DNA of 64,000 bases from NCBI RefSeq assembly GCF_902506495.1, contig NZ_LR733267.1:62001-126000 (forward strand). Direction: 5' to 3'. The stretch is from Pseudomonas sp. 8O. Lineage in GTDB: Bacteria > Pseudomonadota > Gammaproteobacteria > Pseudomonadales > Pseudomonadaceae. Numbering within the stretch: position 1 is the first letter of the stretch; each line of letters begins with the position of its first letter. The notes beneath the pieces are model-generated. The model searched no databases and was not told the DNA's origin. It worked only from the letters and a program-made list of their open reading frames with translations. This document shows positions 1-64,000 of the stretch, piece after piece. A program made the position numbers and the translations under genes.

Positions 1-622
1 CACTGGTCAGTACCAGGTACAGCCCCGCTACCGCCAGGTAGAAGGTAAATGGCTCACGCGTCGCGTCGGCCGCACTCTTGGCCTTGAACATCATGTCCTG
101 CAGGCCGACCACGGAAATCAGTGCGGTGGCCTTGGTCAGCACCAGCCAGTTGTTGGTGAAACCGGGAATGGCGAAACGGATCATCTGCGGCACGAGAATG
201 CGGAAGAACACCTGCATCCCGCTCATGCCATAGGCTGCACCGGCTTCCGCCTGCCCCTTGGGGATCGCCATGAAGGCGCCACGGAAGGTTTCCGACAGAT
301 AGGCGCCGAAGATGAAGCCCATGGTGAACACGCCAGCGACGAATGGGTTGATGTCGATGTAGTCGTCATAGCCGAGCATCGGCGCGATACGGTTCACCAT
401 GTCCTGGCCGCCGTAGAAGATCAGCAGGATCAGCACCAGGTCGGGAATGCCGCGAATCACCGTGGCGTAGGTATCGCCCAACGCCGCCAGCCAGCGGATC
501 GGCGACAGACGAAAGGCCGCACCCAGCAGCCCGAGGAAGATCGCTACTGCCATCGACGTCAGCGCCAGAAGCAGAGTGAGCCAGGCACCATCGAGAATGG
601 TCGAGCCGTAGCCTTGAAGCAT
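1..622 (-). CDS. Basic amino-acid ABC transporter permease (HisQ/ArtQ/AotQ type), partial
   Basis: This is an inner-membrane permease of a polar amino-acid importer. The gene starts at the ATG at 622 and its 3' end lies beyond the left edge of the window. The readable protein begins MLQGYGSTILDGAWLTLLLA and has hydrophobic segments typical of HisM/HisQ proteins. The segment around GAYLSETFRGAFMAIPKGQ is the conserved EAA loop that contacts the ATPase. It lies downstream of the binding-protein gene on the same strand, so it should pair with that protein. In P. aeruginosa the equivalent genes are aotJ-aotQ (arginine/ornithine uptake). The family call is firm; the exact substrate is inferred from the neighbour. 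Confidence 0.88.
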   Translation of the reverse strand, partial: MLQGYGSTILDGAWLTLLLALTSMAVAIFLGLLGAAFRLSPIRWLAALGDTYATVIRGIPDLVLILLIFYGGQDMVNRIAPMLGYDDYIDINPFVAGVFTMGFIFGAYLSETFRGAFMAIPKGQAEAGAAYGMSGMQVFFRILVPQMIRFAIPGFTNNWLVLTKATALISVVGLQDMMFKAKSAADATREPFTFYLAVAGLYLVLTS

Positions 623-741
623 GCGCTAATACCTCTCAGGCACCCCAGGCGCCGCCTAGCACAGAGAAAATTCATGTCGCTCACGCGACGGGCCGCTGGG
701 TGAATACCAGCATGGGTATTCACCGACTCCGCAGAACCAAG

Positions 742-778
742 AAAAAAGTGGCACAACCTCAGAAGGTTAGTGCCACTT
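742..778 (-). terminator. Rho-independent terminator between binding protein and permease genes
   Basis: Arms AAGTGGCAC and GTGCCACTT, extended by AACCT/AGGTT with one bulged A and a four-base loop, are followed on the minus strand by a run of six T. The hairpin sits just after the binding-protein stop codon and before the permease. Partial termination here would give more periplasmic binding protein than permease, a common design in such importers. Confidence 0.8.
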
Positions 779-794
779 CATCTGCCTGGGACGT

Positions 795-1568
795 TTACTC
801 GCCGTAAACGTCGAAGTCGAAGTACTTGTCCTGCACTGCCTTGTACTTACCGTTGGCGCGGATGGCCAGGATGGCAGCACTGATCTTGTCGGCCAGCGCC
901 TTGTCACCTTTACGCACGGCAATGCCCTGGCCTTCGCCGAAGTACTTCACGTCAGTGAAGTCCGGGCCGGCGAACGCGAAGCCCTTGCCAGAGTCGGTCT
1001 TGAGGAAGCCGTCATCGATGTTCACCGAGTCGGCCAGGGTGGCATCCAGACGGCCGGACTGCATGTCCAGGAACACTTCGTTCTGCGAGCTGTAGCGCAC
1101 GACTTCGGCTCCAGCCGGGGCGAAGATGTCGGTGGCGTAGCGGTCGTACACGGACGAACGCTGCACGCCAACCTTCTTGCCTTTCAGGTCGACCAGCGGG
1201 TCCTTGATCTCGGTACCGGCCTTCATCGCCAGCTTGGCAGGCGTGGCGTAGTACTTGCCGGTGAAGTCCACGGACTTCTTGCGATCTTCGGTGATCGACA
1301 TGGAAGACAGTACAGCGTCGAACTTGCGCACTTTCAGTGCCGGGATCAGGCCATCGAACTCCTGCTCGATCCACTTGCACTCGACTTTCATCTCTTCGCA
1401 CAGGGCGTTGCCGATGTCGTAGTCGAAGCCGGCAATCTGGCCATCGGGAGTCTTGAATGCGAAGGGCGGGTAAGCCGCCTCGATGCCGATGCGCAGCGGC
1501 TTCTCGGCCATGGCCAGGGGCGACATCAGGGACAGCGCCAGGGCGCCGAGCAGTGCGATCTTCTTCAT
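795..1568 (-). CDS. Periplasmic lysine/arginine/ornithine-type amino-acid-binding protein
   Basis: This is a 257-residue solute-binding protein of family 3 (ArgT/HisJ/AotJ). A signal peptide [21 protein letters not shown] ends at an AMA cleavage site. The mature protein opens with [15 protein letters not shown] and [11 protein letters not shown], the family's ligand-pocket signature, and continues with the second-lobe motif [11 protein letters not shown]. Length is normal for the family. An AAGGAG ribosome binding site precedes the ATG. It is the first gene of the importer, and a terminator separates it from the permease. It delivers a basic amino acid to the membrane complex; arginine/ornithine is most likely, though histidine or lysine cannot be excluded. 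Confidence 0.9.
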
Positions 1569-2062
1569 TCTTTGCTCCTTCGAATTGGGTATGACATCGA
1601 GGCAGTGAGGGGCCCGGGCCTTTTAAGGATTGTAGAAGGCGGTGCTGCGCTGTCGTGGTGGACGAGCGACACAGGGGCCTTGGCTGGGTGTGCGGCATTC
1701 TAGCGGCAGGCAATGAGGCGATATTTCCTCAATGCGACAACTAATTACAGAAGCACAGGAAGCGCCGGCGACAGATATTGACAGCCAGGCAAAGGAGTGA
1801 TCAAGCGAAAAGGGCAAACGGATACTTACAGCAATACTCAGGCCAGGAATCAACGAATGTCCATTTCATGGGCATCAACGCCTCTAACGCGTTCCAACTC
1901 GCGCTGAAATTTGCACCGTATCGGCACGCTCACGTTCCCTAACCGCCCAATTGAGTGCGCACTGTTACCGCGGCGCCACTCAAACCGTAGGGTGCGCCGT
2001 GCGCACCGAGAGAACCGAGCCTGATAGCGAAACCCACAAGAAGCCGGTGCGCATGGCGCACC
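1569..2062. other. Intergenic region upstream of the binding-protein gene
   Basis: About 490 bases lie between the importer and gspM without a credible gene. A minus-strand TACAAT at 1629-1634 could be the -10 box of the binding-protein promoter, but no good -35 box is visible. The left end of the palindromic repeat at 1987-2066 also lies here. I see nothing else in the region. Confidence 0.4.
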
Positions 2063-2066
2063 CTAC
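1987..2066. repeat. REP-like inverted repeat (GTAGGGTGCGC family) at the gspM 3' end
   Basis: The arm GTAGGGTGCGCCGTGCGCACC at 1987-2007 is mirrored at 2046-2066, with about 40 bases between. The right arm overlaps the gspM stop codon. Related sequences recur at 28064-28125, 36562-36702 and 44528-44548. It can fold into a large hairpin and may protect or end the gsp transcript. Confidence 0.8.
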
Positions 2067-2593
2067 CCATCGACGCGCAGGCTCAGGCGTGCGCTCACGC
2101 GGTTTTCCTCGGCGCGGTCCAGCCCGGCTTCCTCGACGCGCACGCCCTGCCCCTCCAGCACCTGAATCCAGCGCAGCAACTGGGCGAATGCCACCGGCTG
2201 CAGGTTGACCTGCACCACGCCCAAGCCTTCGGTATCCAGACGCTCGATCACCAGCCCCTGCTCAGCCGCACTCGTCGTGACCACCCCCTGCAGGCGCGCC
2301 GGGTCGAGGCTGGCGCGTGGCTGCAAGTCGCGCCCCTGCACCTGTGGCGCACGGCTCTGCATATAGGCGTACAGGGCCCGCTGCTCTTCGAATGCGCTAC
2401 GCGCGGCCTGAGCATGACGCTGCACCGGTTGCCACAACGCCAGATATAACAGCACCAACAGCAGGAAAACGCTCAGCGCCACAAGTGCCAGGCGATCGCG
2501 TGCCGGCAGCGTTTGCCAGCGTTGTGCCAGCGGCGAGCGCTGCCAGTGCAGTTGCAGACTTTCGCTCAATCCCGTCCTCGACATGCCCATCAC
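2063..2593 (-). CDS. gspM: Type II secretion system protein GspM (XcpZ)
   Basis: This is a 176-residue bitopic inner-membrane component of the type II secretion machine, which pairs with GspL in the inner-membrane platform. A short cytoplasmic N-terminus is followed by one membrane helix (LALVALSVFLLLVLLYLALW, about residues 33-52), a coiled-coil-like stretch (around QRHAQAARSAFEEQRALYAY) and a small periplasmic ferredoxin-like domain. It is the last gene of the gspE-M operon; its ATG overlaps the gspL stop by four bases, implying coupled translation. No gspN follows. The identification rests mainly on position, topology and length, as GspM sequences diverge strongly. Confidence 0.88.
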   Translation of the reverse strand: MMGMSRTGLSESLQLHWQRSPLAQRWQTLPARDRLALVALSVFLLLVLLYLALWQPVQRHAQAARSAFEEQRALYAYMQSRAPQVQGRDLQPRASLDPARLQGVVTTSAAEQGLVIERLDTEGLGVVQVNLQPVAFAQLLRWIQVLEGQGVRVEEAGLDRAEENRVSARLSLRVDG

Positions 2594-3729
2594 CCTCCTA
2601 TCACCACGCGAGCACTGACGCCCTCGGCTTCACGGCTGGCCGAGCCCATCTGCACCGACAGGCCGGATTCCTCCAGACGCTCACGCAAACGCTCCAGCTC
2701 GGCAAAGCCCGGCGCCTGTAATTGCAACGACAGATCGCCACGGGTCGCGCTGTAATCGAGCTGATTGACCTGCACCAGCGCTGTACCCTCGGCCTGCAGC
2801 GCCGCCGCCACCTCGGCCAGCAGCCCCAGCACCGGGCTGTCACCACCCGAGGACTGCGTCAGATGCTGATCGAACTGCGCACGCAGGTTGATCAGCTTGC
2901 TGTCCTGAGGAAACAACTCGCGGTACAGCGCCTCGTTGGACGCGGCGTAAGCATCGGCTTCGCGCTGCAGGTACCAACCCTGCGCGAGCGTGAAGCCCCA
3001 CTGCAGCACGAAGCACAGCGCCAGTACCCCGGCCAGCGGGCGCCAACGCCGCCAACTGTCGCCACTCTGGCGCAGGGCGAACTCCCCCTGAGCCAGATCG
3101 ACACCGTTGCCCTGACGCACCAGCCATTGATGCGCGTCCTCCAGCAGATGCACCTCATCCACCGGCTCGGGCAGCACCTGCCCATCTGGCGCACTGGCGA
3201 TGCATGGCGATGGGCAACGGCCTGCCAGCGCTGGCCAGTCCTCGCTCTGCAAAGCCAGGCGCCAGGGCGCCTCGCCACCGAGCAACCAGCGCGACTGCAA
3301 CCAGAGCAGCTGACTGCCCTGGCGTGGCAGCAGATCGGCATCGACGCGAATCGCCTGCGGCGGTTGCGCCGCGCACAGGGCCAGGCACTCGCGCAGCCAA
3401 CTGGCGCGCAGCGCATAGACGCGGTGACGGCCATCGGCCAATTGCTCACCCAGCGCCAGGTGCATCAGCTCGACATCTTCGGCCAGCAACTCCTCCACCG
3501 CGAACGGCAGCGCCTGGCGCATCCAGCGCGCCTTCTGCGTAGGCAGTTGCACGGCGCAGGCGGTGACCACCTCCACCGGCAGCACCAGCTCCCACTGTGC
3601 CGGCAAATCGGCCAGGGCCTCGGCCAGACCAAGAGAGCGACTGCTGTCTGCCGTGACGCGCTGCACGGGTAGATCCGCTGAGAGCGCGTGGCACGCCTCA
3701 GGCGGCAGAAAAATCCATGTCGGGTTCAT
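2590..3729 (-). CDS. gspL: Type II secretion system protein GspL (XcpY)
   Basis: This 379-residue protein links the cytoplasmic ATPase GspE to the inner-membrane platform. The N-terminal 230 residues form the actin-like cytoplasmic domain. A membrane segment follows around residues 238-258 (PLAGVLALCFVLQWGFTLAQ), and then a periplasmic ferredoxin-like domain that pairs with GspM. It overlaps gspK upstream and gspM downstream by four bases each. Length and order match XcpY. Confidence 0.93.
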   Translation of the reverse strand: MNPTWIFLPPEACHALSADLPVQRVTADSSRSLGLAEALADLPAQWELVLPVEVVTACAVQLPTQKARWMRQALPFAVEELLAEDVELMHLALGEQLADGRHRVYALRASWLRECLALCAAQPPQAIRVDADLLPRQGSQLLWLQSRWLLGGEAPWRLALQSEDWPALAGRCPSPCIASAPDGQVLPEPVDEVHLLEDAHQWLVRQGNGVDLAQGEFALRQSGDSWRRWRPLAGVLALCFVLQWGFTLAQGWYLQREADAYAASNEALYRELFPQDSKLINLRAQFDQHLTQSSGGDSPVLGLLAEVAAALQAEGTALVQVNQLDYSATRGDLSLQLQAPGFAELERLRERLEESGLSVQMGSASREAEGVSARVVIGG

Positions 3730-4697
3730 TCTTGTTGTTCCTCGATGGGCCGTGGCGGCATACCGCCCTGCCCCAGATCACGCGCCAGGACACTGACCTG
3801 GCCATCATTGCTGCGCTGCAGCAGGCTACGCAATACCACCCGGCGTTCACCCAGACTCACTTCGCTGAACACCTCGAAATACTGGCTACCGACCGCCAGC
3901 CCCTGTACCACCTGTTCACCCAACCCGGCGAGCGCAGGCTGAGCAGCGAAAGCAGCCGGGCTGAGATACCCCTCGTCACCACGCCCGGCGATCAGTGCCA
4001 GGGCCGCATCCGGCGTCAGTCCATCGGACAGGCTGGATAGCACCATCGCGCTGGCGGTGTTGACGTTGAGCAGCGCCTCGCTCGGCAGCGCGCTGACGAA
4101 GGGTTGCAGCCGGCGATAGTCGGCCTCCTCCATCTCCAGCAGCAGGCGCAGTTCGGACACGTCGGTGATCTCGCGATTGGCAGTGCGATAAGGCGGTGTC
4201 GCCAGCAGATACTGGCCGTCCTCGGCGCCATTGCCGCCCCGCAGTTCACTGTCGCTATCGAGCCAATCCAGCAAGCGCTCGGCATAGGGTTTGTCGATGC
4301 CCAGACGCAACAAAAGGCGGCGCAGGCGCAGCACCGCCAGCTCGTTGGGCCGCCCCTGGCGCACCAGGCTGTTGAGGTTGAAGCGGCCACCAGGATCGGA
4401 GATGCGCACCCACAGCTCGCCGCCTTCATCCAGCGGGAACGTCAGCGGCCTGGCCCAAGGTTCCAGCAGGTGATCAACCGGCTGACGTGGATCACCCCGG
4501 CGCAGGTCGCGCTCCAGCACCGCCTTGGCCAGCGTCTCGCCCCCCAGGGCGTAGTGCCAGGCCTGGGTCACGTGCAACTGGTTGGCGCTGCTGCGGATCG
4601 ACAGCTGCTGACGGGCGATCAGCCCCGCACACACCACCGTGACCACGGCGACCACCAGCAGCACAGTGATCAACGCCACCCCATTCTGCCGCTTCAT
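3726..4697 (-). CDS. gspK: Type II secretion minor pseudopilin GspK (XcpX)
   Basis: This 323-residue minor pseudopilin is thought to sit at the tip of the pseudopilus with GspI and GspJ. The leader MKRQNG precedes the hydrophobic helix VALITVLLVVAVVTVVCAGL. The residue at +5 of the mature protein is not the usual Glu, a known GspK trait linked to its tip position. The large soluble domain contains the helix-hairpin-helix-like LLNVNTASAMVLSSL segment typical of the family. It overlaps gspJ and gspL by four bases each. Confidence 0.93.
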   Translation of the reverse strand: MKRQNGVALITVLLVVAVVTVVCAGLIARQQLSIRSSANQLHVTQAWHYALGGETLAKAVLERDLRRGDPRQPVDHLLEPWARPLTFPLDEGGELWVRISDPGGRFNLNSLVRQGRPNELAVLRLRRLLLRLGIDKPYAERLLDWLDSDSELRGGNGAEDGQYLLATPPYRTANREITDVSELRLLLEMEEADYRRLQPFVSALPSEALLNVNTASAMVLSSLSDGLTPDAALALIAGRGDEGYLSPAAFAAQPALAGLGEQVVQGLAVGSQYFEVFSEVSLGERRVVLRSLLQRSNDGQVSVLARDLGQGGMPPRPIEEQQE

Positions 4698-5368
4698 GAC
4701 TGCGGCACCTCGTTAGAATCCTCTGGCGGCACGCCGGTAGAGCTCTGCGCCGGCAGATCAGGCAGACGCAGCAGACGGCGCAGCTCGCCATAGCGGCGAT
4801 GCTGCAGGCGTAGCTCCACAGCACGCGGCAGCTCGGTGAGCAAACCGTCGCCAGAAGCATTGGCTGGCGGCCAGTCAGGCTGCCACTGGCCGTCCTTGTC
4901 CAGATAGCGCAGGCTCAACGACTCGACGCCATCGAGCGCCTGCTGGATCTGTGGCGTGCTGTCCTGCGCGCGATCCAGCACGCGCCAGTAACGCCGCTGC
5001 CACTGCTCGCCACTGAGCTGCCAACGCACCCGCTGTACCTCGGCACGCGGTTGGCCGAGCGGGTTGCGCCAACCGACGCGACTCAGCTCCAGCGCCGTGG
5101 CATCAGCCAGATCGCCGTGCAGCGCTGGCTGGGAATCACCGAAAGCATCGCGAATCGGCCGTACCGTGACCTGGCGCAGGTCGCGCTCGAAGGCTGACAG
5201 GGCGCGGGTCAACTCGCGCAACTGACGTTCGTGCTCACGAGTGACGGCATCGGCGCTGAGCACGCTGTCGAGCATGCGGTAGGTAGCCAGGCCCAGCAGG
5301 GCGAAGATGGCAATGGCGATCAGCAGCTCCAGCAGGGTGAAGCCGCGCTGAGCGCTCCCACACATCAT
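4694..5368 (-). CDS. gspJ: Type II secretion minor pseudopilin GspJ (XcpW)
   Basis: This minor pseudopilin has a prepilin-peptidase site RG/FTLLELL followed by the hydrophobic helix IAIAIFALLGLATYRML. The start is set at the ATGATG at 5368/5365, giving a short leader (MMCGSAQRG). The frame stays open upstream to an ATG at 5551, which overlaps the gspI stop. That longer form would add 61 residues of translated repeat DNA and is unlikely to be a proper leader. The upstream block is a duplication of the gspI/gspJ junction. GspJ forms the pseudopilus tip complex with GspI and GspK. Confidence 0.88.
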   Translation of the reverse strand: MMCGSAQRGFTLLELLIAIAIFALLGLATYRMLDSVLSADAVTREHERQLRELTRALSAFERDLRQVTVRPIRDAFGDSQPALHGDLADATALELSRVGWRNPLGQPRAEVQRVRWQLSGEQWQRRYWRVLDRAQDSTPQIQQALDGVESLSLRYLDKDGQWQPDWPPANASGDGLLTELPRAVELRLQHRRYGELRRLLRLPDLPAQSSTGVPPEDSNEVPQS

Positions 5369-5547
5369 GGAGCCCCCAGAAAACCGCTGAGGGTCACCAG
5401 TTGGTAGGGTGGGCTTTAGCCCACCAAGGCTGGCCGCTGTTGGTGGGCTGAAGCGGAGCGCCGCCCGGCCCATCCTACGGGCTGGAGCGAGCGTCGCGAG
5501 CGAAATGGCGTCGCCACGGATTCGCGAGCAGAGCTCGCTCCTACGCA
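5369..5547. repeat. REP-like repeat block inserted between gspI and gspJ
   Basis: Some 180 bases separate two genes that elsewhere in this operon overlap. The block contains palindromes GTAGGGTGGGCTTTAGCCCACC with CCCATCCTAC (5403-5481) and GAGCGAGCGTCGCGAGCGAAA with TTCGCGAGCAGAGCTCGCTCC (5490-5544). It is flanked by an imperfect direct repeat of 45 bases (5354-5398 and 5537-5581, about 39 of 45 identical) carrying the gene junction itself. Confidence 0.85.
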
Positions 5548-5931
5548 TCATGGCGCCCCCAGGAAACCGCTGAGTGTGACCTGCGCCCGCTCACGCAGAT
5601 CGCCCCTGGCGCCCCGCTCCTCGGCGGCGACCCACAACGTCACGCGGCGCATGGCCGGCTCACTGGTGGCCTGGATTTCGCTTTGCCACGACCAGCGACG
5701 ACCGGCGAACTCCACCTGGCCCTGGTCGCGGCCATCAGCCGGTGGCGTGTCGGCCAGTTGCAGCTCGGTCAGCTGGTTGTCCGCCACCCACATGGCCAGG
5801 GTCTTGTTCTCAAGCTGACTGGCCGTGCGCACGCTGCGTGCGCTGGCAGTCAGCACGCTGGCGGCAATCAGGGCGAAGATGGCCAGGGCCACCAGCACCT
5901 CGAGCAGGGTAAAGCCGCGTACTGGCCTCAT
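5548..5931 (-). CDS. gspI: Type II secretion minor pseudopilin GspI (XcpV)
   Basis: This 127-residue minor pseudopilin has the leader MRPVRG, then FTLLEVLVALAIFALIAASV with the conserved Glu5. The short soluble domain contains the family pattern MWVADNQLTELQL. It is needed, with GspJ and GspK, to start pseudopilus assembly. Its ATG overlaps the gspH stop by four bases. Its stop TGA overlaps an ATG that was probably the ancestral gspJ start. Confidence 0.93.
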   Translation of the reverse strand: MRPVRGFTLLEVLVALAIFALIAASVLTASARSVRTASQLENKTLAMWVADNQLTELQLADTPPADGRDQGQVEFAGRRWSWQSEIQATSEPAMRRVTLWVAAEERGARGDLRERAQVTLSGFLGAP

Positions 5932-6533
5932 CGCGCGCGCCCCGTGCCCAGTTCCTCGACACGCGGCAGACCGAAGCCATCGCTGGACAGTTGCAGGCGC
6001 AGGCCGTCACGACGGCGTTCGGAGATACGCAGGCGAAACGGAGTCAGCTCGCCACTGGAAAGGATCAGCAACTGCGGTGCATCAGCACTGGCCTCGCCCC
6101 CGAGAGTCAAGGTCTCACCTTCCACTTCGCCCTCCACCTCAAGCGTCACTTCGGCCCACTCCGGCAGGCGATGAGCCTGGCGATCCAGCGCCTGCCATTC
6201 GCCGCGCTGCGGGTCGTAGCGCAGCACCCGATAGCCTTCACGGGTGAAACTCAGGCCGTATTCGCGATTGTCCAGCACCGCCTCGTCGACCAGCACGCCG
6301 ATCAGCCCACCGAGGCGCTCGGCCTCGCTGCGCAGCTCGCGCGCCGGCCCGGCGATGCCGGTGCTGAGTACCGCCAGACCGATCAGGCTGCCGAGAATGA
6401 CCAGCACCACCAGCAGCTCGATCAGGGTAAAACCGCGCTGCGCCTTCAACGTAGGAGCGAGCTCTGCTCGCGAACATGGGCGATTTCGAACGCTTCGCTC
6501 GCAACGCTCGCTCCCACAGGCGAACAGCGGCAT
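5928..6533 (-). CDS. gspH: Type II secretion minor pseudopilin GspH (XcpU)
   Basis: This minor pseudopilin has the cleavage site RG/FTLIELLVVLVILG and a beta-rich soluble domain. The start is uncertain. The ATG at 6533 lies seven bases after the gspG stop, which favours coupling, but it gives a 34-residue leader partly encoded by a REP-like palindrome. An in-frame TTG at 6449 would give the compact leader MKAQRG but has no visible ribosome binding site. The repeat seems to have been inserted into the leader of the gene. Confidence 0.85.
   Translation of the reverse strand: MPLFACGSERCERSVRNRPCSRAELAPTLKAQRGFTLIELLVVLVILGSLIGLAVLSTGIAGPARELRSEAERLGGLIGVLVDEAVLDNREYGLSFTREGYRVLRYDPQRGEWQALDRQAHRLPEWAEVTLEVEGEVEGETLTLGGEASADAPQLLILSSGELTPFRLRISERRRDGLRLQLSSDGFGLPRVEELGTGRAR
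6451..6517. repeat. REP-like palindrome within the gspG/gspH junction
   Basis: GTAGGAGCGAGCTCTGCTCGCGAA at the left is mirrored by TTCGCTCGCAACGCTCGCTCCCAC at the right. The same family is seen in the gspI/gspJ block. It lies inside the longest gspH reading frame and keeps that frame open. Confidence 0.8.
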
Positions 6534-6540
6534 GGTCGAG

Positions 6541-6966
6541 TCAGAGATCCCAGTTGCCGATATCGGCGTTCAGATCGCTGCCACCCTGCTTGCCGTCGGC
6601 GCCGAGCGAGTAGAGATCGAAGGCACCCTTGGTACCGGGGGCCAGGTACTGATACGGGTTGCCCCAGGGGTCGATGGGCAGGCGCTTGAGGTAGCCATCC
6701 TTGCTCCAGTTCTTCGCTTGTGGGTTACCGCTCGGCTTGTTCACCAGCGCCTCCAGGCCCTGCTGGGTGCTGGGGTAGTTGTGGTTGTCGAGCTTGTACA
6801 TGTCGAGTGACGCGCCGATAGCGCGGATATCGTTCTGCGCGGCGGTGACCTTGGCCTGATCAGGCCGGCTCATCACCTGCGGCACCACCAGCGCCGCCAG
6901 AATGCCCAGAATCACCACCACCACCATGATTTCAATCAGGGTGAAACCTGCTTGTCTGCTATTCAC
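6541..6966 (-). CDS. gspG: Type II secretion major pseudopilin GspG (XcpT)
   Basis: This 141-residue major pseudopilin builds the periplasmic pseudopilus that pushes substrates through the GspD channel. The leader MNSRQAG precedes FTLIEIMVVVVILGILAALV, with Glu5 for methylation and subunit docking. The C-terminal domain has the family hallmarks DNHNYPSTQQGLEALV, WGNPYQYL and the calcium-site region ysLGADGKQGGSDLNADIG. The gene follows gspF by four bases. Processing by a PilD-type prepilin peptidase is expected; none is encoded here. Confidence 0.97.
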   Translation of the reverse strand: MNSRQAGFTLIEIMVVVVILGILAALVVPQVMSRPDQAKVTAAQNDIRAIGASLDMYKLDNHNYPSTQQGLEALVNKPSGNPQAKNWSKDGYLKRLPIDPWGNPYQYLAPGTKGAFDLYSLGADGKQGGSDLNADIGNWDL

Positions 6967-6970
6967 CTTG

Positions 6971-8188
6971 CTACCCCACCATCTGGTTCAAAGAAAGAAT
7001 CGGCAGCAGGATGGCCAGAACGATCACCAGCACCACTGCCCCCATGAAGACCAGCATGAACGGCTCGAACAATCCGACCAGCAGAGCGATCTGAGCGCCG
7101 AGGTCGTTCTCCTGGTTCTTCGCCGTACGCGCCAACATCTGATCCAGCTCACCGGAGCGCTCACCGCTGGCGATCATGTGCAGCATCATCGGCGGGAACT
7201 GTCCGGTGGCCTCCAGCGAGCGGGTCAGGCTGCCACCTTCGCGCACCTTCTGCGCCGCCACCAGCACCTCGCCACGGATCACCCGGTTGCCGATCACCTC
7301 GCCGGCAATCGCCAGCGCCTCCACCAGCGGCACACCGCTGCGGGTGAGGATCGCCAGGGTCGAGGCAAAACGCGCGCAATCGGTGGCGCGGCCCAGCTGA
7401 CCGACCAGCGGTATGCGCAGCAGAAACCGATGCCAGCGCAGCCTGAACGCCTCGTCACGCAAGGCTGCGCGCAAGGCGACGACCGCCAGTATCAGCGCCA
7501 CCAGGGCAACCAGCCCCCAGGCCTTGACCCAGTCGCTCAGGGCGATCAGCCCGCGCGTCAGCGCTGGCAGGGTCTGCCCGGAATCGACGAACACCTTGAC
7601 CACGTCCGGTACCACGTAGCCGAGCAGAAAGCCGACGATCAGCAAGGAGGCGCACATCAGGATCACCGGGTAGAGCAACGCCAACTGCACTCTCTGTCGC
7701 GACTGCTGACGCTGTTCGGTGTAGTCGGCCAATTGCTCCAGCACCGGGCCGAGGTGCCCGGCATGTTCTCCCGCCGCCACCGTGGCGCGGTATAGCTCGG
7801 GAAACGCGGCCGGAAATTCCTTCAGACTGCCGGCCAGGCTGTGGCCCTCCAGCACGCGGGCGCGCACCGCCAGGAGCATGCTCTGGATACGCGAACGGGT
7901 GGATTGCGCAGCAGCGGCACGCAGCGCTTCTTCGATGGGCAGCGCCGCCTGGATCAGCGTCGCCAACTGGCGAGTGACCAGCGCCAGGTCGCGCGCCGAC
8001 AGGCCACGTACAAAACCCAGACGCGCCTGCCCGCTGTCCTGCTCGCGGCTGCGCGTGGCTTTGACCTCCAGCGGCGCCAGCTGGCGCTCGCGCAGCAGTT
8101 GGCGCACCTGGCGCGCGCTGTCGGCTTCCAGCACGCCCTTCTGCTGGCGGCCGCGCCCATCGAGGGCGATATATTCAAAGGCAGCCAT
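6971..8188 (-). CDS. gspF: Type II secretion inner-membrane platform protein GspF (XcpS)
   Basis: This 405-residue polytopic platform protein works with GspE to drive pseudopilus assembly. It contains two repeated T2SSF domains: one around residues 60-195 (LSARDLALVTRQLATLIQAALPIEEAL), the other around 265-395 (RFASTLAILTRSGVPLVEAL), each followed by a membrane helix. The ATG at 8188 has a GGAG site ten bases upstream and is preferred over a TTG six bases further out. A REP-like palindrome separates it from gspE. Confidence 0.95.
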   Translation of the reverse strand: MAAFEYIALDGRGRQQKGVLEADSARQVRQLLRERQLAPLEVKATRSREQDSGQARLGFVRGLSARDLALVTRQLATLIQAALPIEEALRAAAAQSTRSRIQSMLLAVRARVLEGHSLAGSLKEFPAAFPELYRATVAAGEHAGHLGPVLEQLADYTEQRQQSRQRVQLALLYPVILMCASLLIVGFLLGYVVPDVVKVFVDSGQTLPALTRGLIALSDWVKAWGLVALVALILAVVALRAALRDEAFRLRWHRFLLRIPLVGQLGRATDCARFASTLAILTRSGVPLVEALAIAGEVIGNRVIRGEVLVAAQKVREGGSLTRSLEATGQFPPMMLHMIASGERSGELDQMLARTAKNQENDLGAQIALLVGLFEPFMLVFMGAVVLVIVLAILLPILSLNQMVG

Positions 8189-8212
8189 CGGCAAATCGCT
8201 CCGGTTGTTCCC

Positions 8213-8258
8213 GTAGGAGCGGCCTTAGCCGCGATCTGCGCCGCCCCGCCGCTCCTAC
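8213..8258. repeat. REP-like palindrome between gspE and gspF
   Basis: GTAGGAGCGGCCTTAGCCGCGA is followed by the partial mirror GCCGCTCCTAC after a GC-rich loop. It fills most of the 100-base gap between gspE and gspF and could act as an mRNA stability or attenuation element inside the operon. Confidence 0.75.
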
Positions 8259-8287
8259 AGGAGCCAATGCCAACATCCCACTCGCCA

Positions 8288-9775
8288 TCATTCCTCTCGC
8301 GTCACGCGCAGCACTTCCTCGACCGTGGTCACCCCTTCCAGCACTTTGCGCCGGCCATCGTCACGGATGCTCGGGCCCAGGGTGCGGGCGTGGCGGGTCA
8401 AGTCCTGCTCGGAAGCGCGACTGTGCACCAGCGTGCGTATGGCTTCATCGAATATCACCAGTTCGTAGATCCCGGTACGCCCACGGTAACCCTGCTGATG
8501 ACAGTGGGCGCAGCCGCGAGCGTGGTACAGGGTCGGCGGCGAACTGGCCGGCACGCCGAGCAGCGCGCATTCGGCCGCATCGGCCACATAGGGTTCCTTG
8601 CACGCAGGGCACAGCACCCGCACCAGGCGCTGGGCCAGCACGCCCAGCAAGGATGACGACAGCAAGAAGGGCTCCACGCCCATGTCCACCAGGCGGGTGA
8701 TGGCGCCGATGGCGCTGTTGGTGTGCAACGTGGAGAGCACCAGGTGGCCGGTCAGCGAAGCCTGCACGGCGATCTCGGCGGTTTCCTTGTCGCGGATCTC
8801 GCCGACCATCACCACGTCCGGGTCCTGACGCAGGATGGCGCGCAGCCCCCGGGCGAAGGTCATGTCCACCTTGGTGTTGACCTGAGTCTGGCCGATGCCT
8901 TCGAGGTGATATTCGATGGGGTCCTCGACGGTGAGGATGTTGCGCGTATGGTCGTTGAGGCTGACCAGGCTGGCGTACAGCGTGGTGGTCTTGCCCGAGC
9001 CGGTGGGGCCGGTAACCAGCAGGATGCCGTGCGGCTTGCGCACCGTCTCCTCCATGAGTTTGCGATCCTCGGCGCGCATGCCCAGGTGCTGCAAAGACAG
9101 GCGACCGGCCTGTTTGTCGAGCAGACGCAGCACCACCCGCTCACCATTGGCCGAGGGCAATGTGGACACGCGAATGTCCACCTCACGCCCACCGACCTTG
9201 AGCGAAATGCGCCCGTCCTGCGGCACGCGCTTCTCGGCGATGTCCAGCCGCGCCATGACCTTCACCCGCGAGACCAGCAACGCCGCCAGCTCGCGCTTGG
9301 GTTCGAGCACCTCACGGAGGATGCCGTCGACGCGAAAACGCACCACCAGGCGTTTCTCGAAGGTCTCCAGGTGAATGTCGGAGGCGTTTTCCTTGATCGC
9401 TTCACCCAGGATGGCGTTGATCAGGCGGATGATCGGCGCATCGTCCTCCTGCTCCAGCAGATCTTCGGTTTCCGGCACCTGATCGGCCAGCGAGGCCAGA
9501 TCGAAACTGCCGCCGATGTCCTCGGCCAGCTGCATGGAAGCGGAATCGTGTTGATAGGCTGCACCCAGTACCTGGGCGAACTCAGGGGCACTCAGCACCT
9601 GCAGCGGCAGGCGGCGCCCGGCGAAGCGCTGCGCCTCGGCCAGCGCCACCGGGTCACAATCGGCGCGATGAGCCAGGCTGGTGCGTTCGTCCTGCATGAC
9701 GAACACCACACCGTGACGCTTGGCAAAGCTGAAGGGCAGACGGCGCAGCGGAATTTCCAGCAACGAAGTGTTCAT
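8288..9775 (-). CDS. gspE: Type II secretion ATPase GspE (XcpR)
   Basis: This 495-residue cytoplasmic hexameric ATPase powers pseudopilus assembly. An N-terminal T2SSE-N domain that binds GspL spans about residues 1-130. The ATPase domain follows, with Walker [16 protein letters not shown], the Asp box, Walker B region [15 protein letters not shown] and His box [15 protein letters not shown] four-Cys zinc motif (CPACK and CAHC pairs) lies near residues 395-435, as in XcpR. It is the first gene of the minus-strand operon and is divergent from gspC. Confidence 0.97.
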
Positions 9776-9945
9776 GTGTGACCTTAGAACAGAACCTTAT
9801 TCGGGCAGCACAGCCAAATCTGACTGTTCGACCCAATGGCTACCTCTGGAACGGTCTTTTTGTGCATACATTCGACTATCTTTAACACATCGTCTGTAAC
9901 TGTACACCCACCCTATTTAGGGGATGCCAACCTCGCGCAGGCTGC

Positions 9946-9951
9946 TATGAT
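9946..9951 (+). promoter_or_regulatory. Possible -10 box of the gspCD promoter
   Basis: A TATGAT hexamer lies 52 bases before the preferred gspC start, in the divergent gspE/gspC gap. The matching -35 region is weak (GATGCC at 17 bases), so this could be an activator-dependent promoter. I found no convincing lux-type box in the gap. Confidence 0.4.
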
Positions 9952-10003
9952 CAGCGCGCGACGCCCAGCACATAAGAAGAATTGGACTGTCGTTTTCGGA
10001 GTG

Positions 10004-10651
10004 ATGCTTTTGCCCATCTCGGCCCTTTCCCAGCGGATCAAGGACAATGCCCCGAGCCTGATCGGTATGCTCGTGCTGATCGCCTTGAGCGTGAGTCTGG
10101 CCTGGCAAAGCGCAGAATTGCTGCGTCTGGTGCGCGGCCCCGTGCAGCAACCGCTCAGTCAGGCTGCACCCGATCTGCAACAGCGCGCACAGGCGCCAAT
10201 CGCTCAGTTGTTCGGCAGCCCACGCCAGGCCGACAGCGGCCCGCCACCGGCCACCAACCTGCAACTGACCTTGCTCGGCAGCTTCGTCCACAGTGACCCG
10301 CAACGCTCCACCGCCGTGCTCCAGCGCCAGGGCCAGAGCGCCCAGCGTTACACCGTCGGCATGGATGTGGACAGTGGTGTGCGCCTGGATGCCGTCTATG
10401 CCGATCACGTCGAACTGCTGCGCAATGGCCGCCGCGAAAGCCTGGCCTTCCCTCGTCAGCAGAGTGGCCAGTACAGCGTCTATACACCAGCGGAAGAAAC
10501 GATCAACGACCCCGTCGAACAGCTCGATCAACTCGACCAGAACAACCTCGAACAACTGCGTCAGCGCATGCAAGACCTGCGCGAACAGATGGAAGCCTCT
10601 GGCACCCTGCCAGAGGAAACGCCCGCCGATCAGCTCATGGAAAGCGACTGA
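10004..10651 (+). CDS. gspC: Type II secretion system protein GspC (XcpP)
   Basis: This 215-residue bitopic inner-membrane protein couples the platform to the GspD secretin. One membrane helix (PSLIGMLVLIALSVSLAW) lies near the N-terminus. A periplasmic HR domain follows (LQLTLLGSFVHSDPQRSTAVL to ADHVELLRNGRRESLAF), then a C-terminal coiled-coil-like region rich in Gln and Glu (VEQLDQLDQNNLEQLRQRMQ) instead of a PDZ domain, as in XcpP. The start at 10004 is chosen because a likely -10 box lies at 9946; an ATG at 9948 is also in frame. gspD follows after four bases. Confidence 0.88.
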   Translation: MLLPISALSQRIKDNAPSLIGMLVLIALSVSLAWQSAELLRLVRGPVQQPLSQAAPDLQQRAQAPIAQLFGSPRQADSGPPPATNLQLTLLGSFVHSDPQRSTAVLQRQGQSAQRYTVGMDVDSGVRLDAVYADHVELLRNGRRESLAFPRQQSGQYSVYTPAEETINDPVEQLDQLDQNNLEQLRQRMQDLREQMEASGTLPEETPADQLMESD

Positions 10652-10655
10652 ACCG

Positions 10656-12599
10656 ATGCATGTTCTCCGAAGCAGACTGACCCTCGCCATCCTAGCCGCC
10701 GGCCTGGCTGCTGTCCCCTTGCCTTCGCTCGCGCAAATCGAGCAGGTACCGGCCAGCGCCAATCAGCAGGAAGAACGCTGGACCATCAACCTCAAGGGCG
10801 CCGACATCCGCGAGTTCATCGATCAGGTCGCCGCCATCACCGGGCAGACCTTCGTTGTCGACCCGCGCGTGAAAGGCCAGGTCAACGTGATCTCCAGCAC
10901 GCCGCTGGGGCTGTCCGAGGTCTATCAACTGTTTCTCTCGGTGATGGCCACCCACGGTTTCAGCGTGCTGACCCAGGGCGACCAGGCGCGCATCGTGCCC
11001 AATGCCGAGGCCAAGGCCGAAGCCGATGCCAGCCGCCCGGCGCCGGACCGCCTGGAAACCCGCCTGATCCAGGTGCAGCACGCTCCAGTGGCCGAGCTGA
11101 TCCCGCTGATTCGTCCACTGGTGCCGCAATATGGCCACCTGGCTGCCGTCACCTCGTCCAACGCGCTGATCATCAGCGACCGCAGCGCCAACATCGAACG
11201 CATCGAAGACCTGATGCGCCAGCTTGACCGCAGCGGCGCGCAGGACTTCAGCGTGGTCACCCTGCAGCACGCCTGGGTGATGGACGCCGCCGAAGTGCTC
11301 AATACCGCCATTGCCCGAGGCCAGGCCAAGGGCACCAGCGCCACCCAGGTGGTGGCCGACGCCCGCACCAACCGCCTGATTCTACTTGGCCCACCGGACG
11401 CCCGCGCCAAACTGGCTGACCTCGCACGCTCGCTGGACAGCCCCACCAGCCGCTCGGCCAATACCCGGGTGATCCGCCTGCGCCACAACGATGCCAAGTC
11501 CCTGGCCGAAACCCTCGGAGAAATCTCCGAAGGTCTGAAGAATCAGGAAAACAGCGAAACCACCGGCAGGCAGTCGAACATCCTCATCCGCGCCGACGAG
11601 AGCCTCAACGCTCTGGTGCTGCTGGCCGAACCCGATCTGGTCGCCACCCTCGAAGACATCGTGCGCCAGCTCGACGTACCACGTGCCCAGGTAATGGTCG
11701 AAGCGGCCATCGTCGAGGTCTCCGGCGACATCACCGACGCCCTCGGCGTGCAGTGGGCCGTGGATGCTCGTGGCGACAGGGGCGGCCTGGGCGGGGTCAA
11801 CTTCTCCGGCACCGGCCTGTCGGTGGGCAGCGTGCTGCAGATCCTGCAAAGTGATGAAATACCGGAAGACCTCACCCTGCCCGACGGCGCCATCATCGGC
11901 ATCGGCAGTGATCGTTTCGGCGCACTGATCACCGCACTCTCGGCCAACAGCAAGAGCAATCTGCTGTCCACGCCGAGCCTGCTGACCCTGGACAACCAGA
12001 AGGCGGAAATCCTCGTCGGACAGAACGTGCCCTTCCAGACCGGCACCTACACCACCGACGCCTCGGGTGCCGGTAACCCCTTCACCACCATCGAACGCCA
12101 GGACATCGGCGTGACCCTCAAGGTCACCCCGCACATCAACGAAGGCGCCACCCTGCGCCTGGAGATCGAGCAGGAAATCTCCTCCATCGCCCCCAGCACC
12201 GGGCTCAACGCCCAGGCGGTCGATCTGGTGACCAACAAGCGCTCGATCAAGAGCACCATCCTCGCCGACGACGGCCAGGTGATCGTGCTTGGCGGCCTGA
12301 TTCAGGACGACGTTACCCAGGCCATCTCCAAGGTGCCGCTGCTGGGCGACATTCCCTTTATCGGCGGGCTGTTCCGCTCCACCCGCGAATCCCACATCAA
12401 GCGCAACCTGATGGTCTTCTTGCGGCCGACCATCGTCCGCGACGGCGCCGGCCTGGCTGCGCTGTCGGGCAAGAAGTACAGCGACATTCGCATCATCGGC
12501 AACAGCGGCCCGGACAACGGCCGCCCCAGCATCCTGCCCAGTACCCCAAGCCAGCTGTTCGACGGCCAGGGCACACCAGCGGTGGATTTGCGCCAGTAA
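10656..12599 (+). CDS. gspD: Type II secretion outer-membrane secretin GspD (XcpQ)
   Basis: This 647-residue secretin forms the outer-membrane exit channel. A signal peptide MHVLRSRLTLAILAAGLAAV ends near SLAQ. N0 (NLKGADIREFIDQVAAITGQ) and three N-domains follow, for example EAAIVEVSGDITDALGVQW near the third. The secretin core spans about residues 410-610 and includes VLGGLIQDDV and the closing motif VPLLGDIPFIGGLFR. The ATG at 10656 lies just after gspC, so the two are co-transcribed, as xcpPQ are in P. aeruginosa. Confidence 0.96.
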   Translation: MHVLRSRLTLAILAAGLAAVPLPSLAQIEQVPASANQQEERWTINLKGADIREFIDQVAAITGQTFVVDPRVKGQVNVISSTPLGLSEVYQLFLSVMATHGFSVLTQGDQARIVPNAEAKAEADASRPAPDRLETRLIQVQHAPVAELIPLIRPLVPQYGHLAAVTSSNALIISDRSANIERIEDLMRQLDRSGAQDFSVVTLQHAWVMDAAEVLNTAIARGQAKGTSATQVVADARTNRLILLGPPDARAKLADLARSLDSPTSRSANTRVIRLRHNDAKSLAETLGEISEGLKNQENSETTGRQSNILIRADESLNALVLLAEPDLVATLEDIVRQLDVPRAQVMVEAAIVEVSGDITDALGVQWAVDARGDRGGLGGVNFSGTGLSVGSVLQILQSDEIPEDLTLPDGAIIGIGSDRFGALITALSANSKSNLLSTPSLLTLDNQKAEILVGQNVPFQTGTYTTDASGAGNPFTTIERQDIGVTLKVTPHINEGATLRLEIEQEISSIAPSTGLNAQAVDLVTNKRSIKSTILADDGQVIVLGGLIQDDVTQAISKVPLLGDIPFIGGLFRSTRESHIKRNLMVFLRPTIVRDGAGLAALSGKKYSDIRIIGNSGPDNGRPSILPSTPSQLFDGQGTPAVDLRQ

Positions 12600-12616
12600 C
12601 GATAGAGCGTCATCCC

Positions 12617-12753
12617 GTAGGGCGGGTGCAATCCGCCGCAATGGCGATGGCGGGTTGCACCCGCCCTACCTATTGAATTGTGGAGCGCCACAAACCGTGG
12701 GAGGCGCTTTAGCGGCGACAAGCTTTACAGCAGTCGCGGCTGAAGCCCCTCCT
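12617..12753. repeat. Two REP-like palindromes downstream of gspD
   Basis: The first has arms GTAGGGCGGGTGCAATCCGCC (12617-12637) and its mirror (12649-12669). The second has arms GTGGGAGGCGCTTTAGCGGC (from 12697) and GCGGCTGAAGCCCCTCC (to 12753). They fill the gap between the convergent gspD and amidase genes and may act as bidirectional transcript ends. Confidence 0.8.
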
Positions 12754-12772
12754 AAAGGGCGGCAGGTTCACG

Positions 12773-14473
12773 TCACAACGCCGGCGTACGCGGCGGCACC
12801 TGACGCTTGCTGCCCGTGGCCTCATAGGCTGCCGCCAGTTGCAGCAGCGCCGAGTCGTCGTAGGCACGGCCGGCAAAGGTCAGCCCCACCGGCATACCGA
12901 TATCGACCATCACGCCCATCGGCACGGTGACGGTGGGCACACCCAGGTGACGGATCGCCAGGTTGCCGTTGGCCACCCACACACCGTTGCTCCAGGCAAT
13001 ATCGGCGGACGCCGGATTCACGTCGGCATCGGCCGGGCCGACGTCGGCCACGGTGGGGAACAACACCGCATCCAGGCCCAATTGATCCATCCAGTCTTCC
13101 AGATCGATCTTGCGCGTGTGCTCCAGACCGCGCAGGCCGTCGGGCAGCGTGGCAATCTGATCCCAAGGCTTGATGCCGCGCTTGGCCATGTTGACGTACT
13201 CGTCCATGCCCGCCGCCAGGTCGCCCTCACGGTTCGGCAGCGTGCCAGGATCATGCGGAAAGATCTGCGGGCCATCCACATCGACCAGACGGTTGAGTTT
13301 CGGGTCACCATTGGCGCGCAGAAAGTCGTCGAAGGCCCAGCCGCTCAGCTCCCAAAGCTCGTCGTGCAGGAACTCGGGCGTGACGATGCCACGGTTGAAC
13401 ACGGTCGGCGCACCGGGGCGGTCGCCCTCGCAGTTGGACACCAGCGGGAAGTCCACCTCCACCACCTCGGCGCCTGCTGCCTCCAGCGCCTGACGCGCCG
13501 CTTCCCACAGGTCGATCACCGTCGGCCGGGTGTGAATGCGCTGGCCCGTCGGCCCGCCGATGCCAGGGTTCTCGCTGGTACCGGCCTCTTCGTCCTTGTT
13601 GATGAACATCTTCGGCACACCAAGGCGCTTGCCCTTCAGCGCATCGGCCCTGGCCGCCAGCGCCAGGTAGGACTCGGGACGCACCTCGGAGGCTTTCGGG
13701 ATCGGCACCCAGGGCTGCAAACGCCACAAATCGCCCCGGTTGTCCGGGTCATCAGCCACCACCACGTCGAGCACCTGCAGCAGGTCGGCCATGGTGCGGG
13801 CATAGGGCACCACCACATCCATGGTCGGCGTCAGCGGCCAGTTGCCACGCACCGAGATCACCCCGCGCGACGGCGTATAGGCGCACAGGCCGTTATTCGA
13901 GGCCGGGCCACGTCCGCTGGACCAGGTTTCCTCGGCCAGACCGAAGGCGGAAAAGCTGGCGGCAGTCGCCGTGCCGGCACCATTGGACGAGCCCGAAGCG
14001 AACGGTGCAGTCAGGTAATCGGCGTTGTATGGGCTTTCCGCGCGGCCATAAACACCGCGCTGCATGCCGCCATTGGCCATCGGCGGCATGTTGGTCTTGC
14101 CCAGGCAGATGGCGCCTGCCGCACGCAGGCGCTCGACGGTGAAGGCATCTCGCTGCGCCACCAGGTCCTTGAACGCCGGGCTGCCGGAGGCCGCCGTCAG
14201 CCCCTTGACCAGGTAGCTGTCCTTGGCGGTATAGGGAATGCCATCCAGCGGGCCGAGGGTTTCGCCACGGGCGCGTCGCGCGTCGGACGCTTGGGCTTCC
14301 TTCAGCGCATCGGGGTTGCGCACCACCACCGCGTTGAGCCTGGTGGCCGTATTCGGGCCGTCATAGGCGTCGATACGCGCCAGGTAGGCCTTGACCAGCT
14401 CGACCGCCGTGGTGCGGCCGGACTCCAGCGCCGCGCGTAGCTCGGCAATGGAAACTTCGGTTACCTCGATCAT
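12773..14473 (-). CDS. Amidase signature family protein
   Basis: This 566-residue protein belongs to the amidase signature family, which hydrolyses amide bonds with a Ser-cisSer-Lys triad. Lys84 lies in PLDGIPYTAKDS, the cis-Ser in ASGSSNGAG (about residue 163) and the likely nucleophile Ser186 in EETWSSGRGPAS. The usual TGGS around the nucleophile reads TWSS here, a divergent active-site loop. An N-terminal helical region resembles aspartyl/glutamyl-tRNA amidotransferase A and plant-type amidases. No signal peptide is evident. The gene stands alone between REP repeats and a lipoprotein gene. The natural substrate cannot be deduced. Confidence 0.88.
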   Translation of the reverse strand: MIEVTEVSIAELRAALESGRTTAVELVKAYLARIDAYDGPNTATRLNAVVVRNPDALKEAQASDARRARGETLGPLDGIPYTAKDSYLVKGLTAASGSPAFKDLVAQRDAFTVERLRAAGAICLGKTNMPPMANGGMQRGVYGRAESPYNADYLTAPFASGSSNGAGTATAASFSAFGLAEETWSSGRGPASNNGLCAYTPSRGVISVRGNWPLTPTMDVVVPYARTMADLLQVLDVVVADDPDNRGDLWRLQPWVPIPKASEVRPESYLALAARADALKGKRLGVPKMFINKDEEAGTSENPGIGGPTGQRIHTRPTVIDLWEAARQALEAAGAEVVEVDFPLVSNCEGDRPGAPTVFNRGIVTPEFLHDELWELSGWAFDDFLRANGDPKLNRLVDVDGPQIFPHDPGTLPNREGDLAAGMDEYVNMAKRGIKPWDQIATLPDGLRGLEHTRKIDLEDWMDQLGLDAVLFPTVADVGPADADVNPASADIAWSNGVWVANGNLAIRHLGVPTVTVPMGVMVDIGMPVGLTFAGRAYDDSALLQLAAAYEATGSKRQVPPRTPAL

Positions 14474-14662
14474 GGTGTCATCACTCGCAATAGACGGGCC
14501 TGCCGATCTTGGGCGGCCCTGAATACGGAAAACAGCGTTTTACCGGGCCAACACACCACCACACTGTCGCAAGCCGGGCCATCGGAACAAAGCGGCGCTT
14601 AGCCTGAAAACAGGCGACAGTGGCAAATGATACATGCCAAGGCCAGCAGCCTGCGATGGACA

Positions 14663-15055
14663 TCACGGTATGGCGACAGGCACGATTTCTACCCGGTCGG
14701 AATGATTAATCAAGCGAAAGGCGCGCAACCGCGCATTGTCATAGCCACGCTCATCAGTGAATCGATCGCTCACCAGCACGATCAGGTCCGGGTAAAGAAA
14801 CACGCCCGGATTGAAGTGCGCGACCGACAGCACGGAACTGGTTTCCCGCCCAACAAACGGCGGCGCAAAATTGACCAGCTTGCCCCGATGATAGACGCGA
14901 TACTCGACTCTCACACCGCCGGCAGGATGCGGGTCATGCACTTGCCGAATCGACCACCAGTTGCCTCCCTCATAAATCACCCGTTCGCTGACACTACGGC
15001 TGCACCCCGGTAGCCAAGCGATGACCAAAGCGAGAAGACAATGAAAGAGCTTCAT
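14663..15055 (-). CDS. Small hypothetical lipoprotein
   Basis: This 130-residue protein of unknown function has a short signal sequence ending in the lipobox LPGC (Cys18), so it is probably a lipoprotein anchored to the envelope. The mature part contains VIYEGGNWWSIRQVHDPHP and a YPDLIVLVSDRF segment, with no family I recognise. The start at 15055 gives the proper lipoprotein signal. It stands alone with no visible operon partner. Confidence 0.6.
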   Translation of the reverse strand: MKLFHCLLALVIAWLPGCSRSVSERVIYEGGNWWSIRQVHDPHPAGGVRVEYRVYHRGKLVNFAPPFVGRETSSVLSVAHFNPGVFLYPDLIVLVSDRFTDERGYDNARLRAFRLINHSDRVEIVPVAIP

Positions 15056-15255
15056 CACGAATCCCTGTGCTGAGAAAGTGGGTATATGCCACACCAGGCA
15101 AGCCTAGCAGCGCGACGGACGAAATCGCTGACAACATCCGGATGACACGTGCAGTCCGCCACAGCTACCGCAGTCGCTTACCTGATCGCACGCCAGGCAC
15201 ATGCACTCCCCTGCTATGTTCTCAGTCCCCGAACACGAAACTGGAGAACATCGCC

Positions 15256-15645
15256 ATGTCTCACCTCACCGGCGGCTGCCTCTGCGGCCAGATGCGTTTC
15301 GAAACCAGCGGCCAGCCTTATCGGGTCGGCGTCTGCCACTGCATGGACTGCCGCAAGCACCACGGCGCCCTCTTTCATACCTCGGCGATATTCCCGCAGG
15401 ACGCGGTTAAGGTAGAGGGCGAAACCGGCCAGTACGCCGGCCGCCACTTCTGCCCGCACTGCGGCTCACCGGTGTTCGCACGCTCGGCGGATGAGATCGA
15501 AGTGAACGTCGGCTCGCTGGATGAGCCGAACCAGTTCACTCCTACCTACGAACTCTGGACCATCCGCCGCGAAACCTGGCTACCGCCCTTGCCCTTCGAC
15601 CGTCACTACGCGCGCGACCGCGACCGCAGCACGCGCCACGAGTAG
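15256..15645 (+). CDS. GFA-family (glutathione-dependent formaldehyde-activating-like) zinc protein
   Basis: This 129-residue protein has the GFA/CENP-V fold. Cysteine pairs are visible in GGCLCGQMRFE, CHCMDCRKHHGA and FCPHCGSPVFA, giving the two zinc sites of the family. A GGAG ribosome site precedes the ATG at 15256. Most members of this broad group are uncharacterised, and the formaldehyde role of the namesake should not be assumed. The gene is convergent with the methyltransferase downstream. Confidence 0.85.
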   Translation: MSHLTGGCLCGQMRFETSGQPYRVGVCHCMDCRKHHGALFHTSAIFPQDAVKVEGETGQYAGRHFCPHCGSPVFARSADEIEVNVGSLDEPNQFTPTYELWTIRRETWLPPLPFDRHYARDRDRSTRHE

Positions 15646-15651
15646 AGCCAC

Positions 15652-16356
15652 TCAACCATCGGCTTCGAGCCGGCTTATCCAACCGTGCATCAGCCCCGCC
15701 TGGAAGAACTGCACCGGTGCCTTGAAACCGGCAGCCTGGATGATGCCAGCCACCTGCTGCGCCGGCAGCACCGCCACATCGCGAGCGTAGGCTGCACGCG
15801 CACGCTCCAGCGTCTGCGCATCGACCCCGGCCGATGCCATCAGCGTCATCCAGCCAGGCAGCAATACCTCGTAGGCCGGCGACTGGGTATCCGCCGCCAG
15901 GTCGACACTGGCCAGCAGCCCGCCCGGCTTGAGGCGCTGCGCGATCTGGCCGAAGAGCCCGGTGCGCGCGGCAGGTTCGAGCAAAAACTGCGACACCAGG
16001 AAGCAGGTGGCGCCGTCGTAGACCGCCCCAGGCGCCAGCGTATCCAGATAACCCTGGTGAAAGTCGCAACGCTGCAGAAAGCCGCCGTGCTGCGCGCGCT
16101 GGCGACAGACCTCGAGCATCGCCCCGGACGGGTCGAGCGCGGTGAAACGCCAGCCTGGAAAGCGCTCGGCCAGGTGCGCAATTTCCGCCCCCGTGCCGGC
16201 GCCGACGCACAGTATTCGCGCGTCGGCCGGCAGATCGACGAACAACGCATCGAGCAGCAGATACAGCGCCTCACGAATCGGCGCCATTCCTGCCCATTGC
16301 CTGTCGTAGCCCGCCGCCTGCTGATCGAACAGCGCCTTGATTTCCTCGTCCCGCAT
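15652..16356 (-). CDS. Class I SAM-dependent methyltransferase
   Basis: This is a 234-residue Rossmann-fold methyltransferase. Motif I is ILCVGAGTGAEIAHLA (about residues 50-65) and motif II is FTALDPSGAMLEVC. The post-core sequence GLLASVDLAAD fits motif VI. A strong GGAGG site precedes the start. The layout resembles small-molecule methyltransferases of the UbiE/TehB type, but the substrate is unknown. Confidence 0.85.
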   Translation of the reverse strand: MRDEEIKALFDQQAAGYDRQWAGMAPIREALYLLLDALFVDLPADARILCVGAGTGAEIAHLAERFPGWRFTALDPSGAMLEVCRQRAQHGGFLQRCDFHQGYLDTLAPGAVYDGATCFLVSQFLLEPAARTGLFGQIAQRLKPGGLLASVDLAADTQSPAYEVLLPGWMTLMASAGVDAQTLERARAAYARDVAVLPAQQVAGIIQAAGFKAPVQFFQAGLMHGWISRLEADG

Positions 16357-16485
16357 GGCAATGCCTCCGTTGAATGGTCGTCCTCACGCCTTCCAGTATC
16401 CCAGAGCTGTCAACCCCCTGCCGCGCGGTTCAAGCCCGCTCCAACTTTGTGGGCACTTTGCCAGAACATCGGGGGACTAACTGGC

Positions 16486-17571
16486 ATGTCCTCTCCCAGC
16501 GAACCCGATATGCAGAACCCGACCTTCGAACAGAAAGCCTTCATCCTGCTGCTCGTCCTGGTGACCATCGCCTTCTTCTGGATACTGCTACCGTTCTATG
16601 GCGCGGTGTTCTGGGCCATGGTCCTGGCCGTGGTGTTTTCGCCCATGCAGGAGCGCCTGATCCGTCGCATGGGCGGCCGAGGCAATCTGGCCGCGTTGCT
16701 GACGCTGATCATCTGCCTGCTGGTGGCGATTCTGCCGGTGATCTTCATCACCTCGGCCGTGGTGGCCGAAGGCACCGCCCTGTATCAGAAACTGGAGTCA
16801 GGCGAGCTGGATGCAGGCGCCTACGTCACCAGCGGCATACGCATGCTGCCGCCATCGATACAGGAACAGCTCGCCCGCGTCGGCATCTCCAACCTCGACG
16901 GCCTGCGCGAACAGATATCCAAGGGTGCCATGGCCGGCAGCCAATACCTGGCCACCAAGGTGTTCGCCATCGGCCAGGGCACCTTCGAGTTCTTCATCGG
17001 CTTCTTCGTGATGCTGTACCTGCTGTTCTTCCTGCTGCGCGACGGCAAGGACCTGGTGCATAGAATCCGCACCGCCATCCCGCTGGCCGACACCACCAAG
17101 CGCCGCCTGCAGATCAAGTTCACCCGCGTGGTACGCGCCACGGTAAAGGGCAACGTGTTGGTCGCTGCCGTTCAGGGCGCACTCGGTGGCTTCATCTTTT
17201 GGGCACTGGGCATCTACAGCCCGTTGCTGTGGGGGGTGCTGATGGCCTTTCTGTCACTGCTGCCGGCAGCCGGCGCAGGCATCATCTGGGCGCCTGTGGC
17301 CATTTACCTGATGCTCAGCGGCAGCCTGATGCAAGGCATCATCCTCACCGCCTTCGGTGTGCTGGTGATCGGCCTGGTGGACAACATCCTGCGCCCCATC
17401 CTGGTTGGCAAGGACACCCGTATGCCCGACTACCTGATCCTCATTTCCACCCTCGGTGGCCTGGCTCTGCTGGGCCTCAACGGCTTCGTGATCGGCCCGC
17501 TGGTGGCGGCGCTGTTCGTGGCCAGCTGGAATCTGTTCGGGGCGAAGAAGAAGGTCAGGTTGCCGGAGTGA
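16486..17571 (+). CDS. AI-2E/PerM family permease
   Basis: This 361-residue polytopic membrane protein of the PerM/AI-2E family starts at the ATG at 16486. Hydrophobic segments include FILLLVLVTIAFFWILLPF and LAALLTLIICLLVAILPVI near the N-terminus. The conserved C-terminal cluster has DNILRPILVGKDTRMPDYLI and GPLVAALFVASWNLF. Members have been linked to autoinducer export, ion antiport or stress resistance, so function is open. The last 163 bases are repeated, in decayed form, at 19034-19195. Confidence 0.88.
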   Translation: MSSPSEPDMQNPTFEQKAFILLLVLVTIAFFWILLPFYGAVFWAMVLAVVFSPMQERLIRRMGGRGNLAALLTLIICLLVAILPVIFITSAVVAEGTALYQKLESGELDAGAYVTSGIRMLPPSIQEQLARVGISNLDGLREQISKGAMAGSQYLATKVFAIGQGTFEFFIGFFVMLYLLFFLLRDGKDLVHRIRTAIPLADTTKRRLQIKFTRVVRATVKGNVLVAAVQGALGGFIFWALGIYSPLLWGVLMAFLSLLPAAGAGIIWAPVAIYLMLSGSLMQGIILTAFGVLVIGLVDNILRPILVGKDTRMPDYLILISTLGGLALLGLNGFVIGPLVAALFVASWNLFGAKKKVRLPE

Positions 17572-17631
17572 GGGCTACTGAGTGGAACAATACCGATACC
17601 TGCCCTGATCGCCTGCCACCGACCTCACCCG

Positions 17632-18891
17632 TCACTCCTGCGTCGGATCATCCGCTCGACACAAGTCGGGATCATCGCTGAGCACCGTACGCTGAATACG
17701 GCCACTGTCGAAGTAAGGTACTTCGGGACAATAACGCTGGCCGGCCGAGGTCTCGGTAGATTTCCAGACAATGTTTTCTGAACGCAGGAGAACCGGTTTC
17801 TCCCCAGGCTTGGTGGGTTTCCAGATGTCGATATACGTGCGATTCAGAAAAGCCCAGTCGTCGATTTCGCAGGTTTTCGGGTCGATCTGATGTAAACGCA
17901 AGCGGCCATCTGCGGACTGCTCGACCCGGCCCGAATACTCGATGAAACCTTCACGGTAACCAGGGGTGATATAGCAAAGGCGCCGCGTATCGCCGTCCAT
18001 CACTGGCAGGAGATAACTGCTCTGGGTATCGACCTCATTCAGCTCGGCGCCCTTCCAGCGGTAGATCGATACACCATGCTCACAACAACTGGCGCGCCAG
18101 AAGGAATAGACGATCTGGTGCTCCGGGTCGAAATCAGGCGACGTAATGCCCTGCAACGTTGCAGGTGCATCGACGAAGCGCCCCGCCGCCGGGTCATAGA
18201 GCCAGGTCTGATGAGGGATGTTAGGGCCCGCGGGCAGAAACTGGGCGATGCTCAGATCGGGCCAGCCATCGAAGTTCGCATCGAACAACACAGGCGTGAA
18301 AATACTGCAGGTCCCCTGGGACTCGGTTTCCAGGGTCTGCTGCAGCACACCGTCCTTGTACAGACGGATGGCCGAAACCAGCGGGGGCGTCGGACAACCA
18401 TCGCCCTCCGGCTCAGGTAGCCCATCCGCCAGCAGCCGTATCTCATAGGGAAAGCGCACCTGCAAATCGTCCTCAGCCTCATCCCTGCGCAATCCCAGTG
18501 GGAGCCTGCGCTTGCCGTCAGGCGAAAGCCAGGTGCCGGTGATCCCGTCTTTCAGCGACTCGATCTGCCAGATGCCCGTAGTTGCCGCTTGATTCGTGCG
18601 GTCTCGCTCGATCAGCTCCGCCCCGGCGCCTTGCATCTGCCCCTCCAGCACGAGCTGGATGCGCGTCTGATTACTGCACGGTTGATAGCAGTAGGTACCC
18701 GACAGGTTATCGGCAATGCGGCTCAAGGAAACCTCTACCTGCTTGCTGCCCAGAGTGCCGACAAAGGAGTGACTCCAGACAGGGAATTCCACCGAAGCGG
18801 CGGTGGCTTCAGTAGCACTGACATGCCGCGCGGGTAAGCAGAGGGTGGTAAGCAGGACTAATAGAACAGGGAGATTTCGCATTGAAGGCAT
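17632..18891 (-). CDS. Secreted hypothetical protein
   Basis: This 419-residue protein starts at the ATG at 18891, which has an AGGA site at proper distance. A signal peptide MPSMRNLPVLLVLLTTLCLP precedes an ARHVSA-type cleavage site. The mature protein has paired Cys residues (CYQPC, SCCEHG) and FDANFDGWPDLSIAQFLPAG, which resembles FG-GAP-like or XAC2610-type beta-propeller domains. An extracytoplasmic binding role is plausible. The base composition looks lower in G+C than its neighbours. The gene lies between perM and a broken second copy of the perM tail, which suggests it was acquired or moved. Confidence 0.7.
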   Translation of the reverse strand: MPSMRNLPVLLVLLTTLCLPARHVSATEATAASVEFPVWSHSFVGTLGSKQVEVSLSRIADNLSGTYCYQPCSNQTRIQLVLEGQMQGAGAELIERDRTNQAATTGIWQIESLKDGITGTWLSPDGKRRLPLGLRRDEAEDDLQVRFPYEIRLLADGLPEPEGDGCPTPPLVSAIRLYKDGVLQQTLETESQGTCSIFTPVLFDANFDGWPDLSIAQFLPAGPNIPHQTWLYDPAAGRFVDAPATLQGITSPDFDPEHQIVYSFWRASCCEHGVSIYRWKGAELNEVDTQSSYLLPVMDGDTRRLCYITPGYREGFIEYSGRVEQSADGRLRLHQIDPKTCEIDDWAFLNRTYIDIWKPTKPGEKPVLLRSENIVWKSTETSAGQRYCPEVPYFDSGRIQRTVLSDDPDLCRADDPTQE

Positions 18892-19310
18892 ACAACGTCC
18901 TTGTTTCGTGGGGAGCCGGATAACGCGCAGTATGCCGCCACAGAGGGGGGAAGACGACTGTCGACTGGAGCCTGCGCAGGGAAACGCCATCGTCTGCCTG
19001 AAAGTAGATGACTCCCTTTTCCTTCGGGGCCGACAAGGACACCCACAGGCCCGACTAACTGATCCTGATTTTCACCCTCGCCGGCTTGTCTCTGCCGGGG
19101 CTCAACGGCCTCGTGATCGGCCTGCTGGTGGCGGCGCTGTTCATGGCCAGCTGGAATCTGTTCGGGGCGAAGAAGCAGGTCAGATTGCCGGTGTGGGGGC
19201 GCGGCTCACGCGCGCCCTGAAACTCGGAAGGCAATGCGGCAGTTCGCCCTGGCGCAGATTCAGTAAGGCGGTGATAAAAGACCTAGACATCACTTTGCTC
19301 GGAATTAGAG
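18892..19310. other. Intergenic region with a duplicated perM tail
   Basis: About 420 bases lie between the hypothetical gene and the hydrolase. The middle part is the broken perM copy described separately. The rest shows no gene or strong promoter. The G+C content is uneven and the stretch looks like decayed coding DNA. Confidence 0.5.
19034..19195 (+). pseudogene. Remnant of the perM 3' end
   Basis: These 162 bases match 17409-17571 at most positions. The readable frame gives KDTHRPD, a stop, then LILIFTLAGLSLPGLNGLVI and AALFMASWNLFGAKKQVRLP, against KDTRMPDY and LILISTLGGLALLGLNGFVI in the intact gene. Tyr has become TAA, so the copy cannot be expressed. It is a duplicated, decaying fragment of the permease gene. 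Confidence 0.92.
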
Positions 19311-20123
19311 ATGGACTTCATCGAATACGGAAACCCCGCAGGCAAACCGGTCGTTTACTTCCACGGGGTGCCGGGCTCGCCGCATGAGAGCTCCATATTT
19401 GACGCGCCAGCCCGAAAACATGGCCTGCGCGTTCTCTGTTTCGATCGCTTCGCCATCGGCCAATCCATCACCGGTGCCGACTACTTCCGGCATATCGCAC
19501 AGGCAATCAGCGAGACAGTGCAAGGTGCTCGGCTCGACTTCATCGGCTTTTCTCTCGGCACCCATGCCGCATTGGAAGTCAGCGCCGTTATGCCCGGCAG
19601 GGTTCGCAGCCTGCATCTGGTTTGCGCAGCCGCCCCGCTCGATGGAGGGGACTTCCTCGATGATATGGCTGGCAAGGCCGTGTTCTCGATGGCCAAGCGT
19701 AGCCCAGGTTTGTTCCAGTGGCTGCTGAAGTGGCAGGCGCTGCTTGCCAAACGAGCACCGCAGATGCTGTTTCGCATGCTATTCGCCTGCGCTCAGGGGC
19801 AGGATCGGGAACTGGTGAAATCACCAGAGTTCAAAGCGCTTATCTGCCAGGTACTGCAGCAATGCTTTGCCCAAGGAACGACCGGCTATACGCGGGATAT
19901 CCAGCAGTATCTCCAGCCTTGGTCAGACAACGTCTTCGCCAGCGAGGTGAATATCTGCCTGTGGCATGGCACGGCGGATAACTGGTCGCCTTTCGCTATG
20001 TCGGCGTATCTGGCTGAGCGCCTCCCAAGCAACGCGCGCGTCGAGCGGATGGAGGGGCTTTCTCATTACTCCTGCCTGTATGCCGCAGCGCCGATGATTT
20101 GTGAGCGTCTCGCCAGCGAGTAA
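19311..20123 (+). CDS. Alpha/beta hydrolase
   Basis: This 270-residue alpha/beta hydrolase has the oxyanion motif FHGVPGSPHESS near residues 17-28. The nucleophile elbow GFSLGTHAALE carries Ser81. The acid is in CLWHGTADNWSP and the His in GLSHYSCLYA near the end. The fold matches esterases and haloalkane-type hydrolases. Substrate unknown. It is followed by a 230-base gap before the GGDEF-EAL gene. Confidence 0.85.
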   Translation: MDFIEYGNPAGKPVVYFHGVPGSPHESSIFDAPARKHGLRVLCFDRFAIGQSITGADYFRHIAQAISETVQGARLDFIGFSLGTHAALEVSAVMPGRVRSLHLVCAAAPLDGGDFLDDMAGKAVFSMAKRSPGLFQWLLKWQALLAKRAPQMLFRMLFACAQGQDRELVKSPEFKALICQVLQQCFAQGTTGYTRDIQQYLQPWSDNVFASEVNICLWHGTADNWSPFAMSAYLAERLPSNARVERMEGLSHYSCLYAAAPMICERLASE

Positions 20124-20355
20124 TGTTGGGTGGTTTGGCTACTTAACTACTTTTGACGCGCACCGAGACCGAGTGCAGCGAAGCCAGCCAAAGAGGACGC
20201 ATCTGATATGGTTTTCCGTGGCCAATCTGAGCCTTTTCTGGCTGGTTCAGTGCCCTTATAAAGGGGCCCCCGATGCGCTAGTCGAAAGTGCTTGATCGCT
20301 CACTATTTCAGGCTCTCTGAAGATCGGATGATATCGAGAGTCTTCAAGATCCCGC

Positions 20356-22554
20356 ATGAATACTTGTTTCAAGAGCTTTAACAGCAAGACACTTTCCGAG
20401 TCGCAGCGTGACATCCTCGACATGATCGCAACCGACCGTCATCTGGACGAAATACTCTGCGCCATTTGTCAGATGTTGGACACACAGTCCCCCGAAATTT
20501 TCAGTTCAATTCTGCTTGCTGATGCCGAAGGCAAACGTTTGCTTAACGGTGCGGCGCCCGGTCTGCCGATTGAATACAGCCAGGCGATTCATGGAATGGC
20601 CATTGGCCCGCAGGAGGGAACCTGCGGTACCGCTGCATTCCGGCGTGAGCTGGTGGTCACCGAAGACATCGCGCTTGACCCAAGCTGGGAGCGTTTCCGT
20701 AGTCTGGCCCTGGGGCATAACCTGCACTCGTGCTGGTCGATGCCCTTGCTCTCCCATCAAGGACGCGTGTTAGGTACGTTTGCCTTGTACCAGAACCGCA
20801 CCCATAAGCCGGACGAGGCGCAGATTCAACGACTGGGTTGCGCGGCCCAACTGGCTGCCATTGCGATCCGCCGTGAGTGTGACGGCCGAAGCCTGGAGGA
20901 AAGCGAACAACGTTTTCGTTCACTGTTCACGTACAACCCCAATCCGGTATTCGCCCTCGATCTGGCCGGCAGAATCCAGAATGCGAATCCCGCAAGTTTG
21001 AGGCTCAAGCCAAGCACCACTGGCGAATTGATCGGTCATCACTTTGCCAATCTGGTGATCGAGGAGGAGCAGAAACAGGTAGGTCGACATTTCTCTGCAG
21101 CCTGCACCGGAGAGCCCCAACGTTTCGAAGCACGGCTTCGCGACGCGAGCGACATGTTGTTGACCATGGACATTTCCAACCTGCCGATCAGAGTCAATGG
21201 CGAGATCGTCGGGGTATTCGCAGTGGTCAGGGATATCAGCGAGCAGAAGCACTACGAGCGCGAGTTGAGCTTCAACGCCTGCCACGATCGTCTGACGGGT
21301 TTGCTTAACCGTGTAACTCTTGAAGATCGGCTTATTGAGGATTGTCACATCAGTCGTCGGCACAAGCGTCGCATGGCGGTAATGTGCATCGATCTGGATG
21401 GATTCAAATCCATCAACGATTCGCTTGGGCACTGTTTCGGCGATCAAGTGCTGATTGAGGTGGCGCAGCGTATGGCCCAGCACATTCGCCCCGGCGATAC
21501 CATCGTGCGCATGGGCGGCGACGAATTTATCGTTCTGCTTCCAAACCTGCTGCGTGATGACGATGTTGTATCGGTGGCCGAACGACTGATGGCTGGCATA
21601 GCCAGGCCCTACCGCATCCGGGGCATTGAACTGCACGTGAGCGCAAGTGTCGGCATTACCTTGAGCGATGGTTATACCGAGCCACCGATGCAGCTCATTC
21701 AGCAGGCTGACATGGCCATGTACAAAGCCAAGCAGCAAGGGCGCAATAATTTTCAGTGGTACACCAGCGATCTTAATGAGCGCGTTTGTGAACACGCGAG
21801 ACTACGCAACGACCTACAGAAGGCTATCGATACTGAATCGCTCGAGTTGCATTATCAGCCGCAGATAGAAACGCGTACGGGGCAAGTGTCCGGGATCGAA
21901 GCGCTATTGCGCTGGGAGCATCCGCAGAGAGGATTTATCTCACCCGCGGTGTTTGTGCCAGTGGCAGAGGACAGCGGCCAGATCATCCCGCTGAGCCTTT
22001 GGGTACTCGATACGGCTTGCGCTCAACTGCGCCAGCTAGGCGAACAAGGCATCACTGGCATCTCGATGGCTGTGAACATTTCGCCAATGCATTTCCAGCG
22101 CGGTCATTTCGTTCAATTTGTCCAAAATATCCTGGAGAAGCACGGACTCTGTGGTGAGCAGTTGGAACTGGAGATCACCGAATCGCTGTTGCTGCATAAC
22201 GCTGAACAAGCGATCGACACATTGCACCGGCTCAAGGCTTTGGGCGTGCGCATTGCGCTCGATGATTTCGGCACCGGATTTTCCAGTCTCAGCTATCTCA
22301 AACGCTTGCCGATAGACAAGATCAAGATCGACCGCTCGTTTATCCAGGAGCTCGACACGGATTGCCACGATGCCGCAATCATTCAGGGCATTATCTCCAT
22401 GGCACACCACCTCAGCCTGACAGTGGTCGCTGAAGGTGTTGAAAGCGAATCTCAGGCGGCTTTTTTAAAGGGCAGCAGGTGCGATGTGTTGCAGGGGTAT
22501 TACTTTGCCAAACCGATGAATTACGAAGCACTTGAGGTTTTCCTGAGGGGGTAA
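20356..22554 (+). CDS. GAF-PAS-GGDEF-EAL cyclic-di-GMP signalling protein
   Basis: This 732-residue protein carries a GAF domain (about 20-180, with PQEGTCGTAAFRRELVVTED), a PAS domain (about 185-305), a GGDEF domain with intact RMGGDEFIVLL and an inhibitory RPGD site five residues before it, and an EAL domain (about 475-730) with EALLRWEHPQ, DDFGTGFSSLSYLKRLPID and FIQ. Both the cyclase and the phosphodiesterase centres look complete. There is no membrane segment, so it is cytosolic. The net direction of c-di-GMP change cannot be read from sequence. Confidence 0.93.
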   Translation: MNTCFKSFNSKTLSESQRDILDMIATDRHLDEILCAICQMLDTQSPEIFSSILLADAEGKRLLNGAAPGLPIEYSQAIHGMAIGPQEGTCGTAAFRRELVVTEDIALDPSWERFRSLALGHNLHSCWSMPLLSHQGRVLGTFALYQNRTHKPDEAQIQRLGCAAQLAAIAIRRECDGRSLEESEQRFRSLFTYNPNPVFALDLAGRIQNANPASLRLKPSTTGELIGHHFANLVIEEEQKQVGRHFSAACTGEPQRFEARLRDASDMLLTMDISNLPIRVNGEIVGVFAVVRDISEQKHYERELSFNACHDRLTGLLNRVTLEDRLIEDCHISRRHKRRMAVMCIDLDGFKSINDSLGHCFGDQVLIEVAQRMAQHIRPGDTIVRMGGDEFIVLLPNLLRDDDVVSVAERLMAGIARPYRIRGIELHVSASVGITLSDGYTEPPMQLIQQADMAMYKAKQQGRNNFQWYTSDLNERVCEHARLRNDLQKAIDTESLELHYQPQIETRTGQVSGIEALLRWEHPQRGFISPAVFVPVAEDSGQIIPLSLWVLDTACAQLRQLGEQGITGISMAVNISPMHFQRGHFVQFVQNILEKHGLCGEQLELEITESLLLHNAEQAIDTLHRLKALGVRIALDDFGTGFSSLSYLKRLPIDKIKIDRSFIQELDTDCHDAAIIQGIISMAHHLSLTVVAEGVESESQAAFLKGSRCDVLQGYYFAKPMNYEALEVFLRG

Positions 22555-22686
22555 AGGACAGGTCTTCTTTGAACTGCACTGCTTCCACGAACTGTCAGCG
22601 AGTCTGCCGGAGTGGTCATACCGATAATTTACGGACCTGCTTTCGACCCGTTATCCTCCGCAGCCCAATTCAGCAAGGAAGCACGA

Positions 22687-23268
22687 ATGACGATGCGCCA
22701 TTGCTCATTTATATCCCGTCTCAAACTGCCTGGCATCCTGCTGGTCGCGGGTCTGATGACGGCCTGCTCCAACTATCAGTACAAGGATTACCAGGGTGAT
22801 TGGGCGCCGGAGTCGATGACGCCTTATGACCTGTCCAACAACACACCCGACTCACCTGTTGTGTACTTTGCAACCACGCGATATCGCGCGCTGGGTGTGC
22901 CTTTTCATCGTCTACTGCTGGCCACGCATGTGGATGGTCAGCAACTGCCGGACGCCGGGCGCCGCTCAATCCTCGATGTGTCCGGCAAGCAGGCTCTACG
23001 GCTGACGCCAGGCAAACACTCTCTGAGCTGGTGCTGGGTATCCATGAATGCACTGGGTACGGGCGGAGCGAAGTGCGGCTTCGGTGCGCAGGACATCGAG
23101 TTCCGCGCGGGGCAGCGCTACGTGGTGGACTTTTCTACTCGCGAAGATATCAGTGGGCCGCCGGGACGTGAGGTCTCGACCATTACCATCCATTCCGAAA
23201 TTCGCGATTTGAACACGCATGAAGTGATCTATCCGCTGCCAACCAATACCGCCGAAAAAAACCAGTAA
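22687..23268 (+). CDS. Hypothetical lipoprotein
   Basis: This 193-residue protein has a signal sequence with lipobox LMTACS. The start at 22687 is favoured by an AAGGA site eight bases upstream; a longer frame to 22612 lacks one. The mature part contains SPVVYFATTRYRALGVPFH and a Gly/Trp-rich core (HSLSWCWVSMNALGTGGAKC). I do not recognise the family. An outer-membrane or periplasmic role is inferred from the lipobox only. Confidence 0.68.
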   Translation: MTMRHCSFISRLKLPGILLVAGLMTACSNYQYKDYQGDWAPESMTPYDLSNNTPDSPVVYFATTRYRALGVPFHRLLLATHVDGQQLPDAGRRSILDVSGKQALRLTPGKHSLSWCWVSMNALGTGGAKCGFGAQDIEFRAGQRYVVDFSTREDISGPPGREVSTITIHSEIRDLNTHEVIYPLPTNTAEKNQ

Positions 23269-23380
23269 CTGAATGCTCGACCTGCCAATCTGTTCGGACT
23301 TCTATGCCCTGCGCCTCTCCACCCTGATACATGCCGCGTTCACCAACGCGAACATTCACTGCGCCCGCGCGGTATCGGTC

Positions 23381-23906
23381 ATGAGTTCGAATCTACAGGG
23401 CAAGAAGGTGCTGTTCATCACCGCCAACACAGGCATCGAGCGCGACGAGTTGCTCAAGCCGATGCAGGCGATGAAGGATCAGTGCGCCAGCGTCAAGGGC
23501 GGCTAGGCCGATACCTGGCTGAAGGACAGCAAGAAGGACGTCAGCGTGCAGTCCGATACTCAGCTCAAGGGAATGAGCGCGGCTGACTACGATCTGCTGG
23601 TGATCCCTGACCCGGCAACCTGCGTCAGGATGAAGACGCGCAGCGCCTGGTACAGGAGTTTCGTGACGCCGGCACCAGGCGCTGCGATCTGCCCCCTGGC
23701 TGCTGATCAATGCTGGCGTGGTGCCGGGCAAGGTGCTGACATCGTATGCCAGCGTAAGGCTGGATCTGGCCAACGCAGGCGCGAGCTGGTTAGACGCCGA
23801 GGTGCAAGTTTGCCCTGGGTAGAACTGGACGCTGATCACCTCGCGCAACCCCGACGATATTCCTGCGTTCAACGAGGCGATCAGCCAGGCGCTGCAGACG
23901 GCCTGA
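23381..23906 (+). pseudogene. Broken DJ-1/PfpI family gene
   Basis: Conceptual translation gives MSSNLQGKKVLFITANTGIE, then a stop (TAG at about 23504), then DVSVQSDTQLKGMSAADYDL and VIP in frame. After frameshifts the rest can still be read: LVQEFRDAG, AAIC, LLINAGVVPGKVLTSYASV, a further stop near 23817, and NPDDIPAFNEAISQALQTA. The nucleophile Cys remains in AAIC, but the HG that usually follows is deleted together with the frame. The gene is a clear relic of a PfpI/DJ-1 glutamine-amidotransferase-like protein. Confidence 0.9.
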
Positions 23907-23918
23907 GCCAGCCTCCCG

Positions 23919-25592
23919 TCAATGATGCTCGATGCGATTACGCCCACCGCGCTTGGCGCAGTACAGGGCGATATCGCTGCGCGACAGGGCAGCCTCGACG
24001 CTGGCATCGCTGGCGTTGAGCGATGAGATGCCGACGCTGACAGCGAGGAAGATCGGTTCCCCGGCATGCAGGATCGACGCCCTGGCCAGTTCGCTCTGGA
24101 TGCGCGTGGCGAAGTGCATGGCCTTGTCCAGATTCGCGTCGCTGAGCACCACGGCAAACTCTTCGCCACCCAGGCGCCCGGCAGTGTCGGTCTTGCGCAG
24201 CTGGCTGTTGAGGATGACCGCGAAATGGCGCAAGGCCTGATCGCCGACATCGTGGCCCCAGCGGTCGTTGATGGTCTTGAAGTAGTCCAGGTCGAACATC
24301 AGGATCGCTGCACTCTGTTCAGGGCTGCGTTGCAGGCGCGCCAGCTCTGCCTCGAGCTGACACATGAAGTGCCTGCGGTTGGCAAGCTGGGTGAGGAAGT
24401 CGGTAGTGGCGAAGGCCTGCAGCTCGGCCTCGATCTGCTTGCGTTCGGTCACGTCGGTCATGAAGCCATGCCAGATAACACTGCCGTCTTCTTCGCGACG
24501 CGGACAGGCTTCACCCTGGCACCAGGCGAATTCACGCCCCGGCACCTGCACGCGGAACTCCAGATGCCAAGGTGTGAGTTGCTCGGCCGATAGCTGGAAG
24601 GAATCGATGAAAGCCACACGATCATCCGGGTGAACGATGGCCGTCAGCGCCTCAGCGTCCTGCATCAGTTGCATGGCGCTGAGGCCACAGATGGCTTGCG
24701 CGCCGGCGCTGGCGTAGGTAACGGCGTACTTGCCATCGCTCTGCCGGCGGACCTGGAAGACCATGCCGGGGATTTCATTGGTCAGGTCGGTCATCAGGGT
24801 GGCGGTCTGCTGTACCTGCTCGGACAGGCGGCGCATGGCGGTGATGTCGGTGGTGGTGCCGATCATTCGCAGCGGTTTGCCGTGCTTGTCGCGCTCGACC
24901 ACCTTGCCGCGGCTGCACACCCATTTGTACTGACCGTCACGGCAACGCAAGCGGTGCTCCACTTCATAGGCATCGGTCCGCTGATCCAGATGCGCCTGGA
25001 TGGTCTCGCGCACGTAGTCGAGGTCGGCGGGATGTACGCGGGTGTAGCTCTCCTCGATGCGATTGCCGATTTCGTGGTCGGCGTAACCGAGCAGCGCCTT
25101 CCAGCTGCTGGAGTAGTAAATCTCGCCGCTGCTGATGTCGCGATCCCAAATGCCGGTACCACTACCGGCGATGGCCAGCGCCATGCGTCGTTCACTATCG
25201 CGCAGGGCGGCGATCTCATGACGCTGCCGGGCTTCGTCGGCCTCGCGTGCGAGTAGATCGAGGGCCAGGGCGGCGAAATCCAGCAGGGCTTCGCGCTGTT
25301 TTGCGTCGAGTGTATGTGGCCGGTCGAACTGCAGGTACAGCGTGCCGAGCCGGGTACCTGCCTGCACCAGCAATGGCCAGACGAGCGTGGTGGGCGTGGT
25401 TTCGCCGATGCCGATGATCTTCGCCAGCCGCGCATCGCTCAGGCCAGGGCTGGCCCAGATATGGCGCGCAGAGCCGGCGCCGGAAACCAGCACGGCGACC
25501 GAGTCGAAATACCGGCTAACCAGGCGCACGACCCCGTCGAGTTGCTCATCATTGGCGCTGCTCGGCGCATTGACTGAATACAGGGGCTGCAT
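23919..25592 (-). CDS. PAS-containing diguanylate cyclase
   Basis: This 557-residue protein has an N-terminal GAF-like region (1-130), two PAS domains (about 130-260 with GIWDRDISSGEIYYSSSW, and 265-395 with MVFQVRRQSDGKYAV and a PAC motif WHGFMTDVTERK) and a GGDEF domain with RLGGEEFAVVL. An inhibitory RKTD site lies five residues before GGEEF. No EAL domain is present, so it should be a c-di-GMP synthase. No membrane helix is evident. It is convergent with the PfpI relic. Confidence 0.92.
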   Translation of the reverse strand: MQPLYSVNAPSSANDEQLDGVVRLVSRYFDSVAVLVSGAGSARHIWASPGLSDARLAKIIGIGETTPTTLVWPLLVQAGTRLGTLYLQFDRPHTLDAKQREALLDFAALALDLLAREADEARQRHEIAALRDSERRMALAIAGSGTGIWDRDISSGEIYYSSSWKALLGYADHEIGNRIEESYTRVHPADLDYVRETIQAHLDQRTDAYEVEHRLRCRDGQYKWVCSRGKVVERDKHGKPLRMIGTTTDITAMRRLSEQVQQTATLMTDLTNEIPGMVFQVRRQSDGKYAVTYASAGAQAICGLSAMQLMQDAEALTAIVHPDDRVAFIDSFQLSAEQLTPWHLEFRVQVPGREFAWCQGEACPRREEDGSVIWHGFMTDVTERKQIEAELQAFATTDFLTQLANRRHFMCQLEAELARLQRSPEQSAAILMFDLDYFKTINDRWGHDVGDQALRHFAVILNSQLRKTDTAGRLGGEEFAVVLSDANLDKAMHFATRIQSELARASILHAGEPIFLAVSVGISSLNASDASVEAALSRSDIALYCAKRGGRNRIEHH

Positions 25593-25923
25593 AGTGATTC
25601 TGCCTGGAGAAAAGCGCAGAAAGCGCTTGATATTGATACGCCATTGGCGGGCTGGCGTCTAATCGTTCGTGCAGGACAGGCCACTGCTCATCGGCCTTTG
25701 CGCCGATTGTTCAGCCACAGAAGGCTCTGGCCAGAGCCTTCTGCGTCCCTCGCAGCTTGATTCAGAACTGGTCGAGCGCATTAATATTGTTATGATATAA
25801 CGTCTATATATTATGCAATTCGTCGATACGCCCCCCCGGCCGAACGGACAACCCGCCGCCTGGGGAGGCGCCAGCCAGCGCGCCCCCTCCCCTCACTTAG
25901 AAAACGCAACGCTAGGAATACCC
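25593..25923. other. Divergent intergenic region before the TonB-dependent receptor
   Basis: These 330 bases separate the cyclase from the receptor. They hold the AT-rich promoter/operator at 25787-25814 and a GC-rich leader up to the receptor start. I see no gene here. Confidence 0.6.
25787..25814 (+). promoter_or_regulatory. Promoter with a Zur-box-like operator for the TonB-dependent receptor
   Basis: TTGTTA (25787-25792) and TATTAT (25809-25814) are 16 bases apart and form a plausible promoter. Overlapping the -35 box is TGTTATGATATAACG (25788-25802), a near-palindrome that agrees at most positions with the gammaproteobacterial Zur core TGTTATANTATAACA. It does not resemble a Fur box. 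Repression by zinc-loaded Zur is inferred. Confidence 0.6.
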
Positions 25924-27978
25924 ATGAAAGCCACCTCGGCCTCCCTCGCCGTCTTGACCGCCCTGGTCACGCCTCAGATTCACGCCGCCTCCTCCGGCAA
26001 CTCCACCGTCTCGCTCGGCTCGGTCTACGTCACCCCGGAGGCCAGCGGCACGCTGCGCACCGACAGCATCCTGACGTCGGTCGACATCATGGGCAGCGAC
26101 AAGATCGAGGATAAGAACGTGATGAACAGCTGGGAGCTGGTGGGCCAGATGCCCGGCATCCAGCTGACCGAGACGCGCATGGGCGCAGAGTCCGGCAAAG
26201 TGACCTTCCGCGCCTTCAACGGCGAGGGTTACATCAATGGCATCAAGACGCTGATCGACGGCGTACCAAGCAACGTCAACAGCGGCAACCAGCGCTTCAT
26301 CGACATGGTCTTCCCGCTGGACCTGGACTACATCGAGGTGGTGCGTGGCACCAACGACCCGCGCTACGGCCTGCACAACATTGGTGGCAACATCAATTTC
26401 GTCACCCGCCAGGGCGGCAACTACACCGATGGCCGCCTGACCTACGGCAGCTTCAACACCCGCGAATTCCAACTGGCCGTCGGCCACGAGGAAGGCAACT
26501 TCGCGCAGAACTACTTCATGGCCAAGCAAGACTCCGACGGTTTCCGCGACAACAGCAACTCCAACAAATACTCCCTGGGCGGCAAGTGGTTCGTCACCGA
26601 TGACGAGCAGACCATGAAACTCGGCGTGGTCGCCCGCCTCTATCACCATCAGGCCGAGGAGCCGGGCTTTCTCACCGCGCAGGAGCTGGCCGCGAGCCGC
26701 TCGCAATCGCCGGAGAAGAACGCCAACGACAGCGACGACCGCGACATGAAGCACCTCAGCGCGCATGCCGACTTCCAGCTCAGCGACGACCTGAGCCTGA
26801 GCAACAAGCTGTACTACAACAGCTACGACGATGACCGTACCGTCACCTTCACCCGCTACCCGGTCGGCAACGCCCCGCGTCAGCGCCGCCAGTGGGAGGA
26901 ACGCCAGACCGGTGTACTGAGCAACCTGACCTGGCGCGCGCACGAGATGCTGACCCTCGACGGCGGCATCAACTACGAACAGCAGAACAACGAGTACCGC
27001 CGCTACCGCTACAACTTCGGCATCACCACCGATTTCGACGCACCGCCGGCACGCACGCAAAACGACGACAGCTACACGCTGTACAACACCGGCGCCTATG
27101 CCCAAGCGATCATCCAGCCCATCGAGCAGCTCAAGATCATCCCGGCGTACCGCGTCGACAAGTTCTCCGGTAATACCGAGCTAATGAACGGCGATAAGGC
27201 CGAGCTGCAGGACTACGGCTGGATCGAACAGCCCAAGCTCAGCGTGGTGTACAGCATCACCCCGGACATCAACGTCTACGCCAACTGGGGGCGCACCTTC
27301 CAGATCCTCACCGGGTCCACCGCACCGGCCTACATGACCGCCGGCCAGGCTTCGTACAAACCGTCGATCAACACCGGCAAGGAAGTGGGCGTGAAGTTCA
27401 AGCCGTTTGCCGGCTCGGAAGCGCGCATCGCCGTGTGGCAACAGGAAGCCACCGATGAGGTTTCCAACATGCCCGCGACCGGCACCACGGTCGGCCTGGG
27501 TGAAACCCGACGTCGCGGTATCGACATGCAACTCACCGCTCAATTGAACGAACAGTGGACGGTGTGGGGCTCGCACGCCATTCAGGAGGCCAAGGTGGTC
27601 AGCGCCTTTACCGACGGCGGTCGCTCGCTGGCAGGCACCGAGGTGATTTCAACGCCACGCTATATCAGCAACGCTGGCGTCGACTATCAATTAAACGGCG
27701 CCTGGCGCTTCGGCCTGCAAGCTCGCGCGCAAGGCGATTACTACATCGACACGCTCAACGAACAGGGCAAGTACGGCGGCTTCGCGGTGCTCGATGCCAA
27801 CGTGCGCTATCAGGTATCGGCCACTACCAGCCTCGATCTGCAAATGAAAAACCTGACCGACCGCGATTACGAGTACGTATGGTTCGACAACTTCTTCTGG
27901 GCCGCTGGCGACGAACAACCGATGTTCTCCCCCGCTCCGGGCCGCTCGGCCTATCTGTCGGTGAACATGAAGCTGTAA
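25924..27978 (+). CDS. TonB-dependent outer-membrane receptor, possibly zinc-related
   Basis: This 684-residue outer-membrane receptor has a signal peptide MKATSASLAVLTALVTPQIH ending near AASS. A plug domain spans about residues 40-160 (DIMGSDKIED, GYINGIKTLIDGVPSNV, IEVVRGTNDPRYGLHNIGG). A beta-barrel follows and ends AYLSVNMKL. The start at 25924 has an AGGA site. A Zur-like operator upstream suggests a role in zinc acquisition, as for ZnuD-type receptors of P. aeruginosa; the substrate is not otherwise visible. A 10-bp hairpin without a T-run lies at 28017-28040 after the gene. Confidence 0.9.
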   Translation: MKATSASLAVLTALVTPQIHAASSGNSTVSLGSVYVTPEASGTLRTDSILTSVDIMGSDKIEDKNVMNSWELVGQMPGIQLTETRMGAESGKVTFRAFNGEGYINGIKTLIDGVPSNVNSGNQRFIDMVFPLDLDYIEVVRGTNDPRYGLHNIGGNINFVTRQGGNYTDGRLTYGSFNTREFQLAVGHEEGNFAQNYFMAKQDSDGFRDNSNSNKYSLGGKWFVTDDEQTMKLGVVARLYHHQAEEPGFLTAQELAASRSQSPEKNANDSDDRDMKHLSAHADFQLSDDLSLSNKLYYNSYDDDRTVTFTRYPVGNAPRQRRQWEERQTGVLSNLTWRAHEMLTLDGGINYEQQNNEYRRYRYNFGITTDFDAPPARTQNDDSYTLYNTGAYAQAIIQPIEQLKIIPAYRVDKFSGNTELMNGDKAELQDYGWIEQPKLSVVYSITPDINVYANWGRTFQILTGSTAPAYMTAGQASYKPSINTGKEVGVKFKPFAGSEARIAVWQQEATDEVSNMPATGTTVGLGETRRRGIDMQLTAQLNEQWTVWGSHAIQEAKVVSAFTDGGRSLAGTEVISTPRYISNAGVDYQLNGAWRFGLQARAQGDYYIDTLNEQGKYGGFAVLDANVRYQVSATTSLDLQMKNLTDRDYEYVWFDNFFWAAGDEQPMFSPAPGRSAYLSVNMKL

Positions 27979-28016
27979 GCCGCAACCACGCTGAAGAAGC
28001 GCTGCACCCTGGCCTG

Positions 28017-28125
28017 CAGGCGCCCGCACGCGGGCGCCTGCCACCCACGGCATCGCACCGAGCGTAGGGGGAGCCATGCGCACCGCCGCACCTCGAAAAC
28101 ATCCGGTGCGCACGGCGCACCCTAC
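28017..28125. repeat. Hairpin and REP-like inverted repeat downstream of the receptor
   Basis: A perfect stem CAGGCGCCCG/CGGGCGCCTG (28017-28040) lies 38 bases after the receptor stop. Next comes a REP-like pair from GTAGGGGGAGCCATGCGCACC (28064) to GGTGCGCACGGCGCACCCTAC (ending 28125). The genes on both sides converge here. Confidence 0.75.
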
Positions 28126-28136
28126 GACAGCCGCTC

Positions 28137-29276
28137 TCAGAGGTATTTCAACCAGCGAATATCACGACGCCGCGCCTTGAGTCGGGCAAACCATTGCGTG
28201 GGTGCAAACAACAGCACCGCCAGCAGCAGCGTCGCGGCCCAGACCCAGGCCATCGAATCAAAGCCGAAGTAATGCCCCTGGTTCGCGCCCCAGATGGCGA
28301 AGGCGGCGATATAGAGCAGCTTCAGCACGTAAAGATGGAGCAGATAGAAGAACATCGGCGCGCTGCCGAACACAGCCAGGGTACGCACCATGCGTCCATC
28401 GTTGCGGCGCTCGAAGTACGCCAGCAGCAACAGGCCGACGCCCAGCGTCAACGCCAGGAACAGCAACGATGGCGGGTACTTGGTGATGTTGAGCAAGCTC
28501 ATTAGCGTCTGCCCCCAGGTCTCCCCAACCGCCCAGGGTTTCTCACCATAGCCATTGACCAGGCGCAGCAACACGAACAGCGCGAGCGCACCAAAACCAG
28601 CCCTGCGCAGTGCTTGCAGACGTTGCTTGGGCGCGCTCGAGCTGCGCAACCACGGGCCGATCACATACCCCAGGGCAATCACGCCGATCCACGGCAACAC
28701 CGGATAGGAGGTACGCAGGCGCAGCGCGTCGGAAAACTCGATCCAGCCACGGTCATGCAGCACTGCCCAGGGAATGTGCATCGCCGACCCCGGACCGAAA
28801 TGCAGCCCATCGAGCAGGTTGTGCCCCGCCACCAGCATCAGGCCCAGCGTCGCCAGCCACGCACGCGGCAGCCACAGCAGCACGGCGAGCGCCAGCATGC
28901 TCAGGCCGATGGCCCATATCACCTGCAGATAGATGACCGTGGGGGGAAACTGGAAGGTCCAGGCAAAGTTGACCAGGGTGAATTCCAACACCACGAGAAA
29001 CAACCCGCGCTTGAACAGGAAGGCGCTGGTCGCCGCGCGGCTCATCTGCTTCTCGCCATAGAGAAATGCCGAAAGCCCAGTGAGCAGGATGAATACCGGC
29101 GCGCACAGATGCGCCAGGGTGCGGCTGAAGAACAGCGCAGGGTCGGTGGCGGTCACGTCCATCGGATCGCCGACCTGCTGATGCAGGTAGAAGGTTTCGC
29201 GAACGTGATCGAGCAACATGAAGAGGATGACCAAACCGCGCAAGGCGTCGATCGAGAGCAGGCGACTGGAGGACAT
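28137..29276 (-). CDS. DUF1624/heparan-alpha-glucosaminide acetyltransferase-like membrane protein
   Basis: This protein of about 379 residues begins MSSSRLLSIDALRGLVILFM. The RLLSIDALRG segment is typical of the DUF1624/NagX acyltransferase-like group. About ten hydrophobic segments follow. An ATG at 29276 is preferred; a TTG at 29300 is in frame but no ribosome site supports either. These proteins are thought to acylate sugars or glycans across the membrane. It is divergent from the subtilase. Confidence 0.82.
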   Translation of the reverse strand: MSSSRLLSIDALRGLVILFMLLDHVRETFYLHQQVGDPMDVTATDPALFFSRTLAHLCAPVFILLTGLSAFLYGEKQMSRAATSAFLFKRGLFLVVLEFTLVNFAWTFQFPPTVIYLQVIWAIGLSMLALAVLLWLPRAWLATLGLMLVAGHNLLDGLHFGPGSAMHIPWAVLHDRGWIEFSDALRLRTSYPVLPWIGVIALGYVIGPWLRSSSAPKQRLQALRRAGFGALALFVLLRLVNGYGEKPWAVGETWGQTLMSLLNITKYPPSLLFLALTLGVGLLLLAYFERRNDGRMVRTLAVFGSAPMFFYLLHLYVLKLLYIAAFAIWGANQGHYFGFDSMAWVWAATLLLAVLLFAPTQWFARLKARRRDIRWLKYL

Positions 29277-29443
29277 GGAGGGCTTCGAATGGGCTTTCAA
29301 TTAAACGTAATGCTATAACTTTTTAGCGCTAGCGATGTGTCCAATCTACGCCGTCATCACGCACCCCGTGGTCGCCCCAGGCTGAACGAAGCACGGCAAC
29401 GGCAGTCGGAAAAGCAGGACAATCGTCACGGAAACCCTGCCCC

Positions 29444-31216
29444 ATGCTGCCCAACCGCGCCCTTCTCTCGGCTTTCGTCGTGGCCCTGCTTAACCCCCTT
29501 GCTGAGGCTCAGGAGCCGTTGCGCATCCAGAGCCTGCAACGCTGCGGCGATCTACTCGCCAACGAGCGGCAGGACTGGTGCCTGCAGGTGCGCGGCCTGG
29601 GCGCTACGCTGCCCACATTGCGGCTCGGCGACGACACCCTGCCCGCCTCGGCGGTCAAACGCAGTGGCGATGGCCTGCGCCTGCAGCTGAACAGCGACGA
29701 ACAGCGCAGCGCGCCGCTGTGGCTGGAGGACGGCGCGCGCACCAGCAATCCGGTGTGGCTGTCGCTGTATCGCAGCCATGTGCTCGCCGCCGGCCCGGAT
29801 GAAGTAGCGAAGAACATGGATGGCCTGATCACCTATGTCGATCTGGTCAGCCTGCTGATCGAGGAAAGCCACGACGGCCTCGACGAGGCCAGGCGTCTGG
29901 CCAAGAAATACGACGCCAAGGTGGTCGGCGCTATCCCACCGCTGAACGTCTACCAACTGCGCCTGCCGGTGAAGAACCTGACCGAGCGCGACGCGCTGGT
30001 GCTGCGCATCGGCAACGAAACCAGCGTCGATGCAGTGGTGGTGGAAGAAAGCGCGCCGGAGCGCGGCGAGGAGCGCGAAGCCGCGCGTCAGCCGATACAC
30101 AAACCGGAAAAGAACTCCGAGGAGTGGGCGGCGAACCGCTTCATGGATGCGGTGAACTATTACCAGCGGCGTATCCCGGCGGGCGATACACCCATTGAAG
30201 TCGAGCCGATCCGCGTCGGCGTGATCGAACGCAATGTCGATTTCGATGCGCCCGACTTCGCCGATTACCTCGGCGCCTGCCCCGACAGCAAGCCGCGTAC
30301 CTGCGTCTATGCGAGGGACGCCGACGAGCCGGACAACCATGGCAGCACCGTGGCCGGCATCCTCGCCGCGCACTGGGACAAGGGCGGCAACACCGGTTTC
30401 CTGCGCGGGCTGGACAAGGCCAGCCAGGGTTTCGAAGTCATCGTCGAGCGCAACTCGGACGCCGGCATCACCGCCAACATCGCCGCCTCGGTGAACCTGG
30501 TGGAAGATGGCGTACGCGTACTCAACTGGAGCTGGGGCATCCACCGCGTCGGCACACGCAATGTCGAAGGCGACGAGATCGATTCGCTGGTGCGCTCCGG
30601 CATCGCCATGAGCGGCTACGAAGAGCTGCTGGAGGAGTTCTTTCTCTGGTTGCGCGAGGAGCACCCGGACGTGTTGGTGATCAACTCCGCCGGCAACGGT
30701 TCGTCCTATTCCGGCAGAGACGAGTACCGCCTGCCCTCCTCCTTCATCACCGAGCAACTGCTGGTGGTCGGCGGGCATCAGCGCAGCACGGAAAAAGACG
30801 CCGAGATCAACGACCCGGGCTACGTCGTCAAGCGCGACTCGTCGAACGTCGACATGCGCGTCGACATCACCGCCGCGGCCTGTGCTCGCGCCTCGACACG
30901 CGAGAGCGATGCCACCGGCGAGGTGCATTGCGGCACCTCCTACGCCACGCCACTGGTCACCGGCGTGGTCGCCGCCATGCTGTCGATCAATCCGCGCCTG
31001 CAACCGGAACAGGTGCGCATGCTGCTACGCCGCAGCGCCATGACCATCGGTGGCGACTACGACTTCGAGCCGATGGACGCCGAAGACCTGACTGCGCCGA
31101 TCCTGCCATCTGAGCGCAACTACAAGATGAGCGACAAGGACGTGGGCCGCTCCGCGCGGCTGGATATGCAGAAGGCGCTGGACCTGGCGGTACAGAGTCG
31201 TGATCGGGTGCGTTGA
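29444..31216 (+). CDS. Secreted S8 (subtilisin-like) peptidase with atypical triad
   Basis: This 590-residue protein has a signal peptide (MLPNRALLSAFVVALLNPLA, then EAQ). A propeptide-like region of about 230 residues precedes the catalytic domain. The His is in DNHGSTVAGI (H299), the oxyanion Asn in INSAGNG (N418) and the Ser in CGTSYATPLVTG (S499). The position of the catalytic Asp reads VGVIERNVDF, so Asp is replaced by Glu (E262). Activity is therefore uncertain. It is followed by convergent genes for a phosphatase-like protein and an acetyltransferase. Confidence 0.88.
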   Translation: MLPNRALLSAFVVALLNPLAEAQEPLRIQSLQRCGDLLANERQDWCLQVRGLGATLPTLRLGDDTLPASAVKRSGDGLRLQLNSDEQRSAPLWLEDGARTSNPVWLSLYRSHVLAAGPDEVAKNMDGLITYVDLVSLLIEESHDGLDEARRLAKKYDAKVVGAIPPLNVYQLRLPVKNLTERDALVLRIGNETSVDAVVVEESAPERGEEREAARQPIHKPEKNSEEWAANRFMDAVNYYQRRIPAGDTPIEVEPIRVGVIERNVDFDAPDFADYLGACPDSKPRTCVYARDADEPDNHGSTVAGILAAHWDKGGNTGFLRGLDKASQGFEVIVERNSDAGITANIAASVNLVEDGVRVLNWSWGIHRVGTRNVEGDEIDSLVRSGIAMSGYEELLEEFFLWLREEHPDVLVINSAGNGSSYSGRDEYRLPSSFITEQLLVVGGHQRSTEKDAEINDPGYVVKRDSSNVDMRVDITAAACARASTRESDATGEVHCGTSYATPLVTGVVAAMLSINPRLQPEQVRMLLRRSAMTIGGDYDFEPMDAEDLTAPILPSERNYKMSDKDVGRSARLDMQKALDLAVQSRDRVR

Positions 31217-31227
31217 GCCGGAGCGTT

Positions 31228-31551
31228 TCAACGCTGCAGAGCAGGCACCTTGCGCTGCAACAGGCTGACCAACTCCGGCTGCATGTAGGCGTAGTCATCG
31301 GGAATATCCAGACAGATCACTCGCTTGCCCGCCAGTGCGTGCCGGTACTGGCGCGTCAGCTTGCTGCGCTGGCTCTTCTCCATTACGAACATCAGCGTCG
31401 CCCAGTCGAGCTGCTCTACCGAAACGCGAACCTCAGCGTCAGGGGCAAGGCCGGCTGAGTCGGTCTCGACTCCTGGCCACTGCGCGAATACCCGTTCGGC
31501 TGTGGGGCTGCGCAAACGATTGCGACTGCAGATGAATAAAGCGCGGATCAC
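31228..31551 (-). CDS. Short low-molecular-weight tyrosine-phosphatase-like protein
   Basis: This 107-residue protein begins ALFICSRNRLRSPTAERVFA. A CX5R loop (C8 to R14) followed by SPTAE matches the low-molecular-weight phosphatase P-loop, although it reads CSRNRLR rather than the usual CxGNxCR. The acid-loop region DIPDDYAYM contains Asp residues that could act as the general acid. It is shorter than the usual 150 residues. It overlaps the acetyltransferase gene upstream by four bases, so the two are co-transcribed. The substrate is unknown. Confidence 0.8.
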   Translation of the reverse strand: MIRALFICSRNRLRSPTAERVFAQWPGVETDSAGLAPDAEVRVSVEQLDWATLMFVMEKSQRSKLTRQYRHALAGKRVICLDIPDDYAYMQPELVSLLQRKVPALQR

Positions 31552-32078
31552 TCGCCGGAAACCCGCTCATAGAGTTCGACCGGTTCCAGCTTGCCCTGAC
31601 AACCGCACTGGCTGTGGCCCAGGCCCAGATGGCGGAAACCGGCCTTGAACAGCACACGGCCGGATTGCGGATTGCGCGCCAGGTGGCTGGCGTGCAGGCG
31701 ACGCAGACGCAGTTGCTGGAAGGCGAAATCCACCAGGGCATTGCAGGCTTCGCTGGCGTAGCCACGGCTCCAATAGGGCACGCCGATCCAGTAGCCCACC
31801 TCGGCCTCACCCCGGCCAATATCCATGAGCGCCATGCTGCCGACCAGCTTACCGCTGCCGGACTCGGTGATGATGAAGTTGGCCGCCGCACCGCTGGCCC
31901 AATCCTGCGCGCAGCGTTCGATCCACTGCTGCGCCAGCGCGGGCGGATAGGGATGGGGAATGCTGCGAGTGACATCGGCGATGCGAAAATCGCCGGCCAG
32001 GCGCTGTATCTCGTCGGCATCCTGCGGCTGCGGCGGGCGCAGCGTCAGGCGTTCGGTTTCGATGCGATGCTCATCCAT
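31548..32078 (-). CDS. GNAT N-acetyltransferase (RimJ/RimL type)
   Basis: This 176-residue acetyltransferase has the RimJ-type N-terminus TERLTLRPPQPQDADEI, the beta4 signature LVGSMALMDIGRGEAEVGYW and the acetyl-CoA-binding segment RGYASEACNALVDFAF. The substrate could be a ribosomal protein or a small molecule. It overlaps the phosphatase-like gene by four bases. Confidence 0.88.
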   Translation of the reverse strand: MDEHRIETERLTLRPPQPQDADEIQRLAGDFRIADVTRSIPHPYPPALAQQWIERCAQDWASGAAANFIITESGSGKLVGSMALMDIGRGEAEVGYWIGVPYWSRGYASEACNALVDFAFQQLRLRRLHASHLARNPQSGRVLFKAGFRHLGLGHSQCGCQGKLEPVELYERVSGE

Positions 32079-32142
32079 TTGCGTCTCCTGTCAAACCCGT
32101 TGGGTGCGCTGCGCGCACCGGGGCTTCTCCTGAACTGCCCAC

Positions 32143-32712
32143 TCAGACCGGGGACGGCCCGATGGGATAGAACTCCCCGGCACTCCACACGCCCAACCAG
32201 GGCTCTCCGTATATTTCGCGCTCCACCGCCAGCTCCACCAACTGATAGAACACGTTGCGGTGAATCAGCGCTTCGAGGTTACGCCGCACCAGAATGTAGG
32301 GCGAGGGTTCGAGTGTCGCAGGATCGATCTCCACACGGATCGGGTGCTCGACGCCAGCCACGACTTCGTCCTCGACATTGGTGGTGAAGTGCAGCACCTG
32401 CGCCTCGCCCTCACCTTCCACCTGCAGGGTCACGGCAACGAAGGGGGCGTCCTCGACCTGGATACCGACCTTCTCCACCGGGGTGATCAGAAAATAGTCG
32501 TCACCGTCACGGCGAATGATGGTGGAAAACAGTCGCACCATGGGTTTGCGGCCGATGGGCGTGCCCTGGTAATACCAGGTGCCATCGCGGGCGATACGCA
32601 TATCGATATCGCCACAGAAATCGGGGTTCCACAGGTGCACGGGGGGCAGGCCCTTGCCTTCGCCCTTGGGGATCTGCGCCAGCAGGTCGCCGGCTTTGCC
32701 TGGATCGCTCAT
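32143..32712 (-). CDS. DUF1285 family protein
   Basis: This 189-residue cytosolic protein begins [20 protein letters not shown]. It contains [19 protein letters not shown] and [17 protein letters not shown], hallmarks of the DUF1285 family common in Pseudomonas, whose role is not known. The start at 32712 has a strong GAGGAGAG site; a longer frame lacks one. It probably stands alone. Confidence 0.82.
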
Positions 32713-32892
32713 GCTCTCTCCTCGTCCGTTACCCGGCACGCCGGGTCAGACGAACGAGGATACACCAGCTGACAGGTGATCCATGTGCAGCAGCCCCGTC
32801 CCAGGATTGCGTCACAGCGCCCATAGCCGACGGGCTGACCCAAGACCAACGCACGAAAATCAGTCAATCGTGGTCACTGCCCTGCACGCCGG

Positions 32893-34263
32893 TCACTGGG
32901 GAATCGGCAACTCTATGGCCTGCATGTCCAGTTGCAGGCTTTCATCGGTTTCCTTGATGGCCAACGGCAAAGTGAAGTTCGGGAAGGCAAGTGCCAGCAC
33001 AGCACCGTCATTCAGACTTGCTCGAATAGGTTTCGGCAAGGGTTCAGAGAATGTGGCGCACCCGTTTTTGTCGACACGTCCTTCGATGGAAAGATGCTCA
33101 GGCCGCTCCAGCGAGCGGTGAACCTGCAATCGCCATGACGTATTGATACCAAGATTGTAAGTACTGCCATATAGCTGGTTCAGATCCAGGCCACAGGCTT
33201 GTAGGTACAAAGGTTTTTCTGGCAAGGCCTTGGCCTGCTCGCGCTGACGCTGCAGAAAGCGCCCCCACTCCAGGCGGGAAGTTAGTGAGCGAGTCCGGTA
33301 GCCATCACCCTCGGGGCCCTGTAACAAGGCCAACCGGCTGACGCCATCCTCGAGAGTGGCCAGGTCAGTCTCGGTGCGAAGCAACTCCACTAGATGATCG
33401 ATGGCTGGCCGGGCGGCCGCCTTCAGGCCCAACAAGGCCGCTTGCTCGTAGTGATACGCCGCTGCCTGCCGGTCAAAAGCGGGCAGCCCCGAGCCGTTGG
33501 CGGCCATACGTGCCAAATGATAGTGAGCTGCAGCGACCTTGCGATCAGCGCCTTGTTGCAAAGCCTGACGGGCACCGTTGAAATCCCCCTCTTCCAGCAA
33601 CATCACTCCGTAGTTGGTCCATGACTGCTCGTTATCGCGAGCCTTGCCTTTGTCCAGCCACTCCACTGCCTTGGCTCGCAGCCGGGTGCGGTCGTCTTCT
33701 GTCGAGGTGCTGAAGTAGTTGTTACGCAGCGCCAGATAAGCCTGCAGATAATTGCGCGAGGCCTCCGTCAGCCACGCGATGTCTGGTTCCTGTTCATAAG
33801 CCTGGGCAAAGTAGTCACCCGACTGCTCCGCTCTGACAATCCCACCATGCAGTTGGATCTGATAGTCGAGATCGGAAGGACTGTAGGCCCGGCCAAGGTT
33901 GATCAGCGTCGGCATCAGCAGGCCGCGCTGCAAGGCCTCCTCAAACAAGGGAATCGCATCGTTGGGCCGTTTTTCACTCATCAGCATAGAGCCAAGATTG
34001 TGGCTGGCTCGAGCCGAACCGCTTGCGCGAGCCTTCTCGTAATAGCTTCTGGCGAGCGCTTCGCTCTCGTCCACGCCCTGCCCAAGGTGATAAGCCTTGC
34101 CAAGCAAGAACAAGGCTAGCGTATCGCCTTTCGCCGCAGCGCTCTCGGCCTTTGGCAGAAACTCGCTGTAACGCTGCTCATTGAACAGTGCTTCAAGATC
34201 GGCAGCATAAGCAGCCTGCGTGAGACACAGGCTGAGGGACAGGGCAATGAACAGTCGCGACAT
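32893..34263 (-). CDS. Secreted Sel1/TPR-repeat protein
   Basis: This 456-residue protein has a signal peptide MSRLFIALSLSLCLTQAAYA. A run of Sel1-like repeats follows from about residue 25, for example GDTLALFLLGKAYHLGQGVD and GSARASHNLGSMLMSEKRPN, and GVMLLEEGDFNGARQALQQG further on. Such helical repeats bind other proteins. The C-terminal 120 residues form a separate, beta-rich looking part with no family recognised. The partner is unknown. Confidence 0.78.
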   Translation of the reverse strand: MSRLFIALSLSLCLTQAAYAADLEALFNEQRYSEFLPKAESAAAKGDTLALFLLGKAYHLGQGVDESEALARSYYEKARASGSARASHNLGSMLMSEKRPNDAIPLFEEALQRGLLMPTLINLGRAYSPSDLDYQIQLHGGIVRAEQSGDYFAQAYEQEPDIAWLTEASRNYLQAYLALRNNYFSTSTEDDRTRLRAKAVEWLDKGKARDNEQSWTNYGVMLLEEGDFNGARQALQQGADRKVAAAHYHLARMAANGSGLPAFDRQAAAYHYEQAALLGLKAAARPAIDHLVELLRTETDLATLEDGVSRLALLQGPEGDGYRTRSLTSRLEWGRFLQRQREQAKALPEKPLYLQACGLDLNQLYGSTYNLGINTSWRLQVHRSLERPEHLSIEGRVDKNGCATFSEPLPKPIRASLNDGAVLALAFPNFTLPLAIKETDESLQLDMQAIELPIPQ

Positions 34264-34536
34264 GGCATCAATCTCGGTGTGGATAAGGAACACAAACCGA
34301 ATGCCAGGTACGACTCATTGACCGTAAACCGGTCAGGCGGGAATTTGGACTAAGGGGGGAAAACAAGGCAGCAACAGTCAACCCTTCCTTGGCGCTTATC
34401 AGTCTTCCCTGACATTAACCCTGAGCATGATACCTGCGTTTCCCACAGCGTAAGCACCCAGGGGGAAAATCTCTCGACGCTGTCTCAGTTTCCTGGGTGC
34501 TCTCATGAGCGCCTGAGTGTTTTTCGTGAACCCGAC

Positions 34537-35139
34537 TCAGCGCGCTACGCCAAGCAGGCTGCGCGCATAGTCATGCAGCGGCGGGCCGATCAGGTCCTGC
34601 GGCTGGGCGTCGTAGAACGTCAGGAATCCGCCACGGCTGCGAATCCGCGCAGTGTCCACCAGAAAGCGGGTATTGGTTTCGATCAGCATCAGCTGGATCG
34701 ATGCCCGATCAGTGCCGAGACGATCAAGCGCTTCCTGATCCTCCCACTCTTCCTCGGTGCCGATACGGTCGTCGCTGTAGGCGAAGCGGGCGTACAGCAG
34801 ATAGTGCGCGCCAGCGCTGCGCGCCTCGGCCATGGCTTCATCCAGGCCTGCCGGCTGACGTGCGCGGCGCACCAGCGGGAAGTATTCGACGAAGCCCTTG
34901 AAGGCTTCTTCGGCCACCACGTTGGGGCGCGGGTAACCGTGGCCCGGCGGCACGAAGTGGCCCTGGGCGATATAGATGAAGGAGTCCTGCTGCAGGCGCC
35001 GCGAGGCCATGCGCTCGGTGCGGCCGTGATCGAGAAACCCGGCATCGCGCAGGTGGTACTCGGCGCCGCTGGCCAGATCGCTGACCTTCATGCAGCCGGT
35101 CAGCCCCAGCAGCGTCACCAGTAGAAGCAGGTTACGCAT
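34537..35139 (-). CDS. DUF4823-like lipoprotein
   Basis: This 200-residue lipoprotein has MRNLLLLVTLLGLTGCMKVS with the lipobox LTGC. The start at 35139 has a strong AGGAGG site. The mature part contains HYLLYARFAYSDDRIGTEEE and LIETNTRFLVDTARIRSRGG, which match DUF4823 proteins of Pseudomonas. Function unknown. A 273-base gap separates it from the Sel1 protein, with only a 10-base inverted repeat (GCACCCAGG arms near 34453 and 34492). Confidence 0.78.
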   Translation of the reverse strand: MRNLLLLVTLLGLTGCMKVSDLASGAEYHLRDAGFLDHGRTERMASRRLQQDSFIYIAQGHFVPPGHGYPRPNVVAEEAFKGFVEYFPLVRRARQPAGLDEAMAEARSAGAHYLLYARFAYSDDRIGTEEEWEDQEALDRLGTDRASIQLMLIETNTRFLVDTARIRSRGGFLTFYDAQPQDLIGPPLHDYARSLLGVAR

Positions 35140-35274
35140 GAATCCATCCTCCTCGTGCCGGTGACGGAAAACCGGCGGATAAGGGATAGATGCAGATTCT
35201 GCGCCAGCATTGTTCAAGCCCACCTTGCCGCACCTAAAGCGCAGGCCTGAAAGCTTCCGCTGCGAACGGCTGGG

Positions 35275-36504
35275 TCAGGCCTGCCGAGCGACCTCGCGGT
35301 GTCTCGGCAAGGCGATGGAAATCAGCGCGGCGGCCAGCACGAAGACGCTGGAAACCCACAGGCAGGCTTCCAGCCCATAGGCCTGGAAGACCCAGCCCGA
35401 GAGCAAGGTGCCGATCAGCCGCCCCAGTGCGTTGGACATGTAGTAGAAGCCTACGTCCAGCGATACGCCGTCTTCCTTGGCGTAGCTGACGATCAGGTAG
35501 CTGTGCAACGAGGAATTCACCGCGAACAGCACGCCGAACAGCATCAACCCACCCAGCAAGACCCCCTGCGCCGACCAGCCAGTGCCCAGCCCCAAGGCGA
35601 TCAGCGCCGGCAGACCGGCCAACAGCGCGGCCCATACGAAGGCGGCGCGACCGTCCGGCACATGGCCACTTTGCTTACCGGTAATGCGTGGGGCCAAGGA
35701 CTGCACGATGCCATAGCCGATCACCCAAGTGGCGAGAAAACCGCCCACCAGCCAGAAATCCCAGCCGAACACCGTGCTCAGGTACACCGGCAGCGCCACC
35801 ACGAACCAGACGTCGCGCGCACCGAACAGGAACAGCCGGGCAGCCGAAAGAATATTGATCGCCCGGCTCTTGGACAGCATGTCGCGGAATTTCGGCTTGG
35901 CCTTGGCCTTGCCCAGATCTTTCTTCAGCATCACCAGACTGGCCAGCCAGATCAGCGCCAGCGCGGCGGCCATGGCCAGCACCGCGCCGGTGAAACCGAG
36001 CACGGCGAGCAGCGCGCCACCCAGGAAAAAGCCGACGCCCTTGAGCGCGTTCTTCGAGCCGGTGAGGATCGCCACCCACTTGTACAGCGTGCCCTGCTGA
36101 CTGTCCGGCACCAGGAGTTTGATCGAGCTCTTGGCGCTCATCTTGTTCAGATCCTTGGCGATGCCGGACAGCGCCTGGGCGCCCATGACCCAGGGCACGG
36201 TCAACCAGGCAGCCGGCACGGTGAGCATCAACAGCGCCAGCACCTGCAGGCCAAGGCCGATGTTCATGGTGCGGTTGAGACCCAGGCGCGCGCCCAGGTA
36301 GCCGCCCACCAGATTGGTGACTACACCGAAGATCTCGTAGAACAGGAACAGCGCGGCGATCTGCAGCGGCGTGTAGCCCAGGCTGTGAAAATGCAGTACC
36401 ACCAGCATGCGCAACGCGCCGTCGGTGAGGGTAAAGGCCCAGTAGTTGCCGGTGACCAAGAGGTACTGGCGGATCTCCGGAGAGAGTCGAGCAAGGGCGT
36501 GCAT
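35275..36504 (-). CDS. arsJ: Organoarsenical efflux MFS permease ArsJ
   Basis: This is a 409-residue major-facilitator transporter. The start MHALARLSPEIRQYLLVTGN and the stretch VMGAQALSGIAKDLNKMSAK match ArsJ. ArsJ exports 1-arseno-3-phosphoglycerate, the unstable product that GAPDH makes from arsenate. The companion GAPDH gene lies upstream on the same strand. The 200-base gap between them carries a REP-like repeat. Confidence 0.92.
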   Translation of the reverse strand: MHALARLSPEIRQYLLVTGNYWAFTLTDGALRMLVVLHFHSLGYTPLQIAALFLFYEIFGVVTNLVGGYLGARLGLNRTMNIGLGLQVLALLMLTVPAAWLTVPWVMGAQALSGIAKDLNKMSAKSSIKLLVPDSQQGTLYKWVAILTGSKNALKGVGFFLGGALLAVLGFTGAVLAMAAALALIWLASLVMLKKDLGKAKAKPKFRDMLSKSRAINILSAARLFLFGARDVWFVVALPVYLSTVFGWDFWLVGGFLATWVIGYGIVQSLAPRITGKQSGHVPDGRAAFVWAALLAGLPALIALGLGTGWSAQGVLLGGLMLFGVLFAVNSSLHSYLIVSYAKEDGVSLDVGFYYMSNALGRLIGTLLSGWVFQAYGLEACLWVSSVFVLAAALISIALPRHREVARQA

Positions 36505-36561
36505 GGCGTGATTTCCTGATCGGGCGTGATATACGGCGCGGCCGAAGAACTGGCCTCAAGC

Positions 36562-36702
36562 GTAGGGTGCGCCGCGCGCACCATGGCGCTCCCTAACGGG
36601 CATGCGGGCAAACCGATGATTCGTCCCAGGCAGCAGGAAGGACGTCCCGTAAGCCTGTCCTTCCCATGCGGTGCGCTGGCTGGTGCGCACGGCGCACCCT
36701 AC
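36562..36702. repeat. REP-like inverted repeat between gap and arsJ
   Basis: GTAGGGTGCGCCGCGCGCACC (36562-36582) is mirrored by GGTGCGCACGGCGCACCCTAC (36682-36702), with 99 bases between. It lies between two functionally coupled arsenic genes and could affect read-through to arsJ. Confidence 0.8.
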
Positions 36703-36705
36703 GTG

Positions 36706-37710
36706 TCAGCCGGCCTGGCCGACCAGGCGCGCCAGCTCCACTGCGCGGTTGGCATAGCCCCACTCGTTGTCGTACCAGGCGTAGATCTTCACCTGAGTGC
36801 CGGCCACCACCATGGTCGACAGCGCATCGACGATGGACGAGCGCGGATCGGTGCGGTAGTCGATGGACACCAGCGGGCGCTCCTCGTAACCCAGGATGTT
36901 CTTCAGCGGGCCATCAGCAGCCGCCTTGAGCAGCGCGTTGACCTCCTCTGCCGTGGTGGCGCGCTCGACCTCGAACACGCAGTCGGTCAGCGAGGCGTTG
37001 GCCAGCGGCACGCGCACGGCATGGCCGTTCAACTTGCCACGAAGCTCGGGGAAGATCTCGGCAATCGCCGTGGCAGAACCGGTGGTAGTCGGAATCAGGC
37101 TCATACCCGAGGCGCGGGCGCGGCGCAGATCCTTGTGCGGTTGGTCGAGGATGCTCTGGGTGTTGGTCAGGTCGTGAATGGTGGTGATCGAGCCGTGACG
37201 AATGCCCAGCGCCTCGTGGATCACCTTGACCACCGGTGCCAGACAATTGGTGGTGCAGGAGGCGGCGGTGACGATGCGGTGCTGCGCAGGGTCGAACAGG
37301 TGCTGGTTGACGCCCATCACCACGTTCAGCGCGCCCTGCTCCTTGACCGGCGCGCAGACCACCACGCGCTCCACGCCCTGGTCCAGATAACCCTGCAGCA
37401 CAGCGACCGTCTTCATCTTGCCGCTGGCCTCGAGCACCAGATCGCAGCCACTCCAGTCGGTATCGGCGATGGCCTTGTTGGCAGTCACCGCGATGCGCTT
37501 GCCATCGATCACCACGCAATCGCCATCGCTGCCCGCCTCATGCTGCCAGCGGCCATGCACCGAGTCGAAGTTGAGCAGGTGCGCGTGGGTGGCAGCGTCA
37601 CCTGCCGGATCGTTGATCTGCACGAACTCCAGTTCGGGCCAGTTCCAGGCAGCACGCAGGGCCAGACGGCCGATGCGGCCAAAACCGTTGATGCCTACTT
37701 TGATGGTCAT
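36706..37710 (-). CDS. ArsJ-associated glyceraldehyde-3-phosphate dehydrogenase
   Basis: This 334-residue GAPDH begins [20 protein letters not shown], the NAD-binding glycine-rich start. The catalytic Cys lies in [14 protein letters not shown] and the C-terminal [15 protein letters not shown] motif is intact. It is one of the GAPDH forms that accompany ArsJ; with arsenate in place of phosphate it makes 1-arseno-3-phosphoglycerate, which ArsJ exports. The start at 37710 has an AGAGG-type site. The gene is co-oriented with arsH and the phosphatase gene. Confidence 0.93.
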
Positions 37711-37723
37711 GTCGATGCCTCTG

Positions 37724-38224
37724 TCAGTGGGTCGCGTCGAACTGGTTGATCCAGTTGAAGTGCGCGGGATGCTGGATGGCCTTGGGCCGCAGTGCCTGCA
37801 CCAAGGCGATGGCCTCATCGCGCGCAATGCCCGCTTCGATGAGGATGCGGGCGGCGATCAGGCCGGTGCGCCCGGAGCCGCCCTTGCAGTGGATGGCCAG
37901 CGCGCGGCCGCCACGCAGGTGCTCGATGATCGCCTGGCGGGACATCCGCCAGCCTTCGCCGAAGGCTTCCAGCGGTACCTGTTCGTCGGCCACCGGCAGG
38001 TGATACCAGGCCAGCGCCAGAGCCTGGCACTGCTGGCCGATCTGCTCGGCGCCGTTGGCGGAAAGCTCGTTGTGGGGCATCAGCGTGATCACGCCCGCTG
38101 CACCGGCCTGCTTGAGCGCCAGCAGCGCGTCTTCTAGCGTGGTTTCGCGGATGCCTGGGCACGGCGTGAAGATCAGCGCGCCAGCCAGGCCGGGCACGTG
38201 CAATACATCGTATGGATGAGTCAT
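37724..38224 (-). CDS. Dual-specificity-type protein phosphatase in the arsenic operon
   Basis: This 166-residue cysteine phosphatase has the P-loop [17 protein letters not shown], with HCX5R, and a likely general acid in [15 protein letters not shown]. The length and fold fit dual-specificity or CDKN3-like phosphatases. It lies 13 bases after the gap start region, between arsH and gap, and similar genes are known to accompany arsH and arsJ in ars clusters. The role in arsenic resistance is not known; phosphate-ester handling is a guess. Confidence 0.85.
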
Positions 38225-38242
38225 GGCGGGCTGTTCCTTCGC

Positions 38243-38980
38243 TCAGATGGCACGCTGATTGACGCGTTTGGACAGTTCTTCGGCCGACTCCTTGCGCTCG
38301 GAATAGCGATCGACCAGGTAGTCGGAGCGATCGCGCAGCAAAAGGGTGAACTTGAAGAGCTCCTCCATCACGTCCACCAGGCGGTCGTAGAACGAGGACG
38401 GCTTCATCCGGCCCTCAGCGTCGAACTCCATGAATGCCTTGGGCACCGAGGACTGGTTGGGGATGGTGAACATGCGCATCCAGCGTCCCAGCACGCGCAA
38501 CTGGTTGACCACATTGAACGACTGCGAGCCGCCACAGACCTGCATCACCGCCAGGGTCTTGCCCTGGGTCGGACGGACCGCGCCCATGGCCAGCGGCACC
38601 CAGTCGATCTGCGCCTTGAACACGGCGGTCATAGAACCGTGGCGCTCAGGGGAGCACCACACCTGCCCTTCCGACCACTGCATCAGCTCGCGCAGCTCCT
38701 GCACCTTGGGGTGATTTTCCGGCGCATCGTCCGGCAGCGGCAGACCGCGCGGGTCGAAGATGCGCGTCTCGGCGCCGAAGTGCTGCAACAGGCGCGCGGC
38801 CTCCTCGGTCATCAGACGGCTGAAGGACTTCTCGCGAGTAGAACCGTACAGCAGCAGGATACGCGGCGCGTGGGTCGAGGCCGATTCGACGGTGAGCTTG
38901 TCCACAGTCAGCAGATCGAGCAGTTGCAGGTCGGCATTGGGCAGATCGTCTTGCACGGTATCGCTCCAGAAATGGGTCAA
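38243..38980 (-). CDS. arsH: NADPH-dependent FMN reductase ArsH
   Basis: This 245-residue flavodoxin-fold protein contains the FMN-binding [16 protein letters not shown] and the ArsH segments [15 protein letters not shown] and [20 protein letters not shown]. ArsH oxidises trivalent organoarsenicals to the less toxic pentavalent form. It follows the arsC-arsR fusion by 26 bases and belongs to the same operon. Confidence 0.94.
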
Positions 38981-39006
38981 AACAGGGTCTTCACGAGGCT
39001 CGCCGC

Positions 39007-39783
39007 TCAGTCACAGGCTGGCTTGCGGCCAGGGCGGTCACGCATCTGCCACAGGCGCTGCACATCCGGGCGCAGCCACTCGGCATTGCTGTCCAGGGTG
39101 CGCTTGAGCACATCCCTGACCCACTCGGGCAACTGCGGATGCAGGCGGTAGTAAACCCATTGGCCATTGCGGCGATCCTCAAGCAAACCGCAGCTGCGCA
39201 GTAGCGCCAGGTGCCGGGAAATCTTCGGCTGGGCCTCTTCCAGCGCCGAGGTCAGTTCACAGACGCACAGCTCCTGCTCCAGGGTGACGAGCATGGCGAT
39301 ACGCGCCCGCGTCTCGTCGGCCAGGCACTTGAACAGTTCGGTGGGCGTCATGCCATCGCTGGCAACACTGGCAGGCTTGCTCTTGATCAAGACGAACATC
39401 TTTATCCGTTCGTGGATCTCGTGCAGGGTCTTGCGATAGGCGTCCTTCTGCGAGCTGGTCGCCGGGTCCTCGAAATTCCAGGCGATGTATTCGCCCGTAC
39501 CAGGCAGCGCCAGGCACTCCAGCGCAGACTTGTCACACAGGGTGATCACATAGTCGAACGGCTCGCCCGCTACCTGCTCCACGGACTTGCTGAACAGCCC
39601 TGCGGTCGAGACACCCAGATGCTCGAGCACATCGCGGGTACGCGGGTCTATCTCAGTGGGTGCGCTGCCCGCACTGAAAGCCTCGAAGTGTTCGGAGTCG
39701 GTGTGACGCAGCAGCGCTTCGGCCATCTGCGAGCGCGACGAATTGGCCACGCAGAGGAACAAGACACGCTTTTTCTGGCTCAT
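39007..39783 (-). CDS. Fused arsenate reductase (ArsC, LMW-PTP type) and ArsR regulator
   Basis: This 258-residue protein joins two domains. The N-terminal half (about 1-130) is a thioredoxin-coupled arsenate reductase. Its P-loop is [10 protein letters not shown] (Cys11) and the redox pair is CDKSALEC (Cys83, Cys90), spaced as in S. aureus ArsC. The C-terminal part (about 145-245) is an ArsR winged-helix repressor. Its arsenite-sensing CVC (Cys173, Cys175) lies in [11 protein letters not shown], followed by the DNA-recognition helix [12 protein letters not shown]. No separate arsR or arsC is seen in the island. The start at 39783 has a GGAA site; a further ATG at 39798 is less likely. It is divergent from acr3. 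Confidence 0.93.
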
Positions 39784-39799
39784 GTTGATTTCCATCAAG

Positions 39800-39860
39800 G
39801 ATGCACATGAGCAAATATATTATTTTGCGAATATTCAGTAAAGCGAATATGTTTGAGCCA
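39800..39860. promoter_or_regulatory. Divergent acr3/arsCR control region
   Basis: The short AT-rich gap contains two direct copies of GCGAATAT (39827-39834 and 39843-39850) with start points 16 bases apart, near ATATATTATTTT. ArsR operators are commonly AT-rich and symmetrical or repeated, so this is the likely target of the fused regulator, controlling both directions. Confidence 0.55.
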
Positions 39861-39887
39861 TTCACCCTGACGAGGACAGGCACCAAG

Positions 39888-40958
39888 ATGACAAATGCAT
39901 GCGACACCGCCCTGAAGCAATCCGCGGGCGCGCCTCTGGGTTTCTTCGAACGTTACCTGACCCTGTGGGTATTCCTCTGTATCGCGGCCGGTACGGTACT
40001 CGGCCTGGTCGCTCCGCAGGCCGCCCAGGCAATCGGCGCCATGGAGATTGCCCAGGTGAACATCCCGGTCGGCCTGCTGATATGGGTGATGATCATCCCC
40101 ATGCTGATGAAGATCGACTTCGGTTCGCTGCATGAGGTGCGCGGACAGAAAGCCGGCATCGGCGTCACCCTGTTCGTCAACTGGGTGGTCAAACCCTTCT
40201 CCATGGCCCTGATTGGCTGGCTGTTCATCAAGATCCTGTTCGCCGACTGGCTGCCGGCCGACCAACTCGACAGCTACATGGCCGGGCTGATCCTGCTCGG
40301 CGCCGCGCCTTGTACGGCGATGGTGTTCATCTGGAGCAACCTGTGTAAAGGCAACGCCAATTTCACCATCAGCCAGGTGGCGCTCAACGATCTGGTGATG
40401 GTGTTCGCCTTCGCACCCATCGTCGCCCTGCTGCTCGGCGTGTCGTCGATCCCGGTGCCGTGGGACACCCTGCTGCTGTCGGTGGTGATGTACATCGTCA
40501 TTCCCCTGGCTATCGCCCAGGCCGTGCGCGCCCACCTGCTCAAACGCGGCAAACCCGCCTTCGAAGCGGTGCTGGAAAAAATCTCCCCCTTCTCGATCCT
40601 CGCCCTGCTGGCCACCCTGGTGTTGCTGTTCTCCTTTCAGGGCCAGGCCATCGTCGAACAACCGCTGGTGATCGGCATTCTGGCCATGCCGATCCTGCTG
40701 CAGACACTGTTTATCGCCGCACTCGGCTACTGGCTCAACCGCTCCCTCAAGGTGCGCCATGACGTGGCCGGCCCCTCGACCATGATTGGCGCATCCAACT
40801 TCTTCGAGCTGGCCGTGGCGGTGGCCATCGTGCTCTACGGCTTCGACTCCGGCGCGGCGCTGGCTACCGTAGTGGGCGTGCTGATCGAGGTGCCGGTGAT
40901 GCTCTGGCTGGTGCGCATGGTCAACAAGAGTCGCAGTTGGTACGAGCAGGCCCTGTAG
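39888..40958 (+). CDS. acr3: Arsenite efflux permease Acr3
   Basis: This 356-residue permease has about ten membrane segments. The start at 39888 gives MTNACDTALKQSAGAPLGFF; a longer reading frame to 39801 runs into the control region. The conserved Cys is in LILLGAAPCTAMVFIWSNLC, which is essential in ACR3 proteins. It exports arsenite produced by the arsenate reductase domain. It is transcribed away from the rest of the operon. Confidence 0.93.
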   Translation: MTNACDTALKQSAGAPLGFFERYLTLWVFLCIAAGTVLGLVAPQAAQAIGAMEIAQVNIPVGLLIWVMIIPMLMKIDFGSLHEVRGQKAGIGVTLFVNWVVKPFSMALIGWLFIKILFADWLPADQLDSYMAGLILLGAAPCTAMVFIWSNLCKGNANFTISQVALNDLVMVFAFAPIVALLLGVSSIPVPWDTLLLSVVMYIVIPLAIAQAVRAHLLKRGKPAFEAVLEKISPFSILALLATLVLLFSFQGQAIVEQPLVIGILAMPILLQTLFIAALGYWLNRSLKVRHDVAGPSTMIGASNFFELAVAVAIVLYGFDSGAALATVVGVLIEVPVMLWLVRMVNKSRSWYEQAL

Positions 40959-41118
40959 CTCACACGCGAACGCGAGGCCTTTACACCTGGCTAGACGCAC
41001 TTGTTAACACCGTGGTGAGAAGGCTGCATCACATCCGGCTTGCGCCTGCTCTTCAGAGAGCGGCTCAGGCAAGTACCGAGCCTTGAAGAATCGCGCACCA
41101 GAACAGCGAACCGAAGCG

Positions 41119-42087
41119 TCAGCCGCCGATGATCTTCATCACCGTCACGCCACCGGAGAAGGCCAGGTCCTGCTTGTCACCCAGCGCCTTGACCAGCAGA
41201 CGCTGCAGCGCCGGCAAGGCCTGGTGACGAGGTTTGTCCAGCAGGTCACCAACGAAGTGGCGATTGCTCGACGACAGGCAGCCGTGCAACCAACCGGTAG
41301 ACGACAGGCGCAGGCGCGAGCAGGTACGGCAGAACGGCACGCTTTCGTTGGCGATCACGCCGAAATGGCCGGCGCCGGGAATGGCGTAGCGCATCGCGGT
41401 AGCGTCCAGCGGAGCGCTGGCCTGAACGTACTGGTGACGACTGCCGATCAGCTCCAGCAGCTCCGGCAGACCGATGAACTGCTGGTTGAAGGCGTTGGGG
41501 TCGCGCGCCAGGTGGCCCATGCGCATCAGTTCGATGAAGCGCAGTTCGAAGCCACGCTCCAGGCAGTACTCGAGCAGCGGCAGCACCTGGTCGAGATTCT
41601 GCCCACGCAACGGCACCATGTTGACCTTGATCTTCATCCCGGCTTCGCGTGCCGCTTCCATCCCGGCCAGCACGGTGGCCAGGTCGCCGCCACGGGCGAT
41701 GCTGCGGAAAGCGTCGGCGTCGAGGGTATCGAGGGAAACATTCAGGCGGCGGATGCCGCATTCGACCAACAGCGGCAACTTGCGCTCGAGCAACTGGCCG
41801 TTGGTGGTCAGGCTGATGTCGTCGAGACCGAGCTGGCTGACCTGTCGCAGGAAAGGCTCCAGGCGCGTGCTGACCAGCGGCTCACCACCGGTGATACGCA
41901 GGCGCTCGATGCCGGCTGCTTCGATCAGATAAGCCACACCACGTGCCATGGCGTCAGCGGAGAGTTCGTCCTGAGCGGCGACCAGACGCTTGCCGTTCGG
42001 CACACAGTAGGTGCAGGCGTAGTTGCAGGCGGCGGTCAGACTGACGCGAAGGTTGCGAAAGTGTCTGCCCTGGCGGTCGACGATCAT
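41119..42087 (-). CDS. moaA: GTP 3',8-cyclase MoaA
   Basis: This 322-residue radical-SAM enzyme carries out the first step of molybdenum-cofactor synthesis, turning GTP into 3',8-cyclo-GTP. The CX3CX2C cluster is CNYACTYC (Cys21, Cys25, Cys28). The second cluster is in FCRTCSRLRL with a further Cys in WLHGCL. The protein ends in the family's C-terminal GG. The gene sits alone next to a TetR regulator and the aminotransferase, with no other mo genes here. Confidence 0.95.
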   Translation of the reverse strand: MIVDRQGRHFRNLRVSLTAACNYACTYCVPNGKRLVAAQDELSADAMARGVAYLIEAAGIERLRITGGEPLVSTRLEPFLRQVSQLGLDDISLTTNGQLLERKLPLLVECGIRRLNVSLDTLDADAFRSIARGGDLATVLAGMEAAREAGMKIKVNMVPLRGQNLDQVLPLLEYCLERGFELRFIELMRMGHLARDPNAFNQQFIGLPELLELIGSRHQYVQASAPLDATAMRYAIPGAGHFGVIANESVPFCRTCSRLRLSSTGWLHGCLSSSNRHFVGDLLDKPRHQALPALQRLLVKALGDKQDLAFSGGVTVMKIIGG

Positions 42088-42166
42088 TGAGAGCTCCAGT
42101 TCGTTAAGAACCGGAGTATATCGCTATGTCGGCCACGGCACAGTCCCGTGGCCGACATACCAAGCA

Positions 42167-42790
42167 TCAGGCGTCGCGCTTGCGCTTGTTGCCCATGCGC
42201 ACGCCGATGTCCATGAGGAACTGGAAGAAGCCTTCCTGGTCCTCGAGCACATTGCTCCAGAACGGCGAGTGGTACAGGGCCACGGCGCCATGCACCAGGG
42301 CCCAGGCGGCGCAGTAGTGGAAGTACGGCGGCACGTCTTCCAGCTTGCCCTCGGCGATGCGCCCCTTGATCAGCTGGGTCAGACGCTCGAAGTTGGAAGC
42401 ACGGATCTTGTGCAACTGCTCGACCATTTCCGGCACTTGATTGCCCTTGACCACCTTCTCTTCCAGGCGGTCGAACAGGCGATAGCGCTGCGGATCGCGC
42501 ATGCGAAATTCGAAGTAGGCACGCGACAGCGCTTCCTTGTCACGATCCACGTCGGCCGAGTGCAGCAGCTCATTGAGATCGCGCTCGTAATCGAGCATCA
42601 GGCGCAGGTAGATCTCCGCCTTGGACTTGAAGTGCTTGTAGATAGTGCCTTTGCCGATACCGACCGCATCAGCGATCATCTCGACGGTCACGCTGTCTTC
42701 TCCTTGTTCGAGGAAGAGTTTCAGCGCGGTATCGAGAATTTCTTGCTCGCGGCGACGGAATTCGCGGACCTTACGGGGTTCTTTCTGCAT
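42167..42790 (-). CDS. TetR family transcriptional regulator
   Basis: This 207-residue regulator has a TetR DNA-binding domain at residues 15-65, with ILDTALKLFLEQGEDSVTVE and MIADAVGIGKGTIYKHFKSK as the helix-turn-helix. The C-terminal ligand domain is unrelated to named groups. The position next to moaA and a conserved core block matches the P. aeruginosa locus near PA2957. Target genes are unknown; the divergent aminotransferase is a candidate. Confidence 0.9.
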   Translation of the reverse strand: MQKEPRKVREFRRREQEILDTALKLFLEQGEDSVTVEMIADAVGIGKGTIYKHFKSKAEIYLRLMLDYERDLNELLHSADVDRDKEALSRAYFEFRMRDPQRYRLFDRLEEKVVKGNQVPEMVEQLHKIRASNFERLTQLIKGRIAEGKLEDVPPYFHYCAAWALVHGAVALYHSPFWSNVLEDQEGFFQFLMDIGVRMGNKRKRDA

Positions 42791-42865
42791 AAAGGGACTA
42801 CGGGGTCAAAAATCGAAGCCGCCTATTATGCCCAAATGCGGCCAAATTGCACGGATCATCCGACC

Positions 42866-43999
42866 ATGTACGTGTTTCATGATGAGTTCCCCCTGGAAAA
42901 TGGACTGCGCTATCTGAATCATGCGGCGGTCGCCCCCTGGCCAAAACGCAGTGCTGAAGCGGTGCGGCGGTTCTCGGAAGCGAACGTGACCAGCGGTGCG
43001 CGTGACTATCCCGACTGGCTGAAGCTGGAGCGTAGCCTGCGCGAACGCCTTGTGCGTCTGATGAACGCACCAAGCACCGGTGATATCGCACTGGTCAAGA
43101 ACACGTCCGAGGCACTGTCCTTCGTGGCCTTCGGCCTGGACTGGCGAGCCGGCGACCAGGTGATCATCAGTGACGAGGAATTCCCCTCAAACCGTATCGT
43201 CTGGCTGGCACTGGCGGCCCAGGGCGTGGAAGTGATCGAGGTCAGCCTCAAGGGCGATGACCCGGAGGCAGCCCTGCTCGCCGCCTTCACCCCGCGAACA
43301 CGCCTGTTGTCGGTCAGCGCCGTGCAGTTCGCCAGCGGCCTGCGCCTGGATCTGCCGCGCCTCGGCCAGGGCTGCCGCCAGCGTGGCGTGCTGTTCTGCA
43401 TCGATGCCATCCAGCAACTGGGCGCCCTGCCCTTCGATGTCCAGGCCTACGACTGCGACTTCGCCATGGCCGATGGCCACAAATGGATGCTCGGCCCGGA
43501 AGGCCTTGGGGTGTTCTATTGCCGCAGCGCAGTGCGCGATCAACTGAGGCTGCATGAGTACGGCTGGCACATGCTGGAGCATGCCGGCGATTACACCCGC
43601 ACGGACTGGCAACCGGCCCGCAGTGCGCGGCGCTTCGAATGCGGCAGCCCGAACATGCTCGGCGCCTTCGCCCTGGAGGCGAGTTTGTCGTTACTCGAAG
43701 AGGTGGGCATGGAGCGGGTCGGTACACTCCTGGAAGATCGTGTGCAGCGCCTGGATGAGGGTATTCGCGCACTACCCGGCGCGGTAATCCATAGCCCGCT
43801 CGACCCGGCGCGCCGCGCCGGCATCCTCAACTTCAGCCTGGCAGGCTGGGACAACCCGGCGCTTTACCAACGCCTGCGCGAGGACCAGGTGATCTGCGTG
43901 CAGCGCGGGCCTGGAGTACGCCTGTCGCCGCATTTCTACACCAGCGAGCAGGTGATCGAGGAGACTCTGGGTCTGCTAACCCAGCTGGCAAAAGGGTGA
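42866..43999 (+). CDS. Class V aminotransferase (cysteine-desulfurase-like)
   Basis: This 377-residue PLP enzyme starts at the ATG at 42866 (MYVFHDEFPLENGLRYLNHA). PLP-related motifs include KNTSEALSFVA, FCIDAIQQLGALPFDVQAYD and the Schiff-base lysine in MADGHKWMLGPEGLGVFY. The sequence groups with IscS/SufS-like or isopenicillin-epimerase-like class V enzymes. A dedicated role cannot be assigned. It is divergent from the TetR gene. Confidence 0.85.
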   Translation: MYVFHDEFPLENGLRYLNHAAVAPWPKRSAEAVRRFSEANVTSGARDYPDWLKLERSLRERLVRLMNAPSTGDIALVKNTSEALSFVAFGLDWRAGDQVIISDEEFPSNRIVWLALAAQGVEVIEVSLKGDDPEAALLAAFTPRTRLLSVSAVQFASGLRLDLPRLGQGCRQRGVLFCIDAIQQLGALPFDVQAYDCDFAMADGHKWMLGPEGLGVFYCRSAVRDQLRLHEYGWHMLEHAGDYTRTDWQPARSARRFECGSPNMLGAFALEASLSLLEEVGMERVGTLLEDRVQRLDEGIRALPGAVIHSPLDPARRAGILNFSLAGWDNPALYQRLREDQVICVQRGPGVRLSPHFYTSEQVIEETLGLLTQLAKG

Positions 44000-44232
44000 G
44001 AATCTGCGCACGGCCTGCTGCGCGTCGGTCCTGCCGCGTTAAAAACAAGCTCGGGCGACTCATTTACAACGCGTAAACTCCCCGCCCTCGCTTTTTTTTG
44101 CCTTGCAGGACTCTAGCTCGCAATGCCGTGAACAGATTCGGCGGACTCAGCAGCGGCCGCGGTATTCCAAATCCGTTTAAAAAACTCAGGCTTTGGCCTG
44201 GACGCTCGCTGATCATGACCAATACTGAAATT
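44000..44232. other. Intergenic region with a repeat shared with 54960-55232
   Basis: The stretch around 44027-44096 contains CGCGTTAAAAACA and CTCATTTACAACGCGTAAAC, closely matching the interior of the MITE-like element between yceD and maf. No terminal inverted repeats are present in this copy, so it is a fragment. I find no gene here. Immediately beyond lies the RgsA-like RNA. Confidence 0.6.
44220..44226 (+). promoter_or_regulatory. Possible RpoS-type -10 box of the RgsA-like RNA
   Basis: CAATACT lies seven bases before the predicted 5' end and resembles the extended RpoS -10 element (CTATACT). RgsA is RpoS-dependent in Pseudomonas. No clear GacA upstream box was found by eye. Confidence 0.4.
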
Positions 44233-44353
44233 TACTGGTGTGCGGCATCTCCCCCCAAGTGCCCCGCCAGCCAAGGTACCGTGGACCGCGTACCTTGATT
44301 TACTCCTAATGGTCTTAACCCGGATTCATCCCCCAGAATCCGGGTTTTTTTTT
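44233..44353 (+). ncRNA. rgsA: RgsA-like small regulatory RNA
   Basis: A transcript of about 120 bases is predicted. It contains the C-rich single-stranded motif CATCTCCCCCCAAG, a stem from GGTACC with its mate GGTACC-like TACC, and a strong terminator (ACCCGGATTC/GAATCCGGGT, then nine T) ending at 44353. In P. aeruginosa the small RNA RgsA (PA2958.1) is encoded immediately before tatD, and the present sequence sits in that place. I assign it from position, length and terminator, not from an alignment. Confidence 0.75.
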
Positions 44354-44381
44354 GCCTGGCCTGATGCCAGAAACGCGAAGC

Positions 44382-44626
44382 GTGGCCCGGGTGCAATCCG
44401 GGAGGTATCTACCGACAGCCCCGGATTGCATCCGGGCTACGCCATAGTTAGCCACCTGTCACGGTTGTTGATTTCACAGATCTGGGTGCGGCGTAACCCA
44501 CCATCGATTCAATGTCTTACATCGCTTGGTGCGCGCGGCGCACCCTACGGGCTCAGAAGCGCGGACCGTAGCCCGGATGCAATCCGGGGAATATCTACCG
44601 ACAGCCTCGGATTGCATCCGGGCTAC
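44382..44626. repeat. Cluster of REP-like palindromes downstream of rgsA
   Basis: Two palindromes with arms based on GTAGCCCGGATGCAATCCGGG lie at 44382-44440 and 44578-44626. Each has the shared loop TATCTACCGACAGCC. Between them a single arm GGTGCGCGCGGCGCACCCTAC is found at 44528-44548. A related palindrome occurs at 62222-62274. Confidence 0.8.
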
Positions 44627-44635
44627 ATCATGGTT

Positions 44636-45418
44636 TCAGGCCACGCCAGCCAGCGGAAACAGCCGCTTGAAGTTGCTCGAGGTCTGCTCGGCCAAGGTCT
44701 CGTAGCTGACGCCACGCAGCACCGCCAGGTACTCGGCCACTTCACGCACGTATTGCGGCAGATTGGGCTTGCCACGATGCGGCACGGGCGCCAGGTAAGG
44801 CGAGTCGGTTTCCACCAGCAGGCGGTCGACCGGCACCTGGCGCGCCACATCGCGCAGCGCCTCGGCATTGCGGAAGGTGACGATGCCGGACAGGGAAATA
44901 TAGAAACCGATGTCCAGCGCGGCCTTGGCCATCTCCCAGTCTTCAGTGAAGCAGTGCAGCACGCCAGCCTGCGGCAGCGCCGCTTCGCGCAACAGCGCCA
45001 GGGTGTCGGCGCGGGCTTCGCGGGTATGCACGATTACCGGCTTGCCAGTGATGCGCGCCGCCTCCAGATGCAGACGGAAGGAGGCCTGCTGCAGCGCCGC
45101 GGATTCCGGCTCGTAGTGATAATCCAGGCCGGTTTCACCGATGGCCACCACCTTCGGGTGAGCCAGCTCACCGAGCAGCCAGTCCAGTGCAGGTTCTGCG
45201 CCTGGTTCCAGATCCAGTGGATGCACGCCCACCGAGCAATCGACGTCGTCATAACGCTCGGCCAGGCTCTTGACCGTGGCAGCGTTGTCGGCGCTGACAC
45301 CGATGCACAGAAAATGCCCGACGCCAGCGGCGCGAGCCGCATCCAGGGCAGCATCCAGCGAGCCACCATGGGCAGCGAGGTCGAGACGATCAAGGTGGCA
45401 ATGGGAGTCGATCAGCAC
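44636..45418 (-). CDS. TatD family metal-dependent hydrolase
   Basis: This 260-residue protein has the TatD signature: the N-terminal metal ligand pair in DSHCHLD, IGETGLDYHYE, HCFTEDWEMA and LVETDSPYLAPVPHRGKPN. TatD-type enzymes are 3'-5' exonucleases or DNases that use divalent metals. The gene precedes pilZ and holB in the core block and faces rgsA from the other strand. The family includes several paralogues, so the symbol is left open. Confidence 0.92.
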   Translation of the reverse strand: MLIDSHCHLDRLDLAAHGGSLDAALDAARAAGVGHFLCIGVSADNAATVKSLAERYDDVDCSVGVHPLDLEPGAEPALDWLLGELAHPKVVAIGETGLDYHYEPESAALQQASFRLHLEAARITGKPVIVHTREARADTLALLREAALPQAGVLHCFTEDWEMAKAALDIGFYISLSGIVTFRNAEALRDVARQVPVDRLLVETDSPYLAPVPHRGKPNLPQYVREVAEYLAVLRGVSYETLAEQTSSNFKRLFPLAGVA

Positions 45419-45531
45419 AGCGGGAAAACTCGGGCAAAGGGAAAACCCGAATTGTAATCGAAAGCGGCAGGTGTCTGGACGCTCTGAGGGGATGCTTCGG
45501 CCGCGAGGGTAGTCTGCTCGCGGCCGGCGGG

Positions 45532-45888
45532 TTACATGGTGTGAGTCGGACGGTCGGACTTCAGCGCGCCAGCGAGATAGGTTTCGATCTTGTTGCGAGC
45601 GGTGTTATCGCCGTCGTTGAATTGCACGCCGACACCGGCGGCACGGTTGCCCTGAGCGCCTTTAGGGGTGATCCACACTACCTTGCCGGCCACCGGAATC
45701 TTCTCCGGCTCGTCCATCAGGTTGAGCAGCATGAACACTTCGTCACCGAGCTTGTAGCTCTTGTTGGTAGGTATGAAGAGACCGCCATTCTTGATGAAAG
45801 GCATGTAGGCCGCGTAGAGCACGGACTTGTCCTTGATGGTCAGGGACAAGATTCCGTTACGGGGACCCAGATTGGGTGGCAGGCTCAT
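45532..45888 (-). CDS. pilZ: Type IV pilus assembly protein PilZ
   Basis: This 118-residue PilZ domain protein contains NGGLFIPTNKSYKLGDEVFM and GVGVQFNDGDNTARNKIETY. It lacks the N-terminal RxxxR c-di-GMP motif, as does the founding PilZ of P. aeruginosa, which acts in pilus assembly through PilB and FimX. It lies between tatD and holB, as in P. aeruginosa. Confidence 0.92.
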   Translation of the reverse strand: MSLPPNLGPRNGILSLTIKDKSVLYAAYMPFIKNGGLFIPTNKSYKLGDEVFMLLNLMDEPEKIPVAGKVVWITPKGAQGNRAAGVGVQFNDGDNTARNKIETYLAGALKSDRPTHTM

Positions 45889-46014
45889 CAGCGCATTCCT
45901 GGCGTTTATTGCTTAATGGCTGATTCTAGGGCTTGTTCATGCCCATGCGCAAACAACCGGGTGGCAGGCAACCAGCAGAATGTGACGCCCTGCCGAATCC
46001 GGCTCTCGCGCTGG

Positions 46015-47641
<1,627 letters not shown>

Positions 47642-48697
47642 TTATTCGGTTTCGGCCGCCGCGCGTGGCGCGGGGCTGGAGCGGTAGTCGGCGCGACGTT
47701 TGAGCTGGTATTCGCGCACCGCGCGGTTGTGCTCGGCCAGGGTGTTGGAGAACACGTGGCTGCCGTCGCCTCGCGCGACAAAATACAGGGTGGTGCCATC
47801 GAGCGGATTGAGCGCCGCGTGAATCGCCTCACGACCGACCATGGCGATCGGCGTCGGCGGCATGCCGTCGATGGTGTAGGTGTTGTAAGGCGTTGACGTA
47901 CGCAGGTCGGCGCGTGTGATGCGGCCGTTGTAGCGTTCGCCCATGCCGTAGATGACAGTGGGGTCGGTCTGCAGGCGCATGCCGATACGCAGACGACGGA
48001 CGAACACGCCAGCGATCTCGCCACGCTCTTCGGGTACACCGGTTTCCTTCTCGATCATCGAGGCCATGATCAGCGCATCGTAGGGCTCACGATAAGGCAA
48101 ACCTTCGGCGCGTTTCTGCCACTCCTCGGCCAATACGCTCTCAAGACGAACGTTGGCCTGCTTGAGCAGGTCCTCGTCGCTCATGCCGCTTACGTAGCGA
48201 TAGGTATCGGGGAAGAAACGCCCTTCCGGGTTCTGCCCAGCCAGGCCCAGGCGCTCCATCAACTGGGCATCGGTGAGATCGGCCAGACGCTGTTCCAGGC
48301 GCTCCTCACGGCCCAGGGCGGCGCGCACCTGGCGGAAGTTCCAGCCCTCGACCAGGGTCAGGCTGTACTGCACCACCTCACCGCGCTGCCACAGGCCGAG
48401 CATGTCTCGCGCAGTTTGCTGCGGCAGCAGGCGGTATTCGCCGCTGTGCATGGCCGGAGCGCGCAGGTTGAAGCGCCAGTACAGACGCAGCCAGAAGGCG
48501 TTGTCGATCACGCCCTCCGCCTCCAGGCGATTGAGCAGACCGCTCGGCGTGGCACCGGAGGGCACCTCCAGGAGTCTTTCCTCAGTCAGATGCAGAGGCT
48601 GCTCCAGCGCTCTCTGCTGCTGCCAGGCAGCACCCACGACTAGCAGCGCAGCCAGTAGCACGCCGCACTCAAGCAGCACCAAGATCTTGCGTAGCAC
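47642..48697 (-). CDS. mltG: Endolytic murein transglycosylase MltG
   Basis: This 351-residue membrane-anchored enzyme has one N-terminal helix (LVLLECGVLLAALLVVGAAW). The LysM-like N-domain is followed by the YceG catalytic domain with MASMIEKETGVPEERGEIAG, in which the Glu is catalytic, and RRLRIGMRLQTDPTVIYG. It is thought to release growing glycan chains. It lies three bases from pabC and nine from tmk. Confidence 0.95.
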   Translation of the reverse strand: MLRKILVLLECGVLLAALLVVGAAWQQQRALEQPLHLTEERLLEVPSGATPSGLLNRLEAEGVIDNAFWLRLYWRFNLRAPAMHSGEYRLLPQQTARDMLGLWQRGEVVQYSLTLVEGWNFRQVRAALGREERLEQRLADLTDAQLMERLGLAGQNPEGRFFPDTYRYVSGMSDEDLLKQANVRLESVLAEEWQKRAEGLPYREPYDALIMASMIEKETGVPEERGEIAGVFVRRLRIGMRLQTDPTVIYGMGERYNGRITRADLRTSTPYNTYTIDGMPPTPIAMVGREAIHAALNPLDGTTLYFVARGDGSHVFSNTLAEHNRAVREYQLKRRADYRSSPAPRAAAETE

Positions 48698-48700
48698 CAG

Positions 48701-49516
48701 TTATTTACTCAGTAGGTCGCAGACGATGGCCTGCAGTTTACGGGTGAGCGGCCCGACCGACCAGTGTCGCTCTTGCAACGCCCGTACAGGCCAGATGCCG
48801 TAAAGGCTGTTGCAGAGAAAGACTTCATCGGCATCCAGCAGTTCGTCGAAGGAAACATCGCGTAACTCGACAGACTGCCCGAGCAACTGCGCCTGCTGCA
48901 GGATCTCCGCACGCATCACGCCGGCCACGCCACAGCGCGACAGATCGGCCGTCACCAGCCCGCCGTCGATGACCAGGAACAGGTTGCTGTACACGCCCTC
49001 GATGACCCGGCCACTGCTATCGCGCATCAGGCCTTCGGCATGCTCGGCGTCCTGCCATTCGGCGCGCGCCAGTACCTGTTCCAGGCGGTTGAGGTGCTTG
49101 AGTCCAGCCAGCAAGGGCTGCTCGGCCAGACGCGTCACACAAGGAAAGAGACGAACGCCCTGCTCGGCATGGACAGCGGGGTACTGCGGCAACGGCGCCG
49201 CCTGCAGGATGCGCAGCGGCTGGCAAGGTTGCGGCGGCGCGTAGCCGCGCTGACCTTCGCCACGGGTGACGATCAACTTGGCCACGCCTTCGCCCAACTG
49301 CTCGGCGAACGCCTGTAACTCGCTTGCCATCAGTACCGGATCGTGGGGAATGGACAGGCGCTGGCAGCCATCGGCCAGGCGCGTCATATGCCGCGCCAGT
49401 AGCGGGATGCGTCCGCCACGAACGGCGATGGTCTCGAACAGACCATCGCCGTAAGCCAGGCCACGGTCGCGAACCGACAACTGCTCGCCGGGCGCGCCGT
49501 TGACCCAGCTCAGCAT
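48701..49516 (-). CDS. pabC: Aminodeoxychorismate lyase PabC
   Basis: This 271-residue PLP enzyme makes p-aminobenzoate and pyruvate from aminodeoxychorismate for folate synthesis. The sequence DRGLAYGDGLFETIAVRGGR is the class IV signature, and the PLP Lys is in GLKHLNRLEQVLARAEW. The start ATG (49516) overlaps the fabF stop by one base. Its place next to mltG and fabF is as in E. coli and P. aeruginosa. Confidence 0.95.
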   Translation of the reverse strand: MLSWVNGAPGEQLSVRDRGLAYGDGLFETIAVRGGRIPLLARHMTRLADGCQRLSIPHDPVLMASELQAFAEQLGEGVAKLIVTRGEGQRGYAPPQPCQPLRILQAAPLPQYPAVHAEQGVRLFPCVTRLAEQPLLAGLKHLNRLEQVLARAEWQDAEHAEGLMRDSSGRVIEGVYSNLFLVIDGGLVTADLSRCGVAGVMRAEILQQAQLLGQSVELRDVSFDELLDADEVFLCNSLYGIWPVRALQERHWSVGPLTRKLQAIVCDLLSK

Positions 49517-50760
49517 CAGCCGTTGAACCGACGGAACAGCAGCGAGCCGTTGGTGCCGCCGAAGCCGAAGGAGTTCGACAGAGCGATTTCGATCGGCATG
49601 GCCTTGGCCTGGTGCGGCACGAAGTCCAGGTCGCAACCTTCGTCGGGCTCATCCAGGTTGATGGTGGGCGGTGCCACCTGATCACGGATCGCCAGGATGC
49701 TGAAGATCGCCTCCACCGCACCCGCTGCACCGAGCAGGTGACCGGTCATCGACTTGGTCGAGCTGACCGACAGCTTGTAGGCATGATCGCCGAACACGCT
49801 CTTCACCGCAGCCGCCTCGGCGAGATCGCCCGCCATGGTCGAGGTGCCATGGGCGTTGATGTACTGCACCTGATCGGCATTGATACCGGCATCACGCAAG
49901 GCAGCCGCCATGCAGCGCGCCGCACCCGCGCCATCTTCGGGTGGCGAGGTCATGTGGAAGGCGTCGCCGCTCATACCAAAGCCGATCAGCTCAGCGTAGA
50001 TGGTGGCGCCACGTGCCTTGGCGTGTTCCAGCTCTTCCAGCACCAGGGCACCGGAGCCGTCGGACAGGACGAAGCCATCACGGCCCTTGTCCCACGGACG
50101 GCTGGCCTTGGTCGGCTCGTCGTTGCGCGTCGACAGCGCGCGCGCCGCACCGAAGCCGCCCATGCCCAGGCCGCAGGCCGCCATCTCGGCGCCACCGGCG
50201 ACCATCACGTCAGCTTCGCCATAGGCGATGTTGCGTGCAGCCATGCCGATGCAGTGAGTACCGGTGGTACACGCCGTGGCGATGGCGTAGTTAGGCCCCT
50301 GCAGACCCAGGTGGATCGACAGGAAACCGGAAATCATGTTGATGATCGAGCCCGGCACGAAGAACGGCGAAATGCGCCGCGGCCCCTGCTCGTGCAACGA
50401 TTTGCAGTTGTTCTCGATGTTGGTCAGGCCGCCGATGCCGGAGCCCATGGCCACACCGATACGCTCACGATTGGCGTCAGTGATGTCCAGGCCGGAATCA
50501 CGCACGGCCTGAAAGCAGGCAGCGAGACCGTACTGGATGAATAGGTCGAGCTTGCGCGCCTCCTTGGCGGAGAGATATTCCTCGACGTTGAAGCCCTTTA
50601 GCGACCCGCCAAAACGGGTGGAGTAGGCCGACAGGTCCATGTGCTCGATCAGACCGATGCCACTGCGCCCGGCCAAAATGCCCTGCCAGCTGCTCGGCAC
50701 ATCGTTACCCAGCGGCGACAGCATGCCCATACCGGTAACCACGACGCGTCTACGCGACAC
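49516..50760 (-). CDS. fabF: 3-oxoacyl-ACP synthase II FabF
   Basis: This 414-residue condensing enzyme extends acyl chains on ACP. The nucleophile Cys lies in [18 protein letters not shown], and the two His are in [17 protein letters not shown] and [16 protein letters not shown]. It is near the acpP and fabG genes in a fatty-acid synthesis cluster. A hairpin terminator follows acpP and separates it partly from fabF. Confidence 0.97.
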
Positions 50761-50810
50761 AGCAATCTCCTCTTGTTCTACTCAGGCGCCACATGCGCCT
50801 TGCACGTAAA

Positions 50811-50847
50811 GAAAAACCGCACGCCTGATTAGGGCAGTGCGGCTTTT
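50811..50847 (-). terminator. Terminator between acpP and fabF
   Basis: On the minus strand AAAAGCCGCAC pairs with GTGCGGTTTTT, with a 14-base loop and a following T-run. It lies just after the acpP stop. Termination here would allow the high acpP level needed relative to fabF. Confidence 0.75.
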
Positions 50848-50871
50848 CTCGATCAGAAAGCTGACTGTGAC

Positions 50872-51108
50872 TTATTGCGCGTGGGCAGTCACGTAGTCGA
50901 TAGCTTCTTGAACGGTGGTGATTTTCTCAGCTTGCTCGTCCGGGATCTCGGTCTCGAATTCTTCCTCGAGAGCCATCACCAGCTCAACGGTGTCAAGAGA
51001 GTCGGCACCCAGGTCTTCAACGAAGGAAGCGCTGTTGGTTACTTCCTCTTCCTTGACGCCAAGTTGCTCAGCAACGATTTTCTTGACGCGTTCTTCGATG
51101 GTGCTCAT
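50872..51108 (-). CDS. acpP: Acyl carrier protein
   Basis: This 78-residue acidic protein carries the phosphopantetheine attachment site in [18 protein letters not shown], where the DSL Ser is modified. The sequence is almost standard for the bacterial type II ACP. The gene lies 230 bases after fabG and before fabF, the classic order. It has its own terminator, consistent with high expression from a separate promoter. Confidence 0.99.
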
Positions 51109-51336
51109 ACCTTGTTTTCACTCCTATTGGACAAATCCAGGCAGCTGGTAGCGGCCAAGTGTATAGAAAGGGTTTTTAGCATTTCAAGCTGAATGCCGGG
51201 GAGCCCCCAGGAACACTTCAACGATCTGTCTATAAACCTGTTGCAGCTTTATAACGGATTTTAGACAGCGACTATGACAGTTTTCTGATGGCTCGCGTCA
51301 CATTCGAGAGCCTCCGGACATTCGGAGGCGCCCTTT

Positions 51337-52080
51337 TTAGCTCATGTACATACCGCCATTCACCGGGATAGTAGCCCCAGTGACGTATCCTGCGCCATCA
51401 GAAGCCAGGAAACCGACCACCTTGGCGATCTCTTCGGCCTGCCCCAAACGGCCCAGCGGAATCTGCGTCAGCAGCGCGTCGCGCTGGCCTTCCGGCAGCT
51501 CACGGGTCATATCGGTGTCGATGAAACCTGGAGCCACCGAGTTGACCGTGATACCACGCGAACCAACCTCACGCGCCAGCGCGCGGCTGAAACCTTCCAG
51601 ACCAGCCTTGGCTGCAGCGTAGTTGACCTGACCGGCATTGCCCATCGCACCGACCACGGAGCCGATGTTGATGATGCGCCCGAAACGCGCCTTGGTCATG
51701 CCACGCAGCACAGCCTTGGACAGACGGTAGAGGCTGTTCAGGTTGGTATTGATGACATCATGCCATTCGTCGTCCTTCATCCGCAGCATCAGGTTATCGC
51801 GGGTGATGCCGGCGTTGTTGACCAGGATCAGCGGCTGACCAAGATGTTGCTGAATATGTTCAAGGGTGGTGGCAACCGATTCGTCATTGCTTACGTCGAG
51901 CACCAGGCCGGCGCCTTCGACGCCATTGGCCTTGAGGGTTTCAGCGATGCGCTCGGCACCCGAGGCGCTGGTGGCAGTGCCGATGACGATGGCACCCTGA
52001 CGACCCAGTTCCAGGGCGATTGCCTGACCGATGCCACGGCTGGCGCCGGTGACCAGCGCGACCTTACCTTGCAGACTCAT
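51337..52080 (-). CDS. fabG: 3-oxoacyl-ACP reductase FabG
   Basis: This 247-residue short-chain dehydrogenase has ALVTGASRGIGQAIALELGR for NADP binding, NNAG at LVNNAGITRDNLMLRM, and the catalytic YAAAKAGLEGFSRALARE with Tyr and Lys. It reduces the beta-keto acyl-ACP. A GC-rich hairpin with a short T-run follows on the plus strand (51310-51340). It is preceded by fabD and followed by acpP. Confidence 0.97.
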   Translation of the reverse strand: MSLQGKVALVTGASRGIGQAIALELGRQGAIVIGTATSASGAERIAETLKANGVEGAGLVLDVSNDESVATTLEHIQQHLGQPLILVNNAGITRDNLMLRMKDDEWHDVINTNLNSLYRLSKAVLRGMTKARFGRIINIGSVVGAMGNAGQVNYAAAKAGLEGFSRALAREVGSRGITVNSVAPGFIDTDMTRELPEGQRDALLTQIPLGRLGQAEEIAKVVGFLASDGAGYVTGATIPVNGGMYMS

Positions 52081-52095
52081 ATTCGTTCTCCTTTC

Positions 52096-53034
52096 TCAAG
52101 CCAACGCAGCGCGAGCGGCGGCGAAAGCTTCGGGGGTATCCAGATTGTAAGTGTTGATGCCTTTGACACAGCGCTTGTTCAGGCCGCCCAGCACCTTGCC
52201 AGGACCGCACTCGACCAGATCGGTCACACCCTGCTCTGACAGCCGCACCATCGACTCGACCCAGCGTACCGGGCTGTAGAGCTGCGCCAGCAGATCAGCC
52301 TTGAGAGTGGCCAGATCGGACACCACGGCGGCACTGACGTTCTGCACCAGCGGGATCTGCGGCGCCTGCCAGTTCAGCGCCTCGACCGACTCGGCGAAAC
52401 GCTCGGCGGCCGGCTTCATCAGGGCGCAGTGCGACGGCACACTGACCGGCAGCGCCATGGCGCGCTTGGCACCACGAGCCTTGCACGCCTCGATGGCACG
52501 CTCGACGGCAGCCGCGCTGCCGGCGATAACCACCTGGCCAGGGGCGTTGAAGTTGACCGCGCTGACTACATCGCCCTGCGCGGCTTCGGCACAGGCGGCC
52601 AGTACGTCGGCGTCTTCCAGACCGAGGATGGCGGCCATGCCGCCCTGCCCGGCCGGCACGGCCTGTTGCATCAGCTGACCACGACGCTCTACCAGCTTCA
52701 CCGCATCGGCAAAGGCGATGCTGCCTGCGGCGACCAGCGCGGAGTATTCACCCAGGCTATGACCGGCAACGAAAGCCGGCTTGGCACCGCCATCGGCCTG
52801 CCACAGACGCCACAGGGCGATGGAAGCAGTGAGGATGGCCGGCTGGGTCTTGTCGGTCTGGTTCAGTTGCTCTTCCGGACCTTGCTGGGTCAGTGCCCAG
52901 AGGTCGTAGCCGAGCGCTTCGGACGCCTCGCCGAAAGTATCGAGCACCAGCTTCTGCTGGGCGCCGTGGTCGGCAAGCATGGCCAGGGCTTGCGAGCCTT
53001 GGCCGGGGAAGACGAATGCGAGGGATGCAGACAT
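52096..53034 (-). CDS. fabD: Malonyl-CoA:ACP transacylase FabD
   Basis: This 312-residue enzyme loads malonate onto ACP. It has FVFPGQGSQ at the start, the nucleophile Ser in VAGHSLGEYSALVAAG and the His in VSVPSHCALMKPAAERFAES. It lies between plsX and fabG in the fatty-acid cluster, 15 bases upstream of the fabG start. Confidence 0.97.
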   Translation of the reverse strand: MSASLAFVFPGQGSQALAMLADHGAQQKLVLDTFGEASEALGYDLWALTQQGPEEQLNQTDKTQPAILTASIALWRLWQADGGAKPAFVAGHSLGEYSALVAAGSIAFADAVKLVERRGQLMQQAVPAGQGGMAAILGLEDADVLAACAEAAQGDVVSAVNFNAPGQVVIAGSAAAVERAIEACKARGAKRAMALPVSVPSHCALMKPAAERFAESVEALNWQAPQIPLVQNVSAAVVSDLATLKADLLAQLYSPVRWVESMVRLSEQGVTDLVECGPGKVLGGLNKRCVKGINTYNLDTPEAFAAARAALA

Positions 53035-53161
53035 GAATAAGTCCCTTGAGTCGAAAAACCAACGCCAGGCGAGCCTGGCGCAGCAAACTGACAGTTGGAT
53101 GACAGGCTGCGTGCCGCGGTCACATCAGGCCGCCAGTCACGCCCCGAAAAACATGACGAGT

Positions 53162-54172
53162 TTACAGCAACAAGTCCTCGAGGCGACCATGCAGTCGCTG
53201 CGGCAAATTTTCCCGCACCTCGCGCAGCGCACAGCGAATGGCGCTCTGAAAGCTTTCCTGGCCTGCAGCACCGTGGCTCTTGACCACGATGCCCTGCAGA
53301 CCGAGAAAGCTCGCACCATTGTGCCTGGCTGGCGCCAGATCAGCCTTGAGGCGGCGCAGCAGCGGCATCGCCAGGGCACCAATCGCCTGGGCGAACAACC
53401 CCTCGCTGAACAGCGTCTCGACCCGCCCGGTGATCATCCTGGCCAGGCCTTCGCTGGATTTGAGCAGGATATTGCCAACGAAACCGTCGCACACCACGAC
53501 ATCGGCTTCGCCGCGATACATGCCGTCGCCCTCTATGTAGCCGATGAAGTTCAGTCCATGCGCCTGCTGCAGCATATTGGCCGCCAGCTTGACCTGCTGA
53601 TTACCCTTGATGTCTTCGGTACCGACATTGAGCAAGGCAACCCGCGGCCGGGACACGCCCAGCGTCTCTGCCGCCACGGCACCCATGATCGCGAACTGAT
53701 AGAGATGCTCGGCGCTGCAATCGACATTGGCACCCAGATCCAGCAGGTAGCAGTGACCGCGCTCAGTGGGAATCGGGCTGACCATCGCTGGCCGGTCGAT
53801 ACCCGGCAGCGTCTTGAGCACATAACGCGACAGCGCCATCAACGCACCGGTATTGCCAGCACTGACGCAGGCATGCGCCTTATGCTGCCGCACCAACTCC
53901 AGCGCCACGCGCATCGAGGCGTCGGGCTTGCCACGCAGAGCCTGGGCCGGACGTTCGTCCATGGCGATCACTTCGCTGGCGTGATGAACCTGCAGGCGCG
54001 AGCGATCCACGCCGGACTGGCGAGCGAGCTGTTCTTCGATGAGGGGAGCTTGACCAACGACGGTCAGGTGCAGCGAGGGGAATTCGGCCAACGCAGAAAT
54101 GCAGGCCGGAACAATGCAGTGGGGACCGAAGTCCCCACCCATTGCATCAATCGCGATGATCGAGACAGACAA
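53162..54172 (-). CDS. plsX: Phosphate acyltransferase PlsX
   Basis: This 336-residue protein makes acyl-phosphate from acyl-ACP for phosphatidic acid synthesis. The start is [20 protein letters not shown]. Other typical segments are [20 protein letters not shown] and [20 protein letters not shown]. It directly follows rpmF by three bases, giving a rpmF-plsX-fabD operon. Confidence 0.96.
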
Positions 54173-54175
54173 GGA

Positions 54176-54358
54176 TTACTCGTCAGCGCCCTTGTCGATC
54201 ACTTTACGACCGCGGTACACGCCTTCCGGAGAAACGTGGTGGCGCAGGTGAACTTCACCGGTGCTCTTCTCTACGGACAGGGTGCTGGCCTCGAGGGCGT
54301 CGTGCGAACGACGCATGTCGCGGGCGGAACGGGATTTTTTGTTCTGCTGAACAGCCAT
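54176..54358 (-). CDS. rpmF: 50S ribosomal protein L32
   Basis: This 60-residue basic protein begins [20 protein letters not shown], the L32 signature. The zinc Cys residues found in some L32 forms are absent (the Cys-free type). It lies between yceD and plsX as in most gammaproteobacteria. Confidence 0.97.
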
Positions 54359-54371
54359 AATTCATTAACTC

Positions 54372-54899
54372 CTAAACGTTTGGGTCACGCTTTAACTGCG
54401 CCAATACACTGAACGGGTTGGACCGCGATACCTCGTCCTCGCCTGGCTCGGGCTCATCGAGACCGTCCGGCTGCTGGCAATCACCTGGGGCATGAGCAGG
54501 AACGATGGGCAAGGCGAGAAGCAACTCTTCCTCGACCAGACCAAGCAGTTCCAGCGGCTCTTCGCCCACTTCCAGCACGTCGTAGCCCTTAGGCAAGGAC
54601 TGAGTGTTCGCTCCAACCCGAACCACTGCGTATTCACATTCGCTGCGGATGGGTAGCGCGACCAGCTCCAGACAACGCTGGCAGACCATTTTGACCTCAA
54701 CCTCGAGCTCACTGCGGATAACCACAGTTTTCTGCTCGTCACGGGCGAAATGAAACTTCGCCTGCACCGCGCCAACCGTATCGGAAAGCGGGTCACAGAG
54801 ACGCGGCAGGCTGGCCAGTTCGAGCTGCCCCTCTAGGGTAGCTTCGCGGTCGGCGAGCTTGCGCGGATCAACGTGAGGTGGAATCGGCCCATTCAACAT
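54372..54899 (-). CDS. yceD: YceD/DUF177 family protein
   Basis: This 175-residue protein has the DUF177 core around VCQRCLELVALPIRSECEY with a CXXC pair and the acidic C-terminal tail. Members are linked to 23S rRNA accumulation and are encoded upstream of rpmF, as here. It is 13 bases from rpmF and starts the rpmF-plsX operon. Confidence 0.92.
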   Translation of the reverse strand: MLNGPIPPHVDPRKLADREATLEGQLELASLPRLCDPLSDTVGAVQAKFHFARDEQKTVVIRSELEVEVKMVCQRCLELVALPIRSECEYAVVRVGANTQSLPKGYDVLEVGEEPLELLGLVEEELLLALPIVPAHAPGDCQQPDGLDEPEPGEDEVSRSNPFSVLAQLKRDPNV

Positions 54900-54959
54900 A
54901 GGCGCAGCATTCTAGGGATGCACCCCGCCCATGTCAAAGGAAATTCAGCCTGTCTTCAG

Positions 54960-55232
54960 GGGCACCTCTAAAAACCACCTGCGTTGCCATCGCGGCGTTA
55001 AAAACAGACTCACAGCCGAAGGCTGAACGCGCTTTAGCGCGGCCCCAAAGGGGTGAGCGAAGCGAATCAAGTGCTCATTTACAGCGCGTAAAGTCGGGCG
55101 CGACCCCGGTCGTTTTTCGCCTGCTTTTGTGGGGCCGCCATCGGTATTGCGCTGACTGCCTCGGCTCGGGCTTCCTGCTTCGCTCTACCTCCTGCATCCT
55201 TACAGTCGTCGCCTACGTTTTTAGAGGCGCCC
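54960..55232. mobile_element. MITE-like element between yceD and maf
   Basis: The 273-base segment has terminal inverted repeats GGGCACCTCTAAAAAC at the left and GTTTTTAGAGGCGCCC at the right, which agree at 15 of 16 positions. The interior holds a palindrome around GCGCGCTTTAGCGCGG and a CTCATTTACAGCGCGTAAAG segment shared with 44027-44096. No transposase is encoded and no target duplication was evident. It most likely is a non-autonomous insertion element. Confidence 0.7.
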
Positions 55233-55286
55233 ACAAGTAGCGGCAATCAGTAGAATTTCCCACCCGCCTATATAAAGGAAGAGAAC

Positions 55287-55868
55287 ATGCCCGCGCTGCT
55301 GCTCGCCTCCAGCTCACCCTACCGTCGCGAGCTGCTCGACCGCCTGCAACTGCCCTTTGCCTGGCAATCGCCGAGCATCGACGAAACCCGCCTGCCCGGT
55401 GAAGCAGCCATCGACCTGGTCAAGCGCCTGGCCGAAGAAAAGGCCCGCGCCCTCGCCGCCAACCATTCTGAGCATCTGATCATCGGCTCGGACCAGGTCG
55501 CCGTACTCGGCGATGGACAAATACTCGGCAAACCCCACGATCTGCCGAGAGCCCAGCAGCAGCTGCGCGCCGCCAGCGGCAGCAGCGTCACCTTCCTCAC
55601 CGGCCTGGCGCTGCTCAACACCAGCAGCGGCAGGTGCCAGGTGGACTGCGTGCCTTTCACCGTGCACTTCCGCCAACTTAGCGACGAGCAAATCTTGCGC
55701 TATCTGCAACGCGAGCAACCATTCGACTGCGCCGGCAGCTTCAAATCGGAAGGCCTGGGCATCAGCCTGTTTCGCAGCACCGAAGGCGAAGACGCCACCA
55801 GCCTGATCGGCCTGCCGCTGATTCGCCTGGCGGACATGCTACTGAACGAAGGTGTCGAGATTCCTTGA
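55287..55868 (+). CDS. Maf-family nucleoside triphosphate pyrophosphatase (YceF type)
   Basis: This 193-residue protein has the Maf signature SSSPYRRELLDRLQLPF, then ESIGSDQVAVLGDGQ-like IIGSDQVAVL and a KPHDLPRAQQQLRAASGSSV segment. YceF proteins hydrolyse modified nucleotides such as m7GTP and exclude them from nucleic acids. It faces sppA across a hairpin terminator and lies after the yceD-side mobile element. Confidence 0.92.
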   Translation: MPALLLASSSPYRRELLDRLQLPFAWQSPSIDETRLPGEAAIDLVKRLAEEKARALAANHSEHLIIGSDQVAVLGDGQILGKPHDLPRAQQQLRAASGSSVTFLTGLALLNTSSGRCQVDCVPFTVHFRQLSDEQILRYLQREQPFDCAGSFKSEGLGISLFRSTEGEDATSLIGLPLIRLADMLLNEGVEIP

Positions 55869-55879
55869 GCCATCAACGA

Positions 55880-55904
55880 AGAAGGCCCGCTACGCGGGCC
55901 TTCT
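55880..55904. terminator. Bidirectional hairpin between maf and sppA
   Basis: AGAAGGCCCGC pairs with GCGGGCCTTCT around a three-base loop. It lies between the stop codons of the convergent maf and sppA genes. There is no long T-run on either side, so the efficiency is uncertain. Confidence 0.6.
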
Positions 55905-55913
55905 CCACATACA

Positions 55914-56897
55914 TCAGCGCAGCGTCGGCCCCTGAAAGCCCATCCACAACGCGATGCGATCCGCCACACTGGTACCCAGGCGCTTGGCGAAGCGATCGAA
56001 TGGCGTATCACGCTGAGTGAAGTCGACCATCTCTTTCTGGCCAATCACCTCACGCGCGACATAGCTGGCACTGCCCAGCGCATCGACCAACCCCAACTGC
56101 AGCGCCTGCTCACCCGACCAGACCAATCCCGAGAACAACTCAGGATGCTCGTCAGCCTTGAGACGCTCACCGCGCCCTTGCTTCACGCTTTCGATGAATT
56201 GGCGATGAGTCGTGTCCAACACCCCTTTCCAGAAGCGGGTTTCCTCTTCCTTCTGCGGCTGGAACGGATCAAGGAATGCCTTGTGCTCACCGGAGGTGTA
56301 GACGCGACGCTCCACGCCAAGCTTCTGCATGGTTTCAACAAAGCCGAAACTGGCCGCCGTGACACCAATGGAGCCAACCAGACTGGCCTTGTCGGCATAG
56401 ATCTCATCGGCCGCACTGGCGATGTAGTAGGCACCGGAGGCACCCAGATCACTGATCACCGCATAGACCTTGGTCTGCGGATACTCGCCGCGCAAACGGC
56501 GGATCTCATCATAGATGTAGCCGGACTGCACCGGACTGCCGCCCGGACTGTTGATGCGCAGGATCACACCTTTGGTATTGGTGTCCTCGAAGGCGGCGCG
56601 CAGGCTGCCCACCACCTTGTCAGCACTGGCTTCCTCACGATCAGCGATCATGCCGCGAATTTCGATCAGCGCGGCATGCGCCTCGGTGGTCGAGGCTTTT
56701 TTCAGATCAAGCGCAGGCAGCACCAGCGCCAGCGCACCGAACAGATAGATAAAGGTCAGCAGCTTGAAAAAGATGCCCCAGCGACGCGAACGACGCTGCT
56801 CCTGAACACTGGAAAGCAGTGCCTTTTCCAGCAACTTCCAACTCTTGGCATCCTCGCCCGACGAAGACGATGACTTCCACTCATCCGACATGCTCAC
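55914..56897 (-). CDS. sppA: Signal peptide peptidase SppA
   Basis: This 327-residue S49 peptidase removes cleaved signal peptides. An N-terminal membrane helix lies at WGIFFKLLTFIYLFGALALV. The Ser is in SDLGASGAYYIASAADEIYA and the Lys of the Ser-Lys dyad is in YADKASLVGSIGV. This is the short (single catalytic domain) type. It overlaps the HAD gene by 17 bases. Confidence 0.95.
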   Translation of the reverse strand: MSMSDEWKSSSSSGEDAKSWKLLEKALLSSVQEQRRSRRWGIFFKLLTFIYLFGALALVLPALDLKKASTTEAHAALIEIRGMIADREEASADKVVGSLRAAFEDTNTKGVILRINSPGGSPVQSGYIYDEIRRLRGEYPQTKVYAVISDLGASGAYYIASAADEIYADKASLVGSIGVTAASFGFVETMQKLGVERRVYTSGEHKAFLDPFQPQKEEETRFWKGVLDTTHRQFIESVKQGRGERLKADEHPELFSGLVWSGEQALQLGLVDALGSASYVAREVIGQKEMVDFTQRDTPFDRFAKRLGTSVADRIALWMGFQGPTLR

Positions 56898-57576
56898 TCA
56901 CCTCTGCAGGACGCTGCGCATGACGGCCTTCCAGCCATGCACGCAGCTCATTGAATTCATTGATCGCCAAACGCGGCGAGCACTCGCGCAGCACCGACAA
57001 CGGCTGCGCACCGAAACCTACCGCCACGGCATCCATCCCGGCATTGCGCGCCATCAGCAGGTCGAAGGTCGAATCCCCCACCATCAGCGCACGCTCGGGC
57101 TGCACCCGGCAATGCGCAAGAATCTCATGCAGCATCAGCGGATCGGGCTTGCTCGCCGTCTCGTCAGCGCAACGGGTTATATCGAAGTAATCCAGCCAAC
57201 CCTTGTCAGCCAGCACTCGATGCAACCCCTTGCGCCCCTTGCCAGTGGCCACGGCAAGACGATAACCCTGATCACGAAAGACTTCGAGCGACTCGCGCAC
57301 GCCTTCGAACAGTGGCGACGGCTCGGTTTCCAGCGCCAGATACTGCTCGCTGTAGGCGCGCCGGATGGTTTCGATTCGCAGCGGCTCATCGAGTTCCGGG
57401 TAAAGCGTGCGAATCGCCACACCCAGCTCCAGACCAATGATGCCGCGTACCGCGACATCGGTGCAGCGCGGCACGCCCGCCACATCGGCAGCACGGTGCA
57501 TGGCCTCGACGATACGGCCGATGGAATCCACCAGCGTGCCGTCCCAATCGAAAATCAGTAGCTGATAATCAGGCAC
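56881..57576 (-). CDS. HAD-family hydrolase (phosphoglycolate-phosphatase-like)
   Basis: This 231-residue HAD-IA hydrolase starts with motif [21 protein letters not shown]. Motif II lies around [11 protein letters not shown] and motif IV around [20 protein letters not shown]. Such enzymes act on phosphoglycolate, sugar phosphates or nucleotides. It overlaps both rluC and sppA and is conserved in this place in Pseudomonas. The specific substrate is open. Confidence 0.9.
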
Positions 57577-58522
57577 TCAGACGCTCCAGGGTCTTGGCCC
57601 ACACCTCATCCACCGGCGCCTCGAGCTTCAGCACGCCACCATCGGGCAGCGGCACGTGCAACTCATAGGCATGCAGGAACAGGCGTTTACCGCCCAGCTC
57701 GCGAATCTCCCGGGAGAAGTCGTCGTCGCCGTATTTGCTGTCGCCGGCGATACCATGACCCGCATATTGGGCGTGCACTCGAATCTGATGGGTACGACCA
57801 GTAATCGGCCTGGCTTCGACCAACGTGGCGAACTCACCGAAACGGCGCAGCACGCGAAATACCGTGAGCGCCTCCTTGCCTTCGGGATTCACCTCGACCA
57901 TACGCTCGCCGGAGCGCAGGTTGCTTTTCAGCAGCGGCGCGGCGATCTGCTTCTTGGCGGTCGCCCAGTGACCACGCACCAACGCCATATAGCGCTTGTC
58001 TACGCCATCGCCGCGCAGCGCTTCGTGCAGGTGGCGCAGCATGCTGCGCTTCTTGGCGATCATCAGCAGGCCGGAGGTATCGCGATCGAGGCGGTGCACC
58101 AGTTCCAGATCCTTGGCATCGGGACGCAACTGGCGAAACGCCTCGATCACACCGTAATTCAAGCCGCTGCCACCATGCACGGCGATACCGGCCGGCTTGT
58201 TCAGCACGATCAGCGCCTTGTCCTCATAAACGATGGCGGCTTCGAGGCGCTGCAGCAGCCCCTGCGCCAGCGGCTCGGGCTCATCGCGCTCGGCCAGACG
58301 CAGCGGCGGCACGCGCACCACGTCACCCGCCTGGAGCTTGTACTCGGGCTTGATCCGCCCCTTGTTAACCCGCACTTCGCCCTTGCGCAGAATGCGGTAA
58401 ATGAGGGTCTTGGGCACGCCCTTGAGCTGTGTCCTGAGGAAGTTGTCGATGCGTTGGCCGGCGAGTTCCGGTGCAACCTCGATCAGCTGAACGCCGGAGG
58501 TTGGAGAGGCAGGAGTAGTCAT
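57569..58522 (-). CDS. rluC: 23S rRNA pseudouridine synthase RluC
   Basis: This 317-residue enzyme modifies 23S rRNA helix 39 positions. An S4 domain (about 20-75, [20 protein letters not shown]) is followed by the catalytic motif [18 protein letters not shown], where the Asp is catalytic. The start at 58522 is chosen; upstream bases form the divergent promoter region of rne. Confidence 0.94.
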
Positions 58523-59101
58523 CGCGCAATCATAACAATTTTTTATGGAATTGAAGCACTTAATCATTGCTGCTATAGTCGCGAACGCCGCCAAAAGCGG
58601 CCTGGCTTGCGGATGAATGCCAAACTTGCCATCCCCTGCCCGCGCAAACGTATTTGGACGTGAGGCCGTCCGACGGATTCTTCAGGTTAGAAAGGCCGCT
58701 AAAGGCCACGAAGACTTCGGAAATAAAGCCTTGAGTATGATGCGCGATTCGCCCACCGGGCGGTCGCGGTAACTGACAACCGCTGCGGAATCCGCGCGCG
58801 GCACCCGATTTTCAGCGATAAGTGTAGGGTGGAGATGTACAACTGTCGGACTGCGTAGCATATCGCTTGATCAAAGACGCCTCATCTCGTCCGCTACCGC
58901 CAGTTGATTCCTCTTCCTGACTGAGTGCTTTCTGTCACAACAGCAAGCAGGAGACGTCCGTCGCGACCGCGGCCTGATAATGGCTGACCGTCGCTAGACA
59001 GTGGAACGATTTACGACCGTTTCTGACGCGCCTGACACCGACCCTGAGAGTCGTGTGTGCCTGACGTGGCTTCCGCTAGCCCCGGAACCCATTGGTACCA
59101 C
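58523..59101 (+). promoter_or_regulatory. rne promoter and long 5' leader
   Basis: A good promoter is visible: TTGAAG (58551-58556), a 17-base spacer and TATAGT (58574-58579). Transcription from near 58586 would leave an untranslated leader of about 515 bases before the rne ATG at 59102. E. coli rne has a 361-base leader through which RNase E represses its own synthesis, so a similar role is likely. No other gene is seen in the leader. Confidence 0.75.
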
Positions 59102-62100
59102 ATGAAAAGAATGCTAATTAACGCGACTCAGCCTGAAGAGTTGCGTGTTGCCCTGGTAGATGGCCAAAAACTCTACGATCTGGACATCGAGTCCGGTGCC
59201 CGCGAACAGAAAAAGGCCAACATCTACAAAGGCCGTATCACACGCGTTGAACCCAGCCTCGAAGCCGCTTTCGTCGACTTCGGCTCAGAGCGTCACGGTT
59301 TCCTCCCCCTCAAAGAAATTTCCCGCGAATACTTCTCCAAAGCCCCTGAAGGCGGCCGCGTCAACATCAAGGACGTGCTCAAGGAAGGCCAGGAAGTCAT
59401 CGTCCAGGTCGAGAAGGAAGAACGCGGCAACAAGGGCGCAGCCCTGACCACCTTCATCAGCCTGGCCGGTCGTTACCTGGTGCTGATGCCGAACAACCCG
59501 CGCGCCGGCGGCATCTCCCGCCGCATCGAAGGCGAAGAACGCAACGAACTGCGCGAGGCGCTGAATGGCCTCAACGCTCCGGCCGACATGGGCCTGATCG
59601 TTCGCACCGCCGGCCTGGGTCGCTCCAGCGAAGAAATGCAGTGGGACCTCGATTACCTGCTGCAACTGTGGAGCGCCATCAAGGAAGCCTCCACCAGCCG
59701 CCCTGCCCCGTTCCTGATCTACCAGGAATCCAACGTCATCATCCGCGCCATCCGCGACTACCTGCGCCAGGACATCGGCGAAGTCCTGGTCGACAGCGTC
59801 GAAGCCCAGGAAGAAGCCCTGTCCTTCATCCAGCAGGTGATGCCGCAGTACGCCAGCAAGATCAAGCTGTACGAAGACAGCGTGCCGCTGTTCAACCGCT
59901 TCCAGATCGAAAGCCAGATCGAAACCGCCTTCCAGCGTGAAGTGAAGCTGCCGTCTGGTGGCTCCATCGTCATCGACCCGACCGAAGCCCTGGTATCCAT
60001 CGACATCAACTCGGCGCGCGCTACCAAAGGCAGCGACATCGAGGAAACCGCGCTGCAGACCAACCTGGAAGCGGCAGAAGAAATCGCCCGCCAGTTGCGC
60101 CTGCGTGACATCGGCGGTCTGATCGTCATCGACTTCATCGACATGACCCCGGCCAAGAACCAGCGCGCTGTCGAAGAGAAGGTGCGTGAAGCCCTGGAAG
60201 CCGACCGCGCCCGCGTTCAGGTCGGTCGTATCTCGCGCTTCGGTCTGCTGGAAATGTCCCGTCAGCGCCTGCGTCCGTCCCTGGGTGAAACCAGCGGCAT
60301 CGTCTGCCCGCGCTGCAACGGTCAGGGCATCATCCGCGACGTCGAATCCCTGTCGCTGGCCATCCTGCGCTTGATCGAAGAAGAAGCACTGAAGGATCGC
60401 ACCGCCGAAGTCCGCGCCCAGGTACCAATCCCGGTCGCCGCCTTCCTGCTCAACGAAAAGCGCAACTCGATCACCAAGATCGAACTGCGCACCCGTGCGC
60501 GCATCGTGATCCTGCCGAACGATCACCTGGAAACGCCGCACTTCGAAGTGCAACGCCTGCGTGACGACAGCCCGGAAGCCCTGAGCAGTCAGACCAGCTA
60601 CGAAATCGCCGCCACTGCGGAAACCGAAGAAACTGCCGCTCAGCCGGCTGCCGCCACGCGCACCCTGGTTCGCCAGGAGGCCGCGATCAAGGCTGCACCG
60701 CGCAGCAGTGCGCCGGTCGCTGCCGAGCCGCAAGCACCGCTGGCTCCGACCAAGGCGCCTGAGCCCAGCCTGTTCAAAGGCCTGGTGAAGTCCCTGGTCA
60801 GCCTCTTCGCCGGCAAGGAAGAAGAAGCCCAGCCTGCAGTAGTCGAGAAGAAGAGCAACGAGCGTCCGCCACGCGAAGAGCGTCGCAACGGTCGTCAACA
60901 GAGCCGCAACCGTGGCGGTCGCCGCGATGAAGAGCGCAAACCTCGCGAAGAGCGCGCCCCACGTGAAGAGCGTCCGGCCCGTGAACCGCGCGAAGAGCGC
61001 CAACCTCGCGAAGAGCGTGCCCCGCGTGAAGAACGCGCTCCGCGCGAGCCACGCGAAGGACAGGAAAATCGCCGTGAGCGCAAGCCGCGCGAAGAACGTG
61101 CTCCGCGTGAAGAGCGTGTACGTGAACTGCGTGAACCACTCGATGCCGATGCTGGTAACGAGCAACGCGAAGAGCGTGCCGAGCGCCCGCCGCGTGGTGA
61201 ACGTCAGGAGCGTCAGCGTCAACCGCGTGAAGAGCGTCAGCCGCGTGCCGAGCAAACCGAGGCCCTGCAGGACGAAGCACTGCCGAACGAAGAGCAGATG
61301 CAGGACGACGAACAGGACAGCAACGATGGCGAGCGCCCGCGTCGCCGCTCCCGCGGTCAACGTCGTCGCAGCAATCGTCGCGAACGTCAGCGTGATGCCG
61401 ATGGCAACCTGATCGAAAGCGCCGAAAACAGCGAAGCGGCCGGTAACGAAGCTCAGGCAGTCACCCCGGTCGCAGTAGCGACTGCCGCCGCAGCGGTTGC
61501 AGAAAGCGTCGACAGCAGCGACACCGTGGCCAGCGAGGCTCCGGCCATTGAAGCTCCAGCGGCACAGGTTGAAGCCGCCCCAGCCGCTCAACCCGTCGAG
61601 GCGCAAGCCGAGGCTGTAGTGAGCGAAGTGGTCGAAACCGCTCCGGTCGCAGAGAAAGCAGTTGAGGCAGAACCGGCCGTAGTCGAAACACCTGCTGTCG
61701 TTGAAGCGCCAGTTGCCGAGCCGCTCGTTCAAGCTGAGCCAGTTGCAGAAGCCGCACAGGAGCCGCTGCCCGCCGTAGAAGCCCCTGTCGCCGAAACCCC
61801 TGCCGCAGTGCCGGCCAACGCTACCGGCCGTGCGCCGAACGACCCGCGCGAAGTGCGTCGTCGTCAGCGTGAAGCAGAGCGCCTGGCGCGCGAAGCTGCG
61901 CAGGCCGCCGCTGCAGCCCCGGTTGTAGAAGCTGCCCCGGTAGTCGAAGCCGCTCCGGTCACTGAAGCAAGCGCTCCGGACGAAGCTGCCGTCGTCGAAA
62001 CCGCTCCTGCGGTCGAGCCGGTCGCCGCAGCCGAAGCCGAAGCCACCTCGATCGTCAGCGAGCAGAGCGTGAGCGAGACCTTAGAGCAAGCGCAGCCGGA

Positions 62101-62146
62101 AGAAGAAACACAAGCCGACAAGGAGGAGATCAAGCCTCAGGCTTGA
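59102..62146 (+). CDS. rne: Ribonuclease E
   Basis: This 1014-residue endoribonuclease is the core of the RNA degradosome. The S1 RNA-binding domain lies around residues 35-120. Catalytic Asp residues are in [20 protein letters not shown] and [20 protein letters not shown]. The zinc-link CPRCNGQG follows near residue 405. The C-terminal half is unfolded and rich in repeats of the REER/PREE type (about 600-760) and an Ala/Val/Glu/Pro-rich tail, a typical scaffold for RNA and partner binding. The start at 59102 gives [21 protein letters not shown] terminator follows. Confidence 0.97.
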
Positions 62147-62162
62147 TCCTTCTGCAGTAACC

Positions 62163-62193
62163 AAAAAGGGGATGCCTAGGCATCCCCTTTTTT
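62163..62193 (+). terminator. Rho-independent terminator of rne
   Basis: A perfect inverted repeat, AAAAGGGGATGCC and GGCATCCCCTTTT with a two-base loop, is followed by a T-run. It lies 16 bases after the rne stop and is the clearest terminator in the window. Confidence 0.9.
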
Positions 62194-62221
62194 CATGCAC
62201 GTGTCCCTGTCACTTCAAACG

Positions 62222-62274
62222 CGTAGCCCGGATGAAATCCGGGAGTGGCAATCCCCGGATTTCATCCGGGTCAC
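62222..62274. repeat. REP-like palindrome between rne and murB
   Basis: GTAGCCCGGATGAAATCCGGG is mirrored by CCCCGGATTTCATCCGGGTCAC across a short loop. It belongs to the same family as the repeats at 44382-44626 and sits between convergent genes. Confidence 0.8.
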
Positions 62275-62277
62275 ACC

Positions 62278-63297
62278 TCAAAGCACGTTGGGTTCGATTT
62301 CCAGCTCTACCCCAAACCTCTCCAGGATATCGCCCTGGATACGCTGAGCCAGGTGCAGCAGTTGCGCCCCCGTGGCGTTGCCATAGTTGACCAGCACCAG
62401 CGCCTGCAAACGATGCACACCGGCATCACCCTCACGCACGCCCTTCCACCCTGCCCGCTCGATCAACCAACCCGCGGCCAGCTTGGCCAAACCAGCGCCA
62501 GCCGGATAGCTGACCAGATCGGCATGCTCGTCGCGAATGCGCTCGGCCAATTCGAATGGCACCAGCGGATTTTTGAAGAAGCTGCCGGCGTTACCCAGCT
62601 CGGCGGGATCCGGCAGTTTTTCGCTGCGAATGGCGCAGACTGCCCGGCTGACGTCGCTCGCGGTGGGCGCTTCCACGCCCATCTCAGCGAGACGTTGGCG
62701 CACCGGACCGTAATCCAGACGCAGCGAAGCCAGACGGCTCAGACGAAAGCGCACGCGCAGGATCAGCCAGCGCCCAGCTTCGCGCTTGAACAGGCTGTCG
62801 CGGTAAGCGAAGGCGCATTCATCAAGCGCGAAGTCACGCAGCTCGCCGGTCTGCCTATCCAGCGCGGTCAGGCCAGCGAACAGATCCTTGATCTCCACGC
62901 CGTAGGCACCGATGTTCTGCATCGGCGCAGCGCCGACGGTACCGGGAATCAGGCTCAGGTTTTCCAGGCCGTTCAGTCCCTGCGCCAGGCTCCACTGCAC
63001 GAAAGGATGCCAGGGCTCGCCGGCTTCGGCCTCCACCAGCACCTGCTCGCCGTCGTCCTCGAGGATGCGAATGCCACGGCTGGCCATACGCAGCACCAAC
63101 GCCTCGACATCACGGGTGAGCAGCAGATTGCTGCCACCGCCGATCACCAGCAGCTGCAAGCCATGCTGACTCGCCAGGCTCAACGCCTCGCGTACATCGT
63201 CATCATCGTGCGCTTCGGCGAAGTGCCGTGCATGCACATCGACACCGAAGCTGTTGAAGGCTTTGAGCGACATGTCGCTCTGCATATTCAGGCTCAC
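62278..63297 (-). CDS. murB: UDP-N-acetylenolpyruvoylglucosamine reductase MurB
   Basis: This 339-residue flavoenzyme forms UDP-N-acetylmuramate for peptidoglycan. FAD-binding GGGSNLLLTRDVEALVLRM and SLIPGTVGAAPMQNIGAYGV are visible, and the catalytic Ser is in GNAGSFFKNPLVPF. Its start overlaps the ptpA stop by four bases. Confidence 0.96.
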   Translation of the reverse strand: MSLNMQSDMSLKAFNSFGVDVHARHFAEAHDDDDVREALSLASQHGLQLLVIGGGSNLLLTRDVEALVLRMASRGIRILEDDGEQVLVEAEAGEPWHPFVQWSLAQGLNGLENLSLIPGTVGAAPMQNIGAYGVEIKDLFAGLTALDRQTGELRDFALDECAFAYRDSLFKREAGRWLILRVRFRLSRLASLRLDYGPVRQRLAEMGVEAPTASDVSRAVCAIRSEKLPDPAELGNAGSFFKNPLVPFELAERIRDEHADLVSYPAGAGLAKLAAGWLIERAGWKGVREGDAGVHRLQALVLVNYGNATGAQLLHLAQRIQGDILERFGVELEIEPNVL

Positions 63298-63758
63298 AGG
63301 CGCCCCTTGATCTCGATCAGCAACGCGTCACTGGCCTGTTCGATCAGGTCCAGCACCTGTTCGAAGCCATCCTCGCCACCGTAGTAAGGATCAGGTACCT
63401 CATCCAGCGCCAGTTCGTAGCGGCGCAAGTACAGATCCAGATCAGCACGGGCATCGACAGGGCGCAATGCCTCGAGGTTGCGCAGGTTGCTCTGGTCCAT
63501 GGCCAGGATCAGGTCGAAACGCTGGAAATCGGCAGCTTCGACCTGACGCGCACGCTGCGCGGACAGGTCATAACCACGGCGCAGGGCTACCTGACGCGTG
63601 CGACTGTCCGGCGCCTTGCCGACATGCCAGTCGCCGGTTCCGGCGGAGTCCACCTGGACCCGATGGTCCAGACCAGCCGCGCGCAGCTTGTGGCGAAAAA
63701 CGCCCTCGGCCGTGGGCGAACGGCAGATGTTGCCCAGACAGACAAAAAGAACCTTCAT
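63294..63758 (-). CDS. Low-molecular-weight protein-tyrosine phosphatase
   Basis: This 154-residue phosphatase has the P-loop VCLGNICRSPTAEGVF and the general acid in EVPDPYYGGEDGFEQV. It is normally linked to exopolysaccharide or cell-wall control through tyrosine kinases; P. aeruginosa has ptpA (PA2978) here. It overlaps kdsB and murB by a few bases. Confidence 0.94.
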   Translation of the reverse strand: MKVLFVCLGNICRSPTAEGVFRHKLRAAGLDHRVQVDSAGTGDWHVGKAPDSRTRQVALRRGYDLSAQRARQVEAADFQRFDLILAMDQSNLRNLEALRPVDARADLDLYLRRYELALDEVPDPYYGGEDGFEQVLDLIEQASDALLIEIKGRL

Positions 63759-64000
63759 CAGGCCCCCAGCAGGTTGCGCACCCGCTCCAGGTCTTCGGCG
63801 GTGTCCACGCCGGCCGCCGGTGCTTCAAGGGCATCAGCGACATGAATACGTACGCCGTTGTACAACGCGCGCAGTTGCTCCAGGCACTCGGTGTCCTCCA
63901 GCCAGCACGGGCCCCAGGCGACGAAGTCATGCAGGAAGCCGGCGCGGTAGGCGTAGATGCCGATATGGCGTCGATATGGCACGCCGGCCGGCAGCACGTC
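63758..64000 (-). CDS. kdsB: 3-deoxy-manno-octulosonate cytidylyltransferase KdsB, partial
   Basis: The readable C-terminal part includes [20 protein letters not shown] and the closing [15 protein letters not shown], typical for KdsB. The enzyme activates KDO for lipopolysaccharide. The 5' end lies past the right edge of the window. Its stop overlaps the phosphatase start by one base. Confidence 0.93.

Follow-up and report, generated by a model that had tools for sequence, protein, structure and literature searches.

Proteins in which the repressor ArsR is joined to the arsenate reductase ArsC have been described before. Such ArsR-ArsC fusions were named for Leptospirillum ferriphilum, Microbacterium and Sinorhizobium (PMC6205960), together with the suggestion that they might help with arsenite sensing, and they are present in several actinobacterial genera (PMC6514093). 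Of the ArsRC from L. ferriphilum, it was stated that one gene acts as ArsR and as ArsC, in an operon with the arsenite pump gene arsB (PMC4443643; listed in PMC6205960), as could be the case for the gene considered here; however, the organism belongs to another phylum and the operon described consists of arsU, arsRC and arsB, without gapdh-arsJ (PMC4443643). The actinobacterial fusions (Microbacterium, Rhodococcus) likewise combine ArsR with a thioredoxin-type ArsC in several genera, but they stem from another phylum and form separate network clusters; both name orders are used for them (PMC6514093). A different route of resistance is provided by a GAPDH together with ArsJ, by which arsenate is exported as 1-arseno-3-phosphoglycerate (Chen et al. 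2016, cited via PMC5930303 and PMC6205960).

The gene arsCR was found in the window, i.e., the whole 64 kb stretch of DNA which was analysed. ArsR proteins sense arsenite, while the arsenic met by aerobic bacteria is mostly arsenate. Judging from its sequence, arsCR probably encodes a bifunctional protein, a reductase and autorepressor in one, whose ArsC part would make the arsenite needed to release the ArsR part; arsenate would in this way be reported by an arsenite repressor. An arsenate-export operon needs a signal of arsenate, and a repressor carrying its own reductase would be a simple and testable answer.

The arsCR gene and its island

The genes of the island are, with their coordinates in the window:

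39007..39783, minus strand: arsCR, ArsC-ArsR fusion, from open reading frame and profile searches (ArsC about residues 1-134, linker about 135-146, ArsR about 147-258)
39888..40958, plus strand: acr3, arsenite efflux permease (TIGR00832, 387.6 bits vs. 282.8; start placed by the TIGR00832 match)
38243..38980, minus strand: arsH (TIGR02690, 417.4 bits vs. a cut-off of 292)
37724..38224, minus strand: dual-specificity-type phosphatase of the ars operon (PF22785, PF22784; no NCBIfam family)
36706..37710, minus strand: gapdh, ArsJ-associated glyceraldehyde-3-phosphate dehydrogenase (NF033735, 580.4 bits vs. 450; start placed by the model match)
35275..36504, minus strand: arsJ, organoarsenical (1-arseno-3-phosphoglycerate) efflux permease (NF033734, 629.6 bits vs. 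400)

The arsCR frame is complete and extends from 39783 to 39007 including the stop codon (258 amino acids); 8 bases 5' of its ATG at 39783 there is a GGAA, which is kept in 20 aligned relatives. An earlier note on this DNA had described one frame containing an ArsC with C11, C83 and C90 and an ArsR with a CVC motif; this was confirmed, with the cysteines where the note had put them, on the minus strand. Pfam LMWPc (PF01451) matched residues 7-130 of the product (68.4 bits vs. a cut-off of 23.2) and HTH_5 residues 156-202 (41.8 bits vs. 22), with the ArsR domain at about 147-245. The ArsC half (window protein P0001) has C11 in a CX5R loop and a C83/C90 redox pair, assigned by way of the numbering of pI258 ArsC; in the ArsR half, C173-V-C175 is by motif the predicted CxC arsenite site. 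NCBIfam cut-offs were exceeded by the ArsR half (NF007528, 118 vs. 97 bits; NF033788, 93.7 vs. 55 bits); the ArsC half remained below those of the arsenate reductases (TIGR02691, 63.6 vs. 174.3 bits; TIGR02689, 62.6 vs. 157.6; NF010053, 71.8 vs. 215). It would appear to work like the arsenate reductase equivalogs without being filed under them. In a fold comparison of the modelled ArsC domain, solved arsenate reductases occupied ranks 1-14 and the first phosphatase rank 15; this ranking and the C83/C90 pair disfavour the notion of a mere phosphatase.

Stop-free copies of arsCR with 93-97% identity are present in other genomes of the genus, which rules out an artefact, a frameshift or a sequencing accident; among named organisms, Pseudomonas sp. 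ZH-FAD (97%) and P. alcaliphila (96%) have the closest proteins, so that the window would come from a Pseudomonas of this kind. A whole reductase can thus be contained in a gene whose sole annotation is "ArsR/SmtB family transcription factor", and since such reductases are concealed under the ArsR annotation, genome counts of arsC miss some of them.

In the island, acr3 (plus strand) is divergent from arsCR-arsH-phosphatase-gapdh-arsJ (minus strand). With gapdh and arsJ adjacent and both models above cut-off, the island fits the gapdh-arsJ type of arsenate export operon. The families PF22785 and PF22784, to which the phosphatase at 37724-38224 was matched, were first drawn up for toxin-system phosphatases; VarH of Vibrio cholerae may be its counterpart.

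The earlier view that arsCR is the sole arsR and arsC of the island was borne out, since none besides arsCR was found in 35275-40958. Genome-wide, there were two LMWPc matches, the other one at 63318-63752 of the window (a stronger low-molecular-weight phosphatase match of 150 bits, away from ars genes), and ten HTH_5 matches including arsCR. Among these ten, arsCR alone has a CxC motif; a separate arsR elsewhere in control of acr3 had been named in the note as a finding against it, and none of the other nine ArsR-type genes contained CxC in the frames inspected. The nine comprise one BigR-like gene, one SdpR-like gene and one ArsR-methyltransferase fusion, the latter (343 amino acids; L009, 709-1740, minus strand, G000:C6) being another regulator-enzyme fusion in the same genome. 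The absence of a separate arsC held for the island but not for the genome, where a glutaredoxin-type ArsC is encoded at C5:652783, far from the island (TIGR00014, 150 bits vs. a cut-off of 106), which could be a further supply of arsenite. This gene (L044, G000:C5:652783) has a flavodoxin-like gene as its neighbour and belongs to no ars island. In P. pseudoalcaligenes, two unclustered glutaredoxin-type arsC genes were hardly expressed and not induced (PMC10138600). Profile searches of the genome yielded one Acr3, that of the island, and no ArsB.

Distribution, neighbourhoods and the two-gene form

Stop-free full-length fusions were detected in 19 of 398 genomes of the same genus and in 27 of 398 genomes of a family sample, which overlaps the genus sample. 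Fusions were also present in 33 of 390 genomes of an order sample, including 27 which represent ten families other than that of the window. In the family of G1638, 13 of 96 genomes had a fusion (11 full-length matches and 2 seen as single frames). Among the named carriers are Stutzerimonas, Marinobacter, Oceanisphaera, Zobellella, Alishewanella, Neptunomonas, Saccharospirillum, Pseudoalteromonas and Vibrio campbellii. The fused share in these searches is no frequency, since the identity thresholds favour full-length fusions over separate genes. A class search by gene neighbourhood (E 1e-45) returned 2 of 369 genomes, both already known, and therefore had little reach outside the order. Fusions across genus, family and order rule out that arsCR is unique to this genome. 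Thus the domain pair, the distribution of which the earlier note had left to database searches, is widespread, reaching ten other families of the order; as a kind the fusion is not new. Two single occurrences may be mentioned. One draft (G270, contigs C32, C72, C73 and C85) contains four fused copies, which may lie on a mobile segment present several times or be duplicates from the assembly; and the fusion L260 (G1638:C1:3410676-3411374), with CVS as sensor motif, is situated directly 3' of a gene for a four-cysteine iron-sulphur protein, which we take to resemble the ArrB subunit of respiratory arsenate reductase.

After removal of identical pairs and short matches, 191 arsC-arsR pairs were reduced to 119 different ones, 76 of them fused and 43 split, the split form being common in Pseudomonas. 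Fifteen of the split pairs are in frame with an intervening stop codon and 28 are in another frame, the arsR start then typically lying 8-9 bases past the arsC stop or overlapping arsC. A tree of 112 rows was constructed with the linker excluded and with a midpoint root; L020, L231, L236, L237, L238, L086, L018 and L088 were left out. In this tree, 39 of the 41 split rows cluster together next to the 23-row fused group of the window, inside a backbone of fused rows, and the remaining two stand singly. Three changes between the fused and the split state are needed. No number of events is claimed, since a tree with all 41 split rows constrained together was not rejected (p-AU 0.419). Because of the midpoint root, a fused form that came first and was split later is, with caution, just the likelier reading.

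Neighbourhoods were counted for loci of at least 11 kb (69 fused, 40 split; 10 shorter loci were left out). Within 9 kb of the fused genes, gapdh was present in 61, arsJ in 60 and acr3 in 55 loci; the corresponding numbers for split loci were 33, 32 and 28, with arsB in 8 more. A second thioredoxin-type ArsC occurred in 11 of the 69 fused vs. 35 of the 40 split loci, an association which derives mainly from one clade and is therefore not independent evidence. On a plasmid of Pseudomonas luteola (L018, 6001-6399), an intact arsR follows an arsC which seems to be frameshifted close to its end, and two further arsC genes are found in the operon.

At ten fused loci, gapdh and arsJ occur without a local permease. 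The genomes of nine of these were checked (L090 was left out), and Acr3 or ArsB was encoded elsewhere in six. For the other three, namely G927, G1786 (Allopseudospirillum japonicum) and G1788 (Alishewanella agri), a search for Acr3 and ArsB as exits gave no ArsB match and no Acr3 above cut-off, with weak sub-cut-off Acr3 matches of 21 and 28 bits in G927 and G1786; G1786 and G1788 are assemblies of unstated completeness. The fused proteins of all three keep the five cysteines of the catalytic and CVC sites.

A repressor that could make its own ligand

For the control region, two features were predicted:

39815..39850, no strand assigned: predicted operator, with the dyad ATATTCG-N6-CGAATAT at 39831-39850 (1 mismatch in 14) and a weaker overlapping dyad at 39815-39834 (3 mismatches)
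39814..39842, minus strand: predicted arsCR promoter, with -35 TTTACT at 39842-39837, a spacer of 17 and -10 TATATT at 39819-39814

The promoter pattern was found once vs. 0.1 expected in shuffles, and the dyad together with the promoter-like TTTACT-17-TATATT is kept upstream of arsCR in 20 aligned relatives. A dyad with at most 3 mismatches precedes 53 of the 76 fused and 42 of the 43 split genes vs. 1.5% of shuffled upstream stretches, the pattern having been derived from 20 of the same stretches and then counted on all 119. In the window, three dyad sites of this quality exist, of which two overlap each other between arsCR and acr3; the best-scoring one is located there. An ArsR-type dyad positioned over the promoter of arsCR itself and facing the divergent acr3 would be the operator. 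It resembles the sequences CATATTCGAATAGTCATATATTCGGA and CACATATGGAAATACGTATATTCGGT, which are protected by ArsR1 and ArsR2 of P. putida in footprints (PMC7994332); repression by the P. putida ArsR proteins was relieved by arsenite and not by 2 mM arsenate (PMC7994332).

The following course of events is regarded as probable. The ArsC domain would reduce arsenate to arsenite through a C11-C83-C90 relay; the ArsR domain, presumably as a dimer, would bind the dyad of the promoter region shared by arsCR and acr3, blocking transcription both ways until arsenite bound at CVC caused its release; the likely targets are acr3 and, in the opposite direction, arsCR-arsH-phosphatase-gapdh-arsJ. The ArsC part would then act as signal converter, arsenate itself being the substrate of the gapdh-arsJ branch. 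An arsenite-responsive protein which supplied itself with its ligand in this way would effectively report arsenate. The fusion would keep the maker and the reader of the signal co-expressed, and in our view local channelling is unnecessary. As the island of the window has Acr3, its ArsC part probably serves both detoxification and signalling. Split operons usually have a second ArsC (35/40), thus the ArsC1 of these would not be the sole source of arsenite. This speaks against the preferred reading, as do the ArsC scores far below the arsenate reductase cut-offs, the Acr3 or ArsB elsewhere in six of the nine genomes checked, the weak Acr3 matches in two of the other three, the glutaredoxin-type ArsC in the genome of the window, and L238, where the catalytic cysteines are lost and CVC is retained.

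Both domains are under purifying selection, with dN/dS values of 0.057 for ArsC and 0.041 for ArsR; the linker had 0.239 (45 pairs from 10 close relatives). Among the 76 different fused proteins, C11, C83 and C90 are each kept in 75, W102 in 76, and the sensor cysteines C173 and C175 in 73 and 66, respectively. Thus the two domains are constrained, and the linker between them is loose in sequence and steady in length.

The proposal of the earlier note that the enzyme feeds the sensor fits the gene neighbourhoods; this kind of fusion was already known (PMC6205960, PMC6514093, PMC4443643). The main competitor of the coupled reading is a fusion without functional coupling, in which two independent activities became linked when a stop codon was bypassed; they would be made in equal amounts and regulated jointly, with no special role in sensing. 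We regard this as well possible, if somewhat short of probable. It would agree with the common occurrence of separate arsC-arsR pairs in Pseudomonas (43 of the 119 different pairs), with split genes standing among fused ones in the tree with neither gene lost, with the low mean identity of the linker (23.6% vs. 55.6% and 56.8% for the domains) and with an AlphaFold model lacking a confident domain arrangement (pTM 0.53). On the other hand, the fused state is retained across ten additional families of this order, and 13 of the 96 genomes from another family have it as well; the linker has a length of 8-13 residues in 74 of 76 fused proteins, and ArsC remains the neighbour of ArsR also in loci with a second ArsC.

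A bolder version of the proposed coupling would regard the fusion as a one-component arsenate sensor, whose reductase mainly makes inducer for the control of gapdh-arsJ, even where an arsenite pump is lacking; overlooked as "ArsR", such proteins may explain arsenate-responsive operons without arsenite production. We offer this only tentatively and consider it rather doubtful. The role of arsenite as a signal, which belongs to the preferred reading as well, is based chiefly on the consideration that a cell whose only listed arsenic exit is for arsenate gains little from arsenite except as a signal; in G927, G1786 and G1788 arsenite would be made without a known exit, and use as a signal would be the simpler reading.

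The earlier note had also suggested that the proximity of enzyme and sensor could make induction quick; arsenite would then pass directly or locally to the CVC site of the same dimer for a faster or more sensitive response. A short linker does join both sites into one chain, but this idea found no support and appears unlikely. The linker is poorly conserved and, in the model, flexible and of low confidence: the AlphaFold monomer had a mean pLDDT of 84.4, with residues 138-142 below 50, and would consist of two good domains without confident relative placement or predicted docking, whereas ArsR acts as a dimer. Moreover, the split form is tolerated in many Pseudomonas, and arsenite crosses a cell in about 1 millisecond by our estimate, so that nearness gains little speed; diffusion, we infer, is far quicker than induction.

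Very unlikely, finally, is an ArsC domain which is itself the sensor, where the DNA-binding domain would respond to arsenate bound by ArsC or to the redox state of the ArsC cysteines, with CVC secondary or dispensable: C173, C175 or both are missing in ten of the 76 fused proteins, every one of which retains C11, C83 and C90 (L020, L231 and L236 being without both), and L259 has SVS instead of CVC, but CVC is kept in the window protein and in 66 of 76, L020, L231 and L236 are distant and in other gene settings, L236 adjoining a separate arsR, L238 shows the reverse loss, and the P. putida ArsR works without an ArsC partner by arsenite alone (PMC7994332).

Losses are therefore found on either side, ten at the sensor site and one at the catalytic site (L238, which lost all three ArsC cysteines and retained CVC), thus the two halves can drift apart in distant lineages. 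Of the variants, L236 and L259 have SVG or SVS in place of CVC (SVS in L259), and in L236 the short separate arsR-like gene, with CVN, is located between the fusion and gapdh. In L160, L225 and L235 (Marinobacter and kin) the sensor motif reads KKLCVYEL or KKLCVNEL, with the ArsC cysteines unchanged.

Comparison with known systems

The reading preferred here, a repressor supplied with arsenite by its own reductase domain, may be set against three systems in other bacteria. ArsRM of Brevundimonas sp. M20 also combines an ArsR-type regulator with an arsenic enzyme and was shown to methylate arsenite and to bind its own promoter; unlike arsCR, its enzyme is a methyltransferase, which consumes the ligand rather than making it (PMC10190100). 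The var operon of V. cholerae resembles the island of the window in containing ArsR, GAPDH, phosphatase and ArsJ and is induced by arsenate; it is reported to lack arsenite production, for which reason its authors propose arsenate as the signal sensed by ArsR (PMC9601151). In contrast to arsCR, the var ArsR is described as a plain ArsR with an altered arsenite motif (PMC9601151). An ArsC domain in this protein, if present, would be one answer to the question of arsenate sensing; a plain short ArsR would exclude it.

The ars cluster 2 of P. pseudoalcaligenes CECT 5344 (arsA-arsB-arsR-arsC-arsH-phosphatase-gapdh-arsJ; PMC10138600) has the gene order of L074, where the fusion takes the place of arsR. 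The gene concerned, BN5_2707, is annotated as arsR and would presumably encode a fusion; ArsR2 of this organism was detected only with arsenite, in the ammonium comparison (PMC10138600). In the literature searched, of partial coverage, no description of an ArsC-first fusion in Gammaproteobacteria was found. While the fusion as a kind is already known, what is added here is its extent in Gammaproteobacteria, its two-gene counterpart, the link to gapdh-arsJ and the reading as a sensor.
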